A DNA stretch of 64,000 nucleotides from Listeria monocytogenes (GTDB lineage: Bacteria; Bacillota; Bacilli; Lactobacillales; Listeriaceae): positions 2,232,001 through 2,296,000 of the forward strand of contig NZ_LT906436.1 of NCBI RefSeq assembly GCF_900187225.1, read 5' to 3'. This document shows positions 1-64,000 of this stretch, one piece after another. Position numbers and translations under genes: made by a program. The stretch's first letter is position 1; every line of letters starts with the position of its first letter. The notes under the pieces are model-generated. The model was not told where the DNA came from, ran no database searches, and worked only from the letters and a program-made list of their open reading frames with translations.

Positions 1-530
1 GCAGGTTCTGAGATGACTTTGAAAGTACTTGGATCAATAGTTAAATCCACTTGATACCAGTGATCATAACTAATTGCATCTACCTTAATATGCATATAGG
101 AGAAAATAACATCATCTAAAGAACTAAGCTTGAATTTCTCTACACGCGTATCTTTTGCTGCATCAGTGCTCACTGTTTGAACATCTTCATAACGGTCTTG
201 GTAAACATCCGCTTGTGCGGGTTTTTCAGGACGAGTTCCATTTTTTGAAATCGCCATTGTTTGCCACCAAGTACTATTTGTAATTGTTAAGTACATATAA
301 GGTTGACCATTTTCCACTTTAATCGTTGCTGTATGGTCAATATATTTATCTGCTTCTGAAGATTCTTTCGTTGTCTTACCAGTATTATCTTTATAAAAAT
401 TCACTTGAACTTGGTATTCCCCGCCATCTTTCAGACGAGAATCAGCCGCGCTGGCAAATCCAGGTATCAATTGAAAAATAAGTGTCAAAGCTAAGAAAGC
501 TACTAAGCCTTTTTTCCATAATTTCTTCAT
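1..530 (-). CDS. svpA: Haem-binding NEAT protein Hbp2/SvpA, N-terminal part only
   Basis: Partial gene; it runs off the left edge, so only the first 176 codons are visible. The translation begins MKKLWKKGLVAFLALTL, a lysine-rich signal peptide probably cut after an A-S-A motif near residue 30. It continues into a NEAT-type beta domain with the hallmark haem-contact pattern YxxxY (YDHWY) in the strand pair before the cut. Family knowledge: Listeria SvpA/Hbp2 is a sortase-B substrate and secreted haem scavenger encoded just downstream of svpB. The start at 530 has a strong AAGGGGG ribosome site eight bases upstream and lies 14 bp after the svpB stop, so the two are cotranscribed. The C-terminal sorting signal lies outside the window. 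Confidence 0.9.
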   Translation of the reverse strand, partial: MKKLWKKGLVAFLALTLIFQLIPGFASAADSRLKDGGEYQVQVNFYKDNTGKTTKESSEADKYIDHTATIKVENGQPYMYLTITNSTWWQTMAISKNGTRPEKPAQADVYQDRYEDVQTVSTDAAKDTRVEKFKLSSLDDVIFSYMHIKVDAISYDHWYQVDLTIDPSTFKVISEP

Positions 531-544
531 TATAATCCCCCTTT

Positions 545-1168
545 TTATTTAAAAATCGCACGTCTTTTAAGTAAAATTAACCCTGCCCCAGTTGCAACAA
601 AAATAATTCCGTATAAAAACATTTGGCTAGAATCACTAGACTTTGGATTTGTTACTTTATTACTTGAATCACTCTTTGTTGCGGGTGTTGTTGTATTATT
701 ATCAGAAGATTTCACCGATCCAGCTAATGCTTTTGCAGATCCTTCATCGAAACGTAACTTGATTTGATATTCATGATGATAATTCAAGTCGTCATCATCA
801 ATATCCACTTTAATTTTCGCATTAACAGGATTGCTTAAAGTCGACACAGGAAACGAAACTTTTCTAGTGTCACTTGATGCATTTTTCGAAGTCACACTAA
901 CCGCGTTCCCTTCAACCCATAGGCCCGTAATCCACTTACTATGGTTCACTTGCAAGCTAACAGTTGATTTCCCCCCATTTACTGTTACCGTTGCAGGTTT
1001 ATCAAAATAGTCATTCGCCATAGATGCGGAATCACTATCCCCTTGTATCACCGTATAATCAACCGAATAGGTTCCATCCTTAAGTGCGGCTTGTGCCGTT
1101 AATCCAGTAGAAAGAAACGAAAAACTGAATAAAACGATAAAAGCAGCAAAAACTAAAACTTTCTTCAT
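545..1168 (-). CDS. svpB: Sortase-B-anchored NEAT haem-binding protein Hbp1/SvpB
   Basis: 207 aa. Signal peptide at residues 1-27 (cleavage near A-Q-A). A single NEAT domain spans about residues 28-145 and ends with the haem-contact motif YHHEY (130-134). A polar S/T/N-rich stretch follows, then NPKSS at 174-178, a hydrophobic segment 183-201 and a KRR tail. NPKSS is a sortase-B-type sorting signal rather than LPxTG. The role is surface haem capture and relay to SvpA and the downstream haem uptake genes. It is first in its operon, behind a promoter whose spacer carries a perfect Fur operator, so expression should rise under iron starvation. In L. monocytogenes this mRNA and svpA are reported targets of LhrC-family sRNAs. 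Annotation is firm; the start has a clear GGGAG site. Confidence 0.93.
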   Translation of the reverse strand: MKKVLVFAAFIVLFSFSFLSTGLTAQAALKDGTYSVDYTVIQGDSDSASMANDYFDKPATVTVNGGKSTVSLQVNHSKWITGLWVEGNAVSVTSKNASSDTRKVSFPVSTLSNPVNAKIKVDIDDDDLNYHHEYQIKLRFDEGSAKALAGSVKSSDNNTTTPATKSDSSNKVTNPKSSDSSQMFLYGIIFVATGAGLILLKRRAIFK

Positions 1169-1206
1169 TCTTAAATCTCCCTTCTTTAATAAAAACTACT
1201 ATTTAT

Positions 1207-1233
1207 AAAAAACCCCCACAAACACAAGTGGAG
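1207..1233 (-). terminator. Terminator-like hairpin inside the svpB 5' leader
   Basis: On the minus strand CTCCAC (1228-1233) pairs with GTGGGG (1214-1219, one G-U pair) around an 8-nt loop, followed by six U. It sits between the Fur-controlled promoter and the svpB start. It could therefore cause premature termination or serve as the structured target of sRNA control. The stem is short, so function is inferred. Confidence 0.4.
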
Positions 1234-1266
1234 TAAAAGTTTATGTAAAAGTATACGTTAATTATC

Positions 1267-1296
1267 ATTTTAATTGATAATGATTATCATTGTCAA
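1267..1296 (-). promoter_or_regulatory. svpB promoter
   Basis: Minus-strand -35 TTGACA (1291-1296), 18-bp spacer, -10 TAAAAT (1267-1272). The spacer is almost filled by the Fur operator, which would block RNA polymerase when iron is plentiful. Confidence 0.7.
1275..1289. promoter_or_regulatory. Fur box of the svpBA operon
   Basis: TGATAATGATTATCA is a perfect 7-1-7 inverted repeat identical to the Bacillus/Listeria Fur consensus TGATAATNATTATCA. The longer 19-bp box (1276-1294) has one mismatch. It lies between the -35 and -10 of the svpB promoter. Confidence 0.9.
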
Positions 1297-1328
1297 CAAC
1301 AGATTGTTTTTTTACTAATTAAATACTC

Positions 1329-1361
1329 AAAAAAACCATGAATAGCAACTCCTATCCATGG
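1329..1361 (-). terminator. Terminator downstream of the 86-aa gene
   Basis: Minus-strand stem CCATGGATAG/CTATTCATGG (one G-U) with a 6-nt loop followed by seven U. It isolates the preceding gene from the Fur-regulated svpBA transcript. Confidence 0.8.
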
Positions 1362-1378
1362 ATAATAATTATTTCCTA

Positions 1379-1639
1379 TTACTCTTCTATTTGAGAAAAG
1401 CGATCATATAATAGTTCCCCTTTTAACGTTAAAGTATATCGTTTTTCTGCAATATTATTATTTCTAATTAAAAAACCATTCTCCTCTAACCAATAAAGAG
1501 TTAATAACACTTCATTTTTTGTATAGTCCCGCAAATTCCCAAAATCAATGACCTCAAGCGACATATCATTAATTTTCGTATCCACACTTCTGGCAAAAAG
1601 AAGAACTTCTCGTAGTAATCTTTCATCTTCAAATTCCAT
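1379..1639 (-). CDS. Small conserved winged-helix-like protein, unknown function
   Basis: 86 aa, acidic, no signal peptide or membrane segment. The pattern is a helical N-terminus, then NEVLLTLYWLEENGFL and a basic beta-hairpin (AEKRYTLTLKGE) ending in YDRF. This resembles the recognition helix and wing of small MarR/PadR-like winged-helix proteins, but I recognise no named family. A strong AGGAGG site precedes the ATG. It lies downstream of a candidate sRNA and its terminator, so it may be expressed by read-through, and it is closed by its own terminator. Function unknown. Confidence 0.75.
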   Translation of the reverse strand: MEFEDERLLREVLLFARSVDTKINDMSLEVIDFGNLRDYTKNEVLLTLYWLEENGFLIRNNNIAEKRYTLTLKGELLYDRFSQIEE

Positions 1640-1679
1640 CTTTAGTCCTCCTTTAATTCTGAGTTAGTATCGTAATAAC

Positions 1680-1780
1680 GTAAAAAGCCGTAGCAAAATG
1701 CCACGGCTTCTTACAGCGCAATCAAAAGGAGAAATTCACACAATCAAATAAAGGGGGTATTTGTTTGTGATTTATTTCAC
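1680..1780 (-). ncRNA. Candidate small RNA (about 100 nt) with C-rich single-stranded segments
   Basis: A near-consensus promoter (1787-1815) predicts a start near 1780. The minus-strand RNA begins with a small GTGA/TCAC hairpin. It then has an unstructured stretch with CCCCCUUU and UCUCCUUUUG, both complementary to Shine-Dalgarno sequences and each followed by a UUGAUUG(U/C)G repeat. It ends in a stable hairpin AAGCCGUGGC/GCUACGGCUU plus five U (1682-1709). A G-U pair in the stem becomes an A-C mismatch on the other strand, which supports minus-strand transcription. It could instead be a leader of the 86-aa gene at 1379-1639. I cannot assign it to a named Listeria sRNA. Confidence 0.5.
1682..1709 (-). 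terminator. Intrinsic terminator of the candidate sRNA
   Basis: Ten-base-pair stem (1685-1694 with 1700-1709, one wobble), 5-nt loop and five U on the minus strand. Confidence 0.7.
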
Positions 1781-1786
1781 GGTTAT

Positions 1787-1815
1787 AATATACCATATAA
1801 ACGCTTATAATTCAA
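1787..1815 (-). promoter_or_regulatory. Promoter of the candidate sRNA / 86-aa gene
   Basis: Minus strand -35 TTGAAT (1810-1815), exact 17-bp spacer, -10 TATATT (1787-1792). This is a good vegetative promoter with no start codon for the next 140 nt. Confidence 0.6.
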
Positions 1816-1876
1816 TAGTTCACATACCTATTTTTATTTGTTTATTCCATGAATACTGACACCACTTATTCATACG

Positions 1877-1920
1877 AAAAAAAAGACACGCAGCCATTAT
1901 TGCTACTGTGTCTTTTTTTA
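1877..1920 (-). terminator. Terminator of pepF
   Basis: Minus-strand GACAC(A)GUAGC pairs with GCUGCGUGUC (one bulge) and is followed by eight U. It lies just after the pepF stop. Confidence 0.75.
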
Positions 1921-1937
1921 GTAAATTTCACAATGTG

Positions 1938-3743
1938 TTATTTAACCAGCTCTTCCAATTCATCCAATCTTTGTTCAAATACCTTTAATGCATCATCTAC
2001 GGGATTAGGGGTCGCCATATCGACACCTGCTTTTTTCAACACATCGATAGGATAATCCGAACTTCCTGCTTTCAAGAAATCAATATAGGCTGTTACAGCA
2101 TCTTGACCTTCTGTTAAAATTTTCGCACTTAATGCAGATGCTGCTGAAAAACCAGTCGCATATTGGAACACATAATAATTCATATAAAAATGCGGAATCC
2201 GAGACCATTCATAACCAATTTCAGCATCATAAACCATCGCTTCTCCGTAATATTTCTTGTTAATATCAAAATATGTTTCCGTCAAGAAATCCGCAGTCAA
2301 AGCCACTCCTTGTTGATCCGCTTGATGAATGGCATGTTCAAATTCAGCAAATTGCGTTTGACGGAATACAGTACCCTTGAATCCATCCAAATAGTGATTC
2401 AACAAGTATGCACGAACTTTTGGATCATCATATTTCTTAAGCAGATAATCAGTTAGTAAATTTTCATTCGTAGTCGAAGCAACCTCCGCTAAGAAAATCG
2501 AATAATCACCATAAACAAATGGTTGATTTTTTCTTGTATAATAACTATGCACACTATGTCCTAATTCATGTGCAAGCGTGTAAACATTATTAATATTATC
2601 TTGCCAATTGAGTAAAATATAAGGATTCGTACTATATGAACCAGAAGAATAGGCTCCACTACGTTTCCCTTTATTTTCCATCACATCAATCCAACGACTA
2701 TCAAATGCCTCTTTTAAAATCGCTTGATATTCATCACCAAGTGGTTTCAGCGCCTCAAGCACGAGTTCTTTTGCTTCCTCATAAGTGAACTCCAAATTAA
2801 CATCATCAGAAAGTGGCGTATAAAGGTCATACATATGCAATTCTTCTAAGCCAAGTAATTCCTTACGTAACTTCACATAACGATGAAGCAAACTTGCATT
2901 AGCATTCACTGATTTCAACAATGAGTCATATACTGTTTCAGGAATATGATTACCAGAGAGAGCCGCTTCACGAGCCGATGTATACCCTCGCGTAGAAGCA
3001 TAAAAATTAGATTTTTTCACTTGTCCATTTAAAGTAGATGCTAATGTGTTTTTTAATCCTTCATAAACTGAATACACACCATGAAATGCATCACGACGCA
3101 CTCGTGGATCATTACTTTCTAACAATTTCCCAAAACGGCCATGAGTAATTTCGATATCTTCCCCATTTTCATCTTTAATAGTTGGAAACTTCATATCAGC
3201 ATTATTCAAGGTATTAAAAGTATTGGACGAACTTCCAAGCACTTCACCTGCATTAGCTAGTAAAGCCTCTTCCTTCTCACTCAAAATATAAGGTCGACTT
3301 AAATTTAACTCTTCCAACAAATGATCATATAATTGTAAATCTTTATTCTCATCTAAAAATTGTTTTAGAACATTTTCATCCATAGCTAAAATTTCTGGGT
3401 CATAGTAAGAGAGTGCAGACATTAGCTTTGTAACTAGGCTTCCTGCACGACTATGTAAACCTTGATATTTCGCATTAGCTGTATCTTGGTCCATTTTCAA
3501 ATGAGCATATACATATAAGTTACTAATCAAATCATATGCTTTATCTCGAAATTGAAGTGCTTCATAAAGTGTTTGGCTACTTTCCGATAAACGACCTTTA
3601 AATTGCTCGCTTTCTTCTGTGATTTTTTGCAAATCTGTAAATGCTTGTTCCCAAGCTTCATCATTTGGATATATCGTAGTTAAATCCCAAGTTAGATTTT
3701 CTGGTACTTCTTCTCTTAAAGGTAATGCATTTGTTTTACTCAA
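1938..3743 (-). CDS. pepF: Oligoendopeptidase F (M3B zinc metallopeptidase)
   Basis: 601 aa from the chosen start. The zinc-binding motif HELGH is at residues 392-396, with the third ligand in the downstream YSIFLAEVAST segment, typical of the M3B PepF family. An N-terminal alpha-helical cap precedes the catalytic half. It cleaves short peptides in the cytoplasm, a natural partner of the Opp permease nearby. The open frame reaches 3758, but the first possible codon is a TTG lying inside the GGGGG ribosome site. The next TTG at 3743, eight bases after GGGGG, gives MSKTNALPL and a family-typical length, so I use it. Conserved neighbours are coiA, mecA and spx. Confidence 0.93.
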   Translation of the reverse strand: MSKTNALPLREEVPENLTWDLTTIYPNDEAWEQAFTDLQKITEESEQFKGRLSESSQTLYEALQFRDKAYDLISNLYVYAHLKMDQDTANAKYQGLHSRAGSLVTKLMSALSYYDPEILAMDENVLKQFLDENKDLQLYDHLLEELNLSRPYILSEKEEALLANAGEVLGSSSNTFNTLNNADMKFPTIKDENGEDIEITHGRFGKLLESNDPRVRRDAFHGVYSVYEGLKNTLASTLNGQVKKSNFYASTRGYTSAREAALSGNHIPETVYDSLLKSVNANASLLHRYVKLRKELLGLEELHMYDLYTPLSDDVNLEFTYEEAKELVLEALKPLGDEYQAILKEAFDSRWIDVMENKGKRSGAYSSGSYSTNPYILLNWQDNINNVYTLAHELGHSVHSYYTRKNQPFVYGDYSIFLAEVASTTNENLLTDYLLKKYDDPKVRAYLLNHYLDGFKGTVFRQTQFAEFEHAIHQADQQGVALTADFLTETYFDINKKYYGEAMVYDAEIGYEWSRIPHFYMNYYVFQYATGFSAASALSAKILTEGQDAVTAYIDFLKAGSSDYPIDVLKKAGVDMATPNPVDDALKVFEQRLDELEELVK

Positions 3744-3815
3744 TATTAAAACCCCCAACCATAGTCATTTTGTTTTTATTATGAGCCAAAATAACTAAAA
3801 AAGCAAAACAGATGA

Positions 3816-4931
3816 TTATATATGTGCTGCTCGAGTATTAGTAAAAGCCATTTTCCGTTTCACACGATATCGATTATCTGGTATGGTAGATAACACCCCT
3901 TCACCAATTAAATAAGAAAGATATGACTTTCCTAACTTCAAACTTTCATTTGGAGATAACCAAATAGTTAATATCTGACTTACAACTGATTTGAAACTCT
4001 CTAAAAAACTTTCCACACTAAAGGTATCCCCCTTCTCTAGACCTTTAAAAAACTTTTCCCACAAATCAAATTGCCATTCAACAGCAGGTGTCAAAACTAA
4101 AAATTGTTCTTCTACATCCACCCCAATTTCTTTCGGTAAATAGTGTAAATAATAACCTGCATTAAATAATTTTTGCATAAACTGGCCATGTTTTTTATAT
4201 TTAGCATAGTAAAAACAAATCTTTTGTCTTTCTATTTCCCTATCTCGTTTAATGTAGGCGTGACGCGAAATAATTCTAGCTAACTTCTTATTCCATTCCC
4301 TCAAAGGCGACTTCATAGAAAACTTCATTTCGCTTGCGAAAAAACGATTCCCTTTTTCAAATGTTAGATGATAATAAAGCGTGCAAATTTCACGCTTAGC
4401 AGAATAGTGCCAAAAATGATAACCCAATTTCTTATCAGATTGAATAAAGGCTTGTTGGAATGCAGAAAGACAAATACGCCCCTTCTCCTTCTTAACTACT
4501 TGCCCGAGTATCCAGTGAACTTCCAAGCCAATTGATAAGTAGTCCATTGTGCGTTGAATCATTTCACTAATTGAAATAGAAGAACGCTGAAATTCAATTA
4601 CTGTCTTCCCATTCACAAAAATATCTGCTTGTCGATTAATTTCCGGAAAGTAACTTTCTATTTCAACAGGGATACGCTGATAACAAAACCAGGCCATGAT
4701 TTGCTTTTTAGCGGCTAAATGTTCCTCACTTTCTCCTTCAGAAGCAAACGCACACTTCATTGTCTTCTCGTGGGCAAAGTGCGGTATTTTTATCTGTCCT
4801 GCTTTTATCATTACTGGGCTTGCACACGATTTACAAAACAGTCTTTCTTCTTGCTTGATTCGTTCCACATTCATCTTAGTAATAGTAAAAGTTTCTCCAA
4901 TGTTATTTCTGGCTGTAAAAATAATTATCAC
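3816..4931 (-). CDS. coiA: Competence protein CoiA-like nuclease
   Basis: 371 aa. An N-terminal zinc-finger-like CxxC (FCKSC, about residues 33-36) is followed by HFAH about 20 residues later. A restriction-endonuclease-like core follows with E (YFPEINRQ), D (QADIFVNG) and EFQRS, the PD-(D/E)xK pattern of the CoiA family. The C-terminal half is basic and helical. CoiA processes incoming DNA during transformation in streptococci and Bacillus; Listeria keeps the gene but is not known to be naturally transformable. The start is unclear: the 5'-most start codon is a GTG fused directly to AGGAGA, leaving no spacer, and an ATG follows 18 codons later. Gene order matches Bacillus spx-mecA-coiA-pepF. 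Confidence 0.87.
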   Translation of the reverse strand: MIIIFTARNNIGETFTITKMNVERIKQEERLFCKSCASPVMIKAGQIKIPHFAHEKTMKCAFASEGESEEHLAAKKQIMAWFCYQRIPVEIESYFPEINRQADIFVNGKTVIEFQRSSISISEMIQRTMDYLSIGLEVHWILGQVVKKEKGRICLSAFQQAFIQSDKKLGYHFWHYSAKREICTLYYHLTFEKGNRFFASEMKFSMKSPLREWNKKLARIISRHAYIKRDREIERQKICFYYAKYKKHGQFMQKLFNAGYYLHYLPKEIGVDVEEQFLVLTPAVEWQFDLWEKFFKGLEKGDTFSVESFLESFKSVVSQILTIWLSPNESLKLGKSYLSYLIGEGVLSTIPDNRYRVKRKMAFTNTRAAHI

Positions 4932-5002
4932 TCTCCTATTAGCTCTTTAATATTATTATTCGCCAAGGAGCATCCAAATTCCTTTCTTATTTTTAAAATC
5001 AC

Positions 5003-5045
5003 AAAAAAGACCCGTTTGGCTATTTTTCAGCACATACGGGTCTTT
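5003..5045 (-). terminator. Terminator of mecA
   Basis: Perfect 10-bp stem AAAGACCCGT/ACGGGTCTTT (5006-5015 and 5036-5045) followed by six U on the minus strand. Confidence 0.85.
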
Positions 5046-5056
5046 AAAATAATGTT

Positions 5057-5710
5057 TTAGAAGTGTTTTCTAATTTGCTTTAATGCAGGAACGTCAAAGA
5101 TTACTTTTCCGTACTCAGCTAGCATATAACCAGTTAAATTCGACTCTAAACCGTACTCAAGCAAAATACTAACGGCATTGTCAATGTTAGATTCATCATA
5201 TTTATTCTCAGGAAATTCTACATTCAAATAATACTTTCCTTGATACGAGTATAGCTTAGTTACTAAATTTTCAAGTCCTGTTGCTCGTGAAAGAGAAATA
5301 GCATCTTCAAAATCACGGAACTCTAAAATAAACTCTAGCGTATCATCTTCTCCAAGTGCTTCTTTCTTCACTGGATTGAAGTTTTCTTCGAGTAGTTTTT
5401 CGATTTTTTCTTCTGCAAGCTCATCTGGCGAGCTAAGCGTGACATCGAAGCCATCTTCGCCTTTTCCACCAATTGTAGCTTTTGTTACGAATACTTCTAA
5501 ACCATGTTTTAAGGCTTGGACTTGTATCCAGAGCGGACCTTCCGGAGAGAACTCTTCTTCATATTTCAGCTCATCCATCATATCCCAGAAAAGTTCTTCA
5601 CTTTTCTCGCGATCATACCAAACATCTTCTTGGTTAAAACCTCGCTCTTCCAAATCCAGATAAGAGATATAAAACTTGATTGTATCCTCATTAATTCGTT
5701 CAATTTCCAT
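5057..5710 (-). CDS. mecA: Adaptor protein MecA for ClpC
   Basis: 217 aa, the usual MecA length. The N-terminal substrate-binding domain starts MEIERINEDTIKFYISYLDL. An acidic linker and C-terminal ClpC-docking domain (beta-rich, ending near LKQIRKHF) follow. MecA delivers ComK/ComS and other substrates to ClpCP and activates ClpC oligomerisation. The frame is open to a GTG at 5716, but the ATG at 5710 has better spacing from GGGAG and gives the family N-terminus. It has its own promoter and terminator and neighbours spxA1, as in Bacillus. Confidence 0.95.
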   Translation of the reverse strand: MEIERINEDTIKFYISYLDLEERGFNQEDVWYDREKSEELFWDMMDELKYEEEFSPEGPLWIQVQALKHGLEVFVTKATIGGKGEDGFDVTLSSPDELAEEKIEKLLEENFNPVKKEALGEDDTLEFILEFRDFEDAISLSRATGLENLVTKLYSYQGKYYLNVEFPENKYDESNIDNAVSILLEYGLESNLTGYMLAEYGKVIFDVPALKQIRKHF

Positions 5711-5836
5711 CGTCACACTCTCCCTTCCTTCTTAGTCATTGACAATGAAGGGTAAAACTTAATTGGTTAAATTCATTGTAGCTCATATTAAGAAATAGTA
5801 CCACCATTTTTCCTTCAATTTACTAGGTGGAATCTT

Positions 5837-5865
5837 ATCTTAGCTGAAAAGCGAAAAAATTTCAA
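5837..5865 (-). promoter_or_regulatory. mecA promoter
   Basis: Minus strand -35 TTGAAA (5860-5865), 17-bp spacer, -10 TAAGAT (5837-5842). The resulting leader is about 120 nt and contains a CCACC...GGTGG pairing. Confidence 0.6.
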
Positions 5866-5884
5866 GAACATTTACTTAAACTAC

Positions 5885-5924
5885 AAAAAAAGCGCCAAGA
5901 ATCCAATTGAATGGAATCCTTGGC
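5885..5924 (-). terminator. Terminator of spxA1
   Basis: Minus strand GCCAAGGATTCCA pairs with TGGATTCTTGGC (12 bp, one wobble), then a U-rich tract. Confidence 0.85.
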
Positions 5925-5941
5925 AACCACTTTTATCAATC

Positions 5942-6337
5942 TTAGTTAACCATTTTTTGCGCTTCACGTAGTTGATACGTACGTACACGGCGCGGTAAGA
6001 AACGGCGAATTTCATCTTCATTGTACCCAACTTGCAAACGTTTTTCATCAATAATGATAGGACGTCTTAATAAGCCAGGGTTTTTCTGGATTAATTCAAA
6101 TAGTTGTTGCAAAGGAAGACTATCTAAATCCACGTTCAACTTTTGGAACGTTTTTGAACGAGTGGAAATAATTTCATCTGTACCATCCTCAGTCATACGA
6201 AGAATTTCTTTAATTTCATCCAAACTAAGTGGCTCAGAAAAAATGTTTCTTTCCTTATAAGGGATATCATGTTCTTCCAACCATGCACGAGCTTTTCGGC
6301 AAGATGTGCAACTAGGTGAAGTGTATAACGTTACCAT
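5942..6337 (-). CDS. spxA1: Transcriptional regulator Spx (ArsC-like)
   Basis: 131 aa. It begins [16 protein letters not shown], with the redox switch CxxC at Cys10 and Cys13 in an ArsC/thioredoxin-like fold, followed by the RPI segment near residue 92 and a basic C-terminus ([12 protein letters not shown]). Spx binds the RNA polymerase alpha C-terminal domain and redirects transcription under disulfide stress; it is degraded by ClpXP. The open frame extends 19 codons further upstream, but the ATG at 6337 gives the invariant Spx start and has an AAGGAG site. A sigma-B-type promoter lies about 190 nt upstream, alongside A+T-rich sequence that may hold further promoters. Confidence 0.95.
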
Positions 6338-6527
6338 TAGACATTCACACTCCTTATCGGGTATTGTTTCATTCATATAACGAAATTCTAGCAATATCTC
6401 TATTTGGAAAATTCATTAAAGAACTTACACTTCATTATACACTAATTTTGTGAAATTCCATATACTATTTTCAAAAATTTTCTTTCCAAATATGTAAAAC
6501 CATTGTTAGCAAGCCGTTATGTATATG

Positions 6528-6553
6528 ATACCCCTACTATAACTTGTTTAAAC
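6528..6553 (-). promoter_or_regulatory. Sigma-B promoter upstream of spxA1
   Basis: Minus strand GTTTAA (6548-6553), 14-bp spacer, GGGTAT (6528-6533), an exact match to the sigma-B consensus GTTTAA-N12-14-GGGTAT. Reading direction and position fit spxA1, giving a leader of about 180 nt. Confidence 0.8.
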
Positions 6554-6613
6554 TAAAATCACATGAAAAAAATAGCTTTTTTATGAGAATTTCATGAGAA
6601 TTTTAATTTTAAG

Positions 6614-6652
6614 AAAAAACATCAACCAAATTTAACTCTGATTGATGTTTTC
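6614..6652 (-). terminator. Terminator of the opp operon
   Basis: Minus strand AAACATCAA pairs with TTGATGTTTT and is followed by a run of U immediately after the oppF stop. Confidence 0.8.
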
Positions 6653-6655
6653 ATT

Positions 6656-7624
6656 TTATTTCGCAGCAGCTTCAGCAGTTAACTTAGCATGCTTTTCTTT
6701 ATACATAACTTCTTCTTCTTCTGAACAATAAACAAAATGTCCAGGAGCAATCTCGCGCATTTTAATTTCATCGCCATCTTTATAGTTATGAGACGTCGGA
6801 TCATATGTTTTACGCACACGAGTACGTTCATAATTTGGATCTGGCAAAGGAATCGCGGATAAAAGTGATTCCGTATAAGGGTGTAGCGGTGCATGATATA
6901 AATCATTGGCAGGCGCTAACTCTACTAATTTACCGAAGTACATTACACCAATACGATCACTAATGTACTTAACCATTGATAAATCATGGGCAATGAATAG
7001 GTAAGTTAGATTTTTTTCTTTTTGTAATTGACGTAATAAGTTTACTACTTGCGCTTGGATAGATACATCTAGAGCGGAAATAGGCTCATCGGCAATAATA
7101 AATTCTGGTTGAACAGCAAGCGCACGAGCGATACCAATACGTTGACGTTGACCGCCGGAAAACTCATGTGGGTAACGACCAGCATGTTCTTTACTTAATC
7201 CAACTGTTTCTAACAAATCGTATACTTGTTTATTCGTTTCTTCAGGCGTTTTAGCAAGGCCATGAATACGAATACCTTCAGCAATGATATCTTTAACTTT
7301 CATACGTGGATTTAAAGACGCGTATGGATCTTGGAAAATCATTTGCATTTTACGACGGAATTCAAGCATTTCTTTACGGCTTTTACGTGCGTGCACATCT
7401 TTACCGTTATAAATAACTTCTCCACCAGTTGCATCGTATAAACGAATGATAGTACGTCCAGTTGTAGATTTACCACAACCAGATTCACCTACTAAACCAA
7501 GTGTTTCACCTTTATAAATATCAAAAGAAATATCATCAACAGCACGTACTTCACTTGCAGTACCTTTGTTAAAGTATTGCTTTAGATTATGAATTTCTAA
7601 TAATTTTTCTCTTTGTTCAGTCAT
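6656..7624 (-). CDS. oppF: Oligopeptide ABC transporter ATP-binding protein OppF
   Basis: 322 aa. Walker A GESGCGKST, Q-loop FQDPYASLNP, signature FSGGQRQRIGIARAL and Walker B FIIADEP are all intact. The oligopeptide-ABC C-terminal extension (HPYTESLLSAIPLPDP onward) is also present. It pairs with OppD to power peptide import through OppBC. The start ATG overlaps the oppD stop by 4 bp, indicating translational coupling. Last gene of the operon, followed by a terminator. Confidence 0.96.
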   Translation of the reverse strand: MTEQREKLLEIHNLKQYFNKGTASEVRAVDDISFDIYKGETLGLVGESGCGKSTTGRTIIRLYDATGGEVIYNGKDVHARKSRKEMLEFRRKMQMIFQDPYASLNPRMKVKDIIAEGIRIHGLAKTPEETNKQVYDLLETVGLSKEHAGRYPHEFSGGQRQRIGIARALAVQPEFIIADEPISALDVSIQAQVVNLLRQLQKEKNLTYLFIAHDLSMVKYISDRIGVMYFGKLVELAPANDLYHAPLHPYTESLLSAIPLPDPNYERTRVRKTYDPTSHNYKDGDEIKMREIAPGHFVYCSEEEEVMYKEKHAKLTAEAAAK

Positions 7625-8697
7625 TCTACCTCTACCCCTTTCGCATGGACAGCTTGCATGCCAGGATGAAGTTCCGCAAACTGCTCTTGGCGGCGTAATA
7701 CAGCATCAGGAGGCGTTACTTCAGGTGCATCAGGATGAAGCAACCATGTAGCCGCATAATGTGTATCAGACACCTTAAATAGTGGTGGCTCTTCTTCAAG
7801 GTCAATTTGCATTGCGTATTTATTACGTGCAGCAAATGCGTCCCCTTTTGGAGGATGAAGTAAATCAGGCGGCGTACCAGGAATAACAAATAATTCTTCA
7901 TCAGCTGTATCCAAAGTAGGCATAGAACTAATTAATCCCCATGTATAAGGATGTTGTGGATTATAGAAAATTTCATCAACTGTCCCGATTTCAACAATTT
8001 TACCACCGTACATAACAGCTACACGGTCTGCAACGTTTGCTACAACACCAAGATCATGGGTAATAAAGATAATCGACGTATCAATTTTTTTCTGTAAGTC
8101 CTTCATTAAATCTAAAATTTGCGCTTGGATAGTTACATCTAGCGCTGTTGTTGGCTCATCTGCAATAAGAATTTGTGGGTTACATGCAAGTGAAATCGCG
8201 ATAACAACCCGTTGACGCATCCCACCAGAAAATTGGTGAGGATATTGTTTAATTCGTTCTTCTGCATTGGCAATACCAACTAATTGAAGCAAACGAAGCG
8301 CTGTTTTATGTGCTTCATGTTTACTGATTTTTTGGTGCTTAATAAGTGGTTCAGAAATTTGTTTACCAATTGTCATCGTAGGATTTAATGATGTCATTGG
8401 ATCTTGGAAAATCATAGCTATATCTTTCCCACGAATTTTTTGCATTTGTTTTTCGTGAGCTTTAGCGATATCCATTCCGTTAAATAAAATTTGGCCACTT
8501 TTTATTTCTGAGTTACCTTCTGGAAGTAAACGCATAATCGATTTTGTCGTTACTGATTTACCTGAACCAGATTCGCCAACAATCGCTAAGGTTTCCCCTT
8601 TATATAAGTCAAAATTAACTCCACGAATCGCCTTTACTTCTCCGGCATATGTGTGGAATGAAATATTTAAATCTTTAACTTCTAATAGCTTTTCCAT
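7621..8697 (-). CDS. oppD: Oligopeptide ABC transporter ATP-binding protein OppD
   Basis: 358 aa. Walker A GESGSGKSV, Q-loop FQDPMTSLNP, signature FSGGMRQRVVIAISL and Walker B ILIADEPTTALD. The C-terminal oligo_HPY region (NPQHPYTWGLISSMPTLD) is typical of Opp/Dpp ATPases. It lies 17 bp after oppC and overlaps oppF by 4 bp, so it belongs to one oppBCDF translation unit. Cytoplasmic, membrane-associated. Confidence 0.96.
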   Translation of the reverse strand: MEKLLEVKDLNISFHTYAGEVKAIRGVNFDLYKGETLAIVGESGSGKSVTTKSIMRLLPEGNSEIKSGQILFNGMDIAKAHEKQMQKIRGKDIAMIFQDPMTSLNPTMTIGKQISEPLIKHQKISKHEAHKTALRLLQLVGIANAEERIKQYPHQFSGGMRQRVVIAISLACNPQILIADEPTTALDVTIQAQILDLMKDLQKKIDTSIIFITHDLGVVANVADRVAVMYGGKIVEIGTVDEIFYNPQHPYTWGLISSMPTLDTADEELFVIPGTPPDLLHPPKGDAFAARNKYAMQIDLEEEPPLFKVSDTHYAATWLLHPDAPEVTPPDAVLRRQEQFAELHPGMQAVHAKGVEVE

Positions 8698-8714
8698 TTT
8701 TCCTCACCTCTCTT

Positions 8715-9749
8715 TTAATCGCGCATTTTAGGATCAAAGGCATCACGCAAGCCATCTGCAATTAAGTTAAATGCAATCATGATGATACAAAGTACAATAC
8801 ATGGATACAGAATCATATATGGCAATACTTGTAATGTTTTATATCCATCATTTACCAAGACACCAAGAGACGCTGCTGGCGCTGGAAGACCAAGCCCAAT
8901 AAAGCTTAAAAAGGCTTCAAAGAAAATCGCACTAGGAATACTAAACATGATGTTAATGATAATAATCCCAGAAATATTTGGTATTAAATGTTTTATAAGA
9001 ATTTTTGGAGTAGATTCCCCTAAAGTCATGGAAGCCATAACAAATTCTTGGTTTTTAAGTTTTAAAACTTGTCCCCTGACTACCCGGGCCATCGTTATCC
9101 AACTCGTCATTGCGATTGCTATGATAATAGATACAATACCTGGTTCGAGTATTAACATCATTAAAATAACCACAACTAAGTTTGGAATTGCACCAATAAC
9201 CTCTAATACACGTTGCATGAAATTATCTACACGACCTCCAACATAACCGGAAATCAAACCATAAGCAACCCCAATTACAAGGTCACAAAGCGCTGCTACA
9301 ACAGCAATAATAAGAGATACACGTGTACCAGCCCAAATACGAGCAAATTGGTCACGTCCAAGCGTATCACTACCTAACCAATAGTAAGTACCCTCTTTAA
9401 TATTATTTTGTTTATAAATATCAACGTCTTCTCCACCAATAGATTGATGACCATTCCAGAAAGGCATATTTTCAAAGCCTTGAACTTTTGGAGGAAGACT
9501 CGCATTTTCAGTAATTTGTCGGTTAATATTATGTTCTGGTCCTAGATTTTGTGATAAATAAGGGCCAACAATTGCCATAATAATAACAAGTGCTAATACA
9601 ATTAGAGAAACTAAAGCCGCTTTATTTTTACGAATACGAAGCCAAGAGTCTTGCAAGAAAGTTAAACTTGGACGATTAATTTTCTCTGCTTCCGCATCCA
9701 GAATGTGCGCTGGCTGAAATCTTTCTTTTGCAATTTTATGTTCTGCCAT
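8715..9749 (-). CDS. oppC: Oligopeptide ABC transporter permease OppC
   Basis: 344 aa. A cytoplasmic N-terminus (about 35 residues), a first membrane segment (AALVSLIVLALVIIMAIVG), a large extracytoplasmic loop, then the BPD permease core with five further membrane segments. The cytoplasmic EAA-type loop that contacts the ATPases is present in GESTPKILIKHLIPN. Its ATG shares one base with the oppB stop (TAATG arrangement), showing tight coupling. It forms the pore with OppB. Confidence 0.95.
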   Translation of the reverse strand: MAEHKIAKERFQPAHILDAEAEKINRPSLTFLQDSWLRIRKNKAALVSLIVLALVIIMAIVGPYLSQNLGPEHNINRQITENASLPPKVQGFENMPFWNGHQSIGGEDVDIYKQNNIKEGTYYWLGSDTLGRDQFARIWAGTRVSLIIAVVAALCDLVIGVAYGLISGYVGGRVDNFMQRVLEVIGAIPNLVVVILMMLILEPGIVSIIIAIAMTSWITMARVVRGQVLKLKNQEFVMASMTLGESTPKILIKHLIPNISGIIIINIMFSIPSAIFFEAFLSFIGLGLPAPAASLGVLVNDGYKTLQVLPYMILYPCIVLCIIMIAFNLIADGLRDAFDPKMRD

Positions 9750-10678
9750 TATTTTCTACCTCCAGACACACGGATTCGAGGATCAATCAATCCGTAAAGA
9801 ATATCCACTACCAAGATAACAAATACCAACATGACAGCAAATAAAATTGTAGTTCCCATAATAACTGGATAGTCATTTGTTTGAATAGAAGAAACGAATT
9901 GGCTACCGATACCAGGAATACTATAAATATTTTCAATAACTAGGGAACCAGTCATCAGTGCGACTGATAATGGTCCTAAAACTGTAATTAAAGGAATAAG
10001 TGCATTACGAATCGCATGTTTAACTGCTACTTCCGTTCTACTATTCCCTTTCGCTTTGGCAAGTAGAACATAGTCAGATGCGAATACATCAATTAACTCT
10101 GTTCTCATGAAACGAGCTGCCGTTGCAAGTGGGAACATCGCAAGTGCGAATGCTGGCAGAATAGTATCTGCAAACGTCCCCCAACCTGCTACTGGGAAAA
10201 TTTGAAGTTTTGCTCCAAGCCAGTATTGTAAAACAGTCGCAAATACGAAAGATGGAACTGACTTACCTAATATTGCTATAAATGTACTCGTATAATCCGG
10301 CCACCTATTCTGATACATGGCCGCTATTACCCCTAGTAAAATACCAAAAATAACACCAAAAGCCATTGCCTCGAGTGCTAATTGGACAGATGGACCAATC
10401 AGTGCACTTAAAATCTCAGACACTGGTCTATTATCAAGTTGGAAGGAAACACCTAAGTCACCTTTTACCAAACCTGTCATATAATTAAAGTATTGGACTG
10501 GAATTGAATCATTTAGTCCATATTTTTCATTCATCATGTGAATTTGTTCGTCAGATAGTTTCTCCTGATTACGGTAAGGCGTACCAGGTAAGAATTTCAT
10601 AAGAACAAACGTAACCGAAGCAATGATGAATAACGTTATAAGCATATATAATACTCTTTTTAACGTATATTTAACCAT
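9749..10678 (-). CDS. oppB: Oligopeptide ABC transporter permease OppB
   Basis: 309 aa. Six predicted membrane segments. The N-terminus MVKYTLKRVLYMLITLFIIASVTF and the signature region SDYVLLAKAKGNSRTEVAVKHA are typical of DppB/OppB permeases. First gene of the oppBCDF block, separated from oppA by 278 bp of structured RNA spacer with a weak terminator. That arrangement would allow more OppA than permease to be made. AGGTG ribosome site just upstream. Confidence 0.95.
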   Translation of the reverse strand: MVKYTLKRVLYMLITLFIIASVTFVLMKFLPGTPYRNQEKLSDEQIHMMNEKYGLNDSIPVQYFNYMTGLVKGDLGVSFQLDNRPVSEILSALIGPSVQLALEAMAFGVIFGILLGVIAAMYQNRWPDYTSTFIAILGKSVPSFVFATVLQYWLGAKLQIFPVAGWGTFADTILPAFALAMFPLATAARFMRTELIDVFASDYVLLAKAKGNSRTEVAVKHAIRNALIPLITVLGPLSVALMTGSLVIENIYSIPGIGSQFVSSIQTNDYPVIMGTTILFAVMLVFVILVVDILYGLIDPRIRVSGGRK

Positions 10679-10723
10679 CTATCTCTACACCTCCCAGTTT
10701 TAATTAATATATAAAAAAAGTTA

Positions 10724-10850
10724 TTCCTAACCAAATTCGCAAGTTTAGTGAGCCTTTTTCTACATTTCTAAACTTTTATTGCATTAGTGCAAATTAGTTA
10801 GGAAAAAAACTTCATTTTTCGAATGTTAGGTTTCTAGAAGACTAGAAAAG
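10724..10850 (-). other. Structured oppA-oppB intergenic RNA
   Basis: Three inverted repeats occur in the transcribed spacer. TTCCTAAC (10724-10731) pairs with GTTAGGAA (10797-10804). AAGTTTAG (10741-10748) with CTAAACTT (10768-10775) lies nested inside that pair. TTCTAG (10832-10837) pairs with CTAGAA (10842-10847). Such spacers often set the oppA:oppBCDF ratio by stabilising the upstream mRNA. Confidence 0.5.
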
Positions 10851-10891
10851 GATACTTTAATTTTTAATTATAACACATGAAAATCATCAGC

Positions 10892-10926
10892 AAAAGGAGA
10901 GAGCATATCGAAATATACTCTCTCTT
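10892..10926 (-). terminator. Partial terminator after oppA
   Basis: Minus-strand AAGAGAGAGTATAT pairs with ATATGCTCTCTCCTT (one bulge, one wobble). Only four U follow, which suits partial read-through into oppBCDF. Confidence 0.65.
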
Positions 10927-10956
10927 TCCGTCAAGCATTTCTTAAAGACTAATATT

Positions 10957-12633
10957 TTATTTAGTCAAGTATGTTTCTTTGTAAGTGTAATCTGGACCAA
11001 ATGGATTTTTTTGCAAGTTTTTAATGTAGTCTTTTTGTAGGTATGCAGTAGAACGTTGATAAAGTGGTTGAATAGCTACATCATCCGTAAGAAGGATTTT
11101 TTCTGCTTTAACCATTTCATCCCAACGTTTTTGATCGTCAGCTGCATAAGTTACAGAAGCATCATTTAAAATCTTGTCGTAGTCTTTGTTAGAATAACTC
11201 ATTCTGTTTTGTGCACCATCAGTTACGAATAGATCTAAGAAAGTAGATGGATCTTGATAGTCAGGACCCCAGCCGCTCATAGAGAAATCGTAATCTTGGT
11301 TTTGGTCATTTTGTAAACGAACTTTGAATGGTACGTTTTTAAGTTTAACTGTAAGACCATCTAAGTTCTTTTGTAGTTGGTCTTGAATGAATTCAGAAGA
11401 TTTTCTCGCATTTTCAGTATCATCACTAGTGAATTCAACTGTAATTTCGTTAACTCCTAATTCTTTCAAACCAGCTTTCCATGCTTTTTGAGCTTCTTTT
11501 ACATCATATTCTAAATGTTTGCCAGATTCTTTTGTATAATCTTCTTTGTTACCTGGGTCAAAAGTGAAACCTTCTGGTACAAGATTGTTTGCAGGTTTAG
11601 ATCCGTTTTTAAGAACTGTATCAGTATACGATTGTTTGTCAATCGCAAGAGCTATAGCTTTACGGATGTTTTTGTTAGCAAATACTGTGTCTTTGCCAGC
11701 ACGTTTTTGGTTAAATTTAATATAGAAAGTAGAAGAATCATTCACTGTAACATAGTCTTTATTGTTTTTGTTTTGAGCAGCATAGTCTGCACTCAATACA
11801 GTACGGTCAACTTTGTCAGTGTTGTATAAGTTAAGTCCAGTACCGGAGTCTTGAACAACTTGTACGTTGATTTGTTTCAACTTAACTTTATCTTTATCCC
11901 AATATTTATCATTTTTTACGTAAGTCCATTTTTTGTTTGTTCCAGTCCAATCTTTCAACTCGAAAGGTCCATTGAATAACATGTTATCACTATTTTGTGC
12001 ATATTTTTCGCCTTTTTCCGTAACGAATTTTTCGTTAAGTGGGAAGAAAGTTGGGAATGCGAATAGTGAGTTAATGTAAGCAGTTGGTTTAGAAAGAGTA
12101 ACTTCTAAAGTATAATCATCTACTGCTTTAATTCCTAATTCTTCAGGTTTTTTCTTGCCAGCTACGATATCTCCACCGTTTTTGATTGCATCAAATAGGT
12201 AAGAATATGTTGCAGCAGTGTTAGGGTCAACTGCACGACGCCATGAGTAAACATAGTCATTTGCAGTTACAGGGTCTCCGTTTGACCATTTTGCATCTTC
12301 ACGAAGTTTGATAGTATAAACTGTTTTGTCATCGCTAATTTTTGGCTCTTCAGCAGCACCGGCAATGGCAGGAATACCATCTTTGTCAAGCGCATATAGA
12401 CCTTCGTTTGTTTGGTTTACAACGTTCAAACCAACTTGGTCATCCGCTTTTGTGCTGTCTGCAGAAGGAATTAGTGCGCTTTCTGTCAAGTTAAGTACTT
12501 GCTCTCCTGAAGCTTTTCCTGAATCTGAGCCTTTTTTGTCGGATTTGGAATCTGATCCGCCTCCGCATGCTACCAAGACTAAGCTTAGTAATAGTGTTAA
12601 TCCAAGTGTAAGAAATAATTTAGATTTTTTCAC
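10957..12633 (-). CDS. oppA: Oligopeptide-binding lipoprotein OppA
   Basis: 558 aa. Lipoprotein signal with lipobox LVAC, lipid-modified Cys23, followed by a Gly/Ser/Lys-rich tether. The remainder is the SBP_bac_5 fold (PKISDDKTVYTIKLREDAKW and LKDWTGTNKKW regions). It captures oligopeptides for the OppBCDF permease. The start codon is GTG, seven bases after GGGAGG. In L. monocytogenes oppA is a known LhrC sRNA target and supports growth at low temperature. Two CodY-like boxes upstream suggest nutrient control. Confidence 0.95.
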   Translation of the reverse strand: MKKSKLFLTLGLTLLLSLVLVACGGGSDSKSDKKGSDSGKASGEQVLNLTESALIPSADSTKADDQVGLNVVNQTNEGLYALDKDGIPAIAGAAEEPKISDDKTVYTIKLREDAKWSNGDPVTANDYVYSWRRAVDPNTAATYSYLFDAIKNGGDIVAGKKKPEELGIKAVDDYTLEVTLSKPTAYINSLFAFPTFFPLNEKFVTEKGEKYAQNSDNMLFNGPFELKDWTGTNKKWTYVKNDKYWDKDKVKLKQINVQVVQDSGTGLNLYNTDKVDRTVLSADYAAQNKNNKDYVTVNDSSTFYIKFNQKRAGKDTVFANKNIRKAIALAIDKQSYTDTVLKNGSKPANNLVPEGFTFDPGNKEDYTKESGKHLEYDVKEAQKAWKAGLKELGVNEITVEFTSDDTENARKSSEFIQDQLQKNLDGLTVKLKNVPFKVRLQNDQNQDYDFSMSGWGPDYQDPSTFLDLFVTDGAQNRMSYSNKDYDKILNDASVTYAADDQKRWDEMVKAEKILLTDDVAIQPLYQRSTAYLQKDYIKNLQKNPFGPDYTYKETYLTK

Positions 12634-12653
12634 TAAGTAGACCTCCCTTTTTT

Positions 12654-12668
12654 ATTTTTCTGAAAAAT
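12654..12668. promoter_or_regulatory. CodY box in the oppA leader
   Basis: ATTTTTCTGAAAAAT matches the CodY consensus AATTTTCWGAAAATT at 13 of 15 positions and is itself palindromic. It lies between the predicted oppA start site and its ribosome-binding site, a repressive position. Confidence 0.65.
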
Positions 12669-12681
12669 TGTTTCGATACCT

Positions 12682-12711
12682 ATTATACTCTAAGAATTCT
12701 GGCTTTGTAAA
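12682..12711 (-). promoter_or_regulatory. oppA promoter
   Basis: Minus strand -35 TTTACA (12706-12711), 18-bp spacer, -10 TATAAT (12682-12687). The predicted leader is about 42 nt. Confidence 0.75.
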
Positions 12712-12770
12712 TTATTTTTACAAGATAAATGAAAACAAGGATGAAAGATACAAGTTATTAAAATATTAAG

Positions 12771-12830
12771 GCAAAATTGAAATTGCGTGAAAACTCTGAA
12801 CAGAAAGTGTTACGCAATCCTCTATTTTGC
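12771..12830. repeat. Nested perfect inverted repeat upstream of oppA
   Basis: GCAAAAT (12771-12777) and ATTGCGT (12782-12788) are mirrored by ACGCAAT (12812-12818) and ATTTTGC (12824-12830). This gives a 7+7-bp hairpin with a small internal loop and a 23-nt apical loop. It lies 60-120 bp upstream of the oppA -35. It may be an RNA element of an unannotated transcript or a protein-binding site. Confidence 0.5.
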
Positions 12831-12875
12831 AATAAATCGAATTAATTATGTATACTTTGCTAAACCTTTTGATTA

Positions 12876-12890
12876 AGTTTTCAGAAAACA
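12876..12890. promoter_or_regulatory. Second CodY-like box upstream of oppA
   Basis: AGTTTTCAGAAAACA matches 12 of 15 CodY consensus bases, with an intact TTTTCAGAAAA core. It is about 165 bp upstream of the oppA promoter. Confidence 0.4.
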
Positions 12891-13171
12891 TAACCATTTA
12901 AATTGATAAATTTACGATGAACTTTGCCAATTAAGTTAAAACTGGAAGAAGTTATCTTTTTTGTATAAAAGAAAATATCGAACCCCTTTAAAATTTAAAG
13001 GATTATTATATTTATATACTTTTTTTGAGCTGTTGTCTAGATAAAAATATCAAAAATTTAATTAAATTTTGTAATAAATTCGAAAAACGTTGATATAAAG
13101 GGATTTTTCTGTTAATAATCTGTAAAGACACTTGGCGGAATATTTTACTAAAAACGGACAAATTTCTAACA
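12891..13171. other. AT-rich intergenic stretch between divergent genes
   Basis: This is the remainder of the 623-bp gap between oppA and the gene at 13257. It is very AT-rich and I found no credible open reading frame. Only short AT repeats such as CCTTTAAAATTTAAAGG (near 12986) stand out. Confidence 0.5.
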
Positions 13172-13201
13172 TTGGATGATAGCTTCCTTCTATCATATAG
13201 T
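13172..13201 (+). promoter_or_regulatory. Promoter with overlapping 7-bp inverted repeat
   Basis: -35 TTGGAT (13172-13177), 18-bp spacer, -10 TATAGT (13196-13201). A perfect repeat ATGATAG/CTATCAT (13176-13182 and 13190-13196) fills the spacer and could be an operator for the gene at 13257. Confidence 0.45.
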
Positions 13202-13256
13202 CTTTCTATGCAAATTGTGATAGAGTGAATTATGAATTTTAATTAGAGGTGAAGAA

Positions 13257-13601
13257 ATGTTTTTACGAATTACTATTTATACACTTATTCAAGAAGCTAT
13301 TATTTTTGGTATTTTACTCTTCGGAAAAAATCAGACTGTTAGTTTAAGCAACTATGTGGATATTTCCTTTATGGTAGCGCTTATCTCACTACTAATTGGA
13401 TTGTTTGTTTATATTATGAGAAGTGGGTTTTTAGACCGGGTTCATAATGGTTTTCGAAGTATTTCTCGCAAAATTAAACGAGAAGAAGAAAATGAGTTTT
13501 CAGATATGCCTTTATCTGAATTAGTCGGCCTGCAATACGCCGGAATTTTGTTTAGTTCCATTTTTGTTATGTTGACTAGTATTTTATGTATGTTTTTGTG
13601 A
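13257..13601 (+). CDS. Small membrane protein, DUF3899-like
   Basis: 114 aa. Three predicted membrane segments at about residues 3-23, 34-54 and 93-114. A basic, then acidic cytoplasmic stretch (RSISRKIKREEENE) lies between the second and third. Length and topology resemble the DUF3899 family of Firmicute membrane proteins; I am not certain of the family and know no function. GAGGTG ribosome site. It is monocistronic in practice: the trpS promoter starts one base after its stop codon. Confidence 0.8.
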   Translation: MFLRITIYTLIQEAIIFGILLFGKNQTVSLSNYVDISFMVALISLLIGLFVYIMRSGFLDRVHNGFRSISRKIKREEENEFSDMPLSELVGLQYAGILFSSIFVMLTSILCMFL

Positions 13602-13631
13602 TTGACAAGCCGTTTTGTAAACTGATAGAAT
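13602..13631 (+). promoter_or_regulatory. trpS promoter
   Basis: -35 TTGACA (13602-13607), 18-bp spacer, -10 TAGAAT (13626-13631), beginning one base after the preceding stop codon. Confidence 0.75.
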
Positions 13632-13637
13632 GAAAGT

Positions 13638-14931
<1,294 letters not shown>

Positions 14932-14934
14932 TAT

Positions 14935-14980
14935 AAAAAAAGCCAATGACCTAGTTAATCTAAGTCATCGGCTTTTTTTA
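14935..14980. terminator. Bidirectional terminator, trpS / ohrA
   Basis: AAAAAAGCC-ATGAC (14936-14950) pairs with GTCAT-GGCTTTTTTT (14964-14979). A and T runs flank both sides, so it serves both converging genes. Confidence 0.85.
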
Positions 14981-14988
14981 TTTAATCA

Positions 14989-15405
14989 TTAACCTACTTT
15001 AATTTCCACATCGATGTTACCACGAGTTGCTTTAGAATATGGACATACTTCATGTGCTTTTTTTAGTAGAGCTTCTGTTTTTTCTTTGTCTTGGCCTTCG
15101 ATAGTTCCTTCTAATACGACACCAATTTTAAATCCGTTGTCTTCTGGATCACTATATAAGCTGACAGTTGCTGTTACTGTGCTCTTTGCTTCAATCCCAG
15201 CTTTTCCTAGAACTAATTCTAACGCGCTATTGAAACAAGCTCCGTATCCAGCCGCAAATAGTTGTTCAGGGTTTGTTCCACCGCCGCCGTCTCCACCAAG
15301 TTCTGTTGGCGCAGAAATATCAAAGTAAAATACGTTGTCTGGCGAATGAACTTCACCACTTCTTCCACCTGTATTAATGACTGTTGTTTCATATAATTTT
15401 TTCAT
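14989..15405 (-). CDS. ohrA: Organic hydroperoxide resistance protein (Ohr/OsmC family)
   Basis: 138 aa. The two redox cysteines of the thiol peroxidase are visible: Cys57 in GACFNSAL and Cys121 in EVCPYSKA. The Ohr-specific glycine-rich segment TELGGDGGGGTNPEQLFAAGY is also present. It reduces organic hydroperoxides, probably with lipoyl cofactors. Its start lies inside the end of ohrR (17-bp overlap), so it is translated together with its own regulator, unlike the separate arrangement in B. subtilis. Confidence 0.94.
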   Translation of the reverse strand: MKKLYETTVINTGGRSGEVHSPDNVFYFDISAPTELGGDGGGGTNPEQLFAAGYGACFNSALELVLGKAGIEAKSTVTATVSLYSDPEDNGFKIGVVLEGTIEGQDKEKTEALLKKAHEVCPYSKATRGNIDVEIKVG

Positions 15406-15844
15406 TTTCTATTCCTCCTAATTGTTTTGTTAACGATTGTATTTTGATAAGTAATTGTGTGTAGTCTAATTCTGCAAAATCGAGTAATTGAAGGCAGTTG
15501 TCCACGCTTTTTAATACGTCAGGTTGTATTTTTATTGCTTTTTCTGTTAGGCGAATATAAACGCGGCGCTCGTCTTCCGGATGACGACTCCGTGTAACAT
15601 ATCCTAAATGCTCCATTCGTTTTAACATTGGTGTTAAAGTTCCACTATCTAAAGCCAACCTCTTTCCAAGTTCTGATACAGTTTGTTCTTCAACTTCCCA
15701 TAGAACAAGCAAAGCAATATATTGTGGATAGGTTAATTGAAACGGCTCTAAAGCTTCACGATAAAGTTTAGTAAATTGTTTGGATGCATTGTAAACAGAA
15801 AAACACAGTTGTTCTTCTAATATGCGTGTATTCGTGTCCAACAT
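15389..15844 (-). CDS. ohrR: MarR-family peroxide sensor OhrR
   Basis: 151 aa winged-helix MarR regulator. The reactive cysteine Cys14 lies in LCFSVYNASKQF, the position equivalent to B. subtilis OhrR Cys15. The recognition helix and wing are in LALDSGTLTPMLKRMEHLGY and RSRHPEDERRVYIRLT. It has a single N-terminal cysteine and none in the C-terminal region, so it looks like the 1-Cys class controlled by mixed disulfide formation. Excellent AAGGAGGAG ribosome site. Autoregulated from the palindrome just upstream. Confidence 0.92.
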   Translation of the reverse strand: MLDTNTRILEEQLCFSVYNASKQFTKLYREALEPFQLTYPQYIALLVLWEVEEQTVSELGKRLALDSGTLTPMLKRMEHLGYVTRSRHPEDERRVYIRLTEKAIKIQPDVLKSVDNCLQLLDFAELDYTQLLIKIQSLTKQLGGIENEKII

Positions 15845-15868
15845 GTTCTCCTCCTTTTAAGTTGTGTG

Positions 15869-15891
15869 CAATTTAATTGTAACCAATTATA
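15869..15891 (-). promoter_or_regulatory. ohrR-ohrA promoter and OhrR operator
   Basis: -10 TATAAT (15886-15891, minus strand) is followed by TACAATTAAATTGCA, whose core CAATTTAATTG (15869-15879) is an inverted repeat. It closely resembles the B. subtilis ohr operator TACAATTNAATTGTA and covers the predicted start site. Confidence 0.7.
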
Positions 15892-15915
15892 GTAATGAAA
15901 GCTAGTTTTTTGCTC

Positions 15916-15954
15916 AAAAAAAGCCTTACCTCATTTTTAGAGGTAAGGCTTTTG
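15916..15954 (-). terminator. Terminator of fabF
   Basis: Perfect 13-bp stem AAAGCCTTACCTC/GAGGTAAGGCTTT with a 7-nt loop and a U-run. Confidence 0.88.
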
Positions 15955-15962
15955 ATTATATT

Positions 15963-17204
15963 TTAGCCTTCTATTCTTTTAAATACTAAAGTCGCATTAT
16001 GACCACCAAAGCCAAAAGAGTTAGAAATTACAACATTTACATTTGCTTCACGTGCTTCATTTGGAACATAATCCAAGTCACAAACTTCATCTTGGTTTTT
16101 CAAATGAATCGTTGGTGCAATAATATTATCACGAATAGTCAAAAGCGCGAAAATAGCTTCTATCCCGCCAGACGCACCTAAAGTATGTCCTGTCATTGAC
16201 TTAGTAGAACTAATCGCTAATTTTTTCGCATGCTCTCCAAAGACAGTTTTAATAGCTTGTGTTTCGTATTCATCATTGTATGGTGTACTTGTTCCGTGGG
16301 CATTAATGTAATCTACTTTATCAGGAGTAAGCCCAGCATCATCAATCGCCATTTTCATTGCGCGAGCAGCACCTTCACCGTTTGGTGCTGGAGCAGTAAT
16401 GTGGTAAGCATCTCCTGTTGCACCGTAACCAACGATTTCAGCGTAAATTTTTGCCCCACGTGCTTTTGCATGTTCGTATTCTTCTAAAATAACGATACCT
16501 GCTCCTTCGCCAATAATAAAACCATCACGGTCTTTATCAAATGGACGACAAGCAGTTTCTGGATCTGGATTTAATGACAAAGCTTTATTAGCAGTAAATC
16601 CTGCAAGTGACATTTTAGTGATTGGTGCTTCTGCTCCACCAGTAATCATTGCATCAGCATCCCCACGCTCAATAACTTTAAACGCGTCGCCGATTGAGTT
16701 TGTTGCTGTTGCACAAGCTGTAACTGTTGTAGAGTTAATGCCTTTAGCTCCAAAACGAATAGAAACTTGGCCTGAACCCATATCTGGAATCATCATAGGT
16801 ACGAAAAACGGACTAACTCGACGATGTCCACGATTTAAGAAAATTTCATATTGTGTTTCGAAAGTTTCCATTCCGCCAATTCCTGAACCAATCCAAACAC
16901 CAACGCGGTTTGCATTGGAATCATCAATAACTAAACCAGAGTCTTGTACAGCCATTTCAGCACTTGCAATTGCATAATGCGTAAAACGGTCCATTTTACG
17001 AGCTTCTTTTTTCTCTAGATATTTTTCTACATCAAAATCTTTTAACTCTGCTGCAATTTTAACCGGAAAGTCATCCGGATTAAGTCTTGTCATTTTTGCA
17101 ACACCATTAACACCTTTTTTTGCGTTTTCCCAAGAAGTTTCCGCATCGTTTCCAATAGGTGTAACAGCTCCAACACCAGTAACAACTACTCTTCTCTTAT
17201 CCAT
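15963..17204 (-). CDS. fabF: Beta-ketoacyl-ACP synthase II
   Basis: 413 aa thiolase-fold condensing enzyme. Catalytic triad Cys164 (VTACATAT), His303 (NAHGTSTP) and His340 ([11 protein letters not shown]). The N-terminus [15 protein letters not shown] and the glycine-rich C-terminal [11 protein letters not shown] are complete. It elongates acyl-ACP by condensation with malonyl-ACP, and FabF activity influences temperature-dependent fatty acid composition. Downstream of fabH with a 200-bp gap that holds a long hairpin. Confidence 0.97.
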
Positions 17205-17346
17205 TTACTCATCTCCTTATTTTTCAATTCATAAAAAACAACTTCTGTCTAATGACAGCAGCTAGTATAAAGTTAAGGCTTTATTTAAAATTAATAATAG
17301 TGCACAAACAAATAAACCAAAAGCCTGCTCCATTATAACATAAATA

Positions 17347-17392
17347 AAGGAAAGTTGTCCTAACTAAAATAAGTGTTAGGGCAACTTTCCTT
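17347..17392 (-). terminator. Long hairpin between fabH and fabF
   Basis: About 17-18 bp pair: AAGGAAAGTTGTCCTAAC (17347-17364) with GTTAGGGCAACTTTCCTT (17375-17392). There is no strong U-run on the minus strand (TTTATTTATG). It may be a leaky terminator or an mRNA stability element that partly uncouples fabF from fabH. Confidence 0.6.
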
Positions 17393-17406
17393 GTTTAATT
17401 TGTTGC

Positions 17407-18345
17407 TTACTTACCCCAACGAATGATTAGGGCGCCCCATGTTAGTCCGCCGCCAAAGCCTACAAGCAGAACGTTATCATTATCTTTAATACGTCCTTCT
17501 TCCACTGCATCAACTAGCGCAAGTGCGATTGAAGAGGATGAAGTATTACCATATTTGTGTACTGTTTTCATCAGTTTTTCTTCTGGTAAATTCAAACGCT
17601 CACGAGAAGCTTCCATGATACGAATATTTGCTTGGTGAGGAATTAGTAAGTCCAAGTCTTCTTTCTCAAGACCAGCACGTTCAAGTACTCGTAGTGAAGC
17701 TTCTCCCATTTGGCGAACTGCAAAACGGAACACTTCACGACCATTCATATAAATCTTTTTATTTTCATCTAAATTCAAGTATTTACCACCTGATCCATCT
17801 GAACCTAAGTCAAATGAAAGTAAACCATGATCATCAGAAACTGGCCCCATAACTACAGCACCTGCTCCATCACCGAATAATACGGCTGTTGTGCGATCAT
17901 CCCAGTTAGTGATTTTAGATAATTTATCCGCACCGACAACTACGATATTTTTATATGCACCTGTTTTAATGAATTGTGCTGCAGTCACTACTCCAAAAGT
18001 AAAACCAGCACAAGCTGCCTCAACGTCCATACCGGCAGCATTTTTCGCTCCTAAACGGTCTTGGATAATATTAGCAACTGAAGGAAATGTCGCTTCTTGT
18101 GTAACAGTTGCAACGATAAACAAGTCGATATCATCTGGTGTAAGACCAGCATTCTTAATGGCTACCTTTGCTGCTTCATATGCTAAATCATGCGTATATT
18201 CGTCATCACGAGCAATTCTTCTTTCTTCGATACCAGTTCGAGTTCGAATCCACTCATCAGATGTATCCATAATTTTTTCTAAATCAAAGTTAGTTACTAT
18301 TTTTTCAGGTACGTATTTACCTACTCCTAAAATTCCTGCGTTCAT
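17407..18345 (-). CDS. fabH: Beta-ketoacyl-ACP synthase III
   Basis: 312 aa. Catalytic Cys112 ([10 protein letters not shown]), His237 (IPHQANIRI) and Asn267 (KYGNTSSSS). It starts fatty acid synthesis by condensing acyl-CoA with malonyl-ACP. In Listeria it prefers branched primers, giving anteiso acids important for cold growth. GGAGGAG ribosome site nine bases before the ATG. A FapR-type operator lies in its promoter region, so malonyl-CoA level should control it. Confidence 0.97.
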
Positions 18346-18403
18346 GTGTTCTCCTCCATATCAAACTACATCAGGGCAAAAATAAATTTTTTCCTGGTTA
18401 TTT

Positions 18404-18420
18404 TTATGACCTGGTGCTAA
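18404..18420. promoter_or_regulatory. FapR operator upstream of fabH
   Basis: Minus-strand TTAGCACCAGGTCATAA has the symmetrical frame TTA-N2-ACC-N-GGT-N2-TAA, in agreement with the FapR box TTAGTACC-N-GGTNCTAA. FapR is the malonyl-CoA-sensing repressor of lipid synthesis. Confidence 0.8.
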
Positions 18421-18464
18421 TTTTAACAGAGAACTATCAATTAAGCAATTGGATTGCTACTTTT

Positions 18465-19568
18465 TTATTTTACTTCTAACGCTTTATTAGGATTGTTTTC
18501 AGCAAAACCGTCTGCTTTTGACCAGCCAATTACTTTTCCATCGTCTGATTTAATACGGTACCAATATTCATTTTTCACATCTGCACGACGGTCAATGTCT
18601 AATTCTTTCCCTAGATAATCATTAAGATTGGTAACTACTTTTGAATTGTCTTCTACTGGGTAAGCATAGATTTTTTGATCCGAATCGGTGATATATTTAT
18701 CTAGTTTCACATTTGTTTCATTTTTCGGGGTATAAAAAACTTCTACAGCATCACTGTTTACCCATCCAATAGTTTTGCCTTGATCTTGAAGTTGATACCA
18801 TGTTCCTTTTTCTGTAACAGCTTTTTGAGAAATTCGAAGGCTTTTATTTTTGTAATCTTTGACACTACCTGTTTTTTCTGCGCCCTCTGTATTATATGGT
18901 TTTGTCCAAATTGTTTCATTGCTAGCATTTTTGATTTCTGCATATGCTAATTGGTTTTCTGTTGATGTCACTGTATCGTAAATTTGGTCATATTGATCCA
19001 AATTGTAATTTTCAATAGTTGAAATGAGTTTTTCTGCGTATGCTGGATCAGTTGCATAACCTGCTTCTTGAATTGCGTATGCAGCTTCCTTATAGTTTGT
19101 TTCTCCGATGACTGCTGAGTAAAGATTTGCATTACCAGATACTCCGTTAACAAAAAGTTGGGCATGATCGACTAAAGATGCCTTTTTGTCTGGATACTTT
19201 CTGAAATCAGCTTGTGTGTGGTAGGCTTTTCCGCTGCTAAATTCTTGCGTTCCCATTGAAACGGAACTACCTTCATAGCTTCCTTTAATTCCAAACAGGT
19301 TATTAGCTGAAGTTGATAAGCCACTTTTACCCCAATTGGATTCTAAAATGGCTTGCGCTAAAGTGACACTTGTCAATATTTTTTCTTCTTTTTGTAGATC
19401 TTGTGCATCATTTGCGATTGATTGTATAAATTGTTGTTGTGATAAAGTCATTCCTGCTTGACTTACTGTAGTTTGGTTTGTTCCTGCTGCCTCTGCTTGA
19501 ACAAAAGGTACTAATGTAGAACTTACGATGACGCTTGCTAGTAAAATCTGCGTGAATTTCTTTTTCAT
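18465..19568 (-). CDS. Secreted GW-repeat glucosaminidase-type autolysin
   Basis: 367 aa from the chosen start. Signal peptide MKKKFTQILLASVIVSS with cleavage near A-E-A. A catalytic LYZ2/glucosaminidase-type domain (GH73-like) follows; visible features are TLAQAILESNWGKSG with catalytic Glu, NNLFGIKGSYEG, and FRKYPDKKASLVDHA. Two SH3-like GW modules form the C-terminus (GKTIGWVNSDAVEV and DGKVIGWSKADGFAE), which bind lipoteichoic acid. It cleaves peptidoglycan for separation and turnover. The frame is open 14 codons further upstream, but the ATG at 19568 starts the signal peptide. No strong terminator; only an AGCAAT/ATTGCT hairpin after the stop. Confidence 0.9.
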   Translation of the reverse strand: MKKKFTQILLASVIVSSTLVPFVQAEAAGTNQTTVSQAGMTLSQQQFIQSIANDAQDLQKEEKILTSVTLAQAILESNWGKSGLSTSANNLFGIKGSYEGSSVSMGTQEFSSGKAYHTQADFRKYPDKKASLVDHAQLFVNGVSGNANLYSAVIGETNYKEAAYAIQEAGYATDPAYAEKLISTIENYNLDQYDQIYDTVTSTENQLAYAEIKNASNETIWTKPYNTEGAEKTGSVKDYKNKSLRISQKAVTEKGTWYQLQDQGKTIGWVNSDAVEVFYTPKNETNVKLDKYITDSDQKIYAYPVEDNSKVVTNLNDYLGKELDIDRRADVKNEYWYRIKSDDGKVIGWSKADGFAENNPNKALEVK

Positions 19569-19852
19569 TATCAGTTGGCACTTCCTATCCAAATTAGTTA
19601 GTTCCCCCAATTTAAATGGCTCTGTCTCTGTTAACCTTCTTCATTCTAGCATTTTCATTCTGAGAGCCTACTAATTTTTTGATGAAAGATTTATAATAAA
19701 GTAAGCAGAATGGCTAGTATAGGGGATTCTCGTGTACCTGTTTACATTTGACAATATTATGTCATTGCTTATCTACCCCTTTACACTACTATTCTCCATT
19801 TAAAGTTCATTTCCTTCCTTTTTTTGATAATCGTATTTTCAAATGATATATG
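19569..19852. other. Intergenic region between the autolysin and a DUF2929 gene
   Basis: About 285 bp, mostly AT-rich. A minus-strand -10 TATACT-like element near 19714-19719 could drive the autolysin. I see no convincing open reading frame; the overlapping minus-strand frame at 19781-19999 opposes the DUF2929 gene and has no family features. Confidence 0.4.
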
Positions 19853-19889
19853 ATTGGATAATCCAATTTTATGTGCTAAAATGTATAAT
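19853..19889 (+). promoter_or_regulatory. Palindrome and -10 upstream of the DUF2929 gene
   Basis: ATTGGATAATCCAAT (19853-19867) is a perfect 7-1-7 palindrome about 16 bp upstream of a -10 TATAAT (19884-19889). This places it over the -35 region. Likely operator; regulator unknown. Confidence 0.5.
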
Positions 19890-19914
19890 GAAATAGATGA
19901 AATGGGGTGTAAGG

Positions 19915-20103
19915 ATGCGTTACGTGGTGACTGTATTTTGGGTATTCTTACTTTCTTTAATGGCAGAATTCGTTCTTTCTTCCATGTTATATGTATCATT
20001 TGATATGACGCGGGCTATTATTTTAACAGTAGGGTTATCCTTCTTCATTATTTTAATCACTTTCTTGATGCCTAAAGATAGCGAAGTTTATGACTTTAAG
20101 TAA
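19915..20103 (+). CDS. DUF2929 (YjzD-like) small membrane protein
   Basis: 62 aa. Two hydrophobic segments (residues 2-24 and 28-50) and a charged tail PKDSEVYDFK. Length and sequence fit DUF2929/YjzD. In B. subtilis yjzD also lies beside fabHA-fabF, so the neighbourhood is conserved. The ATG at 19915 follows GGGGTG; the open frame reaches 19897 but adds only a weak start. Function unknown. A strong bidirectional terminator follows. Confidence 0.85.
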   Translation: MRYVVTVFWVFLLSLMAEFVLSSMLYVSFDMTRAIILTVGLSFFIILITFLMPKDSEVYDFK

Positions 20104-20150
20104 ACATCCAACTTTCTGATAGCGAGAACTGACTTTTCAGAAGTAGTTCA

Positions 20151-20193
20151 AAAAAAGAAGCTCTTTCCAATATATGGAAAGAGCTTCTTTTTT
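20151..20193. terminator. Bidirectional terminator, DUF2929 gene / gpmA
   Basis: Perfect 18-bp stem AAAAAAGAAGCTCTTTCC/GGAAAGAGCTTCTTTTTT with a 7-nt loop. Confidence 0.92.
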
Positions 20194-20882
20194 TATTTAT
20201 CCAAGTAATATTTATTTACTGGTTTTAAATCATCGTTTAATTCATATACTAGTGGTACGCCTGTTGGAATTTCTAAATCCATTATTTCATCATCACTAAT
20301 ACCTTCTAGGAATTTCACTAATGCTCGTAAACTGTTACCATGCGCCGCGATGACTACTCGTCGTCCTTCTTTAATTTCTGGAGCAATTGTGTCCATCCAA
20401 TAAGGAATAACGCGTTCTAATGTTACTTTCAAGTTTTCACCTGATGGAATAGCGTGTGTATCAAGGAGTTGATAACGACGATCATTTTTTGCTTGTCTTT
20501 CGTCGTTTTCTTCTAGTAATGGTGGAAGTGTGTCATAGCTTCTACGCCATTTTTGTACTTGGTCAGCACCATATTTTTCAGCAGTTTCTTGTTTATTAAG
20601 TCCTTGAAGTGCGCCGTAATGACGTTCGTTCAAGCGCCAAGATTTATGAACTGGTACCCACATTTGGTCAGATTCTTCTAACACATAATTAAGTGTTTTA
20701 ATAGCTCGTGTTAAAACAGAAGTGAAGGCAACATCGAATTCTAAGCCTGCCTCTTTAATTCTTTTTCCTGCTGTCATTGCTTCCACAACGCCTTCTTGCG
20801 ACAAGTCCACATCATGCCAACCTGTAAATAGGTTCAATTTGTTCCATTCACTTTGACCATGACGAATTAATACTAATTTCAT
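20193..20882 (-). CDS. gpmA: 2,3-bisphosphoglycerate-dependent phosphoglycerate mutase
   Basis: 229 aa. Phosphohistidine motif [14 protein letters not shown] (His8), ERHYGALQG with the catalytic Glu, and the second histidine in [12 protein letters not shown]. Interconverts 3- and 2-phosphoglycerate in glycolysis. The frame begins three codons earlier (MRK), but MKLVLIRHG is the usual start and has a GAGGAAG site. Single gene with its own terminator. Confidence 0.95.
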
Positions 20883-20972
20883 CTTCCTCATCCTTCCATT
20901 TTCGCCTATTTTCTAAACGACTAATCCAACCAAAGTTTTCCCTTTCAAGTGAAGTGTCAAACCTTTTTTAGG

Positions 20973-23573
20973 TTATTCTGTGACTTTAAAAGTAAATTCT
21001 TTATCTGCTAAATCAATTTCCACGGATGAATGTGGCATGATTTTACCAGAGACAATTTCTCTTGCAAGTGGTGTTTCGACATGACGCACAATATAGCGTT
21101 TAAGTGGTCGTGCTCCGTATACCGGATCATAAGCTTCCTCCGCAATAAAGGCTTTTGCATCATCGGAAATAGTGATTGTAATTTCTTGGTCGGCTAAACG
21201 GATTTGAAGTTCTTCTACTAATTTCTCCACAATACCTTTAATATCAGCAAGTGTTAGTGGTTTAAATAGAATAATATCATCTACGCGGTTTAAGAATTCT
21301 GGTTTAAATTCACTTTGTAAAATTTGCATTACATCTGATTCTAATTCCGGTGAAATTTCGCCTTCTTCGGTTCTTTCAAGTAATAAATTAGAGCCAATAT
21401 TTGACGTCATAATAATTACTGTATTTTTAAAATCAATTAATCGACCTTGTGAATCTGTGATACGTCCATCGTCAAGTACTTGTAATAGTATGTTAAATAC
21501 ATCTGGATGAGCTTTTTCGATTTCATCAAGTAGGACGATCGAATAAGGGTTTCGTCTTACAGCTTCAGTAAGTTGACCACCTTCCTCATAACCAATGTAA
21601 CCTGGAGGAGCTCCGACAAGTCTTGATACGGAATGTTTCTCCATGTATTCAGACATATCAATTCGAATCATGTGATCTTCGGAATCAAACATATTAAATG
21701 CAAGTGCTTTAGCAAGTTCTGTTTTACCCACACCTGTTGGTCCTAAGAAAATAAAGGAGCCTATTGGGCGTTTCGGATCTTTAATTCCTGCACGAGCTCG
21801 TAAGACAGCATCACTCACTAATTGGACGGCATCATCTTGACCAATTACTTTTTGATGAAGGACATCTGCTAATTTAAGCAGTTTTTCGCGTTCTCCTTCT
21901 ACTAATTTAGTCACCGGAATCCCTGTCCAACGTCCGACGATTTCTGCAATTTCATTTTCTGTTACTTCTTCTTGTAAAATCCGATCTTCTTGTGCTGTTT
22001 TTTCGCGATTTTCTGCTTCTAACTCAAGCAATTCTTTTTCCACAGCCGGGATTCTACCGTGGCGTAATTCTGCTGCTTTGTTTAAATCATAATTATTTTC
22101 TGCTTCTTCTAATTCATGGCGTAAATGGTCGATTTGCTCCCGGACCTCACGAATTTTACTGATTTCGTTTTTCTCGGATTCCCATTTGGACTTCATTTGG
22201 TTGGCTTCTTCTTTGTAGTCAGCCAGCTCGCGTTGCAATATTTCTAAACGGCGTTCACTCGCTGGATCTTTTTCTTCTTTTAGTGCTGCTTCCTCAATTT
22301 CTAATTGCATTACTTTTCTAGTTACTTCATCGAGTTCACTTGGCATGGAGTCAATTTCGACACGAATAGTTGCGCATGCTTCATCTACTAAGTCAATTGC
22401 TTTGTCCGGCAAGAAGCGGTCAGTAATATAACGATTAGAAAGACTCGCAGCTGCAACTAAAGCATTGTCATGAATATTTACCCCGTGATGAATTTCAAAA
22501 CGTTCTTTTAACCCGCGTAAAATGGAAACCGTATCTTCCACTGTTGGTTCTGGGACAAGCACTTTTTGGAAACGTCTTTCTAGTGCAGCATCTTTTTCGA
22601 TATATTGGCGATATTCATCCAATGTAGTTGCACCGATGCAGTGCAGTTCTCCGCGGGCAAGCATCGGTTTTAACATATTTCCTGCGTCCATTGCGCCGTC
22701 TGTTTTACCTGCGCCGACAATCGTATGAATTTCATCAATAAAGAGTAAAATTTGACCATCACTTTGTTTTACTTCTTGGAGTACTGCTTTCAATCGTTCT
22801 TCAAATTCACCGCGGTACTTAGCTCCAGCAATAAGGGAACCAATGTCGAGTGAGATAATCGTTTTATCTTTCAGTCCTTCTGGCACGTCTTTTCGAACGA
22901 TACGTTGCGCTAATCCTTCGACAATGGCTGTTTTACCAACACCTGGTTCACCTATTAGAACTGGATTGTTTTTTGTTTTTCTAGATAAAATTCGGATAAC
23001 GTTACGAATTTCTGCATCGCGTCCGATTACTGGATCGAGTTTGCCGCTTCTAACTTCCGCGACTAAATCACGACCATATTTTGTTAAAGCTTCATAGTTT
23101 TCTTCTGCATTTTGAGAAGTCACTCTTTTCCCTCCTCTGATTTTTAAAATTGCTTCTTTAATTTGTTTTTTAGCTTTATGTTGATTTTTAAGTTCGGCTG
23201 TAATTGGATTCGATTTTTGATCCATAACAGCTAAGATAAGATGTTCTGTTGAGACAAAATCATCTTCTAATTGTTGTTGTTCTTTTTCTGCATCCCTCAT
23301 TAGTTGGAAAAGAGCTTGGCTCATTGCTTGGCCATAATTCACGCCACTTCCTGAAACTACTGGGATTTTTTCCAAAGTATTCTCTATTACTTTTTGAAGT
23401 GCATCTGTATCAACTTCCGCTACATCATAGACTCGCTTTGCAAAGTCGCTTTCTGTTAATAACACTTTAAAAACGTGTGCAACGTCAATTTCTTGATGTT
23501 CTGATGCAATAGCTAGATTTTGTGCGTCCGCAATTGTTTGCTGGACTTGTTGTGTAAATTTTTGTAAATCCAT
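20973..23573 (-). CDS. clpB: ATP-dependent disaggregase ClpB
   Basis: 866 aa Hsp100. N-terminal Clp_N repeats (1-150), first AAA+ module with Walker [10 protein letters not shown] near 207, and Walker [11 protein letters not shown]. The coiled-coil M domain (about 410-525, [12 protein letters not shown]-type heptads) and second AAA+ module with GPTGVGKTE near 606 follow. The ClpP-binding loop of ClpC/ClpA is absent, as expected for ClpB. It resolves protein aggregates with DnaK. A CtsR operator overlaps the transcription start, giving heat control. Confidence 0.97.
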
Positions 23574-23600
23574 TCATTCGTCCTCCTTATAAAAGATAAG

Positions 23601-23617
23601 TCTGACCTTTTTTGACC
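23601..23617 (-). promoter_or_regulatory. CtsR operator of clpB
   Basis: Minus-strand GGTCAAA-AAA-GGTCAGA is the tandem CtsR heptad repeat (consensus GGTCAAA-N3-GGTCAAA) with one mismatch. It lies 9-25 bp downstream of the -10. Confidence 0.88.
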
Positions 23618-23625
23618 TTAACTTT

Positions 23626-23654
23626 ATTATAGTTTTTCATCTTGCTTTTGTCTA
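23626..23654 (-). promoter_or_regulatory. clpB promoter
   Basis: Minus strand -35 TAGACA (23649-23654), 17-bp spacer, -10 TATAAT (23626-23631). Confidence 0.75.
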
Positions 23655-23677
23655 ACAAAAACCTTCTTTTTTTATAG

Positions 23678-23712
23678 AAAAAGATCTACCAATTTTTAGG
23701 TTGGCAGATCTT
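23678..23712 (-). terminator. Terminator of the BI-1 family gene
   Basis: Minus strand AAGATCTGCCAACC pairs with GGTAGATCTTTTT, a 12-bp stem with a small bulge, followed by a U-run. Confidence 0.7.
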
Positions 23713-23721
23713 CTGAATTTC

Positions 23722-24399
23722 TTAATCACGACCTGTAAATAGGCGGAGTAAGAACATGAATAAGTTAAGGAAATCAAGGTATAAATTCAGCGCAAGCATT
23801 GGTACATCTGCTAGTTCCACATCGCGCTTCATGATTTGGTTGAAGTCATACAAAATATATAGTGAGAAAATAATCGTTCCGCCTGCTGAAATAATAGTTG
23901 ATAGCATAGAGCCAAATGGTAGAAAGACTCCTACAAAGCTAAATATAACGAGAATAATAATCGCAGCGAATAAAGCACTGCTTAAGAAAGATAAGTCTTT
24001 CTTCATTTTTGCACCAATAAAAGCTAGCGTTGTGAAAGTAACGGTTGCTGTAACAAATGCCATTAGAACGGCGGCACCTTGCCCTGCACCAAAATAATAT
24101 GTCAAAGTTGGTCCAAGTGTTAAGCCTGTGACAAACGCAAATGCTAGTACTACTGGGTAGCCTACCACTTTATTAATTGTTTTACTTCGACGCACTACCA
24201 TCGCTGTGATAAGTAACGCGACTTCTAACACGACAAGAGGCAAATAAAGTTCTGGACTTAATTTACTCCCAATCGCAGCACCGATAGATGCAAGTAGCAA
24301 AGAAAATACAAACCAATTAAGTATTTTTTGCATAATAATTTGTTTCTCTGTTCTTTTCTCTGTGTTTACTCGCTCGGATGTGTGATTGATTTCGTTCAT
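23722..24399 (-). CDS. Bax inhibitor-1 (BI-1/YetJ) family membrane protein
   Basis: 225 aa, seven predicted membrane segments. The C-terminal family signature ILYDFNQIMKRD...LNLYLDFLNLFMFLLRLF carries the two aspartates (in YDFNQI and YLDFLN) that in B. subtilis YetJ form the pH-sensing pair of a calcium leak channel. A calcium-leak role here is by homology only. The ATG at 24399 has proper spacing from GAGGAG; the frame begins two codons earlier with an ATG too close to that site. Confidence 0.9.
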   Translation of the reverse strand: MNEINHTSERVNTEKRTEKQIIMQKILNWFVFSLLLASIGAAIGSKLSPELYLPLVVLEVALLITAMVVRRSKTINKVVGYPVVLAFAFVTGLTLGPTLTYYFGAGQGAAVLMAFVTATVTFTTLAFIGAKMKKDLSFLSSALFAAIIILVIFSFVGVFLPFGSMLSTIISAGGTIIFSLYILYDFNQIMKRDVELADVPMLALNLYLDFLNLFMFLLRLFTGRD

Positions 24400-24483
24400 G
24401 AACATTTCTCCTCTTCCAATTGATTAGTTTTATTATATCAAAAGAATTATTACAATTCTATCGGTCTTGCGTTGGAATTTCAC

Positions 24484-24513
24484 AAAAAAAGAAGCGCACG
24501 AGGCACTTCTTTA
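24484..24513 (-). terminator. Terminator of the HAD phosphatase gene
   Basis: GAAGTGC/GCGCTTC stem (one wobble) flanked by A/U runs at the 3' end of the gene. Confidence 0.75.
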
Positions 24514-25290
24514 AATTAAATCAAATTGTTTCAAGCCTAGCATAATGCCGTCACTATTGTTATCTTTCGTTACAAAAGTAGCTTTTTCTTTTAATAAAGG
24601 TACGGCGTTTTCCATTGCAATCGCATAATCCACTGCACCAAACATCTCTAAATCGTTCATGCCATCTCCAAAAGCATAGGTAGGAACATCTTGATAGCCC
24701 ATTACTTCAAGTAGTTTCGAAATACCAACTGCTTTAGATCCGCCTTTTCTTAAGACGTCATTACTAAATGGCGTGTTGCGAACAAATTGTAATTCTGGAA
24801 AACGTTCTGGGAAATAGTCATCGCCAGTTTCGAGTAATAGAAGTGCCATATTGATAGTTTCTTCTTTATACATATTAGGTCTTACTTCAGGCATCGGCTC
24901 GCCTAAAAAATCATAATGTGCTTTTACAACTGGCGTACTAGCTGTTGCGCCAATTCTTTTATCATTATAATAGCAAACTTCGACATTTTGTGATTTTGCT
25001 TCTTCAGTCAACTGTTCTAATAAACCTGCATCAATCACATCTTCATATACTTTTTCACCTTCAAAAATAGCCATTTGTCCGTTCATCATTACTGCGGATT
25101 CAATGCCGGTAATTTTCATTTGATGACTGATTTCTATAAGCGTCCGACCAGTAGCAATAACAGGAATAACATTATTTTCTCGAAGTTTATCAAGTGCTTG
25201 AAGCGAGGTATCAAGTACTTTGGATTCACTATTTAACAGTGTTCCATCCATATCAAAAAAACAAATTCCACGTGGTTTCACATTATTCAT
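24511..25290 (-). CDS. Cof-type HAD-superfamily phosphatase
   Basis: 259 aa. All four HAD motifs are visible: DMDGTLLNS (I), VIATGR (II), the lysine in LRKGGSKAVGI (III) and FGDGMNDLEMF (IV). A C2-type cap lies between motifs II and III. These enzymes dephosphorylate sugar phosphates or cofactors; the substrate cannot be told from sequence. Monocistronic. Confidence 0.9.
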   Translation of the reverse strand: MNNVKPRGICFFDMDGTLLNSESKVLDTSLQALDKLRENNVIPVIATGRTLIEISHQMKITGIESAVMMNGQMAIFEGEKVYEDVIDAGLLEQLTEEAKSQNVEVCYYNDKRIGATASTPVVKAHYDFLGEPMPEVRPNMYKEETINMALLLLETGDDYFPERFPELQFVRNTPFSNDVLRKGGSKAVGISKLLEVMGYQDVPTYAFGDGMNDLEMFGAVDYAIAMENAVPLLKEKATFVTKDNNSDGIMLGLKQFDLI

Positions 25291-25344
25291 CCTTTACTAA
25301 CATAATATATCCATCATACCAATCTTACGGATGCAAAGTAAAGG

Positions 25345-26130
25345 TTATTTGTACATAACAAAATCTCCTGTGTGCTCAAAACCAAGACGGTGATATATCT
25401 CACCAGCGACTGGATTATCGTAAAACAAACATGGTTTCTTTCCTTCTGCTAATACATCGCAACATAATTTTTTTAGAAGTGTACTTGCAAAGCCGTGTTG
25501 TCTATATCCATCACTTGTCGCAACACCTGTAATCATTGCTGAAAAGGAATTTTCTGCGGATGTTTCTGCTACGGCAACTACTTCTTGGTCTTGTTCAATA
25601 TAATAAATTCGTTTCACGCCTTTTTCAATTTGGCGAATAATTAATTCTTCATTTTCGTCGCGTGAACCAAATTCTTTAATGTGTTTGCGCATTTTAATAA
25701 TTGGGCCCACATCTTCCGCTACTGCCGTTCTGACGATAACATCTTGATTTACTGGAATACGGTTTACATGTTCGCATTCGCAAAAATAAGTGTCTTGTCT
25801 TTTTTCGGCAAGTTCTGGCAAAAATGCCTCTAGTTCTTTTGTGACACGGGACATACCGCTAACTTCATATTTGTCATGTGTAGCAATAATTTCTGAGAAC
25901 GCTTCTGCATTAAAATTAGCGTCTTTTGAATAGGGTAAGAAAAACGTATCGAATCGAAGTAACAAAGCATGTAATTTGCCTACTGAATCGAATTCACCCC
26001 AAAGATCTTGCACATCACTCTCATAACCAAAATTTTCGATGTCCCCAATAATAAATAAATTTTGGGTTGCTTCGGGTTTTAAAAGTGCCATTACTTCTTC
26101 ATTATCAGATACAGTTAGTTTTCTAATCAT
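25345..26130 (-). CDS. GNAT-family N-acetyltransferase
   Basis: 261 aa from the ATG at 26130, which follows AGGAG at eight bases. The frame is open 29 codons more, but without a ribosome site. The C-terminal half is the acetyl-CoA domain: TGVATSDGYRQHGFASTLL (motif A, with QHGFA as the pyrophosphate loop) and NPVAGEIYHRLGFEHTG (motif B). The N-terminal half is an additional GNAT-like lobe, as in two-domain GNATs. Substrate unknown. Monocistronic between two terminators. Confidence 0.87.
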   Translation of the reverse strand: MIRKLTVSDNEEVMALLKPEATQNLFIIGDIENFGYESDVQDLWGEFDSVGKLHALLLRFDTFFLPYSKDANFNAEAFSEIIATHDKYEVSGMSRVTKELEAFLPELAEKRQDTYFCECEHVNRIPVNQDVIVRTAVAEDVGPIIKMRKHIKEFGSRDENEELIIRQIEKGVKRIYYIEQDQEVVAVAETSAENSFSAMITGVATSDGYRQHGFASTLLKKLCCDVLAEGKKPCLFYDNPVAGEIYHRLGFEHTGDFVMYK

Positions 26131-26219
26131 GTGCCACACTCCTATTTTGAAAATTGTCTTCATTTTACGTGAGTTAGGTAGGTTCGTCAAGCCCTGAATC
26201 TTACTATTTTGCGCCATAT

Positions 26220-26253
26220 AAAAAAGCTCGGGACAATTAGTCCCAAGCTTTTA
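26220..26253 (-). terminator. Terminator of the HTH gene
   Basis: AAAAGCTTGGGAC/GTCCCGAGCTTTT stem (one mismatch) with a 5-nt loop and a run of U. Confidence 0.85.
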
Positions 26254-26595
26254 TGATTCGTAATGAATCTCGCCAATTTTCAACATTAAGCTGATAGCAT
26301 TGAATTTTTCATCTCCAAGATGCATTTTGTTTGTATCTTGAAAAGTGATAGGTGCTGATGTAATCGCTTCTTTCGGTTGTTCAAAGAATTTTTCTTCAAG
26401 TGCCAAACTTTCTGTAATTTGCGATATGTATTTTTGGAATTTATTTTCGTTTCTCATCTTCCCTATCATTAATGCTTTTAGCGTATTCTGGGAAATTCCG
26501 ACTGCAAGCGCGAATGTTCTATGAGTATATCCATTTATTTTCATATAAAGTGACAAATTAGTGGCAATTCTTTGTTTTTCTGCCTTGTTTTTCAT
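26251..26595 (-). CDS. Small XRE-like helix-turn-helix protein
   Basis: 114 aa. The N-terminal 60 residues look like a XRE/Cro HTH: NLSLYMKINGYTHRTFALAVGIS is followed by QNTLKALMIGKM as the recognition helix. The C-terminal 50 residues are unlike any domain I know. Probably a DNA-binding regulator. GGAGG ribosome site. A perfect cre sequence lies about 90 bp upstream, suggesting carbon catabolite control. Confidence 0.78.
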   Translation of the reverse strand: MKNKAEKQRIATNLSLYMKINGYTHRTFALAVGISQNTLKALMIGKMRNENKFQKYISQITESLALEEKFFEQPKEAITSAPITFQDTNKMHLGDEKFNAISLMLKIGEIHYES

Positions 26596-26685
26596 TTGGG
26601 TGAACCTCCTGTCTTTCTATATTTATCATTATGCCCGGTGAAGATGAGAATTTGATTAAAACTTCATAGTATTTAGCTAAAAATA

Positions 26686-26701
26686 TTGAAAACGTTTTCT
26701 T
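26686..26701. promoter_or_regulatory. cre site (CcpA)
   Basis: TTGAAAACGTTTTCTT matches the high-affinity cre consensus WTGAAARCGYTTTCWN at every position; its core GAAAACGTTTTC is a perfect palindrome. It lies upstream of the HTH gene at 26251-26595 and just beyond the hemH terminator. Confidence 0.75.
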
Positions 26702-26707
26702 TATTTC

Positions 26708-26741
26708 AAAAAAATATGCCGGAATAACGAATATCCCGGCA
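26708..26741 (-). terminator. Terminator of hemEH
   Basis: TGCCGGGATA/TATTCCGGCA stem with a 5-nt loop, then a U-rich tract on the minus strand. Confidence 0.82.
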
Positions 26742-26751
26742 AGACTTTTAT

Positions 26752-27681
26752 TTAATTGCTATATTTTTCCCAGACAACTGTTCTTAATACTTCTAAGAAT
26801 TCTGGATCCGAGTTTGGCATTGGTGGTCGGTGATAAGCCGCGCCCACTTCATCGGTAACTACTTTACATTCATAATCATTATCATATAAAACCTCTAAAT
26901 GTTCTGCCACAAATCCAACTGGCGTATAGATAAAGTGTTTATATTTTTCTCGACCGTAAAGTTCTCTTGTTAAATCTTGTACATCAGGTCCAAGCCACGG
27001 CTCCCCAGTTTTCCCTTCGCTTTGCCAACCTAGCGCATAATGAGGCACTACTACTTTTTCGAAAATGAAATCTGCTGTTTCTTGAAGTTGATTTGGGTAC
27101 GGATCGTTATGTTGTTTAATTTTCTCTGGCAAACTGTGTGCGGAAACAATTAAAACAGTATCCAATAATTCATCTGCTGGAATTTGTTTTGCTGTTTCAT
27201 TAATTCTATCAGCCCACATTTGGATAAATTTGGGTTGTTTGTACCAATCATTGATTGCGTTGATACGAGGTCCGCCTAGTTTATCAGCTGCTTCTTTTGC
27301 TCTTTTGTTGTAAGCCTCGACACTAAAGCTAGAGTAATGTGGCGCTAAAACAATCGAGATCGCTTCTTCTATTCCGTCTTTATGCATAGCTTCTACCGCA
27401 TCTTCAATGAAAGGTTCAATATGTTTTAAACCGATATATGCCTTGAATTCTACTTCATCCTGCGAGTCATTTAACGCTTTTTCTAGTCCATAGGCTTGTG
27501 CTTCGGTAATTTTTGCAAGTGGGGATAGTCCGCCGATTGCATGGTATCTACCGCGTAAATCGGCAATCATTTCTTCACTTGGCTTATGACCATGACGAAT
27601 ATCTGTATAGTAACGTTCGATATCTTCATCTTTATACGGTGTTCCGTATGCCATTACAAGTAGACCTACTTTTTTAGTCAT
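26752..27681 (-). CDS. hemH: Ferrochelatase (coproporphyrin III type)
   Basis: 309 aa. Class II chelatase fold: [25 protein letters not shown] at the N-terminus. The metal-inserting histidine is in [10 protein letters not shown] and the partner acidic residues in [15 protein letters not shown]. In Gram-positives this enzyme inserts iron into coproporphyrin III (CpfC). The start overlaps the hemE stop by 4 bp. No hemY/HemQ gene is in the window. Confidence 0.95.
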
Positions 27682-28739
27682 TTTATATCATCCTTTTTTA
27701 ATAGAATTTCGCTACGTTCATGGATGTAATTAGTTAGTTGTTTCAACATTTCTGGTGGTACTTCTGGGAAAACTCCATGTCCTAAATTAAAAATATAACC
27801 TGGTTCTAGTACGCCTTCTTGCAAAATACGATTTGCTTCTTTTAAACATTTCTCTGGTGCAAGAAGTGTGGACGGATCCAGATTTCCTTGAATTGCTTTT
27901 GTTGGAACTTTTTTCCGAGCACTTGTGATGGTTTCTCGCCAATCGACGCCAACGACATCAAGTGGCATTGTTTCCCATTCTTCTAAAAGATGACTTGCGC
28001 CAACTGCTTGCATAATAATTGGGGTTGTTGGATGAACTGCTTTCACTTCTCTAACAATCATTTCGATTACTGGTCGAATGTATTCAGCATAGTCAGCTCG
28101 ACTAAGTGCTCCTACCCAAGAATCAAACAATTGCACCGCAGAAGCCCCTGCATTAATTTGCGCAATCAAATAGTTCGCAGTCATTCGTCCCAATTTTTCC
28201 ATTAATATTGCCCAAACTTCTGGTTCGCGATACATGAAGCTTTTTGTTTGGTGGTAATTTTTCGATGGACCACCTTCTATCATATAGCTTGCTAACGTAA
28301 ACGGTGCACCTGCAAAGCCAATTAAAGGCACATCTAACATATCATCTGCTAATAATTTTATCGTATCAAGCACATAAGGAACTTCTATTTCTGGTTTGAA
28401 AATTGTCAGTTTTTCTACATCTTGAAAAGATCTAATAGGATTATGTATGACTGGACCAATACCAGATTTGATTTCAACGTCTACTCCCATCCCCGGAAGT
28501 GGTGTCATAATATCTTTGTATAAAATGGCTGCATCAACACCATATTGATCTACTGGTAATTTGGTTACATAAGCACATATTTCTGGCTGATGAGTAATCT
28601 CAAATAGAGAGTATTTTTCTTTTAATTTGCGATATTCTGGTTGAGATCTCCCTGCTTGTCTCATATACCAAACCGGAATTCGGTCAACTTGTTCTTTTCG
28701 CGCTGCTTTTAAAAATAAATGTTTCGTTATTTTTGTCAT
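27678..28739 (-). CDS. hemE: Uroporphyrinogen decarboxylase
   Basis: 353 aa. N-terminal signature [17 protein letters not shown] (substrate-binding Arg) and the second signature [17 protein letters not shown] are both intact. Also present are FDSWVGALS and the catalytic region [13 protein letters not shown]. Decarboxylates uroporphyrinogen III to coproporphyrinogen III. First of the hemEH operon and divergent from a haem-degrading monooxygenase gene. Confidence 0.96.
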
Positions 28740-28773
28740 CGAGTCGCTTCCCTTCTTTGTTCATTTACACACA

Positions 28774-28852
28774 ATAGGCAACAGAACAATAAATAACTTC
28801 TCCAGATAAAAGGATACTAGAAAATTTGTATAAAACCAAACAAATTGCCTAT
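28774..28852. repeat. 8-bp inverted repeat in the hemE / monooxygenase divergent promoter
   Basis: ATAGGCAA (28774-28781) and TTGCCTAT (28845-28852) are exact inverse copies 63 bp apart, inside the only spacer between the two divergent haem genes. Possible shared operator; no Fur consensus is visible. Confidence 0.35.
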
Positions 28853-28935
28853 CAGCTGTTTCAATTATGAAAAACGTGGAAAATAAAGGTGTAATCATTT
28901 TTCTTAATGGAATAAAACTGAAAGAAGGACTTATT

Positions 28936-29439
28936 ATGAAAAAAGTATTTATCACAACTGGAACGGAGCACTACCTTCGTCAATTAATGGCGAATTATAC
29001 TGGCGGAAATGTGACACTTCTGCAAAACTTTTCCCAATCACTTTTGTATCAAGAGTCGACTGGTGAAAAACTTTTCCAAGAAGGTGCTGAGTATCGAGTA
29101 TTGCAAAGCAGTGGTTCCATAAAAGGTTTTGGAGTAGTCGTCTTTGAATATATCCACCTCCGCGATGAAGAAATCCCTATTTTCTTGCAAATGTATCAAC
29201 GAGCTAGTCTTCATTTTAGTGAAACGCCTGGCTTGCAAAGTACAAAACTCACAAAAGCGATGAATATGAATAAATTTTTAATTATTTCCTTTTGGGATTC
29301 TGAAGTATTCTTTCATGACTGGAAAAAATCACCTTTATCAAAAGAAATTACAAATATCATGAGAAAAAATAATACTCAATCTGGATTCTCACATGAAGAT
29401 ATTTATCATTATCCAGAATTTTCCCATGATGCTAAATAG
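28936..29439 (+). CDS. hmoB: Haem-degrading monooxygenase (IsdG/HmoB type)
   Basis: 167 aa from the ATG at 28936 with AGAAGGA upstream; the frame is open 23 codons earlier without a site. The C-terminal ABM-type ferredoxin fold carries KFLIISFWDSEVFFHDWKKS, whose NxxxxF/W pattern marks IsdG-like oxygenases. The N-terminal 70 residues form the extra domain seen in B. subtilis HmoB (YhgC), also next to hemEH. It matches the Listeria enzyme described as Isd-LmHde. It opens haem to release iron. Confidence 0.88.
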   Translation: MKKVFITTGTEHYLRQLMANYTGGNVTLLQNFSQSLLYQESTGEKLFQEGAEYRVLQSSGSIKGFGVVVFEYIHLRDEEIPIFLQMYQRASLHFSETPGLQSTKLTKAMNMNKFLIISFWDSEVFFHDWKKSPLSKEITNIMRKNNTQSGFSHEDIYHYPEFSHDAK

Positions 29440-29440
29440 G

Positions 29441-29480
29441 AAAAAGCGATTTGGACCAATCATCCAAATCGCTTTTTTCA
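29441..29480. terminator. Bidirectional terminator, monooxygenase / ecsB
   Basis: AAAAAGCGATTTGGA/TCCAAATCGCTTTTTT, 15-bp perfect stem with a 7-nt loop. Confidence 0.9.
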
Positions 29481-30701
29481 TTCGTACATTTTTTTCATTC
29501 TGACTGGAGCATAAAGGAACGTGAAGATGACTACAAAAGCCAAATTAATTCCTAAAATAATCATCCCGCCGATGGTTCCATTTTGTGCAATACCAATCAC
29601 GCTAAAGAGCAGTGCTTGAGCGAGTAACAAAATCCGTAGAAAATGGATAAAACTGCGATGACGATAACGATCATTAATCGGGTAAAGTCGTAGCATAATT
29701 TGCGCATCATAATGTTTTAACATCGGAATAAATTGAAAACCAGTTAAATACAAAAATAGTAGCGAAAAAATAATACTTAAATAAAAACCTTGAACAAACA
29801 CAAGTAAAATAACTGCAATCACAGTAAGTCTAATGTATAGACCGGCATATTCATTTGTTCTAATAAATGTCCGACTGAACAAATAAGCAAATGTTTTTCT
29901 TTTCGCATATGGAATTGGTTGATAAAGGAAATCGAGATAGCTCCGTCTGCGAACCGTTCCTCGCAAGTGAGGTACATCCGTAAATAGATTCACTAAACGA
30001 TAGAACCGATTCATCCGCGCTTCTTCTTTATCCACTAAATATTCCCAGCGTAAAGTTACTTTTGCAGTTTTAGTTCGAAGCCAGTAGTAACTCGCCGCAA
30101 GTACTACTAAAACCAAAGGAATAGAAATGTAAGGGGCTGCTATTAATGCAATATAAATTAAAATAGCGTTAAGGATAACACGAATAAACATCCATGTTGT
30201 GTCCGCTTCTTCAAATTTCATGCTTTCCCAGCCAAAATAAATATTCCATGCTTTAAGCATACTAAGTACAATAAACAAAGTGAAAAACTGACTATATGGA
30301 ACCTTTGTCACTTCCACATACATCGGCATACAAACCCCAAGCACAATCACAAAAACATATAATTGCATGAAGAAACTTGCTATTTTTGCTTGAGAAAAAT
30401 ACGTATCCATTGCTTTTTCCTGTACAATTAAATAAACAATATCCGGTTTTTTCAACAACGTGGCAACAGGACTAACGGCAATAGAAGCAGTGAGTAAAAT
30501 AACCATTAACGGAATAACGGGGAATGTTGGCTCAAGTGTCTTCACCCAACCAGCGTAATAAAAAATTCCCGCTCCAAGTCCAATCACAAGCACAAAAAGC
30601 AAATGATCATTAAACATATAACGAAGATAGCGCATGACTTCGGTCGTATAGGCACTAAAACGTTCTTTCCAAAGCGCTTTGCTGTCAAATATCATCTTCA
30701 T
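29478..30701 (-). CDS. ecsB: ABC transporter membrane protein EcsB
   Basis: 407 aa. About eight to ten hydrophobic segments, with a central soluble stretch (RWEYLVDKEEARMNRFYRLVNLFTDVPHLRG), characteristic of EcsB. It pairs with EcsA; in Bacillus the complex affects secretion, regulated intramembrane proteolysis and competence. It overlaps ecsA by 17 bp, with its ribosome site GAGGAAG inside ecsA. Substrate not certain. Confidence 0.9.
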   Translation of the reverse strand: MKMIFDSKALWKERFSAYTTEVMRYLRYMFNDHLLFVLVIGLGAGIFYYAGWVKTLEPTFPVIPLMVILLTASIAVSPVATLLKKPDIVYLIVQEKAMDTYFSQAKIASFFMQLYVFVIVLGVCMPMYVEVTKVPYSQFFTLFIVLSMLKAWNIYFGWESMKFEEADTTWMFIRVILNAILIYIALIAAPYISIPLVLVVLAASYYWLRTKTAKVTLRWEYLVDKEEARMNRFYRLVNLFTDVPHLRGTVRRRSYLDFLYQPIPYAKRKTFAYLFSRTFIRTNEYAGLYIRLTVIAVILLVFVQGFYLSIIFSLLFLYLTGFQFIPMLKHYDAQIMLRLYPINDRYRHRSFIHFLRILLLAQALLFSVIGIAQNGTIGGMIILGINLAFVVIFTFLYAPVRMKKMYE

Positions 30702-31437
30702 CAGCTTCCTCTTCCTTTGTCAACTGAATGTAAATTTCATCAAGTGAAGCTCCTGGCATTTCGAAATTTGTTTGCAAGTCTTTTAATGTTCCTTCTGCGC
30801 GAATTTCACCTTGATGAATAATAATGAACGTATCGCAATATTTCTCAGCCGTTGCAAGTATGTGCGTTGACATCAAAATGCTTGCACCCTTACTTCGCAT
30901 TTCATCCATCCAATTAAGCAGTGACTGGATTCCAAGCGGATCTAAACCAACAAAGGGCTCATCGATAATATATAATTTAGGCTCAATTAAAAAAGCCGAC
31001 ATAATCATTACTTTTTGTTTCATCCCTTTAGAAAAATGAGCTGGAAACCAATTAAGTTTTTTCTCTAAACGAAACTCCTTTAAAAGAGGCTTCATTCTTG
31101 CTTGCAGTTCTTCTTCTGATATACCATAAGCCATACCTGTTAATTCTAAATGTTCTTTTAAGGTTAATTCCTCATATAATACAGGTGTTTCAGGGATATA
31201 AGAGAATTGCTTTCTATATGTTTCTGTATCTTCCACTAATTGGTGCCCATTGATTTTAATCGTTCCTTGTTTAGGATGCATTAGACCAGTTATATGCTTA
31301 ATGGTCGTACTTTTCCCTGCCCCGTTTAGCCCAATTAAGCCAACAATTTGTTTTTCTTCAATCGCAAATGAAATATCTTTTAAGACTGGACGTTTGGTAT
31401 ACCCGCCCGTCAGGTGTTCAACTTCTACTAAAGCCAT
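30685..31437 (-). CDS. ecsA: ABC transporter ATP-binding protein EcsA
   Basis: 250 aa. Walker A GLNGAGKST, Q-loop YIPETPVLYEELT, a signature degenerated to FSKGMKQKVMI, and Walker B LYIIDEPFVGLD. The FSKGM variant is usual for this exporter subclass. The ATG at 31437 sits seven bases after GGAGG; the ATG two codons earlier is too close. Divergent from hit, as in Bacillus. Confidence 0.93.
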   Translation of the reverse strand: MALVEVEHLTGGYTKRPVLKDISFAIEEKQIVGLIGLNGAGKSTTIKHITGLMHPKQGTIKINGHQLVEDTETYRKQFSYIPETPVLYEELTLKEHLELTGMAYGISEEELQARMKPLLKEFRLEKKLNWFPAHFSKGMKQKVMIMSAFLIEPKLYIIDEPFVGLDPLGIQSLLNWMDEMRSKGASILMSTHILATAEKYCDTFIIIHQGEIRAEGTLKDLQTNFEMPGASLDEIYIQLTKEEEADEDDI

Positions 31438-31597
31438 TTCCATACCTCCTTACGTAATCTTTAGTTAATAATAGCATATTCGTCCCTTGAACTGTCAAAA
31501 TAATCCACCACCTACTATCTAACACATGCTTTTCACTGCTTTTTATGTTAAATTAAAATAGTACATAATTATATGTAATGAAAGGTGGTCATACTTA

Positions 31598-32020
31598 ATG
31601 GACGATTGCATTTTCTGCAAAATAGTTCGTGGTGAAATTCCTTCTGCCAAAGTGTATGAAGATGATGAAGTATATGCTTTCCTCGATTTAGGCCAAGTTA
31701 CAGAAGGTCATACACTCGTAATTCCCAAAAAACATGCTAGGAACACATTCGATTTACCCGATGAAACGGCCGCTGAATTATTCCGCCGCGTACCAAAAAT
31801 CGCGCGGGCATTAAAAGAAGCTTTACCGATTCAAGGATTAAATATTTTAAATAATAATGAAGAAGTTGCTTTCCAATCTGTTTTTCATTGTCACATCCAT
31901 TTAATACCAAGGTATAGCAAATCAGACGACTTTGGGTTAAAATGGAAAGATAACGCAGACTGGTACACACAAGAACGTTACCAAGAAATTGCTGAACTTA
32001 TTGCAGCAAAAGTAGACTAA
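31598..32020 (+). CDS. hit: HIT-family nucleotide hydrolase
   Basis: 140 aa. The histidine triad HCHIHLIPR is intact near residue 97 and the N-terminus CIFCKIVRGEIPSAKVYEDD is typical. Zinc-binding-type CxxC at residues 4-7. Hydrolyses purine nucleoside phosphoramidates or dinucleotides. Divergent from ecsA and followed at 30 bp by the YtxH-domain gene, in the Bacillus hit/ecs arrangement. Confidence 0.93.
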   Translation: MDDCIFCKIVRGEIPSAKVYEDDEVYAFLDLGQVTEGHTLVIPKKHARNTFDLPDETAAELFRRVPKIARALKEALPIQGLNILNNNEEVAFQSVFHCHIHLIPRYSKSDDFGLKWKDNADWYTQERYQEIAELIAAKVD

Positions 32021-32049
32021 AATGACTTTATGGATGGAGTGGAGTATAA

Positions 32050-32412
32050 ATGAATAAAAAATCACTTATTTTCGGTATTTTAGCTGGTGGGGCAATTGGA
32101 GCCGCAGCCTCGGTATTATTTGCTCCAAAATCCGGCAATGAGCTTCGAAAAGATATTGTCGCTAAATCAGGTGAAGCAAGTGTTATTTTGAAAGAACTCG
32201 CATATAATGCAAATGAGCTTATCCAATCCGTTCAAGTTCTCGGCACAGAAGGTTCCACTTTATTAAAAGATGTTTCTTCTGACATCATGGAATCTGTTTC
32301 CAAATGGAATGAAGAAATGGAACCGGAGAAGAAACGCTTAAAAGACGAAATCAAAGATATGCAAAAAACAATTTCTGACTTAGAAAAAACGCTAAAAAAA
32401 GATAATAAATAA
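32050..32412 (+). CDS. YtxH-domain membrane-anchored protein
   Basis: 120 aa. One N-terminal membrane or signal-anchor segment (LIFGILAGGAIGAAASVLFAP) leads into the YtxH motif APKSGNELRKDI. A long charged coiled coil (about residues 85-118, EMEPEKKRLKDEIKDMQKTI) follows. The family includes B. subtilis YhaH, which also lies beside hit. Role unclear, probably envelope stress. Cotranscribed with hit. Confidence 0.87.
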   Translation: MNKKSLIFGILAGGAIGAAASVLFAPKSGNELRKDIVAKSGEASVILKELAYNANELIQSVQVLGTEGSTLLKDVSSDIMESVSKWNEEMEPEKKRLKDEIKDMQKTISDLEKTLKKDNK

Positions 32413-32418
32413 GTAGAG

Positions 32419-32447
32419 AAACTGGGCGACTGCTCAGTTTTTTTATT
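32419..32447 (+). terminator. Terminator after hit-YtxH
   Basis: AACTGGGC/GCTCAGTT stem (one mismatch) with a 3-4-nt loop, then seven T. Confidence 0.7.
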
Positions 32448-32594
32448 TGTCTAAAATCCCTTTCAAAAAACCGTCATAATTAGACAATAATTTCTCTAAA
32501 AAAAGCTTGAATTTTGTAGCATTTGAGCATACAATACTATGGTGCCTTCTGATGGAAGAGCACTATTTTAGCTATAACTGGAGGAAAGCTTACA

Positions 32595-33134
32595 ATGCGC
32601 TGCCTAAAATCAATCAACACAGAGCGACGAGACGAATTTAATCGACTTTTCCTAAAAGGAATTCTTGTCTGGCTAGCTGCCGTATGTATTTGTTTTTTAA
32701 CACAACATTTGATCTATCCTGATCAACTCACAAATGATTATCAACTTGCTAGCTTTTTAGGTATTATTTTAATTTACCCAATTCATAAATTACTTCATAT
32801 TCTTGGATGCTTTAAATACCGTGAAGGAACTGTTATTCAGTGGCGTATTCATTTCTTTTTCCTTCCTTGTATCAAATTAAATATTAAGCGAATAATACCA
32901 AAATGGCATTACATTTTTTCGTTAATTTTACCATTTGTGATTATAACAACTATTTTAGTCGCATTAATGCTTTTCACACCAATCGGACATTCCGGTATGT
33001 TCCTATTATTACTATCTGTCCATTTCGGAATGAGCTTTTCTGATTTTACACATATTAAAAAATTATGGAAAATGCCGAAGAATTGCTTTATCGAAAGTGC
33101 AGAACGTGGATTTTCTGTTTTAATTTCTGACTAA
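32595..33134 (+). CDS. DUF3267-like membrane protein with altered zincin motif
   Basis: 179 aa. Four hydrophobic segments (about 22-42, 50-70, 106-128, 132-150). DUF3267 proteins usually carry HExxH in the second helix; here the corresponding site reads HKLLH (near residue 65), so the catalytic Glu is missing. A basic segment KRIIPKWHYIF follows. GGAGGAAAG ribosome site. It lies between hit and prsA2 as its own unit. If DUF3267 is a protease family, this member is probably inactive; family assignment is moderately sure. Confidence 0.75.
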   Translation: MRCLKSINTERRDEFNRLFLKGILVWLAAVCICFLTQHLIYPDQLTNDYQLASFLGIILIYPIHKLLHILGCFKYREGTVIQWRIHFFFLPCIKLNIKRIIPKWHYIFSLILPFVIITTILVALMLFTPIGHSGMFLLLLSVHFGMSFSDFTHIKKLWKMPKNCFIESAERGFSVLISD

Positions 33135-33187
33135 ACCATAAGAATATCATTAAATTTCTTTCATCTTTTCTTTTTACCTTTAATTTA

Positions 33188-33196
33188 TGTTATGAT
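33188..33196 (+). promoter_or_regulatory. Extended -10 promoter of prsA2
   Basis: TG-T-TATGAT (33188-33196) is an extended -10 with only a weak -35. prsA2 is PrfA-regulated in L. monocytogenes, but I see no good PrfA palindrome (TTAACA-N2-TGTTAA) here. Confidence 0.4.
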
Positions 33197-33250
33197 AGTT
33201 ATTGTGTTAAGCGGGAATTATTCCAACAACTAAGGAGTGTGTTTTATTTA

Positions 33251-34132
33251 ATGAAGAAGAAATTAATTCTTGGACTTGTCATGATGATGGCATTGTTCAG
33301 TCTAGCAGCGTGCGGTGGCGGCGGAGATGTCGTTAAGACAGACTCTGGCGATGTAACAAAAGACGAACTTTATGACGCAATGAAAGATAAATATGGCTCT
33401 GAATTCGTACAACAACTGACTTTCGAAAAAATTCTTGGCGATAAATACAAAGTAAGCGACGAAGATGTTGACAAGAAATTCAACGAGTATAAATCACAAT
33501 ACGGAGATCAATTCTCTGCAGTTTTAGCTCAAAGTGGCTTAACTGAGAAATCTTTCAAAAGCCAACTTAAGTACAACCTGTTAGTTCAAAAAGCTACCGA
33601 AGCCAATACTGACACTAGCGACAAAACACTTAAAAAATACTATGAAACTTGGCAACCAGATATTACTGTAAGCCATATTCTTGTAGCTGATGAAAACAAA
33701 GCCAAAGAAGTTGAACAAAAACTGAAAGATGGCGAAAAATTTGCTGATTTAGCGAAAGAATATTCTACAGATACTGCTACTAAAGACAATGGTGGACAAT
33801 TAGCTCCATTCGGTCCTGGTAAAATGGATCCAGCATTTGAAAAAGCAGCTTATGCCCTTAAAAACAAAGGCGACATCAGTGCTCCAGTAAAAACACAATA
33901 CGGATACCACATCATCCAAATGGACAAACCTGCAACAAAAACAACTTTTGAAAAAGATAAAAAAGCTGTAAAAGCTTCTTACCTTGAGTCTCAATTAACT
34001 ACTGAGAACATGCAAAAAACACTTAAAAAAGAATACAAAGATGCTAACGTGAAAGTGGAAGACAAAGACTTGAAAGATGCTTTTAAAGATTTTGATGGTT
34101 CTTCATCCAGTGATAGCGATTCATCTAAATAA
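33251..34132 (+). CDS. prsA2: Foldase lipoprotein PrsA2
   Basis: 293 aa. Lipobox SLAAC with lipidated Cys21. N- and C-terminal chaperone lobes flank a parvulin PPIase domain (about residues 130-225; ITVSHILVADE, GGQLAPFGPGKMDPAFE, TQYGYHIIQ). It folds secreted proteins outside the membrane, including virulence factors such as listeriolysin O. The frame is open four codons upstream to a GTG that abuts AAGGAGT; the ATG at 33251 gives the known length. The tail is Ser/Asp-rich. Confidence 0.95.
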   Translation: MKKKLILGLVMMMALFSLAACGGGGDVVKTDSGDVTKDELYDAMKDKYGSEFVQQLTFEKILGDKYKVSDEDVDKKFNEYKSQYGDQFSAVLAQSGLTEKSFKSQLKYNLLVQKATEANTDTSDKTLKKYYETWQPDITVSHILVADENKAKEVEQKLKDGEKFADLAKEYSTDTATKDNGGQLAPFGPGKMDPAFEKAAYALKNKGDISAPVKTQYGYHIIQMDKPATKTTFEKDKKAVKASYLESQLTTENMQKTLKKEYKDANVKVEDKDLKDAFKDFDGSSSSDSDSSK

Positions 34133-34137
34133 GCACT

Positions 34138-34174
34138 AAAAAACACGCTTGGAAATTTCCAAGCGTGTTTTTTT
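34138..34174. terminator. Bidirectional terminator, prsA2 / yhaM
   Basis: AAAAAACACGCTTGGAA/TTCCAAGCGTGTTTTTT, a near-perfect palindrome with a minimal loop. Confidence 0.92.
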
Positions 34175-35114
34175 ATTCAAATGTAGGATTATAAAACGAA
34201 CGATTATCTAATCCAAATACTCGTTCACTGAATTCGCCCGGTTTTGTATGTTTTAGTACTTTATCCATCATGTTCAAGGAAGCGTCCATTAAATCAATTT
34301 GGTGTAAAATCTCGGCTTCACGTACAAGCGGTGGTTTTGGACTCCCCCACTCACCTTTACCATGATGAGATAGAAGAACGTGTTTTAAAACCACGACTTC
34401 TTCACCATCAATCGAAAGTTCGTCAGCAATTTTGCTCACCTCTTCTACTACGATGGAAATATGGCCAATTAAATTACCTTCTAGTGTATACGTCGTTGAT
34501 ACTGGGCCTGAAAGTTCAATGACTTTTCCTAAATCATGTAAAATCACACCTGCGTATAATAAGTCTCGATTAACAGATGGGTAAAGATCGGCAACTGATT
34601 TTGCAAGTCGTAACATCGAAACTACATGAAAACTCAAACCGGAAACAAATTCATGATGATGACGCATTGCCGCCGGATAATCATAAAAATCATCTTGATA
34701 TTTTTTAAGCAATGCGCGCGTAATTCGTTGCAAATTCGCATTTTTCATTTCGAAAATATATTGTGTGATTTCATCGGCCATTTCTTCTTTATTAATTGGC
34801 GCGGTTTCCATAAATTCACTAGCACTAACACCGTCCAGTGCTGTAGCTTGCCTAATTTGGCGGATTTTCAATTGTTTTCGACCACGATAATTTTGAATAT
34901 CACCCATAAGGTGAACTATTTGTTGTACCCCGTAATTCGCTTCATCACTTTCTTTAACATCCCATAGTTTTGCTTCTAATTCACCCGATTTATCTTGTAA
35001 AACAAGACTCAAGAATGGCTTTCCGTTGCTAGCCGTTCCTTTTACACTTGATTTAATTAGCAAGAATAGGTCTACTGTTTCTCCAACTTCAAAATCTAAT
35101 AATCTTTTTTCCAT
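34173..35114 (-). CDS. yhaM: 3'-5' exoribonuclease YhaM
   Basis: 313 aa, family-typical length. An N-terminal OB fold ([22 protein letters not shown]) is followed by an HD phosphohydrolase domain with [20 protein letters not shown] and [13 protein letters not shown] as metal ligands. Degrades RNA and DNA from the 3' end. The ATG at 35114 has GAAGG at seven bases. An earlier ATG at 35159 overlaps the yhaN stop (TAATG) and cannot be fully excluded. Confidence 0.93.
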
Positions 35115-35158
35115 TTTATCGCCTTCTTTCTTTCTGTAGTAAGAAGTTTCTCCACCCA

Positions 35159-37882
35159 TTATAGCATGCGTATGTCCTCACTGGAAAAATATTTGCGAGT
35201 TTCTTGATGGCATGTGAAAAAAATGACTTGGTTTTCACTTTTTCTTTTTCGGAGCAGTTGCATCATTTGTCCCATCCTAGCAGAATCAAAATGCACAAAT
35301 CCATCATCAATAATGATTGGTAGTGGAAAATCTTTATGAATCACATCAATTAAGGCAAAACGAATAGCCAAATATAATTGTTCTTTTGTTGCTTGGCTTA
35401 GCTCTTCTGGGAAGAATGGTACAACATTCTTACTTTCTACTTGAAGCCTATTATCTTGTAAGTATACTTTGTCATAGTTACCATTAGTTAAGTGGTTGAA
35501 ATATTCACTTGCTAATTTTAACGTTTTAGGAAGTTTTCCTTCTTGTAACCGTTGCATTGTATCTTGTAAAATTTGAAGCGCCAGTTTTGTTTCTGTCCAT
35601 TCGACTGCTATTTGTTGTAGTTTGCTCTTTTCCGAATAGAATTCTTGCATCAATACCGCGAAAGTCCCGCCTTCTTCTAATTTGTGTATTGCGTGGTTTT
35701 GTGCCGCGAGTGAGGCATGGATTTTTTCTTGTTCTAGTTCTATTTGGCGAAGTGTTTCTTCCAATTGCAGCTCTTTTTCTTTGATAGTTGCTTGGTTTTC
35801 ATATTGATTTAGAGCTATTCGCTTTTCTGGTTCAAGTTGGGCTTCTATTAGAACTAATCGTTCTCGCCAATTCTGTTCTTCTTTTACACGAATTGCAGCC
35901 ATACGAAATTCTTCTTCATTCTTCGCATTAGCACTCGCTAATAAATCTGCTTTTTCTTTCTTTATGAGCAATAAATCTTGCTTAACTAAGTCTAGTTGCA
36001 TCGTTACTTGTTCCAACTTTTCTGCAAGCTTTGCATTTTCAGTTAAGTGGTTCCGATAATAGAGCAAGCCTTGTCGTAAAAAAGTGATTTTTTCTTCTGT
36101 ATCCGTATATTTTCCAGGCAATTCTAAGTTTGCAAGTCTTGCTTTATATACTTCTTGTTTCTCTGCTAATGGTTCTAGTTTTGAGATAAGTTCCATTGCA
36201 AGTTGAGCTTTTTCACTATTTTTTTTATAAACCGCAAGCTCATATGCCCAATTTGCATCGGGATTATGTTTTATTCCTAAATCAGAAAAAAGTTGTTTTA
36301 ATTCCATTGTATGTTGATAAATTGTTTCGTTTAGTTTATTCTCGGTTGCTCTTAGTTCAGCTATTTGTGATGCAATAATGTCCATTTCGTTGAGAAGCTG
36401 TTGCCATTCTTGCCTTATTTTCTTTTGTTCTAAAAAAACTAAAAGTTGTTCATTGTTTGTTGGAAGTGCTTTCCATGTAGTCATAATTGCATAACCCACA
36501 ATAAGCGCAGATACAAAAACAAGTGCTACACTCCAGATAGATTGGAAAACAATCATCAGTGATAAAGCTACAGCAAAAATGCCAAATGAAACAAAAGTCT
36601 TAGTTCTAAATGTTTTAGGCTTCTGTTGCATTTTTTCTTTTGCTTGTTGGAATGTTCTATTATCCCACATATCCATTTCTATTTGATCAATCTTCTTTTG
36701 GAGTTTTTCTTCTGTATCATTAGTAAGTTTTAATTTTAACTGAATTTCATGTTGTTGCTCTTTGTGGAACTGTTCTTTTTCTTTTAAACGGGTCATTGTT
36801 TGTTCAAGTTCGCTCGTCCATACTCTAAATGTTTGTTTTGAGTCAACTTGATGAAAATTAATCTCTTGTTTTAAATTCTTTAACTGGATTTCTCGCTCTC
36901 CAAAAGCTGCATAGGTTTCGATTAAATATGTTATTTCTGCTTCATTTTTGGCAAAAAAAGCGCTATGTTCATAATCATTGTTGCTAATTAGATTTTTTTT
37001 ACGTTCTTCCAATTGAATAAGCTGATTTTGCCATTCTTTTTCTCGGAGCTGTAGGTGTTCTAATCGTATAATTCCATCTGGCGGAAAAGTAGCTTCCTTT
37101 TTTTGGGAAGCCTTATTACTTAGTGCTTTCCATTCTTGGTATAATGGCCACAAATCCCCTAATGTTTCTAATGTATCTAACTCTACTCGTTTAGTTGTTT
37201 TTTCTATTTGCAACTCTGCTTGTCTTGCTGACGCTTGCTCTTTCTCATTAATTAATTCTTCATATTGCGCATTTTGCTTTTTGGCATTTTGAAAAGCTTG
37301 TTGGGCTTCTTTTACTCTTTTAAGCTGTTGATTGATTACTGGATTTCGCCCACTTGGTTTATAAAGACTATCTAGTTTTTTTTGTAATGTTTCTGCTGTT
37401 TTTAAAAGTGCATCCGAGCCAGTTGTTCCTGTCGCTAACAAATAGCGTTCAAACTCTTTCTTCTTCCATTGATGAATATTTTGTAATCCGTGTATATCAA
37501 AAGAAAAGATAGCCTCATAGGTGTTTCGATCAATTTCGCCAATAATTTCTGGCAATTTTTCTTCTCCAGCAGTTTGACCATCACCGTAATATATTCGAAC
37601 ATCTCCAGTTGCTTTTCCTTTTAAACGTTCAATGATGACTTTTCCAAAAGAGGTGTCTTCTAGCGTTAATCTTCCGCCGTATGGTCCACCGTTTTTTGGC
37701 TCCATGCGTGGTATTGATTGTTGTTTCGTTGGAAAACCAAACAAAATACTATGTATAAAAGCCATAATAGTTGATTTTCCGGCTTCATTTTCACCATAGA
37801 AAACTTGAAAATTGGCGATGTTATTAAAATGAGCATCGGACCATTTCCCATAACCAATGATATCAATGGATGTTATTCTCAT
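35159..37882 (-). CDS. yhaN: Rad50/SbcC-like ATPase YhaN with central membrane hairpin
   Basis: 907 aa. Walker [10 protein letters not shown] at residues 30-38; C-terminal signature [17 protein letters not shown] and Walker [12 protein letters not shown]. Two long coiled-coil arms lie between. At about 430-467, where Rad50 carries its zinc hook, there are two hydrophobic helices instead, separated by a short FQSIW turn. The protein should thus be attached to the membrane by its hook end. Overlaps yhaO by 4 bp. In B. subtilis the pair is named SbcE/SbcF and linked to DNA repair. Confidence 0.9.
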
Positions 37883-39114
37883 TTTTCATCACCCTCCACT
37901 TCTGCAAGTGTCATTCCTAGTTCCATTAAAGCATTTTCCAAGAGTCTCTCACGCTCTTGTTCCGACAAATCATCCAAGTATCTGTTTGCACCACTTTCAA
38001 GATACAGCGCTTCTACTGATTGATAAAAAGCTGATTCATCTTGTAGTTGCTCAAATGAGCGCATAATTTCTTCTCCTGCTAAATGCGATTCATACCATGT
38101 TTGTAGATTACTTCGATTCGTTATCTCAGTTGTCAATTTGTGGACCCACACAAAAGTAGTGTTTGAAAGCTCTACTTCTTCTTGAAGCATTTGCAACCAG
38201 TCATTTGTATTTATTTTTTGCGAACTAGCCATTTGAATAATTATATGAAGAAAATACGAATGGCTACGTCCTTGATAACTTTCTAGAACATTAGTAATTT
38301 CTCGGTAAAAGGCATTTATTTCACTATTTTTCGGCAACGGGATGATAATTTCTTCCCAAATAATCGGACTTGTACCAATAAAATCAATTGTTGTACTTGC
38401 TTCTGATAAGTTGATGATACTTGCGCCTTTTTCACCTGATTCTTTGCGGTTTCGCCCTTGAATATTTCCTGGGTAATAAATGCTAGGAGACTCTGCAAGC
38501 AATTGTCTCTTATGAATATGACCTAGTGCCCAGTAGTCAAAACCTTTTTTGCTAATTTCTTGCACGCGAAATGGGGCGTAGACATCATGTTCCTCGCTAC
38601 TAGATACTTCTGAGCCATGTAATAACGCAATATGAAAATCAGCATCACCTTGAACCTTGTATTCATCTATTCGGCTTGAGCGAATATGGCGTTCATTGTA
38701 ACTAAATCCATAAATATTAACGCTCACACCGGTGGCTGTTTTATGCAACATTACTTCTACTTGCTCTGAAAAAACGTGAACATTGCTTGGTAATGCGAGT
38801 TTTTCTTTATGCTTTTCTATAAAATCATGATTTCCATGAATCATAAACACGGGGATGTTCGCCACTTCTAACCGTTTCATTTCTTTTGCAAAACGCGCTT
38901 GAGCACGGACACTTTGATCTTCACTATCATATATATCTCCAGCAATTAAAACGAAATCTACTGCTTCTTTTATCGCCACAGTTGTAATCCGTTCTAATGA
39001 TTGAAATGTGCTTTCTTGTATAGCAGAAAAAAGCGGCTGTGGTAGCGTCGAAAGCCCGATGAAAGGACTATCTAAATGTAAATCAGCCATATGTAAAAAT
39101 CTGATTTCTTTCAT
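37879..39114 (-). CDS. yhaO: Mre11/SbcD-like metallophosphoesterase YhaO
   Basis: 411 aa. All calcineurin-type motifs are present: HMADLHLDSPF, IAGDIYDSED, MIHGNHDF, ALLHGSE and YWALGHIHKRQ. The C-terminal part is the helical YhaN-binding region. Likely the nuclease partner of YhaN, encoded in the same unit with a 4-bp overlap. AGGAGG ribosome site. Confidence 0.92.
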   Translation of the reverse strand: MKEIRFLHMADLHLDSPFIGLSTLPQPLFSAIQESTFQSLERITTVAIKEAVDFVLIAGDIYDSEDQSVRAQARFAKEMKRLEVANIPVFMIHGNHDFIEKHKEKLALPSNVHVFSEQVEVMLHKTATGVSVNIYGFSYNERHIRSSRIDEYKVQGDADFHIALLHGSEVSSSEEHDVYAPFRVQEISKKGFDYWALGHIHKRQLLAESPSIYYPGNIQGRNRKESGEKGASIINLSEASTTIDFIGTSPIIWEEIIIPLPKNSEINAFYREITNVLESYQGRSHSYFLHIIIQMASSQKINTNDWLQMLQEEVELSNTTFVWVHKLTTEITNRSNLQTWYESHLAGEEIMRSFEQLQDESAFYQSVEALYLESGANRYLDDLSEQERERLLENALMELGMTLAEVEGDEK

Positions 39115-39191
39115 GACTTTCGCCTCCTATAAAAACCGAATATACGTTCTTATTATATCGTACTATTGCATTAGGTACAAGCATTTCCAAT

Positions 39192-39239
39192 AAAAAAATG
39201 ACCCTATTATCTGCTAAATAAATAACAAATAATAGAGCC
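39192..39239 (-). terminator. Terminator of yheA
   Basis: GGCTCTATTAT/ATAATAGGGTC stem (wobble pairs) followed by seven U. Confidence 0.7.
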
Positions 39240-39256
39240 ACTTGGTTTAACGAAAA

Positions 39257-39610
39257 TTAATCATTAGCTACATTATAAAGATCTTGTAATGGCGTCATGA
39301 TAATGCGATTTAGATCATTGATAATTGTGCTCATCGCTTGCTCTTTTTCCATTAGTTTAACGATTAGTTCGTTTTCTTGAACTTCTTGCGCTACTTGTTG
39401 TGCTACATCTACTGTTTCATCGTCAATTTCTTGACCAGTCATTTGTTTTTCTTGGATAGTTACTTGAACATCGCGAAAACGTTCGAATTTTGCTTTTGCA
39501 TCTGCATTTTCGTTTACTTCACGGTATGCATCTTGCAAGCTGATGAATTCAGGTGTTTCACGAATTCCTTTGTCTAAATCATGTGCTAAATCATAAATAT
39601 TAACTGCCAT
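39257..39610 (-). CDS. yheA: YheA/YmcA/YlbF-family helical protein
   Basis: 117 aa all-helical protein of the YlbF/YmcA/YheA superfamily ([20 protein letters not shown] start; [19 protein letters not shown] middle). The ATG at 39610 follows GGAGG at eight bases; the frame opens five codons earlier without a site. YlbF and YmcA form an RNase Y complex; YheA itself is uncharacterised. No cysteines for an Fe-S cluster, unlike YlbF/YmcA. Confidence 0.88.
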
Positions 39611-39691
39611 TGATAAATCCTCCAAATATCTGTATTTGTCACTTCTGTTTCACTATAACAAAAAGTCGCCGGTTATTCCAGTATAAAAGAA

Positions 39692-40825
39692 CTAAATCCA
39701 CATTGCGAGAATTCCTTGAATAATTCCAATAAAACCTCCTAAAATCCCACCTAAATAAGTAATCATTTTCAATTCTCTTCCAGAAATCTCTACAACAAGT
39801 TTTTCGATTTCAGGTAAAGAAAAAGTGGCAATTTGTGTTTCGACTAGTTTCGCTAAGTCCATTCTCTCTACTATTTCCGCGCTATGCGTTGCTACAAAAT
39901 CAAGCATCCGTTCTACTGCAAATGGAATTACTTTTTCTGTAATAGCTGCCTCATAGCCACGTAGTATCACTTGAATGGGCTGATTAAATAATTTCTCATG
40001 AGGTAAAGTTTGGATAAGTTCAGAAGTAAGTTGTCCAGCTAAATGAGCTTGCTTTTCAGTCGGGATAAGCTCTTGTAATTCTTTTGCTTCGAAGTTTTTC
40101 CATTCTGTTGTTAGAAGCTGGTTAATTAGATTTTTGGTGTCTTCTTGACCAATGAGTTTTAAGCCTTCTTGTGGAATTTTTTCAGAAAAGCTATCGATAT
40201 TAATAAACATTCTAGCCATGCTTCCCATTTTGCCGTGTTCTTCAAAGAATTTTTGTAGCATTTGTTTAATTTGGATTTTGCCTTCTTCACTCGCTACAAA
40301 TAATGTCATTTTGCTCGTGATTCTTTCTGTTACATGTGGTAGTTTAGTTGTTAGTTCTGACTCTAACATTGTTGGAATTAAATCGCTCATTTTTGTCGTT
40401 TTTTTAGTAGTTAGAAAGTGGTTGATTTCTTTCTCTAAGGTTTTTTCTATCCATGCCATAGAACGGATTTCTGCATTTTCATAACCAAAATGATGTAGGA
40501 GTTCATTAGGTGTTGTTTCTAATTTCATTTTTTCATGGAACATTTTCGTAATGGTATCAGTTATTTCTTTTTGTAAATTCTCATCTAGCAAACGAGCACG
40601 AATGGCGTCTTCTGTAAGCAAATGACTCACTACTACTTTTCCGATGTGCTCGGCTAGTTCATCACGTCGTTTTGGGATTAAACCTGGGGTAAATGGTAAA
40701 CGTTTATTAAATAGGTAAATGGCTTTGTAGGGGCGAAAAAGCATTCGGATGGCTATATAATTCGTCATTGCGCCAATAAATCCGCCAATCACTGCCATTA
40801 AAAGTATCGTAAATAACACTGACAT
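39692..40825 (-). CDS. yheB: DUF445 membrane protein YheB
   Basis: 377 aa. N-terminal membrane helix (LFTILLMAVIGGFIGAMTNYIAI) and C-terminal helix (YLGGILGGFIGIIQGILAMWI) enclose a long amphipathic helical domain. DUF445 family, spore/cell-envelope associated in Bacillus; no known function. The ATG at 40825 has AGGAG at proper distance. Pairs with yheA as in Bacillus. Confidence 0.9.
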   Translation of the reverse strand: MSVLFTILLMAVIGGFIGAMTNYIAIRMLFRPYKAIYLFNKRLPFTPGLIPKRRDELAEHIGKVVVSHLLTEDAIRARLLDENLQKEITDTITKMFHEKMKLETTPNELLHHFGYENAEIRSMAWIEKTLEKEINHFLTTKKTTKMSDLIPTMLESELTTKLPHVTERITSKMTLFVASEEGKIQIKQMLQKFFEEHGKMGSMARMFINIDSFSEKIPQEGLKLIGQEDTKNLINQLLTTEWKNFEAKELQELIPTEKQAHLAGQLTSELIQTLPHEKLFNQPIQVILRGYEAAITEKVIPFAVERMLDFVATHSAEIVERMDLAKLVETQIATFSLPEIEKLVVEISGRELKMITYLGGILGGFIGIIQGILAMWI

Positions 40826-40874
40826 GTTTTGCATCTCCTAATATTTGTCTAGTAAAAGTGGTTTCATTATACGT

Positions 40875-40907
40875 GAAAAATCCCTAGACAACAATTGTTT
40901 CTAGGGA
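40875..40907 (-). terminator. Terminator of fumC
   Basis: TCCCTAGAAACA/TGTCTAGGGA stem with a small bulge and UUUUU. Confidence 0.75.
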
Positions 40908-40928
40908 AGTTCATTCTAAAGTATGAGA

Positions 40929-42296
40929 TTACAAATTAGTCATTTTCAATGGATTTATCCACAAATCAAATTCTTTTTCTGTCACAAAGCCGGTTTTGAT
41001 TGCCGCTTCTTTTAATGTCGTATTTTCATCAAAAGCCAGTTTGGCAATTTTAGCAGCTTTTTCATAGCCGATATGCGGATTCAATGCTGTAACAAGCATT
41101 AGGGAGTCATTTACTTTTGTTTCAATAACTTTTTCATTCGCAGTAAGTCCTTCCAAACAATGCACTCGGAACGAACGCATGCTATCTGCAAGAAGTTTGA
41201 TAGATTCTAGGAAATTAAAAATGATAACCGGCTTGTAGACATTTAACTCAAAGTTCCCTTGGCTTGCGGCAACATTAATTGTCACATCATTTCCCATGAC
41301 TTGAGCCGCTACCATCGTAATTGCTTCACATTGGGTAGGGTTTACTTTCCCGGGCATAATAGAGCTTCCTGGTTCATTAGCTGGTATCTCTAGCTCACCT
41401 ATGCCGCTACGTGGTCCACTTGCTAATAAACGGATATCATTAGCAATTTTCATTAGATCCGAAGCAAGGCTACGAATGGCGCCATGAACAAAATTAATCG
41501 GACTATGACTAGTTAAAGCAAAATACTTATTGGAATCAGAAGTAAAAGGATATCCCGTTTGTTTCATCAATTCTTCGGCAACCTTATCACCAAAATCACG
41601 TGAGGCATTTAAGCCCGTTCCAACTGCAGTCCCGCCAATTGCAAGTGGCAAAATTGCTTTCATACTTGTTTCAAGATAGTTTTTATTATTTGTAAGACAT
41701 GCTTCCCAGCCACTAATTTCTTGACCAAGTGTTAAAGGAGTTGCATCTTGTAAATGCGTTCTACCAATTTTAACGAGATGCATATATTTATTTTTCTTCT
41801 CTGTCAAAACAGCTTCCATTTTAGTTATTTCTGGTAAAAGTTTTGTTACTAAAGCCCCGTATGCGGCAATGTGCATCGCTGTTGGAAATGTGTCGTTCGA
41901 GCTTTGTGACATGTTAACATCATCATTTGGATGAATTTGTCCTTCGCCTAAAGTTAAGTTGGCAACGTGTGCGATAACTTCATTGACATTCATGTTGCTC
42001 TGCGTTCCGCTTCCTGTTTGCCAAACGACTAAAGGAAAATGCTCATCTAGTTCTCCTTGAATGATTTGATCACAAACCTGGCCAATCGCTATCGCTTTTT
42101 CTTCGGCTAGTTTTCCTTCTGCTGCGTTCACTTTTGCAGTGGCTTTCTTTAACTGAGCAAAAGCATATATAATTTCTATCGGCATAGGATTATCACCAAT
42201 AGCAAAATTCCTTTTACTTCGTTCTGTTTGCGCTCCCCAATATTTCGTCGCATCTACAGAAATTTCTCCAAGCGTATCTCGCTCTATTCGTTCCAT
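40929..42296 (-). CDS. fumC: Class II fumarate hydratase
   Basis: 455 aa. Signature [11 protein letters not shown] is intact; catalytic serine loop in the same segment, and the general base region [16 protein letters not shown]. Interconverts fumarate and malate. Listeria lacks a full TCA cycle, so this enzyme probably serves the reductive branch. Its own GGGGTGG ribosome site; single gene. Confidence 0.96.
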
Positions 42297-42365
42297 TTCG
42301 CCACCCCTTTTTATTCTATTTTAGTATAAAGCGGATGTTTTCGCAAAACACATGGAAAATGTTCG

Positions 42366-43160
42366 CTATTCCGTTTTTGGAAGTGCTTTTATTTTAATCA
42401 TTAGAACAGTCAAGCCTACAAGTAAGATAATCCAGGCTGCAGTAATCAAAATTGTGGGAATAAAATAATCCATCGTCTTACCGGACATAATAAGCATAGT
42501 CGCATTTTTACTTAAATACGCCGGATTAAATATTTGAATCCAGCCACCAAGTCCACTGATTAGTCCTAAAACAATCGCTATAAAGACACTAATCATTGCA
42601 ACAACGGCATTACTATCAAAAATTGAGCTCGCAAAAACCACCAAACTAATAACAAAAATAAACCAAACGGCATACACAAAAAATCCCTCAACTAATGAAT
42701 TAATCGCTAATTCTCCAAATAGAAAGTACGTATAGTAAGCAGCCAAGACATAGCCGATTAAAAGCGAACTTAACCCCACCACACATTGCATTACCCATTT
42801 CGATAACACGTATTCCACAGCGCTCACTGGCCTTGTCATAATAAATGCCAACATACCTCTTGTTCGGTCATTTTGAATACAAGCCATCGCAACAACGATG
42901 ATAATGATAATACCAATTTGATCAAACTGGGAGCCTAGTGTTTGTGCCATCACTTCCTGAGCTGATTGATTCCCCATTAGTGCAACTACCTGCTCCGTTT
43001 CCGCCCCTGTGCCAACTGCTTTTAGAATTTCTGGTAAAAAATACATCATTAGTGGTTGTGTGAGCCCAAGAAGTGCGAATACAATCGGAAGCCAGATAAT
43101 TTTTAAACTTCGACGTTGTTCCAGCCATTCTTTTGCTAATAAAGCATTAAAATGTGTCAT
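42366..43160 (-). CDS. ABC-2 type permease
   Basis: 264 aa, six predicted membrane segments, ABC-2 exporter architecture (KEWLEQRRSLKIIWLPIVF N-terminus; GMLAFIMTRPVSAVEYVLSKW cytoplasmic loop). Last of a three-gene operon whose ATPase overlaps by 4 bp. Resembles YxlG of Bacillus (sigma-Y operon), but substrate is unknown. Confidence 0.88.
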   Translation of the reverse strand: MTHFNALLAKEWLEQRRSLKIIWLPIVFALLGLTQPLMMYFLPEILKAVGTGAETEQVVALMGNQSAQEVMAQTLGSQFDQIGIIIIIVVAMACIQNDRTRGMLAFIMTRPVSAVEYVLSKWVMQCVVGLSSLLIGYVLAAYYTYFLFGELAINSLVEGFFVYAVWFIFVISLVVFASSIFDSNAVVAMISVFIAIVLGLISGLGGWIQIFNPAYLSKNATMLIMSGKTMDYFIPTILITAAWIILLVGLTVLMIKIKALPKTE

Positions 43161-44062
43161 TTGCCCACCTTCTCCATAAAAATTTCCTCTAAACTTTGGT
43201 GTCTATTTTCAACACGAATAAATTCACCATCTATTTGTAATAAAGAGCTCAAAACAGCTTCTGATCCAGCTTTTTGATTAGTTGTGTAAACTTGATAGAC
43301 CATTCCAACTTTTTCAATTTTTTCCACGTATTTATTTTGAAGCAGTAACGTTTGCCAAGCTTCACTATTTCCATTAAATTCGACATCAAACACCGGAGAG
43401 CTTTCTTCTTCCATAAGTTGCACTACGGTTTTATCTGCAACTAATTCGCCATTTTTGATAATGGCAATGCGGTCACAAATTTCTTCAGCATCTTTTAAAA
43501 TATGTGTAGAAAATAAGATAGTAATCTCTTTTTTTAGTTTGTCTAATAGCAGCATCATTTCGCGGCGACCAATAGGATCAAGTGCAGATACTGGTTCATC
43601 TAGTACAAGGAGTTCTGGTCGATGCAAAATGGCTTGAGCAATCCCGAGTCGTTGTCGCATTCCACCTGAATACGTACTAATTTTTTTATTTGCACTCTCT
43701 TCTAACCCTACCAATAATAAGACCTCGTTAATACGAGCTTTTAGATCCGTCTTTTCCATATTAGATAGCTTTCCCATAAAATGAAGGCATTCCGTCGCAC
43801 TCATCCAACCATAAAATTCTGGATACTGCGGTAAAAAACCAATTTTCTCTCGAACTAATTTTGCACTTTCACCATCTAAAGTAATTTGTCCTTCATCCTG
43901 TGTTAAGATTTGGACAATCATATTAATCATCGTTGATTTTCCAGCCCCATTAGGACCGATAAGTGCCACACATTCTTTTTCATTGATAGTGAGGTCAATT
44001 CCTTTAATGACCCATTTGCCATTATATTTTTTCTTTAGCCCTTGAATTTCTAATTTTTTCAT
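43157..44062 (-). CDS. ABC transporter ATP-binding protein
   Basis: 301 aa. Walker A GPNGAGKST, Q-loop FLPQYPEFYGWM, signature YSGGMRQRLGIAQAI, Walker B LLVLDEPVSALD and H-loop STHIL. A 90-residue C-terminal extension is typical of drug/lantibiotic-type exporters. It overlaps the preceding gene's stop by one base and the permease by 4 bp, similar to YxlF. Confidence 0.92.
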   Translation of the reverse strand: MKKLEIQGLKKKYNGKWVIKGIDLTINEKECVALIGPNGAGKSTMINMIVQILTQDEGQITLDGESAKLVREKIGFLPQYPEFYGWMSATECLHFMGKLSNMEKTDLKARINEVLLLVGLEESANKKISTYSGGMRQRLGIAQAILHRPELLVLDEPVSALDPIGRREMMLLLDKLKKEITILFSTHILKDAEEICDRIAIIKNGELVADKTVVQLMEEESSPVFDVEFNGNSEAWQTLLLQNKYVEKIEKVGMVYQVYTTNQKAGSEAVLSSLLQIDGEFIRVENRHQSLEEIFMEKVGK

Positions 44063-44259
44063 TAGTTACCTTCCTCTTTTCGGCCAAAAATAAAGTAGGC
44101 AATTGGGCCAAAAATGTTGATAACGATAATAACAACTAGCCAGATAACCGGATTTTTTCGTTCATTCCAGTTTTTTGTTAAGTCAATAATAGCTGTTAAT
44201 AATAAAGCTAAATAGAGAAGAATTACGGGTATAATTAATGCAATTTGTGTTTTATCCAA
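44062..44259 (-). CDS. Small PLDc_N (YxlE-like) membrane protein
   Basis: 65 aa. Two membrane segments and the family pattern NPVIWLVVIIVINIFGPIAYFIFGRKEE. These immunity/anti-sigma-like small proteins accompany ABC exporters (YxlE in Bacillus). TTG at 44259 has GAGGTG at six bases; a GTG three codons earlier at 44268 is an alternative. First of the operon. Confidence 0.8.
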   Translation of the reverse strand: MDKTQIALIIPVILLYLALLLTAIIDLTKNWNERKNPVIWLVVIIVINIFGPIAYFIFGRKEEGN

Positions 44260-44278
44260 TGTACTCACCTCATCCTTT

Positions 44279-44316
44279 GTTATACTTATTGTATAACAGT
44301 TATAATATTAATGCAA
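44279..44316 (-). promoter_or_regulatory. Promoter with operator of the small-protein/ABC operon
   Basis: Minus strand -35 TTGCAT (44311-44316), 17-bp spacer, -10 TACAAT (44288-44293). The perfect repeat GTTATAC-N5-GTATAAC (44279-44297) covers the -10 and start site, so a repressor is likely. No regulator gene is adjacent. Confidence 0.6.
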
Positions 44317-44320
44317 TATA

Positions 44321-44364
44321 AAAAAGCACATTTTACTAGAGATATCATAGTAAAATGTGCTTTT
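44321..44364 (-). terminator. Terminator of the PBP gene
   Basis: AAAAGCACATTTTACTA/TAGTAAAATGTGCTTTTT, 17-bp perfect stem. Confidence 0.9.
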
Positions 44365-44366
44365 AA

Positions 44367-46511
44367 TTAATTACCTATCGAATCGATTAAGTTTCCAATA
44401 CCATCAGAAACTTTTCCACCGAATTCTTTTACTTTATCGGCGCCTTTTTTGATTGTTTCTCCAGCTTCATCGGCTTTTTCTTTCACGCCACTCCAAAAGT
44501 CGCTACCACTGTTCTTTTCTTTTTCTTCCTCTTCTTTTTTCGCTGCAGTTTCTTGTGCGGCACTCTTCGTACTAAAGTCTGCGGATTTCTGATACTGCAA
44601 ACCACTATTCATTACGTAGTGAGCCAAACTAGAAACACCAGCAGAACTGGTTGTAGTTAGATAATGCTCTTTGTCAGTTTTATCATATCCCATCCAAACG
44701 GCTCCGACTAGGTTTGGTGTGTAGCCTACAAACCATTGATCTTTTGTACCGCTTGTATCATCAAATGGAACTTGCGTGGAACCAGTTTTTCCAGCCATTT
44801 CGTGACCGGAAACAGCTGCACTTTGACCAGTCCCTGTATTGATAACATCTAAAAGCATGGAAGTCATTTCATTAGATACTGTTTCTGAAATGATTTGTTT
44901 AGTTTTTGGAACATTTTCATATACTGTATTCCCTGATGGATCGACAATTTTAGTAATAATATGAGATTCTGGTTTGGCACCGTTGTTAGCAAAGGTTGCA
45001 TACGCTGTTGCCATTTCTACTGGCGAAGCACCTTTACTCATACCACCGAGTGCAAGCCCGAGCGTTCTATCTTTTTCTGGAACTGTAATACCAAATTTTT
45101 CGACAGATTTTACGCCTTTATCGATACCAATTTGATCAAGTAACCAAACGGCAGGGGCATTAATCGAGTTGGCTACAGCTTTATACATTGGAACTTCTCC
45201 ACTATAAACGCCGCCAACATTGGTTGGTGTATAGTTACCTTTGTAGGTTATTTTTTCATCTTTTAGCATTGAATCCACGTCATAACCTGATTGAAGCGCT
45301 GGTGTGTATACCGCGAGTGGCTTCATCGTGGAGCCTGGTTGTGCTTTCATCTGTGTCGCTCTGTTAAAGCCACGGAAAACATGCTCTCCGCGTCCACCAA
45401 CAAGCGCTCTAATTCCACCAGTAGCTGGGTCCATTAAAACAGCTCCTGATTGAACTAATGTGCCATCATTTGCATTAGAAGGGAATAGCCCATCATTGTT
45501 GTAAACATTTTCTAAGGAAGTTTGATAATTTTGATCTAATTCCGTATAGATTTTATATCCTTTTTGCATGATTTCATCTTGCGTTATATCTGCTTCATTT
45601 ACAGCCTCATTAATAACTGCATCAACGTACCATGGGTATTTATTCGCAAGCGGATCTTTTGATTGATCATTTAAAACTATTTTTGTAGCTTTGTATTTAT
45701 CGCCTTCTGCTTTTGAAATTGTGCCTGTTTCGACCATTGCATTTAATACCATGTTGCGGCGATTAGTCGCTTTGTCGATATGTTGGTAAGGGTCATACGC
45801 ACTTGGAGCTTGAAGCAATCCAGCAATTGTCGCAGCTTCTGGTATGTTTAAGTCTGCTGCTGATTTACCAAAATATTTTAAGGAGGCATTTTCTACTCCC
45901 CACTCCCCATTACCAAAGTAAGAACGGTTTAAGTACATTTCCATAATTTCGTCTTTTGAGTAGGTTTTTTCGATTTCACGAGCCATAAATATTTCTTTGG
46001 CTTTTCGTGTGAAGGTTTGTTCTTGTGTCAGCAGAGCATTTTTGGCGAGTTGCTGCGTAATCGTACTACCGCCACCAGAAATTCCTCCGCTAGTGACTAA
46101 ATTAACACCAGCCCGAGCTATTCCTTTCAAGTCAAAACCTTTATGTTCATAAAATTTTCTATCTTCAATGGAAACTACTGCATTTTGTAAGTTTTTAGAT
46201 ATTTTATCGATGGATACAAATGTTGCGTCAGTAGAAGAAAGTTCCCCGGCCTTGTCGCCATCTTTGTCATAAATAATTGTGGCTGACTCTAAACCTTTTT
46301 TAAGCGCGTCTATGTCGGCAGACTTTGCTACTATTACAAGATAAATAATAAAACTTAATAAAAATACAAGTCCAGCTAGTAAAAAAATCTTTCCGATATG
46401 TTTGTTTTTCCAGAAGCGTCTAAATTTTTGCCATCCTTTGTTAAGCCATTTCCCTATAAAACCAAAGAATAATTTTAAGTATTTAATAAGTTGCTGTTTG
46501 AATTTGTCCAT
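44367..46511 (-). CDS. pbpA2: Class A penicillin-binding protein (PBPA2/PBP4 type)
   Basis: 714 aa bifunctional. Cytoplasmic basic N-terminus, membrane helix at 41-62. Glycosyltransferase-51 domain with Glu116 (SIEDRKFYEH) and GGSTITQQLAKN (147-158). Transpeptidase domain with SxxK Ser394-Lys397 (GSTMKPL), SxN Ser449-Asn451 and KTG 575-577. A Lys/Glu-rich amphipathic C-tail (about 655-714) follows. It polymerises and crosslinks peptidoglycan. L. monocytogenes has two class A PBPs; this matches the one called PBPA2 or PBP4. Confidence 0.93.
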   Translation of the reverse strand: MDKFKQQLIKYLKLFFGFIGKWLNKGWQKFRRFWKNKHIGKIFLLAGLVFLLSFIIYLVIVAKSADIDALKKGLESATIIYDKDGDKAGELSSTDATFVSIDKISKNLQNAVVSIEDRKFYEHKGFDLKGIARAGVNLVTSGGISGGGSTITQQLAKNALLTQEQTFTRKAKEIFMAREIEKTYSKDEIMEMYLNRSYFGNGEWGVENASLKYFGKSAADLNIPEAATIAGLLQAPSAYDPYQHIDKATNRRNMVLNAMVETGTISKAEGDKYKATKIVLNDQSKDPLANKYPWYVDAVINEAVNEADITQDEIMQKGYKIYTELDQNYQTSLENVYNNDGLFPSNANDGTLVQSGAVLMDPATGGIRALVGGRGEHVFRGFNRATQMKAQPGSTMKPLAVYTPALQSGYDVDSMLKDEKITYKGNYTPTNVGGVYSGEVPMYKAVANSINAPAVWLLDQIGIDKGVKSVEKFGITVPEKDRTLGLALGGMSKGASPVEMATAYATFANNGAKPESHIITKIVDPSGNTVYENVPKTKQIISETVSNEMTSMLLDVINTGTGQSAAVSGHEMAGKTGSTQVPFDDTSGTKDQWFVGYTPNLVGAVWMGYDKTDKEHYLTTTSSAGVSSLAHYVMNSGLQYQKSADFSTKSAAQETAAKKEEEEKEKNSGSDFWSGVKEKADEAGETIKKGADKVKEFGGKVSDGIGNLIDSIGN

Positions 46512-46689
46512 GTAACTCTCCTATCTTCTACACGGTATTAAATAAACTATACACACAGTTATACACGTATTTTACGTTAAAAAGCAACTTTACGCCACCA
46601 ACTTTAGACCGATTTTTGTAATAATTTTGTAATAATCCATATTTCCTACATATTTATTAACCTCTTTTTTACAATTTCTTCATTTTAAT
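46512..46689. other. Divergent intergenic region, pbpA2 side
   Basis: About 180 bp, AT-rich. Likely holds the pbpA2 promoter but no clear -35/-10 pair stands out, and I find no coding sequence. Confidence 0.4.
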
Positions 46690-46714
46690 GTTTCTAGTAA
46701 TTTAAAAAGGGTAG
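46690..46714 (+). promoter_or_regulatory. Sigma-B-like promoter
   Basis: GTTT (46690-46693), 15-bp spacer, GGGTAG (46709-46714): one base off the GTTT-N13-16-GGGTAT pattern. It is placed about 110 bp before the phosphatase-like gene, whose L. monocytogenes counterpart is strongly sigma-B-dependent. Confidence 0.65.
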
Positions 46715-46726
46715 ATATTACTGTTA

Positions 46727-46784
46727 CCATTACTTGTGTTTTGGTAATAATTATCATCTATATACTGTGTACAACAAGTAATGG
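46727..46784 (+). repeat. 11-bp perfect inverted repeat in the leader
   Basis: CCATTACTTGT (46727-46737) and ACAAGTAATGG (46774-46784) are exact complements, 36 nt apart, just downstream of the sigma-B-like promoter. They would form a stem-loop in the 5' leader of the gene at 46833. Confidence 0.55.
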
Positions 46785-46832
46785 CAGCAAGTTTTACATG
46801 GGTCCATTAATACGCCGGAAAGGAATTGGAAT

Positions 46833-47258
46833 ATGACGCAAAAGCTGATCTACTTTTTATCACAAACGCATATTCGAAGTGCCATTGCTGAAGCTTGGGC
46901 GAAAAGACTTTCACTTAGCAATGTCAAATTCATTAGCGGTTCTTGGCATAAATCTAAATCAACACCGTTTATTGCAGAAGCGTTAAATGAGTTTGCAATC
47001 GAGCCACCTGAAAGTTTGTCTTATTCACCTAGTTCAGAATTACTGGCAGATGCTGATCTCATTGTAACAATTTATGATTCTGCACATGAAACTGCACCAA
47101 AATTTCCAGCTAACATACAAGAAAAAATTATTTATTGGGACATTGATGATCCAGAACAAGAAATAGCGTTACCCCAAAAATGGGCGAGTTATCAAGAAGT
47201 ATGTGATAACATTGCCTTATCAGTAAAAAATTTAGAGCACGTATTGATAGAGGCTTAG
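46833..47258 (+). CDS. LMW-phosphatase/arsenate-reductase-like protein lacking the catalytic Cys
   Basis: 141 aa. Overall fold matches LMW protein tyrosine phosphatase/ArsC (KLIYFL start, SGSWHKSKSTPFIAEALNE, LLADADLIVTIYDSA). However, the P-loop that should read CxxNxCRS is SQTHIRS, with neither cysteine. The only cysteine is far away (EVCDN). It thus cannot use the normal phosphocysteine or arsenate chemistry and may be a binding or regulatory protein. GGAAAGG ribosome site. Sigma-B-like promoter upstream suggests stress expression; followed by a GC-rich hairpin. Confidence 0.82.
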   Translation: MTQKLIYFLSQTHIRSAIAEAWAKRLSLSNVKFISGSWHKSKSTPFIAEALNEFAIEPPESLSYSPSSELLADADLIVTIYDSAHETAPKFPANIQEKIIYWDIDDPEQEIALPQKWASYQEVCDNIALSVKNLEHVLIEA

Positions 47259-47266
47259 ATTTCGTT

Positions 47267-47294
47267 GTCCCGCCATTTGTAGGCGGGACTTTTA
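47267..47294 (+). terminator. Terminator after the phosphatase-like gene
   Basis: Perfect 8-bp GC-rich stem GTCCCGCC/GGCGGGAC followed by only four T, so read-through to the next gene is possible. Confidence 0.65.
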
Positions 47295-47322
47295 TGTTAA
47301 AAGAGAAAGGAGTACATACATA

Positions 47323-48192
47323 ATGGATGGATACAACGATTTAAAAAAGGCTGAAAAAGCGGCATTTTTGAGTATATTTGCCTATTTATTTCTAGCGGTT
47401 TTAAAAATAGTTGCTGGGCAATTAGGAAACTCTGATGCCTTACTTGCAGATGGTTTGAATAATACGACTGATATTGTTGCTTCTGTTGCGCTTTTAATTG
47501 GCCTTAGAATTTCTCGTATTCCGCCTGATGCAGATCATTCATACGGACACCGACGAACAGAAACTATCAGCTCTTTAATCGCATCTATCATTATGTTTCT
47601 CGTTGGTGTGCAAGTTATTTGGAGTTCGATTGTTCACATTATCGAAAAAGAATTTGCAACACCCTCAATGTTAACCGCTGTTGTCGCTCTTTTTTCTGGT
47701 GTATTTATGTATGCTATTTATTTATATAATCATCAGCTTGCGAAAAAACTTGATAGCCAAGCAGTGCGAGCTGCTGCATATGATAATCGTTCGGATGCCT
47801 TTGTTAGTTTTGGTGCATTTATCGGGATTATCGGCGCGGTTCTTGGTGTTCCTTGGCTTGACTCCGTGACAGCCTTTTTGGTCGGTATTTTGATTGTTTA
47901 TACTGCTATCAAAATTTTCTATGATGCTGCACATACATTGACAGATGGTTTCGATGTTTCTAAGCTAGAAACTATTCATGATTTAATTGCTTCTGTACCT
48001 GATGTCAAAAAAGTAATTGACATTAAAGCACGAATGAACGGAAATAGGATTTGGATTGATGCAACTATCGCTGTGGATCCTGAATTAAATGTAGTTAAAA
48101 GTCATGAAATTACCGAAATTGTTGAACAAAAAATTCGCAACGAATACGAAGGTGCATTCACTTTAGTTCATATTGAACCATTTTTTGAATAA
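47323..48192 (+). CDS. Cation diffusion facilitator (CDF) metal exporter
   Basis: 289 aa. Six membrane segments in the N-terminal 200 residues. Metal sites are LLADGLNNTTDIVAS (helix 2) and DHSYGHRRTET, with the second half VRAAAYDNRSDAFVS. C-terminal cytoplasmic ferredoxin-like CDF domain (DVKKVIDIKARMNG, SHEITEIVEQKI). Exports divalent metals; the exact ion (Zn, Mn or Fe) is not clear. The helix-2 site has Asn where many have His, which hints at Mn or Fe rather than Zn. GGAGTACAT ribosome site. Confidence 0.9.
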   Translation: MDGYNDLKKAEKAAFLSIFAYLFLAVLKIVAGQLGNSDALLADGLNNTTDIVASVALLIGLRISRIPPDADHSYGHRRTETISSLIASIIMFLVGVQVIWSSIVHIIEKEFATPSMLTAVVALFSGVFMYAIYLYNHQLAKKLDSQAVRAAAYDNRSDAFVSFGAFIGIIGAVLGVPWLDSVTAFLVGILIVYTAIKIFYDAAHTLTDGFDVSKLETIHDLIASVPDVKKVIDIKARMNGNRIWIDATIAVDPELNVVKSHEITEIVEQKIRNEYEGAFTLVHIEPFFE

Positions 48193-48198
48193 TATTCA

Positions 48199-48227
48199 TT
48201 GTCAATAATCGTAAAGTCAACTATAAT
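48199..48227 (+). promoter_or_regulatory. Promoter of the CNNM transporter leader
   Basis: -35 TTGTCA (48199-48204), exact 17-bp spacer, -10 TATAAT (48222-48227). Near-consensus, seven bases after the CDF stop codon. Confidence 0.8.
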
Positions 48228-48233
48228 TTAGAT

Positions 48234-48357
48234 TAAAGTATCATTTGCTGGGAGGGAATATTCGATGGGGCAGAGAAACTAATTCACATAAATTATCAAA
48301 CTAGAATGAAAAATATGCAGCAACACATTGGAGGAGTTCTCTTCCAGGGCGTTTTTT
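48234..48357 (+). ncRNA. Candidate riboswitch/attenuator leader of the CNNM transporter
   Basis: The promoter predicts a 214-nt leader before the start codon. A terminator hairpin lies at 48322-48357. An upstream segment CTGGGAGGGAA (48248-48258) can pair over 11 bp, counting two G-U, with TTCTCTTCCAG (48337-48347), which contains most of the terminator's 3' arm. The two structures exclude each other, the arrangement expected of a riboswitch or protein-controlled attenuator. I do not recognise an aptamer class (not M-box, yybP-ykoY or T-box by motif). The transporter suggests a cation ligand, which is inference. Confidence 0.55.
48322..48357 (+). terminator. Conditional terminator in the CNNM leader
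   Basis: TGGAGGA (48329-48335) pairs with TCTTCCA (48340-48346) around GTTC. The stem continues with AACAC/GCGTT beyond a 2x2 internal loop and is followed by a U-run ending at 48357. Confidence 0.6.
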
Positions 48358-48406
48358 CTTCTATATAGATAGTTTTATCATAAGCTTATTTATATTAAAC
48401 TAGGAG

Positions 48407-48451
48407 GTGTTTGCCTTAGCAGAAACTATTTCTGTCAAGGCGATTTATTGA
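48407..48451 (+). CDS. Possible 14-aa leader peptide overlapping the CNNM start
   Basis: A frame from GTG (48407) through TTTGCCTTAGCAGAA... ends in TGA at 48449-48451, which overlaps the TTG start of the transporter (TTGA). AGGAGGTG provides the only strong ribosome site in this region, but it overlaps the GTG, so translation is uncertain. If real it would couple translation to the transporter. Confidence 0.25.
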   Translation: MFALAETISVKAIY

Positions 48452-49752
48452 TATTAACCATTAAATTTTTAATTATAGCTTTACTTATTGCTATATCAGC
48501 ATTTTTCGTGGCAACAGAATTTGCGATTGTTAAAATGCGACCGAGCCGTTTAGACCAATTAATTGCGGAGAAAGATAAACGTGCAGTCCTCGCTAGACAT
48601 ATTTACAATCATTTGAATGCTTACTTATCAGCCTGCCAACTTGGGATAACGATTAGCTCCCTTGGACTTGGTTGGTTGGGAGAATCTACGGTAGAAGCGG
48701 CGTTACATCCGTTATTTAGCTTAATGGAGCTTCCGCAATCAGCTATTACGATTCTATCCTTCACAATTGCATTTCTATTTATCACATTCTTGCACGTAGT
48801 TGTTGGGGAACTTGTACCGAAAACATTGGCGATTGATAAAACAGAGACAGTTGCACTTGCGGTAGCTCGTCCACTGCATATTTTTTATAAAGTGATGTTC
48901 CCGTTCATTTGGATTTTAAATGGTTCTGCAGTTTTCATCGCGCGTCTTTTTGGTCTAGAGCCAGCTTCTGAGCACGAAATCGCTCATACCGAGGACGAAT
49001 TAAAAATAATCGTTGGTGAAAGTTATAAGAGTGGTGAAATCAACCAATCAGAATTCCGTTATGTGAATAAGATTTTTGATTTTGATGAACGTATGGCGAA
49101 AGAAGTCATGATTCCGCGAACAGAGATTGTGACCGTTGATACTGGATCTACAATCGGGGAATTATCCGACATTATGCAAAATGAACGTTATACACGATAT
49201 CCAGTTATTGATGGAGATAAAGACCACGTTATCGGCGTACTTAATTTAAAAGAAATTTTATCAGCGTATGTCGAACATGGCTCGAGTCCAAGTTTTAGCA
49301 TTGATCCTTACGTAAAACCAATTATTCGTGTGATTGAAACGATTCCGATTAAAGAATTGCTTTTCCGTATGCAGCGTGAACGTTCCCACATTGCTATTCT
49401 GCTTGACGAATATGGTGGTACTTCTGGACTTGTTACGGTTGAAGATATTGTAGAGGAAATCGTAGGTGATATCCGCGATGAATTTGATGCCGATGAAATT
49501 CCAGAAATTCGCAAAATCAAAGATGGACACTATATTGTAGATGCGAAACTTCTGATTGATGAAGTAAATAACATTTTAGGTACTGAAATTGAGGAAGAAG
49601 AAGTCGACACAATCGGCGGTTGGTTCTTAACACAAAATTATGAAGTAGAAGTTGGGGACGAAATTGATTATGACGGATTCATTTTCCGCGTAAAACAAGG
49701 CGAACCTCATCATATTGAATATATCGAAATCATCAAAAAAACAAATGATTAA
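48448..49752 (+). CDS. CNNM/CorC-type (HlyC/CorC) transporter with CBS pair
   Basis: 434 aa. DUF21/CNNM membrane domain of about four helices (1-170), then two CBS domains (about 210-330; VMIPRTEIVTVDTGS, RYTRYPVIDGDKDHVIGVLNLKE). A C-terminal CorC_HlyC domain ends it (YIVDAKLLIDEVNNILG, VGDEIDYDGFIF). Related proteins handle magnesium or cobalt efflux. The only in-frame start with continuity is TTG at 48448; it lacks a ribosome site at normal distance, but AGGAGGTG lies 39 bases upstream. A bidirectional terminator follows. Confidence 0.88.
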   Translation: MILTIKFLIIALLIAISAFFVATEFAIVKMRPSRLDQLIAEKDKRAVLARHIYNHLNAYLSACQLGITISSLGLGWLGESTVEAALHPLFSLMELPQSAITILSFTIAFLFITFLHVVVGELVPKTLAIDKTETVALAVARPLHIFYKVMFPFIWILNGSAVFIARLFGLEPASEHEIAHTEDELKIIVGESYKSGEINQSEFRYVNKIFDFDERMAKEVMIPRTEIVTVDTGSTIGELSDIMQNERYTRYPVIDGDKDHVIGVLNLKEILSAYVEHGSSPSFSIDPYVKPIIRVIETIPIKELLFRMQRERSHIAILLDEYGGTSGLVTVEDIVEEIVGDIRDEFDADEIPEIRKIKDGHYIVDAKLLIDEVNNILGTEIEEEEVDTIGGWFLTQNYEVEVGDEIDYDGFIFRVKQGEPHHIEYIEIIKKTND

Positions 49753-49754
49753 TC

Positions 49755-49793
49755 AAAAAGTAGCTATCCCTCTCATAGGGTAGCTACTTTTTT
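49755..49793. terminator. Bidirectional terminator, CNNM transporter / LysR gene
   Basis: AAAAAGTAGCTATCCCT/AGGGTAGCTACTTTTTT, a nearly perfect 17-bp stem with a 5-nt loop. Confidence 0.92.
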
Positions 49794-50670
49794 ATATACG
49801 ATGTGCTAACATAAATTGCTTAAACTTCTCAGCTGCAGGCGTTAGTGTTTGGTTTTTCGCGACCGCAAGATAAAAGAACCGCTCCCAGTTTGGGCTTCTA
49901 ATTGGTAAGACTTTGACATCCACATAATTTAAAATCGGCATGTTCGGAACTACAGCAATCCCAAAGTTTTGTGCGACCATCCCGGCAATGACTTGATCCA
50001 CTTCAATTTCATAAGCGATTTGATAATCGGCACCAATTTTTCTGAATAAATCATCGATAATTGGACGCAAACCACTTTTTTTCGAGAAAGCGATATGCGG
50101 ATAATCTACAGTTTCGATTAAATCAATCCAGTCTTTATCAGCGAGCGGATGACTTTTGGGGACAATGAGGACTAATTCTTGTTTGGCAATTGGCGTAAAG
50201 TGAATATTTCTTTCATTTTCAAGTTTGGAACAAATACCAATATCAAATTTCTTTTCTTTCAGGCCTTGAATGATATCAATCGAAACACCCGTATGGAAAA
50301 TAAAATCAATTTGTTTTTCTGGTTCAGTTTGGAGGAATTCTTGAACAAGCTTTGGTATTAGTGATGTGCCAAGTGTTTGCAAGAAGGCCAAGTCAATCTG
50401 CCCTTCCCCATTTGCCGCTTTCTTAGTCGTTGCAACTCCCGCGTCAATCATATCTAAAGACTCTTCCACATAATCAAGAAATACTTTCCCAGCCTTACTT
50501 AAACCTATATTCCGCCCTTCTTTTTCAAATAAAGGGATACCTAGTTCTTGCTCTAATGAGGAAATTGCGTGACTTAAACTAGGCTGTGTAATCAGCAATT
50601 TTTCAGCTGCTTTTGTGTAATGCTCCATGTGCGCCAGTGTGACGAAGTATCGTAAATGGTGTAAATTCAT
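49792..50670 (-). CDS. quiR: LysR-type regulator, shikimate-responsive (QuiR-like)
   Basis: 292 aa. N-terminal winged HTH (MNLHHLRYFVTLAHMEHYTKAAEKL, then TQPSLSHAISSLEQELG). A C-terminal periplasmic-binding-like effector domain follows (IDLAFLQTLGTSLIPKLVQEF, IAFSKKSGLRPIIDD). Divergent from a five-gene operon for shikimate/3-dehydroshikimate use. A Listeria LysR regulator named QuiR has been reported to respond to shikimate and control protocatechuate-forming genes; position and content fit, but I assign the name by context. Confidence 0.85.
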   Translation of the reverse strand: MNLHHLRYFVTLAHMEHYTKAAEKLLITQPSLSHAISSLEQELGIPLFEKEGRNIGLSKAGKVFLDYVEESLDMIDAGVATTKKAANGEGQIDLAFLQTLGTSLIPKLVQEFLQTEPEKQIDFIFHTGVSIDIIQGLKEKKFDIGICSKLENERNIHFTPIAKQELVLIVPKSHPLADKDWIDLIETVDYPHIAFSKKSGLRPIIDDLFRKIGADYQIAYEIEVDQVIAGMVAQNFGIAVVPNMPILNYVDVKVLPIRSPNWERFFYLAVAKNQTLTPAAEKFKQFMLAHRI

Positions 50671-50744
50671 GCTTCTCTCCTAACTAAAAAGTTATCTATG
50701 CAATTTATCTATCAATTAATAGAACAATACCAATTTGTTTTTAT

Positions 50745-50825
50745 GGAATAGTCATAATACAATTAAACTGTAGTTACGCCAGTGAAACAAACTATTCCTT
50801 AAAAACCAATATACGGTAGAATAGG
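50745..50825. promoter_or_regulatory. Candidate LysR regulator binding region
   Basis: GGAATAGT (50745-50752) and ACTATTCC (50791-50798) are perfect inverse copies, and a third half, GAATAGG, is at 50819-50825. Symmetric half-sites in the divergent promoter fit a LysR recognition/activation site pair. The rest of the 300-bp gap (50671-50970) shows no other clear site. Confidence 0.45.
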
Positions 50826-50883
50826 TTAACTGTCCAGTTCCATTTTTAACTATTGAAGGCGTTATCACATCAGAGATTTTTAA

Positions 50884-51825
<942 letters not shown>

Positions 51826-51893
51826 ACACCTACTTAGTTATGTGAAAATGATAACGTAGTAGGAAGACTCCCTGTGAAAGGAATGTGTTATTT

Positions 51894-53819
51894 TTGAAAT
51901 TTAATTCGATGTTTTCACCTATTGATATCGGGCCGATGAAAGTGCCTAACAGATTTGTCGTATCACCAATGTGCAACAACTATGCAAATACAGATGGAAC
52001 TTTATCAGACACTTCCCTTGCTTACTATAAAGAACGAGCACTTGGAGGGTTCGGGCTTATTACTTTTGAAGCAACGGTTGTAGATGTACGCGCAAAAGGT
52101 GGCGCAAATAAAGCTTGCCTATATAGTGATCATCAAATTGCTAGTTTTAAACGAGTGATTGATGTATGTCACGATGCTGGAGCAAAAATTTCTGTTCAGT
52201 TACAGCACGCTGGACCAGAAGGAAATTCCAAAGTATCTGGTTATCCTTTAAGAGCAGCCTCAGCGATTGCCTCGGCTGCAGGGCGAAATACTCCAGAAGC
52301 CATTTCGCGAGAAGAACTTTATGAGTTGATTGAACTTTACGGAGAAGCTGCCTTACGAGCAAAAAAAGCTGGTGCTGATGCAGTTGAAGTTCACTGTGCA
52401 CACGGTTATTTAGTAAGTAGTTTCTTATCGGCACGGACAAACAAACGTGTAGATGAATTCGGCGGCTGTTTTGAAAATAGAATGCGATTACCTCGACTTA
52501 TCATTGAAAGTATTCGTAAACGTGTTGGTCATTCTATTGCAATTCTTTGCCGAATTAATAGTACTGACGGTGTCGACGGTGGATTAAGTGTTCAAGACAG
52601 CGCGACGGTTGCAGCTTATTTGGAAGATTGTGGTTTGGATGGTTTACATGTCTCTCGCAGTGTTCATATTCGCGATGAATACATGTGGGCGCCAACCGTC
52701 TTGCATGCTGGATTTAGCTCTGATCTTGTAACGCAAATTAAACGCGCTGTTTCTATCCCAGTAATTACTGTGGGTCGTTTCACAGAGCCGCATTACGCGG
52801 AATTAATGGTTCGTGAAGGCCGTGCTGACTTGGTTGCTTTCGGGCGTCAGTCTTTAGCAGATCCAGAGACACCAAACAAAGCTGCAGCAGGAAAACTAGA
52901 CGAGTTACTTCCTTGTATTGCTTGTCTTCAAGGTTGTGTGGCTAACATGTACGCCGGAAAACCAATTACTTGTTTAGTAAATCCGTTACTTGGACGTGAA
53001 TCCGAAGCTTATTTACCTAAAACTCCAAGTAAAAAAGTAGTTGTCATTGGTGGTGGTGTCGGCGGGCTTTATGCTGGATGGATGGCTGGATCCCGAGGTC
53101 ATGATGTGACAGTTTATGAAGCATCAGATATGATTGGCGGTCAAATGCGCTTAGCTGCCTATCCTCCTGGTAAAGGCGACTTAACAAACATGGTTCGAAG
53201 TTACATCAAAAAGTGTGAACAGTTCGATGTCGAAATTAAAACAAACACACCAGTAACACCAGAACTTATTCAAGAAGTTGCCCCAGATGCCGTCATTATT
53301 GCAACTGGCGCCACTCCACTTGTTTTGCCGATTCCAGGTATTGAGGATGCTGGACTTATTCACGCAGTCGACTTACTTGATGGGAAAGAGAAATGTGGTC
53401 AAAAAGTACTCGTAGTTGGCGGCGGTATGGTTGGTAGTGAAACAGCTGCATTTTTAGGTGAAGCTGGTCATGATGTCACAGTTGTAGAACTTCGCGATGA
53501 AGTCGGAGCAGACGTTATTTCTGAACACCGTAAATTCCTGATGCGTGATTTCGATGAATATAAAATCAAAAGTGTTACGAATGCAAAAGTAACAAGTTTC
53601 TTTGAAGACGGGGTAACCTATTCCCTAGCGGATAACAAAGAACACCGAATTGACGGATTTGACTCTGTGGTTCTAGCAATGGGATCAAGAGCTTATAATC
53701 CACTAGAAGAAACTATTAAGAAAATCGTACCTGAAACCTATGTTATCGGTGATGCTATTCGTGCACGTCGGGCACTGGATGCAACGAAAGAAGCACTAGA
53801 CGCTGTATTACAATTATAA
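51894..53819 (+). CDS. Old yellow enzyme-type NADH:flavin oxidoreductase with Fe-S and FAD domains
   Basis: 641 aa. FMN TIM barrel (residues 1-330; VVSPMCNNYANTDG, QLQHAGPEG, EVHCAHGYLVSSFLS). Then a [4Fe-4S] motif with Cys341, 344, 348 and 360. The FAD/NAD(P)H-binding half has VVVIGGGVGGLYAG and VLVVGGGMVGSETA. Architecture matches 2,4-dienoyl-CoA reductase/trimethylamine dehydrogenase-like enzymes. Probably reduces an unsaturated ring acid from shikimate/quinate metabolism (inference). Start uncertain: TTG at 51894, or GTG three codons earlier, too close to AAAGGA. Confidence 0.88.
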   Translation: MKFNSMFSPIDIGPMKVPNRFVVSPMCNNYANTDGTLSDTSLAYYKERALGGFGLITFEATVVDVRAKGGANKACLYSDHQIASFKRVIDVCHDAGAKISVQLQHAGPEGNSKVSGYPLRAASAIASAAGRNTPEAISREELYELIELYGEAALRAKKAGADAVEVHCAHGYLVSSFLSARTNKRVDEFGGCFENRMRLPRLIIESIRKRVGHSIAILCRINSTDGVDGGLSVQDSATVAAYLEDCGLDGLHVSRSVHIRDEYMWAPTVLHAGFSSDLVTQIKRAVSIPVITVGRFTEPHYAELMVREGRADLVAFGRQSLADPETPNKAAAGKLDELLPCIACLQGCVANMYAGKPITCLVNPLLGRESEAYLPKTPSKKVVVIGGGVGGLYAGWMAGSRGHDVTVYEASDMIGGQMRLAAYPPGKGDLTNMVRSYIKKCEQFDVEIKTNTPVTPELIQEVAPDAVIIATGATPLVLPIPGIEDAGLIHAVDLLDGKEKCGQKVLVVGGGMVGSETAAFLGEAGHDVTVVELRDEVGADVISEHRKFLMRDFDEYKIKSVTNAKVTSFFEDGVTYSLADNKEHRIDGFDSVVLAMGSRAYNPLEETIKKIVPETYVIGDAIRARRALDATKEALDAVLQL

Positions 53820-53876
53820 TTTACATTCTACTCGCTGTAATGTGCAGCGAGTAGGATTCATTCGGAGGAAAACAAA

Positions 53877-54746
53877 ATGGAAAATAGAATTTCAGGAACG
53901 ACTAGGCTTCTTGGCTTAATTGGGACACCCATAGACCATTCAAAATCTCCAATCATGTATAATTACAGTTTTCAAAAAGCGGGTTTGGATTATGCTTACC
54001 TAGCTTTTGACACACCTACTGAAAAAGTTACTGATGCTATAAAGGCAATCAAGACATTTAATCTGCGTGGTGCAAACGTGACCATGCCTTGTAAAAGTGA
54101 AGTTTTAAAATACATGGATGACCTTTCCCCTGCAGCTCGAATGATTGGTGCTGTTAACACTATCGTAAATGAAGACGGGAAACTAACTGGGCATATAACA
54201 GACGGTCTTGGTTTTATTGCGAATTTACGAGATGCTAGTGTAGATGTTACCGGCAAAAAAATGACTATAATTGGTGCTGGTGGCGCGGCTACAGCAATCC
54301 AAGTCCAGTGCGCACTTGATGGGGCCAAGGAAATCACCATTTTTAATATTAAAGACGCTTTTTATGACAAAGCGAAACAAACTGCTGCTTCTATTAAACA
54401 AGAAGTGCCAAATTGCATCGTACATATTTATGATTTGAACGATACAGAAAAACTAAATGCAGAAATTACCACTAGCGATATCCTTGTTAATGCAACACTC
54501 GTTGGTATGCATCCGAATGAACATGAAACACCTATTAGCGATACATCCGTTTTTAGAAAAGAACTTATCGTTGCAGATATTATTTATAATCCTAAAAAAA
54601 CGCAACTTCTACTAGATGCTGAAGCTGCTGGTTGTAAGACTGTAGGCGGGTTAGGAATGCTTTTGTGGCAAGGCGCTGAAGCATACAAATTGTTTACTGG
54701 TAAAGATATGCCAGTTTCAGAAGTAAGAGATTTATATTTTAACTAA
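53877..54746 (+). CDS. Shikimate/quinate dehydrogenase (AroE-like)
   Basis: 289 aa. Substrate motif IGTPIDHSKSPIMYN, catalytic Lys/Asp region GANVTMPCKSEV and NAD(P)-binding GAGGAATAIQV. The dinucleotide loop lacks the arginine typical of NADP-specific AroE, so NAD use and a catabolic role (QuiB/YdiB type) are likely. Operon context with transporter genes suggests shikimate or quinate oxidation to 3-dehydroshikimate. GGAGG ribosome site. Confidence 0.9.
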   Translation: MENRISGTTRLLGLIGTPIDHSKSPIMYNYSFQKAGLDYAYLAFDTPTEKVTDAIKAIKTFNLRGANVTMPCKSEVLKYMDDLSPAARMIGAVNTIVNEDGKLTGHITDGLGFIANLRDASVDVTGKKMTIIGAGGAATAIQVQCALDGAKEITIFNIKDAFYDKAKQTAASIKQEVPNCIVHIYDLNDTEKLNAEITTSDILVNATLVGMHPNEHETPISDTSVFRKELIVADIIYNPKKTQLLLDAEAAGCKTVGGLGMLLWQGAEAYKLFTGKDMPVSEVRDLYFN

Positions 54747-54778
54747 TAAATTCATCAGGATTTCGAGAGGAGAAAAAA

Positions 54779-55987
54779 ATGAACGCAAAAAGATTTTATC
54801 CAACAGCAATAGCACTTTATTTTACTTATTTTATTCACGGTATTGGGGTATCCATTCTTGGCCAATACAAACAAGATTTCGCCGGAGTATGGGGAGCAGA
54901 TAAGCTTTCTGACGGTACATTTGATGTAAGTATGGTTATCGCCGTTATCGCAGCACTTGGTTTAGGGCGCTTGCTGACATTACCAATTTCTGGGCCTTTT
55001 TCAGATAAATTTGGACGTAAACCTTCCGCATTAATTGGTGTTGGGTTATACGCAGTTTATTTCATTGGTCTTGCCTTTGCACCGAATATGTATATCGCTT
55101 ACGCTTTCGCTTTTGTCGGAGGAGCAGCAAACTCATTCTTAGACACAGCTGTAACGCCATCTGTTTTAGAAATTTTCACAAAAAATGGCGCGATTGCCAA
55201 CATGTTTACTAAATTCTCAATTTCTATCGGACAATTCGTATTACCTTTCGCAATCGGTATGGTTGCGGCGGCAAATATGTCATTCCGTACACTATTCGTT
55301 ATCACAATGGCTTTAATCGTTATTGACGGCTTAATCATTGCATTTATGCCATTCCCTCCAATGAACAATAATGTTGGCGGCGAAAAAGCAAAACCAGAAA
55401 AAATGAAATTCAATGCAACTAGTTGGGCTATTATCGGTATTGGTTTTACTTGTACCTCCACTTTCCAACTCTGGCTAAACTGTAACCAAGAACTTGGAAA
55501 ATTATACGGCATGGCTGATCCGAGTAAAATTCAATCATTTTATTCATTAGGAACAATGTGCGCAATTTTAATTACCGCTGTTCTCGTGAAGAAATTTATT
55601 TTGCCAGTACGTATTCTAATTCTTTATCCAGCGATTGCTACATTAATGCTACTGATTATTTATATCGTACAAACACCTACTATTTGCTTAATTGGTGGAT
55701 TTGTTATCGGGTACGCTGCTGCAGGTGGAGTTCTACAACTAGCTGTATCTACGGCCAATGAATTTTTCCCAACGAACAAAGGGAAAATCACTTCGATTGT
55801 CATGATTTCTTCCAGCTTAGCAAACTATATCGTTTTAAACGTTGCAAGTTATATTACTAAAGCTGGTGGTATCGAAGGTCCAAAATATGTGTTATTATTC
55901 AATGTAGCGATAACTGTTATTGGTATCCTACTAGCAATCTTTGTTAATATGCGTTACAAAAACGAATCTAAAATTGCTACTAAATAA
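54779..55987 (+). CDS. MFS transporter, probable shikimate/quinate uptake
   Basis: 402 aa, twelve membrane segments. MFS loop motif RLLTLPISGPFSDKFGRKPSA between TM2 and TM3. 31 bp after the dehydrogenase gene, GAGAGGAG ribosome site. The operon suggests import of shikimate or a related cyclic acid. Confidence 0.88.
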   Translation: MNAKRFYPTAIALYFTYFIHGIGVSILGQYKQDFAGVWGADKLSDGTFDVSMVIAVIAALGLGRLLTLPISGPFSDKFGRKPSALIGVGLYAVYFIGLAFAPNMYIAYAFAFVGGAANSFLDTAVTPSVLEIFTKNGAIANMFTKFSISIGQFVLPFAIGMVAAANMSFRTLFVITMALIVIDGLIIAFMPFPPMNNNVGGEKAKPEKMKFNATSWAIIGIGFTCTSTFQLWLNCNQELGKLYGMADPSKIQSFYSLGTMCAILITAVLVKKFILPVRILILYPAIATLMLLIIYIVQTPTICLIGGFVIGYAAAGGVLQLAVSTANEFFPTNKGKITSIVMISSSLANYIVLNVASYITKAGGIEGPKYVLLFNVAITVIGILLAIFVNMRYKNESKIATK

Positions 55988-56146
55988 TTTATTTTTCAAC
56001 TGAGCATTTATGATGCTCAGTTGAACTTACATATCATTTGTGAAGTAAAGCACAAACTTATGTATTTTATCTATATGAACTCACTGAAAAAGAGGGTATT
56101 TTTAATAAAAAGTCCTCATAAGTCATTACATAAAGGAGAGCAGACT

Positions 56147-57337
56147 ATGAAAAACAAATATTTATCTACATCACTTGGTCTTTATATGAACTACTTTGTT
56201 CATGGTATGGCGTTAATCATCATTGCACAAAATATTGATTTTTTATCTCAAAAATGGCATACAGATTTAGCTGGTGCTGCCGGCGTTGTATCTTCCTTTG
56301 GGATTGGTAAATTATTAGCTGTATTTATTTCGGGAAGACTATCCGATAAATTCGGTAGAAAGTTGTCTGTTATTCTCGGCGTGTTTTTCTATATTGTCTT
56401 TTTAGGAGGTATATTACTCAGTCCAAACACGATTATTGCTTATATGTTTGGTATTTCTGCGGGGATAGCTAATTCATTCCTAGATACTGGTACCTACCCT
56501 GCGCTCATGGAAGCTTATCCAAAAAAAGCCGCTTCTGCCAATATCATTGTTAAAGCATTTGTACAATCTGGTCAATTCCTTTTACCGTTTATGATTGCAT
56601 TTATTTTGGCAAATAACTTATGGTATGGCTGGAGTTTTATTGTATTAATCGTTATTTTACTAATTAACTTACTATATACTTTGACGCGTACTTTCCCACC
56701 GATGACTGTTGGAAAACCACTAGATGTAGCAGAACTTGCCGAAGAGAAAAAGCAGAAGTTTCATTTTAGTATAGATGAAATTTGTTTGATTTTATTTGGT
56801 TTTGTAGCTCAAACTCTTCTCTATATTATGAGCCAATGGATTGCTAAATATGGTTCAGAAGTTATTCATATGACAGACGATGCTTCTAGACTACTTGTAA
56901 GTTATGCCAGTGTTGGAGCGATTATTTGTGTGTGTGTGACGTTTGTTTTAGGAAACCGCGGCGTACGAACGCTCCATATCTTAATTACTTATGTAACCAT
57001 GACGATGCTTATCTCCTTTACACTGTTTGCTTTCCCAAGCGAAATCGTATGTATTGTCGGGGCTTTCTTATTGGGCTATTTCTCTGCTGGAGGAATTATC
57101 CAATTAGGTCTAACACTACTTGCGGAGGTTTCTGCTCGAGGAAAAGGTTTTGTCACTAGTCTTTATACTATTGCAGAAGGGATAGCTGTATTTATTATCC
57201 CCTTGATTGCTGCTGCTATTTCCCGAATTGATATTGCTGCTATCTTTTTACTAAATGCTGGTATTGCGCTTTTCGGTCTCGCTCTCTTAATGATTGTATT
57301 TACAAGAAAGAAAAAATTTGCTCGAGATCATATTTAA
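56147..57337 (+). CDS. Second MFS transporter, paralogous to its neighbour
   Basis: 396 aa, twelve membrane segments. The loop motif KLLAVFISGRLSDKFGRKLSV is close to that of the preceding transporter; the shared start (LSTSLGLYMNYFVHGM vs YPTAIALYFTYFIHGI) shows recent duplication. The ATG at 56147 has AAAGGAGAG; the frame is open 42 codons before this without a site. Last gene of the operon. Confidence 0.9.
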   Translation: MKNKYLSTSLGLYMNYFVHGMALIIIAQNIDFLSQKWHTDLAGAAGVVSSFGIGKLLAVFISGRLSDKFGRKLSVILGVFFYIVFLGGILLSPNTIIAYMFGISAGIANSFLDTGTYPALMEAYPKKAASANIIVKAFVQSGQFLLPFMIAFILANNLWYGWSFIVLIVILLINLLYTLTRTFPPMTVGKPLDVAELAEEKKQKFHFSIDEICLILFGFVAQTLLYIMSQWIAKYGSEVIHMTDDASRLLVSYASVGAIICVCVTFVLGNRGVRTLHILITYVTMTMLISFTLFAFPSEIVCIVGAFLLGYFSAGGIIQLGLTLLAEVSARGKGFVTSLYTIAEGIAVFIIPLIAAAISRIDIAAIFLLNAGIALFGLALLMIVFTRKKKFARDHI

Positions 57338-57377
57338 AAAGACCGAGAATTGATTCGTCAATTCTCGGTCTTTTTTA
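57336..57377. terminator. Bidirectional terminator, MFS / ABC permease
   Basis: AAAAAGACCGAGAATTGA/TCAATTCTCGGTCTTTTT, perfect 18-bp stem with a TTCG loop. Confidence 0.94.
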
Positions 57378-58439
57378 ATGTTTCCGTAACGTTTTCCATT
57401 TGTACATGAGCATCCAAAAAGCAATGACAGAGGCAACTAAAATTAGTATGATTTTAATTATTAAACTTATAACTTGTCCTGTCGGAATTAATTGATCGTA
57501 ATTAAAACTTGCATAATGACCACTTAAACAAATAGTCACATAAAGAGAGCCAATGATAAGTATAGGGAGCCGGAATTTATTATTCATCAAAAATCTACCA
57601 TTGTTTTCCAAAGAAGCTGTTTTCATTGCATACCAGCTAATGGTTAACATTCCTATTGATAAAATAATTAATACGCCAAATTCACTTAACGCCGTAGTTC
57701 CTTGTAAAATTGGTGTTGGTATTGCGTTATACAGCATAACCGCTCCACCGTCAATATCCACTATTGTTTTTCCAGTAAAGAAAGCTTTAAAACCAATGAT
57801 TAAATTAGTCAATGCGCCTGGAAACATGTATAAAAAGCTAACAATGGACCCAATTGCTATAATTCCGGCTGTAATTATTTCTCCAACCAAATTCCCAACT
57901 GCCATTGCTAACGTGTAAGAGAACAAATACAATAACAAAAAGGAACTAATATACATAAATGAATCACTTACACTGGGTAAATACAACCCCGGTATTTGCT
58001 GATAAATATACCAAAACCTACAGAAAATGATGATTGGTACTAGTACGAAAATTAAAAGCAATGGAATAAGCATCTTATGCCAAAAAATTTGCTTTTTGGA
58101 GTATGGCAATCCAAAAGTAAAATAATCCATTTGCTTATTTTTCTCAAAAACAGTTAACTTTAATCCTAAAAACAGAAACACATAGAAGAAAAGCCCTAAA
58201 TTCCCTTCAAAATCATAAGGAGTTAAACTTAAATCATTTTTTATTTCATTACCCGTCATTTGTTGATCTGCTGTATTATTTTTTTGAAATTCTTCAGACT
58301 GATAATATTTATAGTTATCATTAAACATACTAACCGTATTAGTTGCAGTCGTAGCTTCAGAACCTATAAAAGCGATTACGATAAATATAAATACCCACGC
58401 ATTCTGACGCCATTCTTTCCAAAGAAGCCCTGTACTCAT
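57375..58439 (-). CDS. ABC-2 type permease subunit
   Basis: 354 aa. Seven or eight membrane segments, with a long extracytoplasmic region after the first helix (NDNYKYYQSEEFQKN). ABC-2 exporter of the YtrB/YtrC-like kind; overlaps the ATPase by 4 bp. Probably exports a cell-wall-active compound or handles envelope stress; substrate unknown. Confidence 0.87.
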   Translation of the reverse strand: MSTGLLWKEWRQNAWVFIFIVIAFIGSEATTATNTVSMFNDNYKYYQSEEFQKNNTADQQMTGNEIKNDLSLTPYDFEGNLGLFFYVFLFLGLKLTVFEKNKQMDYFTFGLPYSKKQIFWHKMLIPLLLIFVLVPIIIFCRFWYIYQQIPGLYLPSVSDSFMYISSFLLLYLFSYTLAMAVGNLVGEIITAGIIAIGSIVSFLYMFPGALTNLIIGFKAFFTGKTIVDIDGGAVMLYNAIPTPILQGTTALSEFGVLIILSIGMLTISWYAMKTASLENNGRFLMNNKFRLPILIIGSLYVTICLSGHYASFNYDQLIPTGQVISLIIKIILILVASVIAFWMLMYKWKTLRKH

Positions 58440-59314
58440 AATTTCTCGCCTCCTTGTTCTTCTAGATGATAAATAAACAAGTCTTCTAATGTGACTGCGA
58501 GTTCATCCATGAAAATAGGTTTTTCTTTTTTTATTGCTGCGTATAATTCTGTGTTCATATCTCGGAATAAAATGGTGTAAACACGGCCATACTTATTAAT
58601 TACTTTGCCATTTTCCAGTAAAAAGTGTGGGATTTTCTTGTTTTCAAAAGCGATTTGAATTTTAACTGCTTGTTCCCGCAGTGATTCAAGGTGGTAAGAC
58701 TCTTCAATATGATTATCTTGTAAAATATGAATATAGTCAGCAATCGGATCTAAATCAGCTAAACGATGGGAAGAAATAATAATGCCTAATTTCCGCTTCT
58801 CCACTTCTTCTAATAATATGCCCATAATTTTCTTTTGAGCAATTATATCAAGTCCCTCCATTGGCTCATCAAGCAGAATAAATTCGGCTCCTATGGAAAG
58901 AGCAAGAACGAGGCCAAAAAGCCCTTTCATTCCCTTTGAATAATTTTGAAACTTTACGTCTTTTGCTAGGTTGACTTGCTTCATTAAATTATCAAATTTG
59001 TCTCCATCAAATAGTGGGTACGTTTTTTGATAGAATTTTTTTATTGTCGGGATTTTATAACCATCCCAACAATTTAAATTATCTTGAAGCATAAATAGTT
59101 TTTGCTTTAGTTGAGGATTTTTGCTTAATGGCTCATCCAGATACACATCCCCTGCATCAGGGATATAAAAGCCCATGATGGTTCGAAAAAGCGTTGTTTT
59201 ACCTACGCCATTTCGTCCCACTATACCAATAATTTCTCCAGGTTTTACTTCAAAAGTTATTTTATCCAGCAAGAGTTTTCCGTCAATTTTTTTGCTAAGA
59301 GAATCAACCTTCAA
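58436..59314 (-). CDS. ABC transporter ATP-binding protein (YtrB-like)
   Basis: 292 aa. Walker A GRNGVGKTT, signature altered to YSKGMKGLFGLVLAL (SKGM variant), Walker B FILLDEPMEGLD, H-loop SSHRL. Starts at TTG 59314, eight bases after GGAGG and overlapping the GntR stop by 11 bp. The frame opens five codons earlier inside the ribosome site. Part of the GntR-ATPase-permease operon. Confidence 0.9.
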   Translation of the reverse strand: MKVDSLSKKIDGKLLLDKITFEVKPGEIIGIVGRNGVGKTTLFRTIMGFYIPDAGDVYLDEPLSKNPQLKQKLFMLQDNLNCWDGYKIPTIKKFYQKTYPLFDGDKFDNLMKQVNLAKDVKFQNYSKGMKGLFGLVLALSIGAEFILLDEPMEGLDIIAQKKIMGILLEEVEKRKLGIIISSHRLADLDPIADYIHILQDNHIEESYHLESLREQAVKIQIAFENKKIPHFLLENGKVINKYGRVYTILFRDMNTELYAAIKKEKPIFMDELAVTLEDLFIYHLEEQGGEKL

Positions 59315-59699
59315 CCACGTCACCTCCAATGATGTCTTGACTATATTCGTCTGCTAATTTATGTATTTCCTCTATGTTAACTCCAAGGTAAACTAAATCG
59401 AGAATGGTTTCTTTTAATTTGGTCCTTGTTTCTGCTAACTTTTTGGGCGAGCTCAATTTATCTGTTTGGTTCGCTATGAAGGTCCCTTTTCCTTTTACTG
59501 TAATGATTACTTCTTGTCGTTCTAATTCTTGGTACGCTTTACTCACAGTGTTTGGATTTACTCCGATTCTACTAGCAAATTCACGTATAGATAATATCTT
59601 TTCGCCTTCTTGAAGTACCCCTTTGACAACTTGTTCTTTAATTTTTTGGACGATCTGTTCATAAATCGGTAGTTGACTTTTTGTGTTAATCGTAAACAT
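59304..59699 (-). CDS. GntR-family regulator of the YtrA subfamily
   Basis: 131 aa. N-terminal winged HTH (QLPIYEQIVQKIKEQVVKG, then IREFASRIGVNPNTVSKAYQELE). Only a short C-terminal tail replaces the usual effector domain, the hallmark of the YtrA subfamily, which is always next to ABC exporters. It probably represses its own operon through the nested palindrome immediately upstream. ATG at 59699 follows GGGGGGAG. Confidence 0.92.
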   Translation of the reverse strand: MFTINTKSQLPIYEQIVQKIKEQVVKGVLQEGEKILSIREFASRIGVNPNTVSKAYQELERQEVIITVKGKGTFIANQTDKLSSPKKLAETRTKLKETILDLVYLGVNIEEIHKLADEYSQDIIGGDVVEG

Positions 59700-59723
59700 C
59701 TCTCCCCCCGCTTTCATGAATTC

Positions 59724-59759
59724 TACTATAGAGAACTAATTGTACTAGTTACTATAGTA
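59724..59759. promoter_or_regulatory. Nested palindromic operator of the GntR-ABC operon
   Basis: TACTATAG (59724-59731) mirrors CTATAGTA (59752-59759), and inside it AACTA (59734-59738) mirrors TAGTT (59746-59750), with TGTAC near the centre. It lies 25-60 bp before the GntR start codon, where the YtrA-type regulator should bind. Confidence 0.7.
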
Positions 59760-59767
59760 CAGTAGAT

Positions 59768-59809
59768 AAAAAAATAAATCAATTCTCTTATTAAAAAGAA
59801 AATTGATTT
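59768..59809 (-). terminator. Terminator of ogt
   Basis: AAATCAATTTTCTT/AAGAGAATTGATTT stem with one mismatch, then a run of seven U. The stem overlaps the end of the coding region. Confidence 0.75.
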
Positions 59810-60273
59810 AAGTTTGCTTTTTCAAGTTTTAAGAGTGATTCTTTCATCCCTATTCCCCCACTATAACCTGTTAAATTACCATTTTTACCAATTACTCTGT
59901 GGCATGGAATAATGAAAAGTAGTGGGTTTCTGCCGATTGCTGTTCCAACTGCGCGAACGGCTTTGGGGCGATTTATCAGTTCTGCGATTTCTGTATATGT
60001 TCTAGTTTCTCCATAAGGAATAGTTTTTAATGCATGAAATACTTCAAGTTGTAGAGGAGTAGCGGACAAATCAATTGGAACAGTAAAATTCGTAAGTTCC
60101 CCGTGCAAATAAGCAGCTAATTCTTCTTTATATATGTTCATTTTTTCTGGGCTTCGCTCTGCTGATTGAAGCTTTTCCGCCTTTGTTCCAACGTAAACTA
60201 ACCCCATTTTTGTCGCTGCGAAATAAAGTTCTGTGTCTGAAAAATGGAGCGTATCATAATATAAATCTGTCAT
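59791..60273 (-). CDS. ogt: O6-methylguanine-DNA methyltransferase
   Basis: 160 aa. The acceptor site PCHRV is intact within NPLLFIIPCHRVIGKNG, preceded by the HTH region YGETRTYTEIAELI and followed by the lid GYSGGIGMKESLL. It removes O6-alkyl groups from guanine by suicide transfer. Divergent from an Ada-type methyl-sensing regulator. ATG at 60273 after GAGGTGAAGG; a GTG three codons earlier is less likely. Confidence 0.93.
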   Translation of the reverse strand: MTDLYYDTLHFSDTELYFAATKMGLVYVGTKAEKLQSAERSPEKMNIYKEELAAYLHGELTNFTVPIDLSATPLQLEVFHALKTIPYGETRTYTEIAELINRPKAVRAVGTAIGRNPLLFIIPCHRVIGKNGNLTGYSGGIGMKESLLKLEKANLNQFSF

Positions 60274-60418
60274 TTCCTTCACCTCTTTCTAATATTAATT
60301 ATACGCCAAATTGAATAACATTCCTAACCAGTTTCACTATAAGAGCAAGATTAGAAAAGTTTTTCTCGCAATTTGCCTTCATAACGTTTATGATTAATAA
60401 GAAGTTGAGGTGATAACA

Positions 60419-60979
60419 TTGTCGGATTATTACTTAACCAAAAAAAGATGGCAAGCAATTTCAACAAATGACAAGACTGCTGATGGTGCATTTTTCTATG
60501 GCGTCACATCTACGAAGATTTTTTGCTATCCTTCATGTAAATCAAGATTACCTAAAAAAGAAAACATCGTTATTTTCCATAGTGCGGAGGAAGCTTTTTC
60601 GCATGGCTACCGCGCTTGTAAACGATGTAAATCTGGTGGTAGTGCTCTGCCTGATACGGAGTGGGTAAATAATATCGAGATGTATATTAAAGAAAATTTT
60701 GCCAAGGCGCTCACTTTAAAAATCATTGCGGATGATTGCCACGGAAGCCCGTATCATTTACACCGAACGTTTAAGCGAATCACGATGATTACACCCATTA
60801 CTTACCTTGAGAACGTCCGGATTAATTATGCAAAAATGCAGCTAACCACGACCAACCAATCCATTGAAACTATTGGAAAAATGGCTGGCTTTCCAAACCC
60901 CTCTCATTTTTCTACTACATTTAAAAGGCATACCGGTTTGTCACCAAACCAATTTCGAAAAACAATAATAAAAAACTAA
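60419..60979 (+). CDS. Ada-like methylphosphotriester sensor and AraC regulator (AdaA type)
   Basis: 186 aa. Zinc-bound four-cysteine site: Cys36 and Cys40 (FCYPSC) and Cys67 and Cys70 (CKRC), of which Cys36 is the probable methyl acceptor. A C-terminal AraC HTH pair (FAKALTLKIIADDCHGSPYHLHRTFKR, then SIETIGKMAGFPNPSHFSTTFKRHTG) follows. It lacks the O6-methyltransferase domain, so it is AdaA-like, and ogt supplies that job next door. Start taken as TTG six bases after GAGGTG; a GTG three codons earlier is inside that site. Confidence 0.88.
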   Translation: MSDYYLTKKRWQAISTNDKTADGAFFYGVTSTKIFCYPSCKSRLPKKENIVIFHSAEEAFSHGYRACKRCKSGGSALPDTEWVNNIEMYIKENFAKALTLKIIADDCHGSPYHLHRTFKRITMITPITYLENVRINYAKMQLTTTNQSIETIGKMAGFPNPSHFSTTFKRHTGLSPNQFRKTIIKN

Positions 60980-60994
60980 ATTAGAACGGATGAT

Positions 60995-61870
60995 ATGAAT
61001 ATGACACATGTAACATTACCCATTTTAGAAGATTGGGAAGGCCTTTCACTAACTACTATTTTGCAAGAAAAATTTCATCTCGGCAAAAAAGCGCGACATG
61101 AAATTCGCATGTCTCAAAATGTTTTACTGAACAATAAGCCCCTGGACGATTGGAATACGCCACTTTTCGTTGGAGCGAGTCTTTCTTTACCAATTTTTTT
61201 ACATGACAAAATCCCTGTTTATGAGTATGACTTAGAAATTATTTATGAAGATGATTTTTTACTAGTAGTGAATAAACCAGTTGATATGAAAACTCACCCA
61301 AATGATAGTTATGAAACAGATACTTGCGCGAATGCCGTGCAATATTACTTAGAAAAAACTGGCCAAGATGCGAATGCCTTAGCAGTTCACCGTCTTGATC
61401 AAACTACTTCCGGTTTAGTTCTGTTTGCTAAAAACAAATTAGCTATCGCCGGTTTATCTTGGCAAATGGAAAACAGAGCGATTCACAGGACTTATCTTGC
61501 GGCTGTTGATGGCACTTGGGGACTCGTGATGCAGACTATCAACAAACCAATCGGTGAAGATCGTCACCACGGATCGAGACGCCAAATTAGCCCATACGGC
61601 CAGCCAGCAGTAACACATGTTAAAGTATTAGAAAATGATAATGAAAAAAACACCTCTCTTGTAGAATGCCAAATCGAAACTGGTCGGACGCACCAAATTC
61701 GCGTTCATTTAAGCGGAATTGGCCATCCAATTATTGGCGATACGCTTTATGGTGGTTCTCCTCGTGCTAATCGCATCATGCTACATGCCGAGAAATTACA
61801 TTTAAATCATCCTTTCAAAGGTAAAGAAATGAATTTTTCTGCTCCAGCTGGAGATGATTGGGTATTTTAA
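60995..61870 (+). CDS. RluD-family pseudouridine synthase
   Basis: 291 aa. An S4-like N-terminal region (LTTILQEKFHLGKKARHEIRMSQNVLLNNK) precedes the catalytic motif AVHRLDQTTSGLVLFAKN with the active Asp. RTHQIRVHLSGIGHPIIGD is present toward the C-terminus. Modifies rRNA or tRNA uridines; exact target unknown. 15 bp after the Ada-like gene, so likely cotranscribed. Start uncertain: a second ATG lies two codons later. Confidence 0.9.
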   Translation: MNMTHVTLPILEDWEGLSLTTILQEKFHLGKKARHEIRMSQNVLLNNKPLDDWNTPLFVGASLSLPIFLHDKIPVYEYDLEIIYEDDFLLVVNKPVDMKTHPNDSYETDTCANAVQYYLEKTGQDANALAVHRLDQTTSGLVLFAKNKLAIAGLSWQMENRAIHRTYLAAVDGTWGLVMQTINKPIGEDRHHGSRRQISPYGQPAVTHVKVLENDNEKNTSLVECQIETGRTHQIRVHLSGIGHPIIGDTLYGGSPRANRIMLHAEKLHLNHPFKGKEMNFSAPAGDDWVF

Positions 61871-61896
61871 AAAGCCACAACATTATGTTGTGACTT
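61869..61896 (-). terminator. Terminator of the VOC gene
   Basis: AGTCACAAC/GTTGTGGCT stem (one wobble) with a 5-nt loop, then UUUU on the minus strand. Confidence 0.7.
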
Positions 61897-62275
61897 CTGT
61901 ACAAATTTCTACTTTTATTCCATTAGGATCTTCAAAAAATACAGCATAATGATTTTTACCGCCAGCAAAAGGATATCTTTCTTCATATAGAAGTTTGATT
62001 CCTTTTGCTTTTAATTTAACTCGAAAATCATCCACGCGTTCTTTTGTACCACCATGAAAAGCTAAATGATTGAGCCCAACTCGTTTGCGGTGGTAGCCTT
62101 CAGAAATAAATGGTTCCTCCGTTTGTACAAATACTAAATACGTATCTGCGTATTTATAACTAAAACCTTCATTCCAAGACTGATAGAATTCATAAGAAAG
62201 TTCTTCTAACAGCCATGACCAAAACAAGCGACTCTCTTCTAAATCAGCTACATAAATTTCCACATGATGTAACAT
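61883..62275 (-). CDS. Glyoxalase/VOC-family protein
   Basis: 130 aa. One vicinal-oxygen-chelate unit: MLHHVEIYVADLEESRLFW at the N-terminus, GLNHLAFHGGTKERVDDF in the centre, and YAVFFEDPNGIKVEIC at the C-terminus. Conserved His and Glu of the metal site are in these motifs. Substrate unknown. Starts one base after the AlkD-like gene's stop codon, so one operon. Confidence 0.87.
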   Translation of the reverse strand: MLHHVEIYVADLEESRLFWSWLLEELSYEFYQSWNEGFSYKYADTYLVFVQTEEPFISEGYHRKRVGLNHLAFHGGTKERVDDFRVKLKAKGIKLLYEERYPFAGGKNHYAVFFEDPNGIKVEICTEVTT

Positions 62276-62276
62276 A

Positions 62277-62933
62277 TTACGCCTCCCCGATATGTTTTAG
62301 CGCTTCTCTTCGACTTAGCGGCGCAAGCGAGTGGCTATTTACAAACTGACGAACTGCCCCGCTATCCACTTTCGCATATTGTCTTAGCGCCCATCCAATC
62401 GCTTTTTGAATAAAGAATTCTTTGGAAGCAAGCCATTTTTCGCAATTGAAAAAAAGTAAATCTACATCGGTTTTTTCTTTGTACTTCAATTGAAATAAAA
62501 TCGCCGTTCGAGCGAGCCAAATATTATCTCCGTTTATCCACGCTTCATTATAGGTAGGAATCAACTCAGGATATAGTTTAAAATGATTACTTACTACAGT
62601 TCCTGCTAGGCCGTCCACAGTATCCCACCAAGATTTCGTTACAATTAATTGCTCATATACTTTTATCGCTTCACTGGGCTGTTTTTTACCGTAACGGCTT
62701 AATAAATCAATCGCCACATACTGAAATTCACGTTCTTCTTCCGCAAATAATGCTATCGTAAATTCAAGCAAGTCTTGCGGCGCCCCATTTTCTTTCAAAT
62801 ATGCAGCTACTAATTTTTTCCGTTCCCCAGCTCTAATCCCTAAAAAAGTAAATTGGTTCTTCATGTATGCTTCCATTGGCGGAGCATCTGTTAAAGAACG
62901 ATTCGTTCGGAATAACGTTTGAATATCTGTCAT
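62277..62933 (-). CDS. AlkD-like DNA alkylation repair protein
   Basis: 218 aa all-helical HEAT-repeat protein. Features: GIRAGERKKLVAAYLKE, the Trp-rich KSWWDTVDGLAGTVVSNHF motif with the Asp expected for glycosylase activity, and the conserved KAIGWALRQYAK. It probably excises N3/N7-alkylpurines. It lies near ogt and the Ada-like regulator, though in another transcription unit. Its ATG overlaps the aldo-keto reductase stop by 4 bp. Confidence 0.9.
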   Translation of the reverse strand: MTDIQTLFRTNRSLTDAPPMEAYMKNQFTFLGIRAGERKKLVAAYLKENGAPQDLLEFTIALFAEEEREFQYVAIDLLSRYGKKQPSEAIKVYEQLIVTKSWWDTVDGLAGTVVSNHFKLYPELIPTYNEAWINGDNIWLARTAILFQLKYKEKTDVDLLFFNCEKWLASKEFFIQKAIGWALRQYAKVDSGAVRQFVNSHSLAPLSRREALKHIGEA

Positions 62934-63814
62934 TCCTCGTTCTCACTTGCTAAATAAGCGCGTTCTCTCTCAATACTACTTAAAAAGTATTCTAAATCAT
63001 CTGGGTCTGGCCCAACACGCTTCCCCGTTTCTAAGCGATCAATTTTTTCCATATCACTGGCATCTAGTTGGAAATAAGACAAACGTGAATTCTCCTCAAT
63101 CCGACTAGAAGTAATTGACTTCGGAAAAATAATCGTATTGCGGTTCAAGTGCCATTGTAAAATCACTTGATCTACAGATGCTTGATGTTTTTTCGCAATT
63201 TCTGTAATAACTGGATTTTGCATTAAGATCCCTTTTGCAAGCGGCGACCATGCAGCATGCGCAATATTCTGTTCCGCCAAATACTTACGAAGATCATTTT
63301 GCGGTAACAGTGGATGCGTTTCCACTTGATTTAAAACCGGTTTTTCATTTGCAGCAACCAATAAATCACTTAAATGATGTTGCTTGAAATTCGCAACTCC
63401 AATTGATTTAATCAAATTTTCGTCATGAAGCCGCTCCATCGCTCGCCATGAATCGCGATATTTCCCGGCAACGGGCCAATGAATTAAATACAAATCCAAA
63501 TAATCCAACTTCAAATTCCGAAGTGTCCGCTCAAACGCAAATAACGTTTCATCGTAACCAAGGTCCCCGTTCCACACTTTTGAACTAATAAATAATTCTT
63601 CGCGCGAGACCGCACTACTTGCAATCGCCTGACCAACAATTGCTTCATTATTATAAACTGCTGCTGTATCAAACAAACGATAACCTACTTCAATTGCCTT
63701 CTCTACAGCACCAGCGATAAATTCTTGTTCTGTTACTTGAAATACACCAAGTCCAATATAAGGAATTGTCCCATTCCCCGGTAGTATCATTCTGTCTTGT
63801 AATGTTTTTGTCAA
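62930..63814 (-). CDS. Aldo-keto reductase
   Basis: 294 aa from the TTG at 63814, seven bases after GGAGGG. The frame is open 20 codons further without a ribosome site. Catalytic tetrad Asp49, Tyr54 (FDTAAVYNN), Lys79 (SSKVWNG) and His112 (LIHWPV). NADPH signature near IIFPKSITSSRIEEN. Reduces aldehydes or ketones such as methylglyoxal. First of a three-gene operon with AlkD-like and VOC genes. Confidence 0.9.
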   Translation of the reverse strand: MTKTLQDRMILPGNGTIPYIGLGVFQVTEQEFIAGAVEKAIEVGYRLFDTAAVYNNEAIVGQAIASSAVSREELFISSKVWNGDLGYDETLFAFERTLRNLKLDYLDLYLIHWPVAGKYRDSWRAMERLHDENLIKSIGVANFKQHHLSDLLVAANEKPVLNQVETHPLLPQNDLRKYLAEQNIAHAAWSPLAKGILMQNPVITEIAKKHQASVDQVILQWHLNRNTIIFPKSITSSRIEENSRLSYFQLDASDMEKIDRLETGKRVGPDPDDLEYFLSSIERERAYLASENEE

Positions 63815-63874
63815 AACGAAACCCTCCTCACGAAAACTGTTTTGTGAACTTTTTCTCTTAAATGAATTATACAC

Positions 63875-64000
63875 TATTTTCGCAAATTTATATTTTAAAA
63901 CCAGTATACCGAAATGAGCCTTACTCTCCTAATAAAAAGCCACAAAAAATCTACTTTTTTTATTCATTTAGTGAAATACCTAAAAACAGCCATTGGAAAC
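63875..64000. other. AT-rich right edge
   Basis: Upstream region of the aldo-keto reductase operon. No open reading frame or clear promoter. AAAAGCCACAAAAAATCTACTTTT near 63937-63960 may be the 3' end of a neighbouring transcript outside the window. Confidence 0.3.

Follow-up and report, generated by a model that had tools for sequence, protein, structure and literature searches.

In the erm and cat translation attenuators, a short upstream open reading frame (uORF) for a leader peptide is combined with mutually exclusive stems and a downstream Shine-Dalgarno (SD) sequence. Programmed −1 frameshifting is known from dnaX, Escherichia coli copA, and Bacillus subtilis cdd, whose slip sites are of the type X XXY YYZ, and −1 slipping is stimulated by an SD located upstream. 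The starts of phage T4 genes 38 and 25 place a hairpin between the SD and the start codon, and corL has a leader of the same kind as mgtL and YoaL. To our knowledge, little has been learned of how Gram-positive bacteria control Mg2+ export. The consulted sections of one study link ribosome behavior to Mg2+ transporter genes for the YoaL and MgtL leaders and for CorC in Enterobacteria (through intrinsic ribosome destabilization in corC), and also tie Mg2+ transporter genes of Salmonella to leader peptides (PMC12421838). Excerpts of PMC5009743 describe the antizyme +1 frameshift as a polyamine sensor. The consulted portions of PMC6711546 and PMC11332163 attribute Mg2+ export to MpfA in Staphylococcus aureus and Bacillus subtilis, and the MpfA literature, in the parts consulted, does not describe a leader element of mpfA. 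A search of open-licence PMC text listed no description of an SD-hairpin-UUG element, of a leader peptide at lmo2232, MpfA, or CNNM genes, of a MerR frameshift, or of yhdP/yhdQ in this context.

The window analyzed here is a stretch of 64,000 nucleotides from a genome that forms a single 2.86-Mb contig. Our interest lies in the leader between the end of a CDF gene at 48192 and the TTG start of a CNNM gene at 48448 (Table 1). The gene is presumably lmo2232 and the organism presumably Listeria monocytogenes. The encoded protein carries CNNM, CBS, and CorC_HlyC domains in the same arrangement as MpfA and is, judging from its sequence, probably an MpfA-type, Mg2+-exporting transporter. The second CNNM gene of the same genome has an ordinary SD-ATG start. 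In the parts of the literature consulted, lmo2232 appears in stress proteomics and in connection with a mutation. The promoter of the original prediction is present upstream of the leader, and TATAAT also precedes the uORF in those remaining Listeriaceae leaders that were read; the surrounding 3.4-kb region contains 14 promoter-like sites vs 11.6 in shuffles. In one genome (G016), the CNNM gene match is split into two pieces, indicating a gene that is broken or misassembled. Elsewhere in the window, an Rfam scan recognizes the rli61 RNA (1676-1781), which marks the genome as one of Listeria type, and a T-box leader (13644-13871).

Table 1. Positions in the window of the features of the leader and of the transporter gene.
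Feature	Position	Strand	Remarks
Promoter-like site TTGTCA-17-TATAAT	48199..48227	+	11/12 consensus; predicted TSS ~48234
Helix P1, strand 1	48245..48267	+	SD1 to uORF start
SD1, ribosome site of the uORF, GGGAGGG	48250..48256	+	GG[A/G]GGG 14-16 nt upstream of uORF start in 36/36 Listeriaceae leaders
uORF, ATG GGG CAG AGA AAC TAA (MGQRN*)	48265..48282	+	putative slip site at ATGGGG
Frame −1 of the uORF (GAEKLIH..., 33 codons + stop)	48267..48368	+	open to near SD2; begins like MerR-type GAEKL/GTEKL of relatives
Hairpin H	48302..48363	+	alternative fold between uORF and SD2, excludes P1; window z −2.9; limits species-dependent
Helix P1, strand 2 (anti-SD1)	48325..48350	+	also contains hairpin 48328-48347
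SD2, ribosome site of the CNNM gene, AGGAGGTG	48402..48409	+	GGAGGTG without variation across alignment A1 (35 chosen sequences)
Hairpin between SD2 and start codon	48413..48441	+	covariation across A1
CNNM/CorC-type (MpfA-like) transporter	48448..49752	+	TTG start, 434 aa; PF01595 4e-52, CBS, CorC_HlyC

The best-conserved block of the leader, which the original prediction had missed, is the five-codon uORF together with its own ribosome site (48250-48282), the two being separated by 8 nt. Such a short frame with an SD, as expected for a leader-peptide attenuator, is found in 36/36 Listeriaceae genomes, whose leaders fall into 11 sequence clusters, so that these counts do not represent 36 independent cases. 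Used as a DNA query, the leader matched 28 of the 36 genomes; beyond close relatives the matches cover parts of ~48213-48300, most tightly ~48249-48286, and one genome (G029) matches only over a piece near SD2. The SD followed by the pattern [A/G]TGGG[A/G]C[A/T]GNNNAAC occurs in 35/36 Listeriaceae genomes, counting one place per genome (two genomes match twice through the register of the G-run), and the 36th encodes MGQIY* at the equivalent place. The same pattern with SD is absent from all 259 non-Listeriaceae genomes of the order sample, and the reversed control pattern gives no match. The peptides read MGQRN, MGQCN, MGLSN, MGQTN, MGQKN, MGQIY, or MGQNNETRH, with ATG or GTG as start and TAA or TGA as stop.

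Across Bacilli, this pattern was met in three genomes of one non-Listeriaceae genus, each time immediately upstream of a CNNM gene, and once more within an unrelated gene position; as a control, the pattern in reverse found one genome. In that genus, a MerR-type gene (Pfam MerR_1) starts with the uORF-like block. MerR genes adjoining CNNM genes start, after a ribosome site, with [A/T]TG GG[G/A] placed one base out of the frame of the regulator. A MerR profile search matched 119/378 Bacilli genomes and, at E ≤ 1e-20, found none in the Listeria genome studied here. The uORF-to-SD2 interval of 87-162 nt across the 36 leaders leaves no room for a MerR gene in Listeriaceae.

We examined 50 MerR loci, mostly upstream of CNNM genes, consisting of the 30 best and 20 picked from the hit list for family spread. 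An offset start [AUG]UG GG[G/A], containing UGGG[G/A], was found by script in 46 of these 50, 44 of them with an SD-like motif; the script does not require an SD, and two loci (L337 and L348) lack such a motif before the offset start, while at L309 it took an earlier TTGGGA beside the proper ATGGGG. These same 46 loci combine a slippable codon with a downstream open frame in −1. Among the exceptions, three loci start in frame and one (L345) has a different site. One of the in-frame loci, L334, has an identical GTGGGACAG start and offers a natural contrast to the out-of-frame ones. Codon-position variation after the offset start was analyzed in two groups of the 45 distinct rows, with entropies of 1.47 vs 0.82/0.53 (21 rows) and 1.23 vs 0.56/0.20 (20 rows); in both, the highest value belongs to the third positions of the frame of the regulator, from right after the offset start, as in a frame that is coding as far as this site. 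Ten loci are devoid of any in-frame ATG, GTG, or TTG ahead of the helix-turn-helix signature. In 12 of the 46 offset loci, a loose script additionally flagged a start that is in frame and has an SD-like motif. Among these 12, five (L322, L325, L327, L338, and L352) show TAATG or TGATG overlaps with the short frame, at which reinitiation is possible; the regulator frame of these five looks coded upstream of the overlapping ATG as well (GKDL, GKEL, GKGL). An in-frame ATG is present at L348 and L350. As a general explanation, a non-canonical start codon located one base before GGG was rejected, this codon being GAT, ATT, CTT, TAT, GTT, or others according to the locus.

The simplest reading of these starts is that the MerR regulators are probably produced when the glycine tRNA at codon 2 slips into the −1 frame, and the distance of the SD would suit its stimulation of such a slip. 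In two MerR loci (L105 and L106), and partially in L107, L309, and L320, repeats of the type CCATCACGT / ACGTGATGG surround the promoter upstream of the MerR start and are possibly the operator of the regulator.

The Listeria uORF looks like a remnant of such a MerR-type gene start. The ATGGGGCAGAGAAACTAA of the window is identical at 15/18 positions to TTGGGGCTGAGAAACTGA, a MerR start of another locus (L312), and the −1 frames of both begin with GAEKL. In 36/36 Listeriaceae leaders, the −1 frame is open for 24-56 codons and ends between −64 and +45 of SD2. Its length exceeds the mean of the shuffles in 11/11 clusters (Fisher p 0.008, lowest single p 0.054, for a frame chosen for testing after its openness had been seen), and the corresponding value for the +1 frame is p 0.90. 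Residues past GAEKL are not conserved among the 36 leaders. An open frame with unconserved residues would be expected if ribosomes traverse the leader and the peptide they make is irrelevant, or it could be due to chance.

The leader can adopt two exclusive folds. As originally predicted, CTGGGAGGGAA (48248-48258) is able to pair with TTCTCTTCCAG (48337-48347) over 11 bp, two of them G-U, and this pairing forms part of helix P1. P1 beats shuffles (p<0.05) in 29/36 Listeriaceae leaders, and its strands differ between clades yet stay complementary. The region between uORF and SD2, with the uORF removed, folds better than shuffles (p<0.05) in 33/36 leaders, with z from −1.1 to −4.9, mostly as one large hairpin H that contains a P1 strand (one leader, G018, is an exception). 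Two alternative stems are supported as conserved features of the leader, and one of them uses the leader frame, as in leader-peptide attenuators. In the window, the first 127 nt of the leader have an ordinary fold (z −1.2, 20/200 shuffles as good) and the leader through to the start codon an unusual one (z −3.3, 0/200). In the minimum free energy fold, the 5′ end of the transcript (48237-48243) pairs with the start-codon region (48449-48455).

The output of this switch is less clear than its structure. Pairing of SD2 with the leader beats shuffles in only 1/36 leaders, so that an OFF state with sequestered SD2 is weakly supported, and we rejected such pairing as a proven OFF state. When occupancy of the uORF is modelled, SD2 opens more in 29/36 leaders, less in 6, and to the same degree in 1, and the shift is often small. 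The folding predictions thus support the switch as a structure, and only weakly its effect on SD2.

One rival reading is a simple erm-type attenuator of translation, in which a ribosome on the uORF (MGQRN*) would disrupt P1 and free SD2, with no frameshift in Listeria. Such an attenuator would explain why SD1 and both the start and the stop of the uORF are conserved, and why P1 and H exclude each other. Against it speak a −1 frame that is open for at least 24 codons in 36/36 leaders and the retention of UGGG[G/A]; and, codon 4 of the uORF being free, a sequence-specific stall peptide would have little to act with beyond MGQ-x-N. We consider this explanation less likely than the leader proposed below.

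The original prediction had favored ligand-controlled termination. In a transcription attenuator of this kind, a ligand, or alternatively a ribosome, would select between an 8-bp terminator and the 11-bp antiterminator. The predicted terminator is recognizable in the window as an 8-bp stem (48328-48347) followed by GGCG and T6, and P1 does overlap it, but it is not conserved with the leader: hairpins of terminator type followed by a T-rich tail occur in 12/36 leaders, namely in 11/15 of the cluster of the window and in 1/21 of the others, so a conserved intrinsic terminator was rejected. The 20 leaders of that second set that lack it retain uORF and SD2. Moreover, the T-run lies 4 nt off the stem and is also part of hairpin H. 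The 3.4-kb region contains 4 terminator-like sites vs 2.4 in shuffles. The Rfam scan finds no match in the leader, and we reject a riboswitch of any Rfam class. With no known aptamer and a terminator nearly confined to one cluster, ligand-controlled termination is not supported, and transcription attenuation appears improbable. Term-seq has yielded 12 new candidates in L. monocytogenes, mostly with a terminator only and unnamed in the consulted part of that report (PMC8632094).

The interval between AGGAGGUG and the UUG of the CNNM gene is a conserved hairpin, which places a conserved stem between SD and start codon; the arrangement of AGGAGGUG, hairpin, and UUG recurs at CNNM genes of Bacilli with quite different stem sequences. 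In the same interval, a 14-aa leader frame overlapping the start codon had been suggested. A GTG frame does exist, but it reaches the TTGA overlap in only 23/36 Listeriaceae genomes, and the distance from ribosome site to TTG varies over 40-46 nt and not by threes, which speaks against a conserved frame; this leader frame was rejected.

In alignment A1, the hairpin has a covariation score of 0.583 vs 0.220 for shuffled alignments and at most 0.221 when slid. Its 35 sequences were picked for showing the hairpin, which favors the percentage of paired cells (77.3% vs 53.5% shuffled). Cells changed on both sides number 98 vs 39.7 in shuffles; that 10/10 pairs are changed on both sides does not exceed shuffles (mean 9.6). 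Many 5′ arms begin with CUCCU or UCCUU, which could pair with the SD itself, and many 3′ arms contain AAGGA or AAGGG not far from the UUG. The hairpin may, from these motifs, be bistable or conceal a second ribosome site. An effective SD-start spacing calculated with RNAfold (mean 7.3, sd 3.9) is noisy because extra pairs at the base of the stem were counted, so an equal spacing across loci is not shown by it.

Genomes with CNNM genes (239/398 Bacilli genomes at E ≤ 1e-120) outnumber those with the element, for which a covariance model gave 59 hits in 48/250 Bacilli genomes under strict filters that lose weak matches. The 30 model-hit loci that were listed are all at a CNNM gene, 29 by script and one, cut by a contig end (L202), by hand. 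Applied to 85 of 92 loci (all but L137, L159, L187, L188, and L194-L196), the model matched 64, 27 of which are its own seeds. Among the best 80 named CNNM loci, a match lies directly upstream in 27 (E ≤ 0.05), all of them Bacilli, including Bacillus, Neobacillus, Cytobacillus, Lysinibacillus, Staphylococcus, Planococcus, two Paenibacillus, Sporolactobacillus, Carnobacterium, and others. The remaining 53, with many Paenibacillus, have no upstream match at this threshold, and most Paenibacillus as well as Negativicutes, Actinobacteria, Proteobacteria, and Chloroflexi loci of these 80 have none even at E ≤ 1. A first, crude classifier had sorted 89 CNNM loci into 58 with a far SD, 13 normal, and 18 with none; by eye, the hairpin is also present in several (seven) of the latter two classes. 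Four loci have a second SD-hairpin match behind the first CNNM gene (E 0.0008 to 0.92), perhaps at a tandem paralogue. An Rfam scan of 20 loci from other Bacilli has no match at the SD2 hairpin. Its one match lies elsewhere, upstream of the CNNM gene at L139 (1-86, minus strand), and is to the Guanidine-I riboswitch with 62.8 bits, the gathering score being 63. A leader that senses nothing and merely keeps expression constantly low, through a weak start in a structured site, would also fit the UUG and the stable hairpins seen at many loci of Bacilli. It is the least probable of the explanations considered; a low-level start has no need of alternative folds that exclude each other, of a regulator gene, or of a probable recoding site at the same place.

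What is conserved in the leader, namely its ribosome sites, the uORF, and the hairpin within the initiation region, points to control of translation. The stems and the promoter of the original prediction are real, and translational control is better supported than a riboswitch with a terminator. We propose, with a probability of about one half, that the MpfA-type gene is preceded by a translation-controlled leader with three layers. In the first, the start and first codons of the uORF would descend from the MerR-type regulator start present at this place in other Bacilli, where ribosomes would come to read the regulator by slipping −1 on codon 2 (U GGG/A). In the second, SD1 would pair with 48325-48350 to form P1 as long as the uORF is unoccupied, and a ribosome on the uORF would allow the rest of the leader to fold as hairpin H. 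In the third, the folded SD2 hairpin would bring AGGAGGUG and the UUG near enough for initiation by the 30S subunit. Ribosomes that end after codon 5 would leave the leader to fold and the exporter low, and slipped ribosomes reading on toward SD2 would open it. Whether ribosomes stop at codon 6 or slip into the longer frame, or simply whether one is present on the uORF, would then set both the leader fold and the use of SD2. We infer the slipping itself, its continued role in Listeria, the direction of ON and OFF, and the signal. Mg2+ or another cation is our guess for the last, because MpfA is held to export Mg2+ and because of the Salmonella precedent of leader peptides at Mg2+ transporter genes.

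A more general version can be put forward tentatively. The MpfA-linked MerR regulators of Bacilli would be made chiefly by the −1 slip at codon 2, the start of the exporter would be bridged by its hairpin, and the slip rate would be the cation sensor; Listeriaceae would have lost the regulator and kept its start, the slip site, and the open −1 frame as a frameshift-sensing leader. If so, a whole transporter family would share an unusual start site, the N-termini of a regulator family may have been misread, and programmed recoding would be extended to a new position, codon 2.

The proposed leader can be compared with each of the described systems. Like the erm and cat attenuators, it has a short uORF with its own SD, exclusive stems, and a downstream SD; unlike them, its uORF resembles the fossil of a regulator start, no link to a drug is seen, and an additional hairpin lies within the main start. 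As with mgtL, corL, YoaL, and corC, what the ribosome does within a leader or N-terminus would be tied to an Mg2+ transporter, genes with CorC domains included; peptide, phylum, and RNA differ. The MerR starts would share with dnaX, copA, cdd, and antizyme an upstream SD, slipping on repeated bases, and two products, whereas their putative slip occurs at the second codon, on U GGG/A and not X XXY YYZ, and yields a whole regulator. Finally, as in T4 genes 38 and 25, a hairpin spacer would bring the SD to the start codon, but the CNNM start is cellular, belongs to one gene family, and is kept by covariation across Bacilli.
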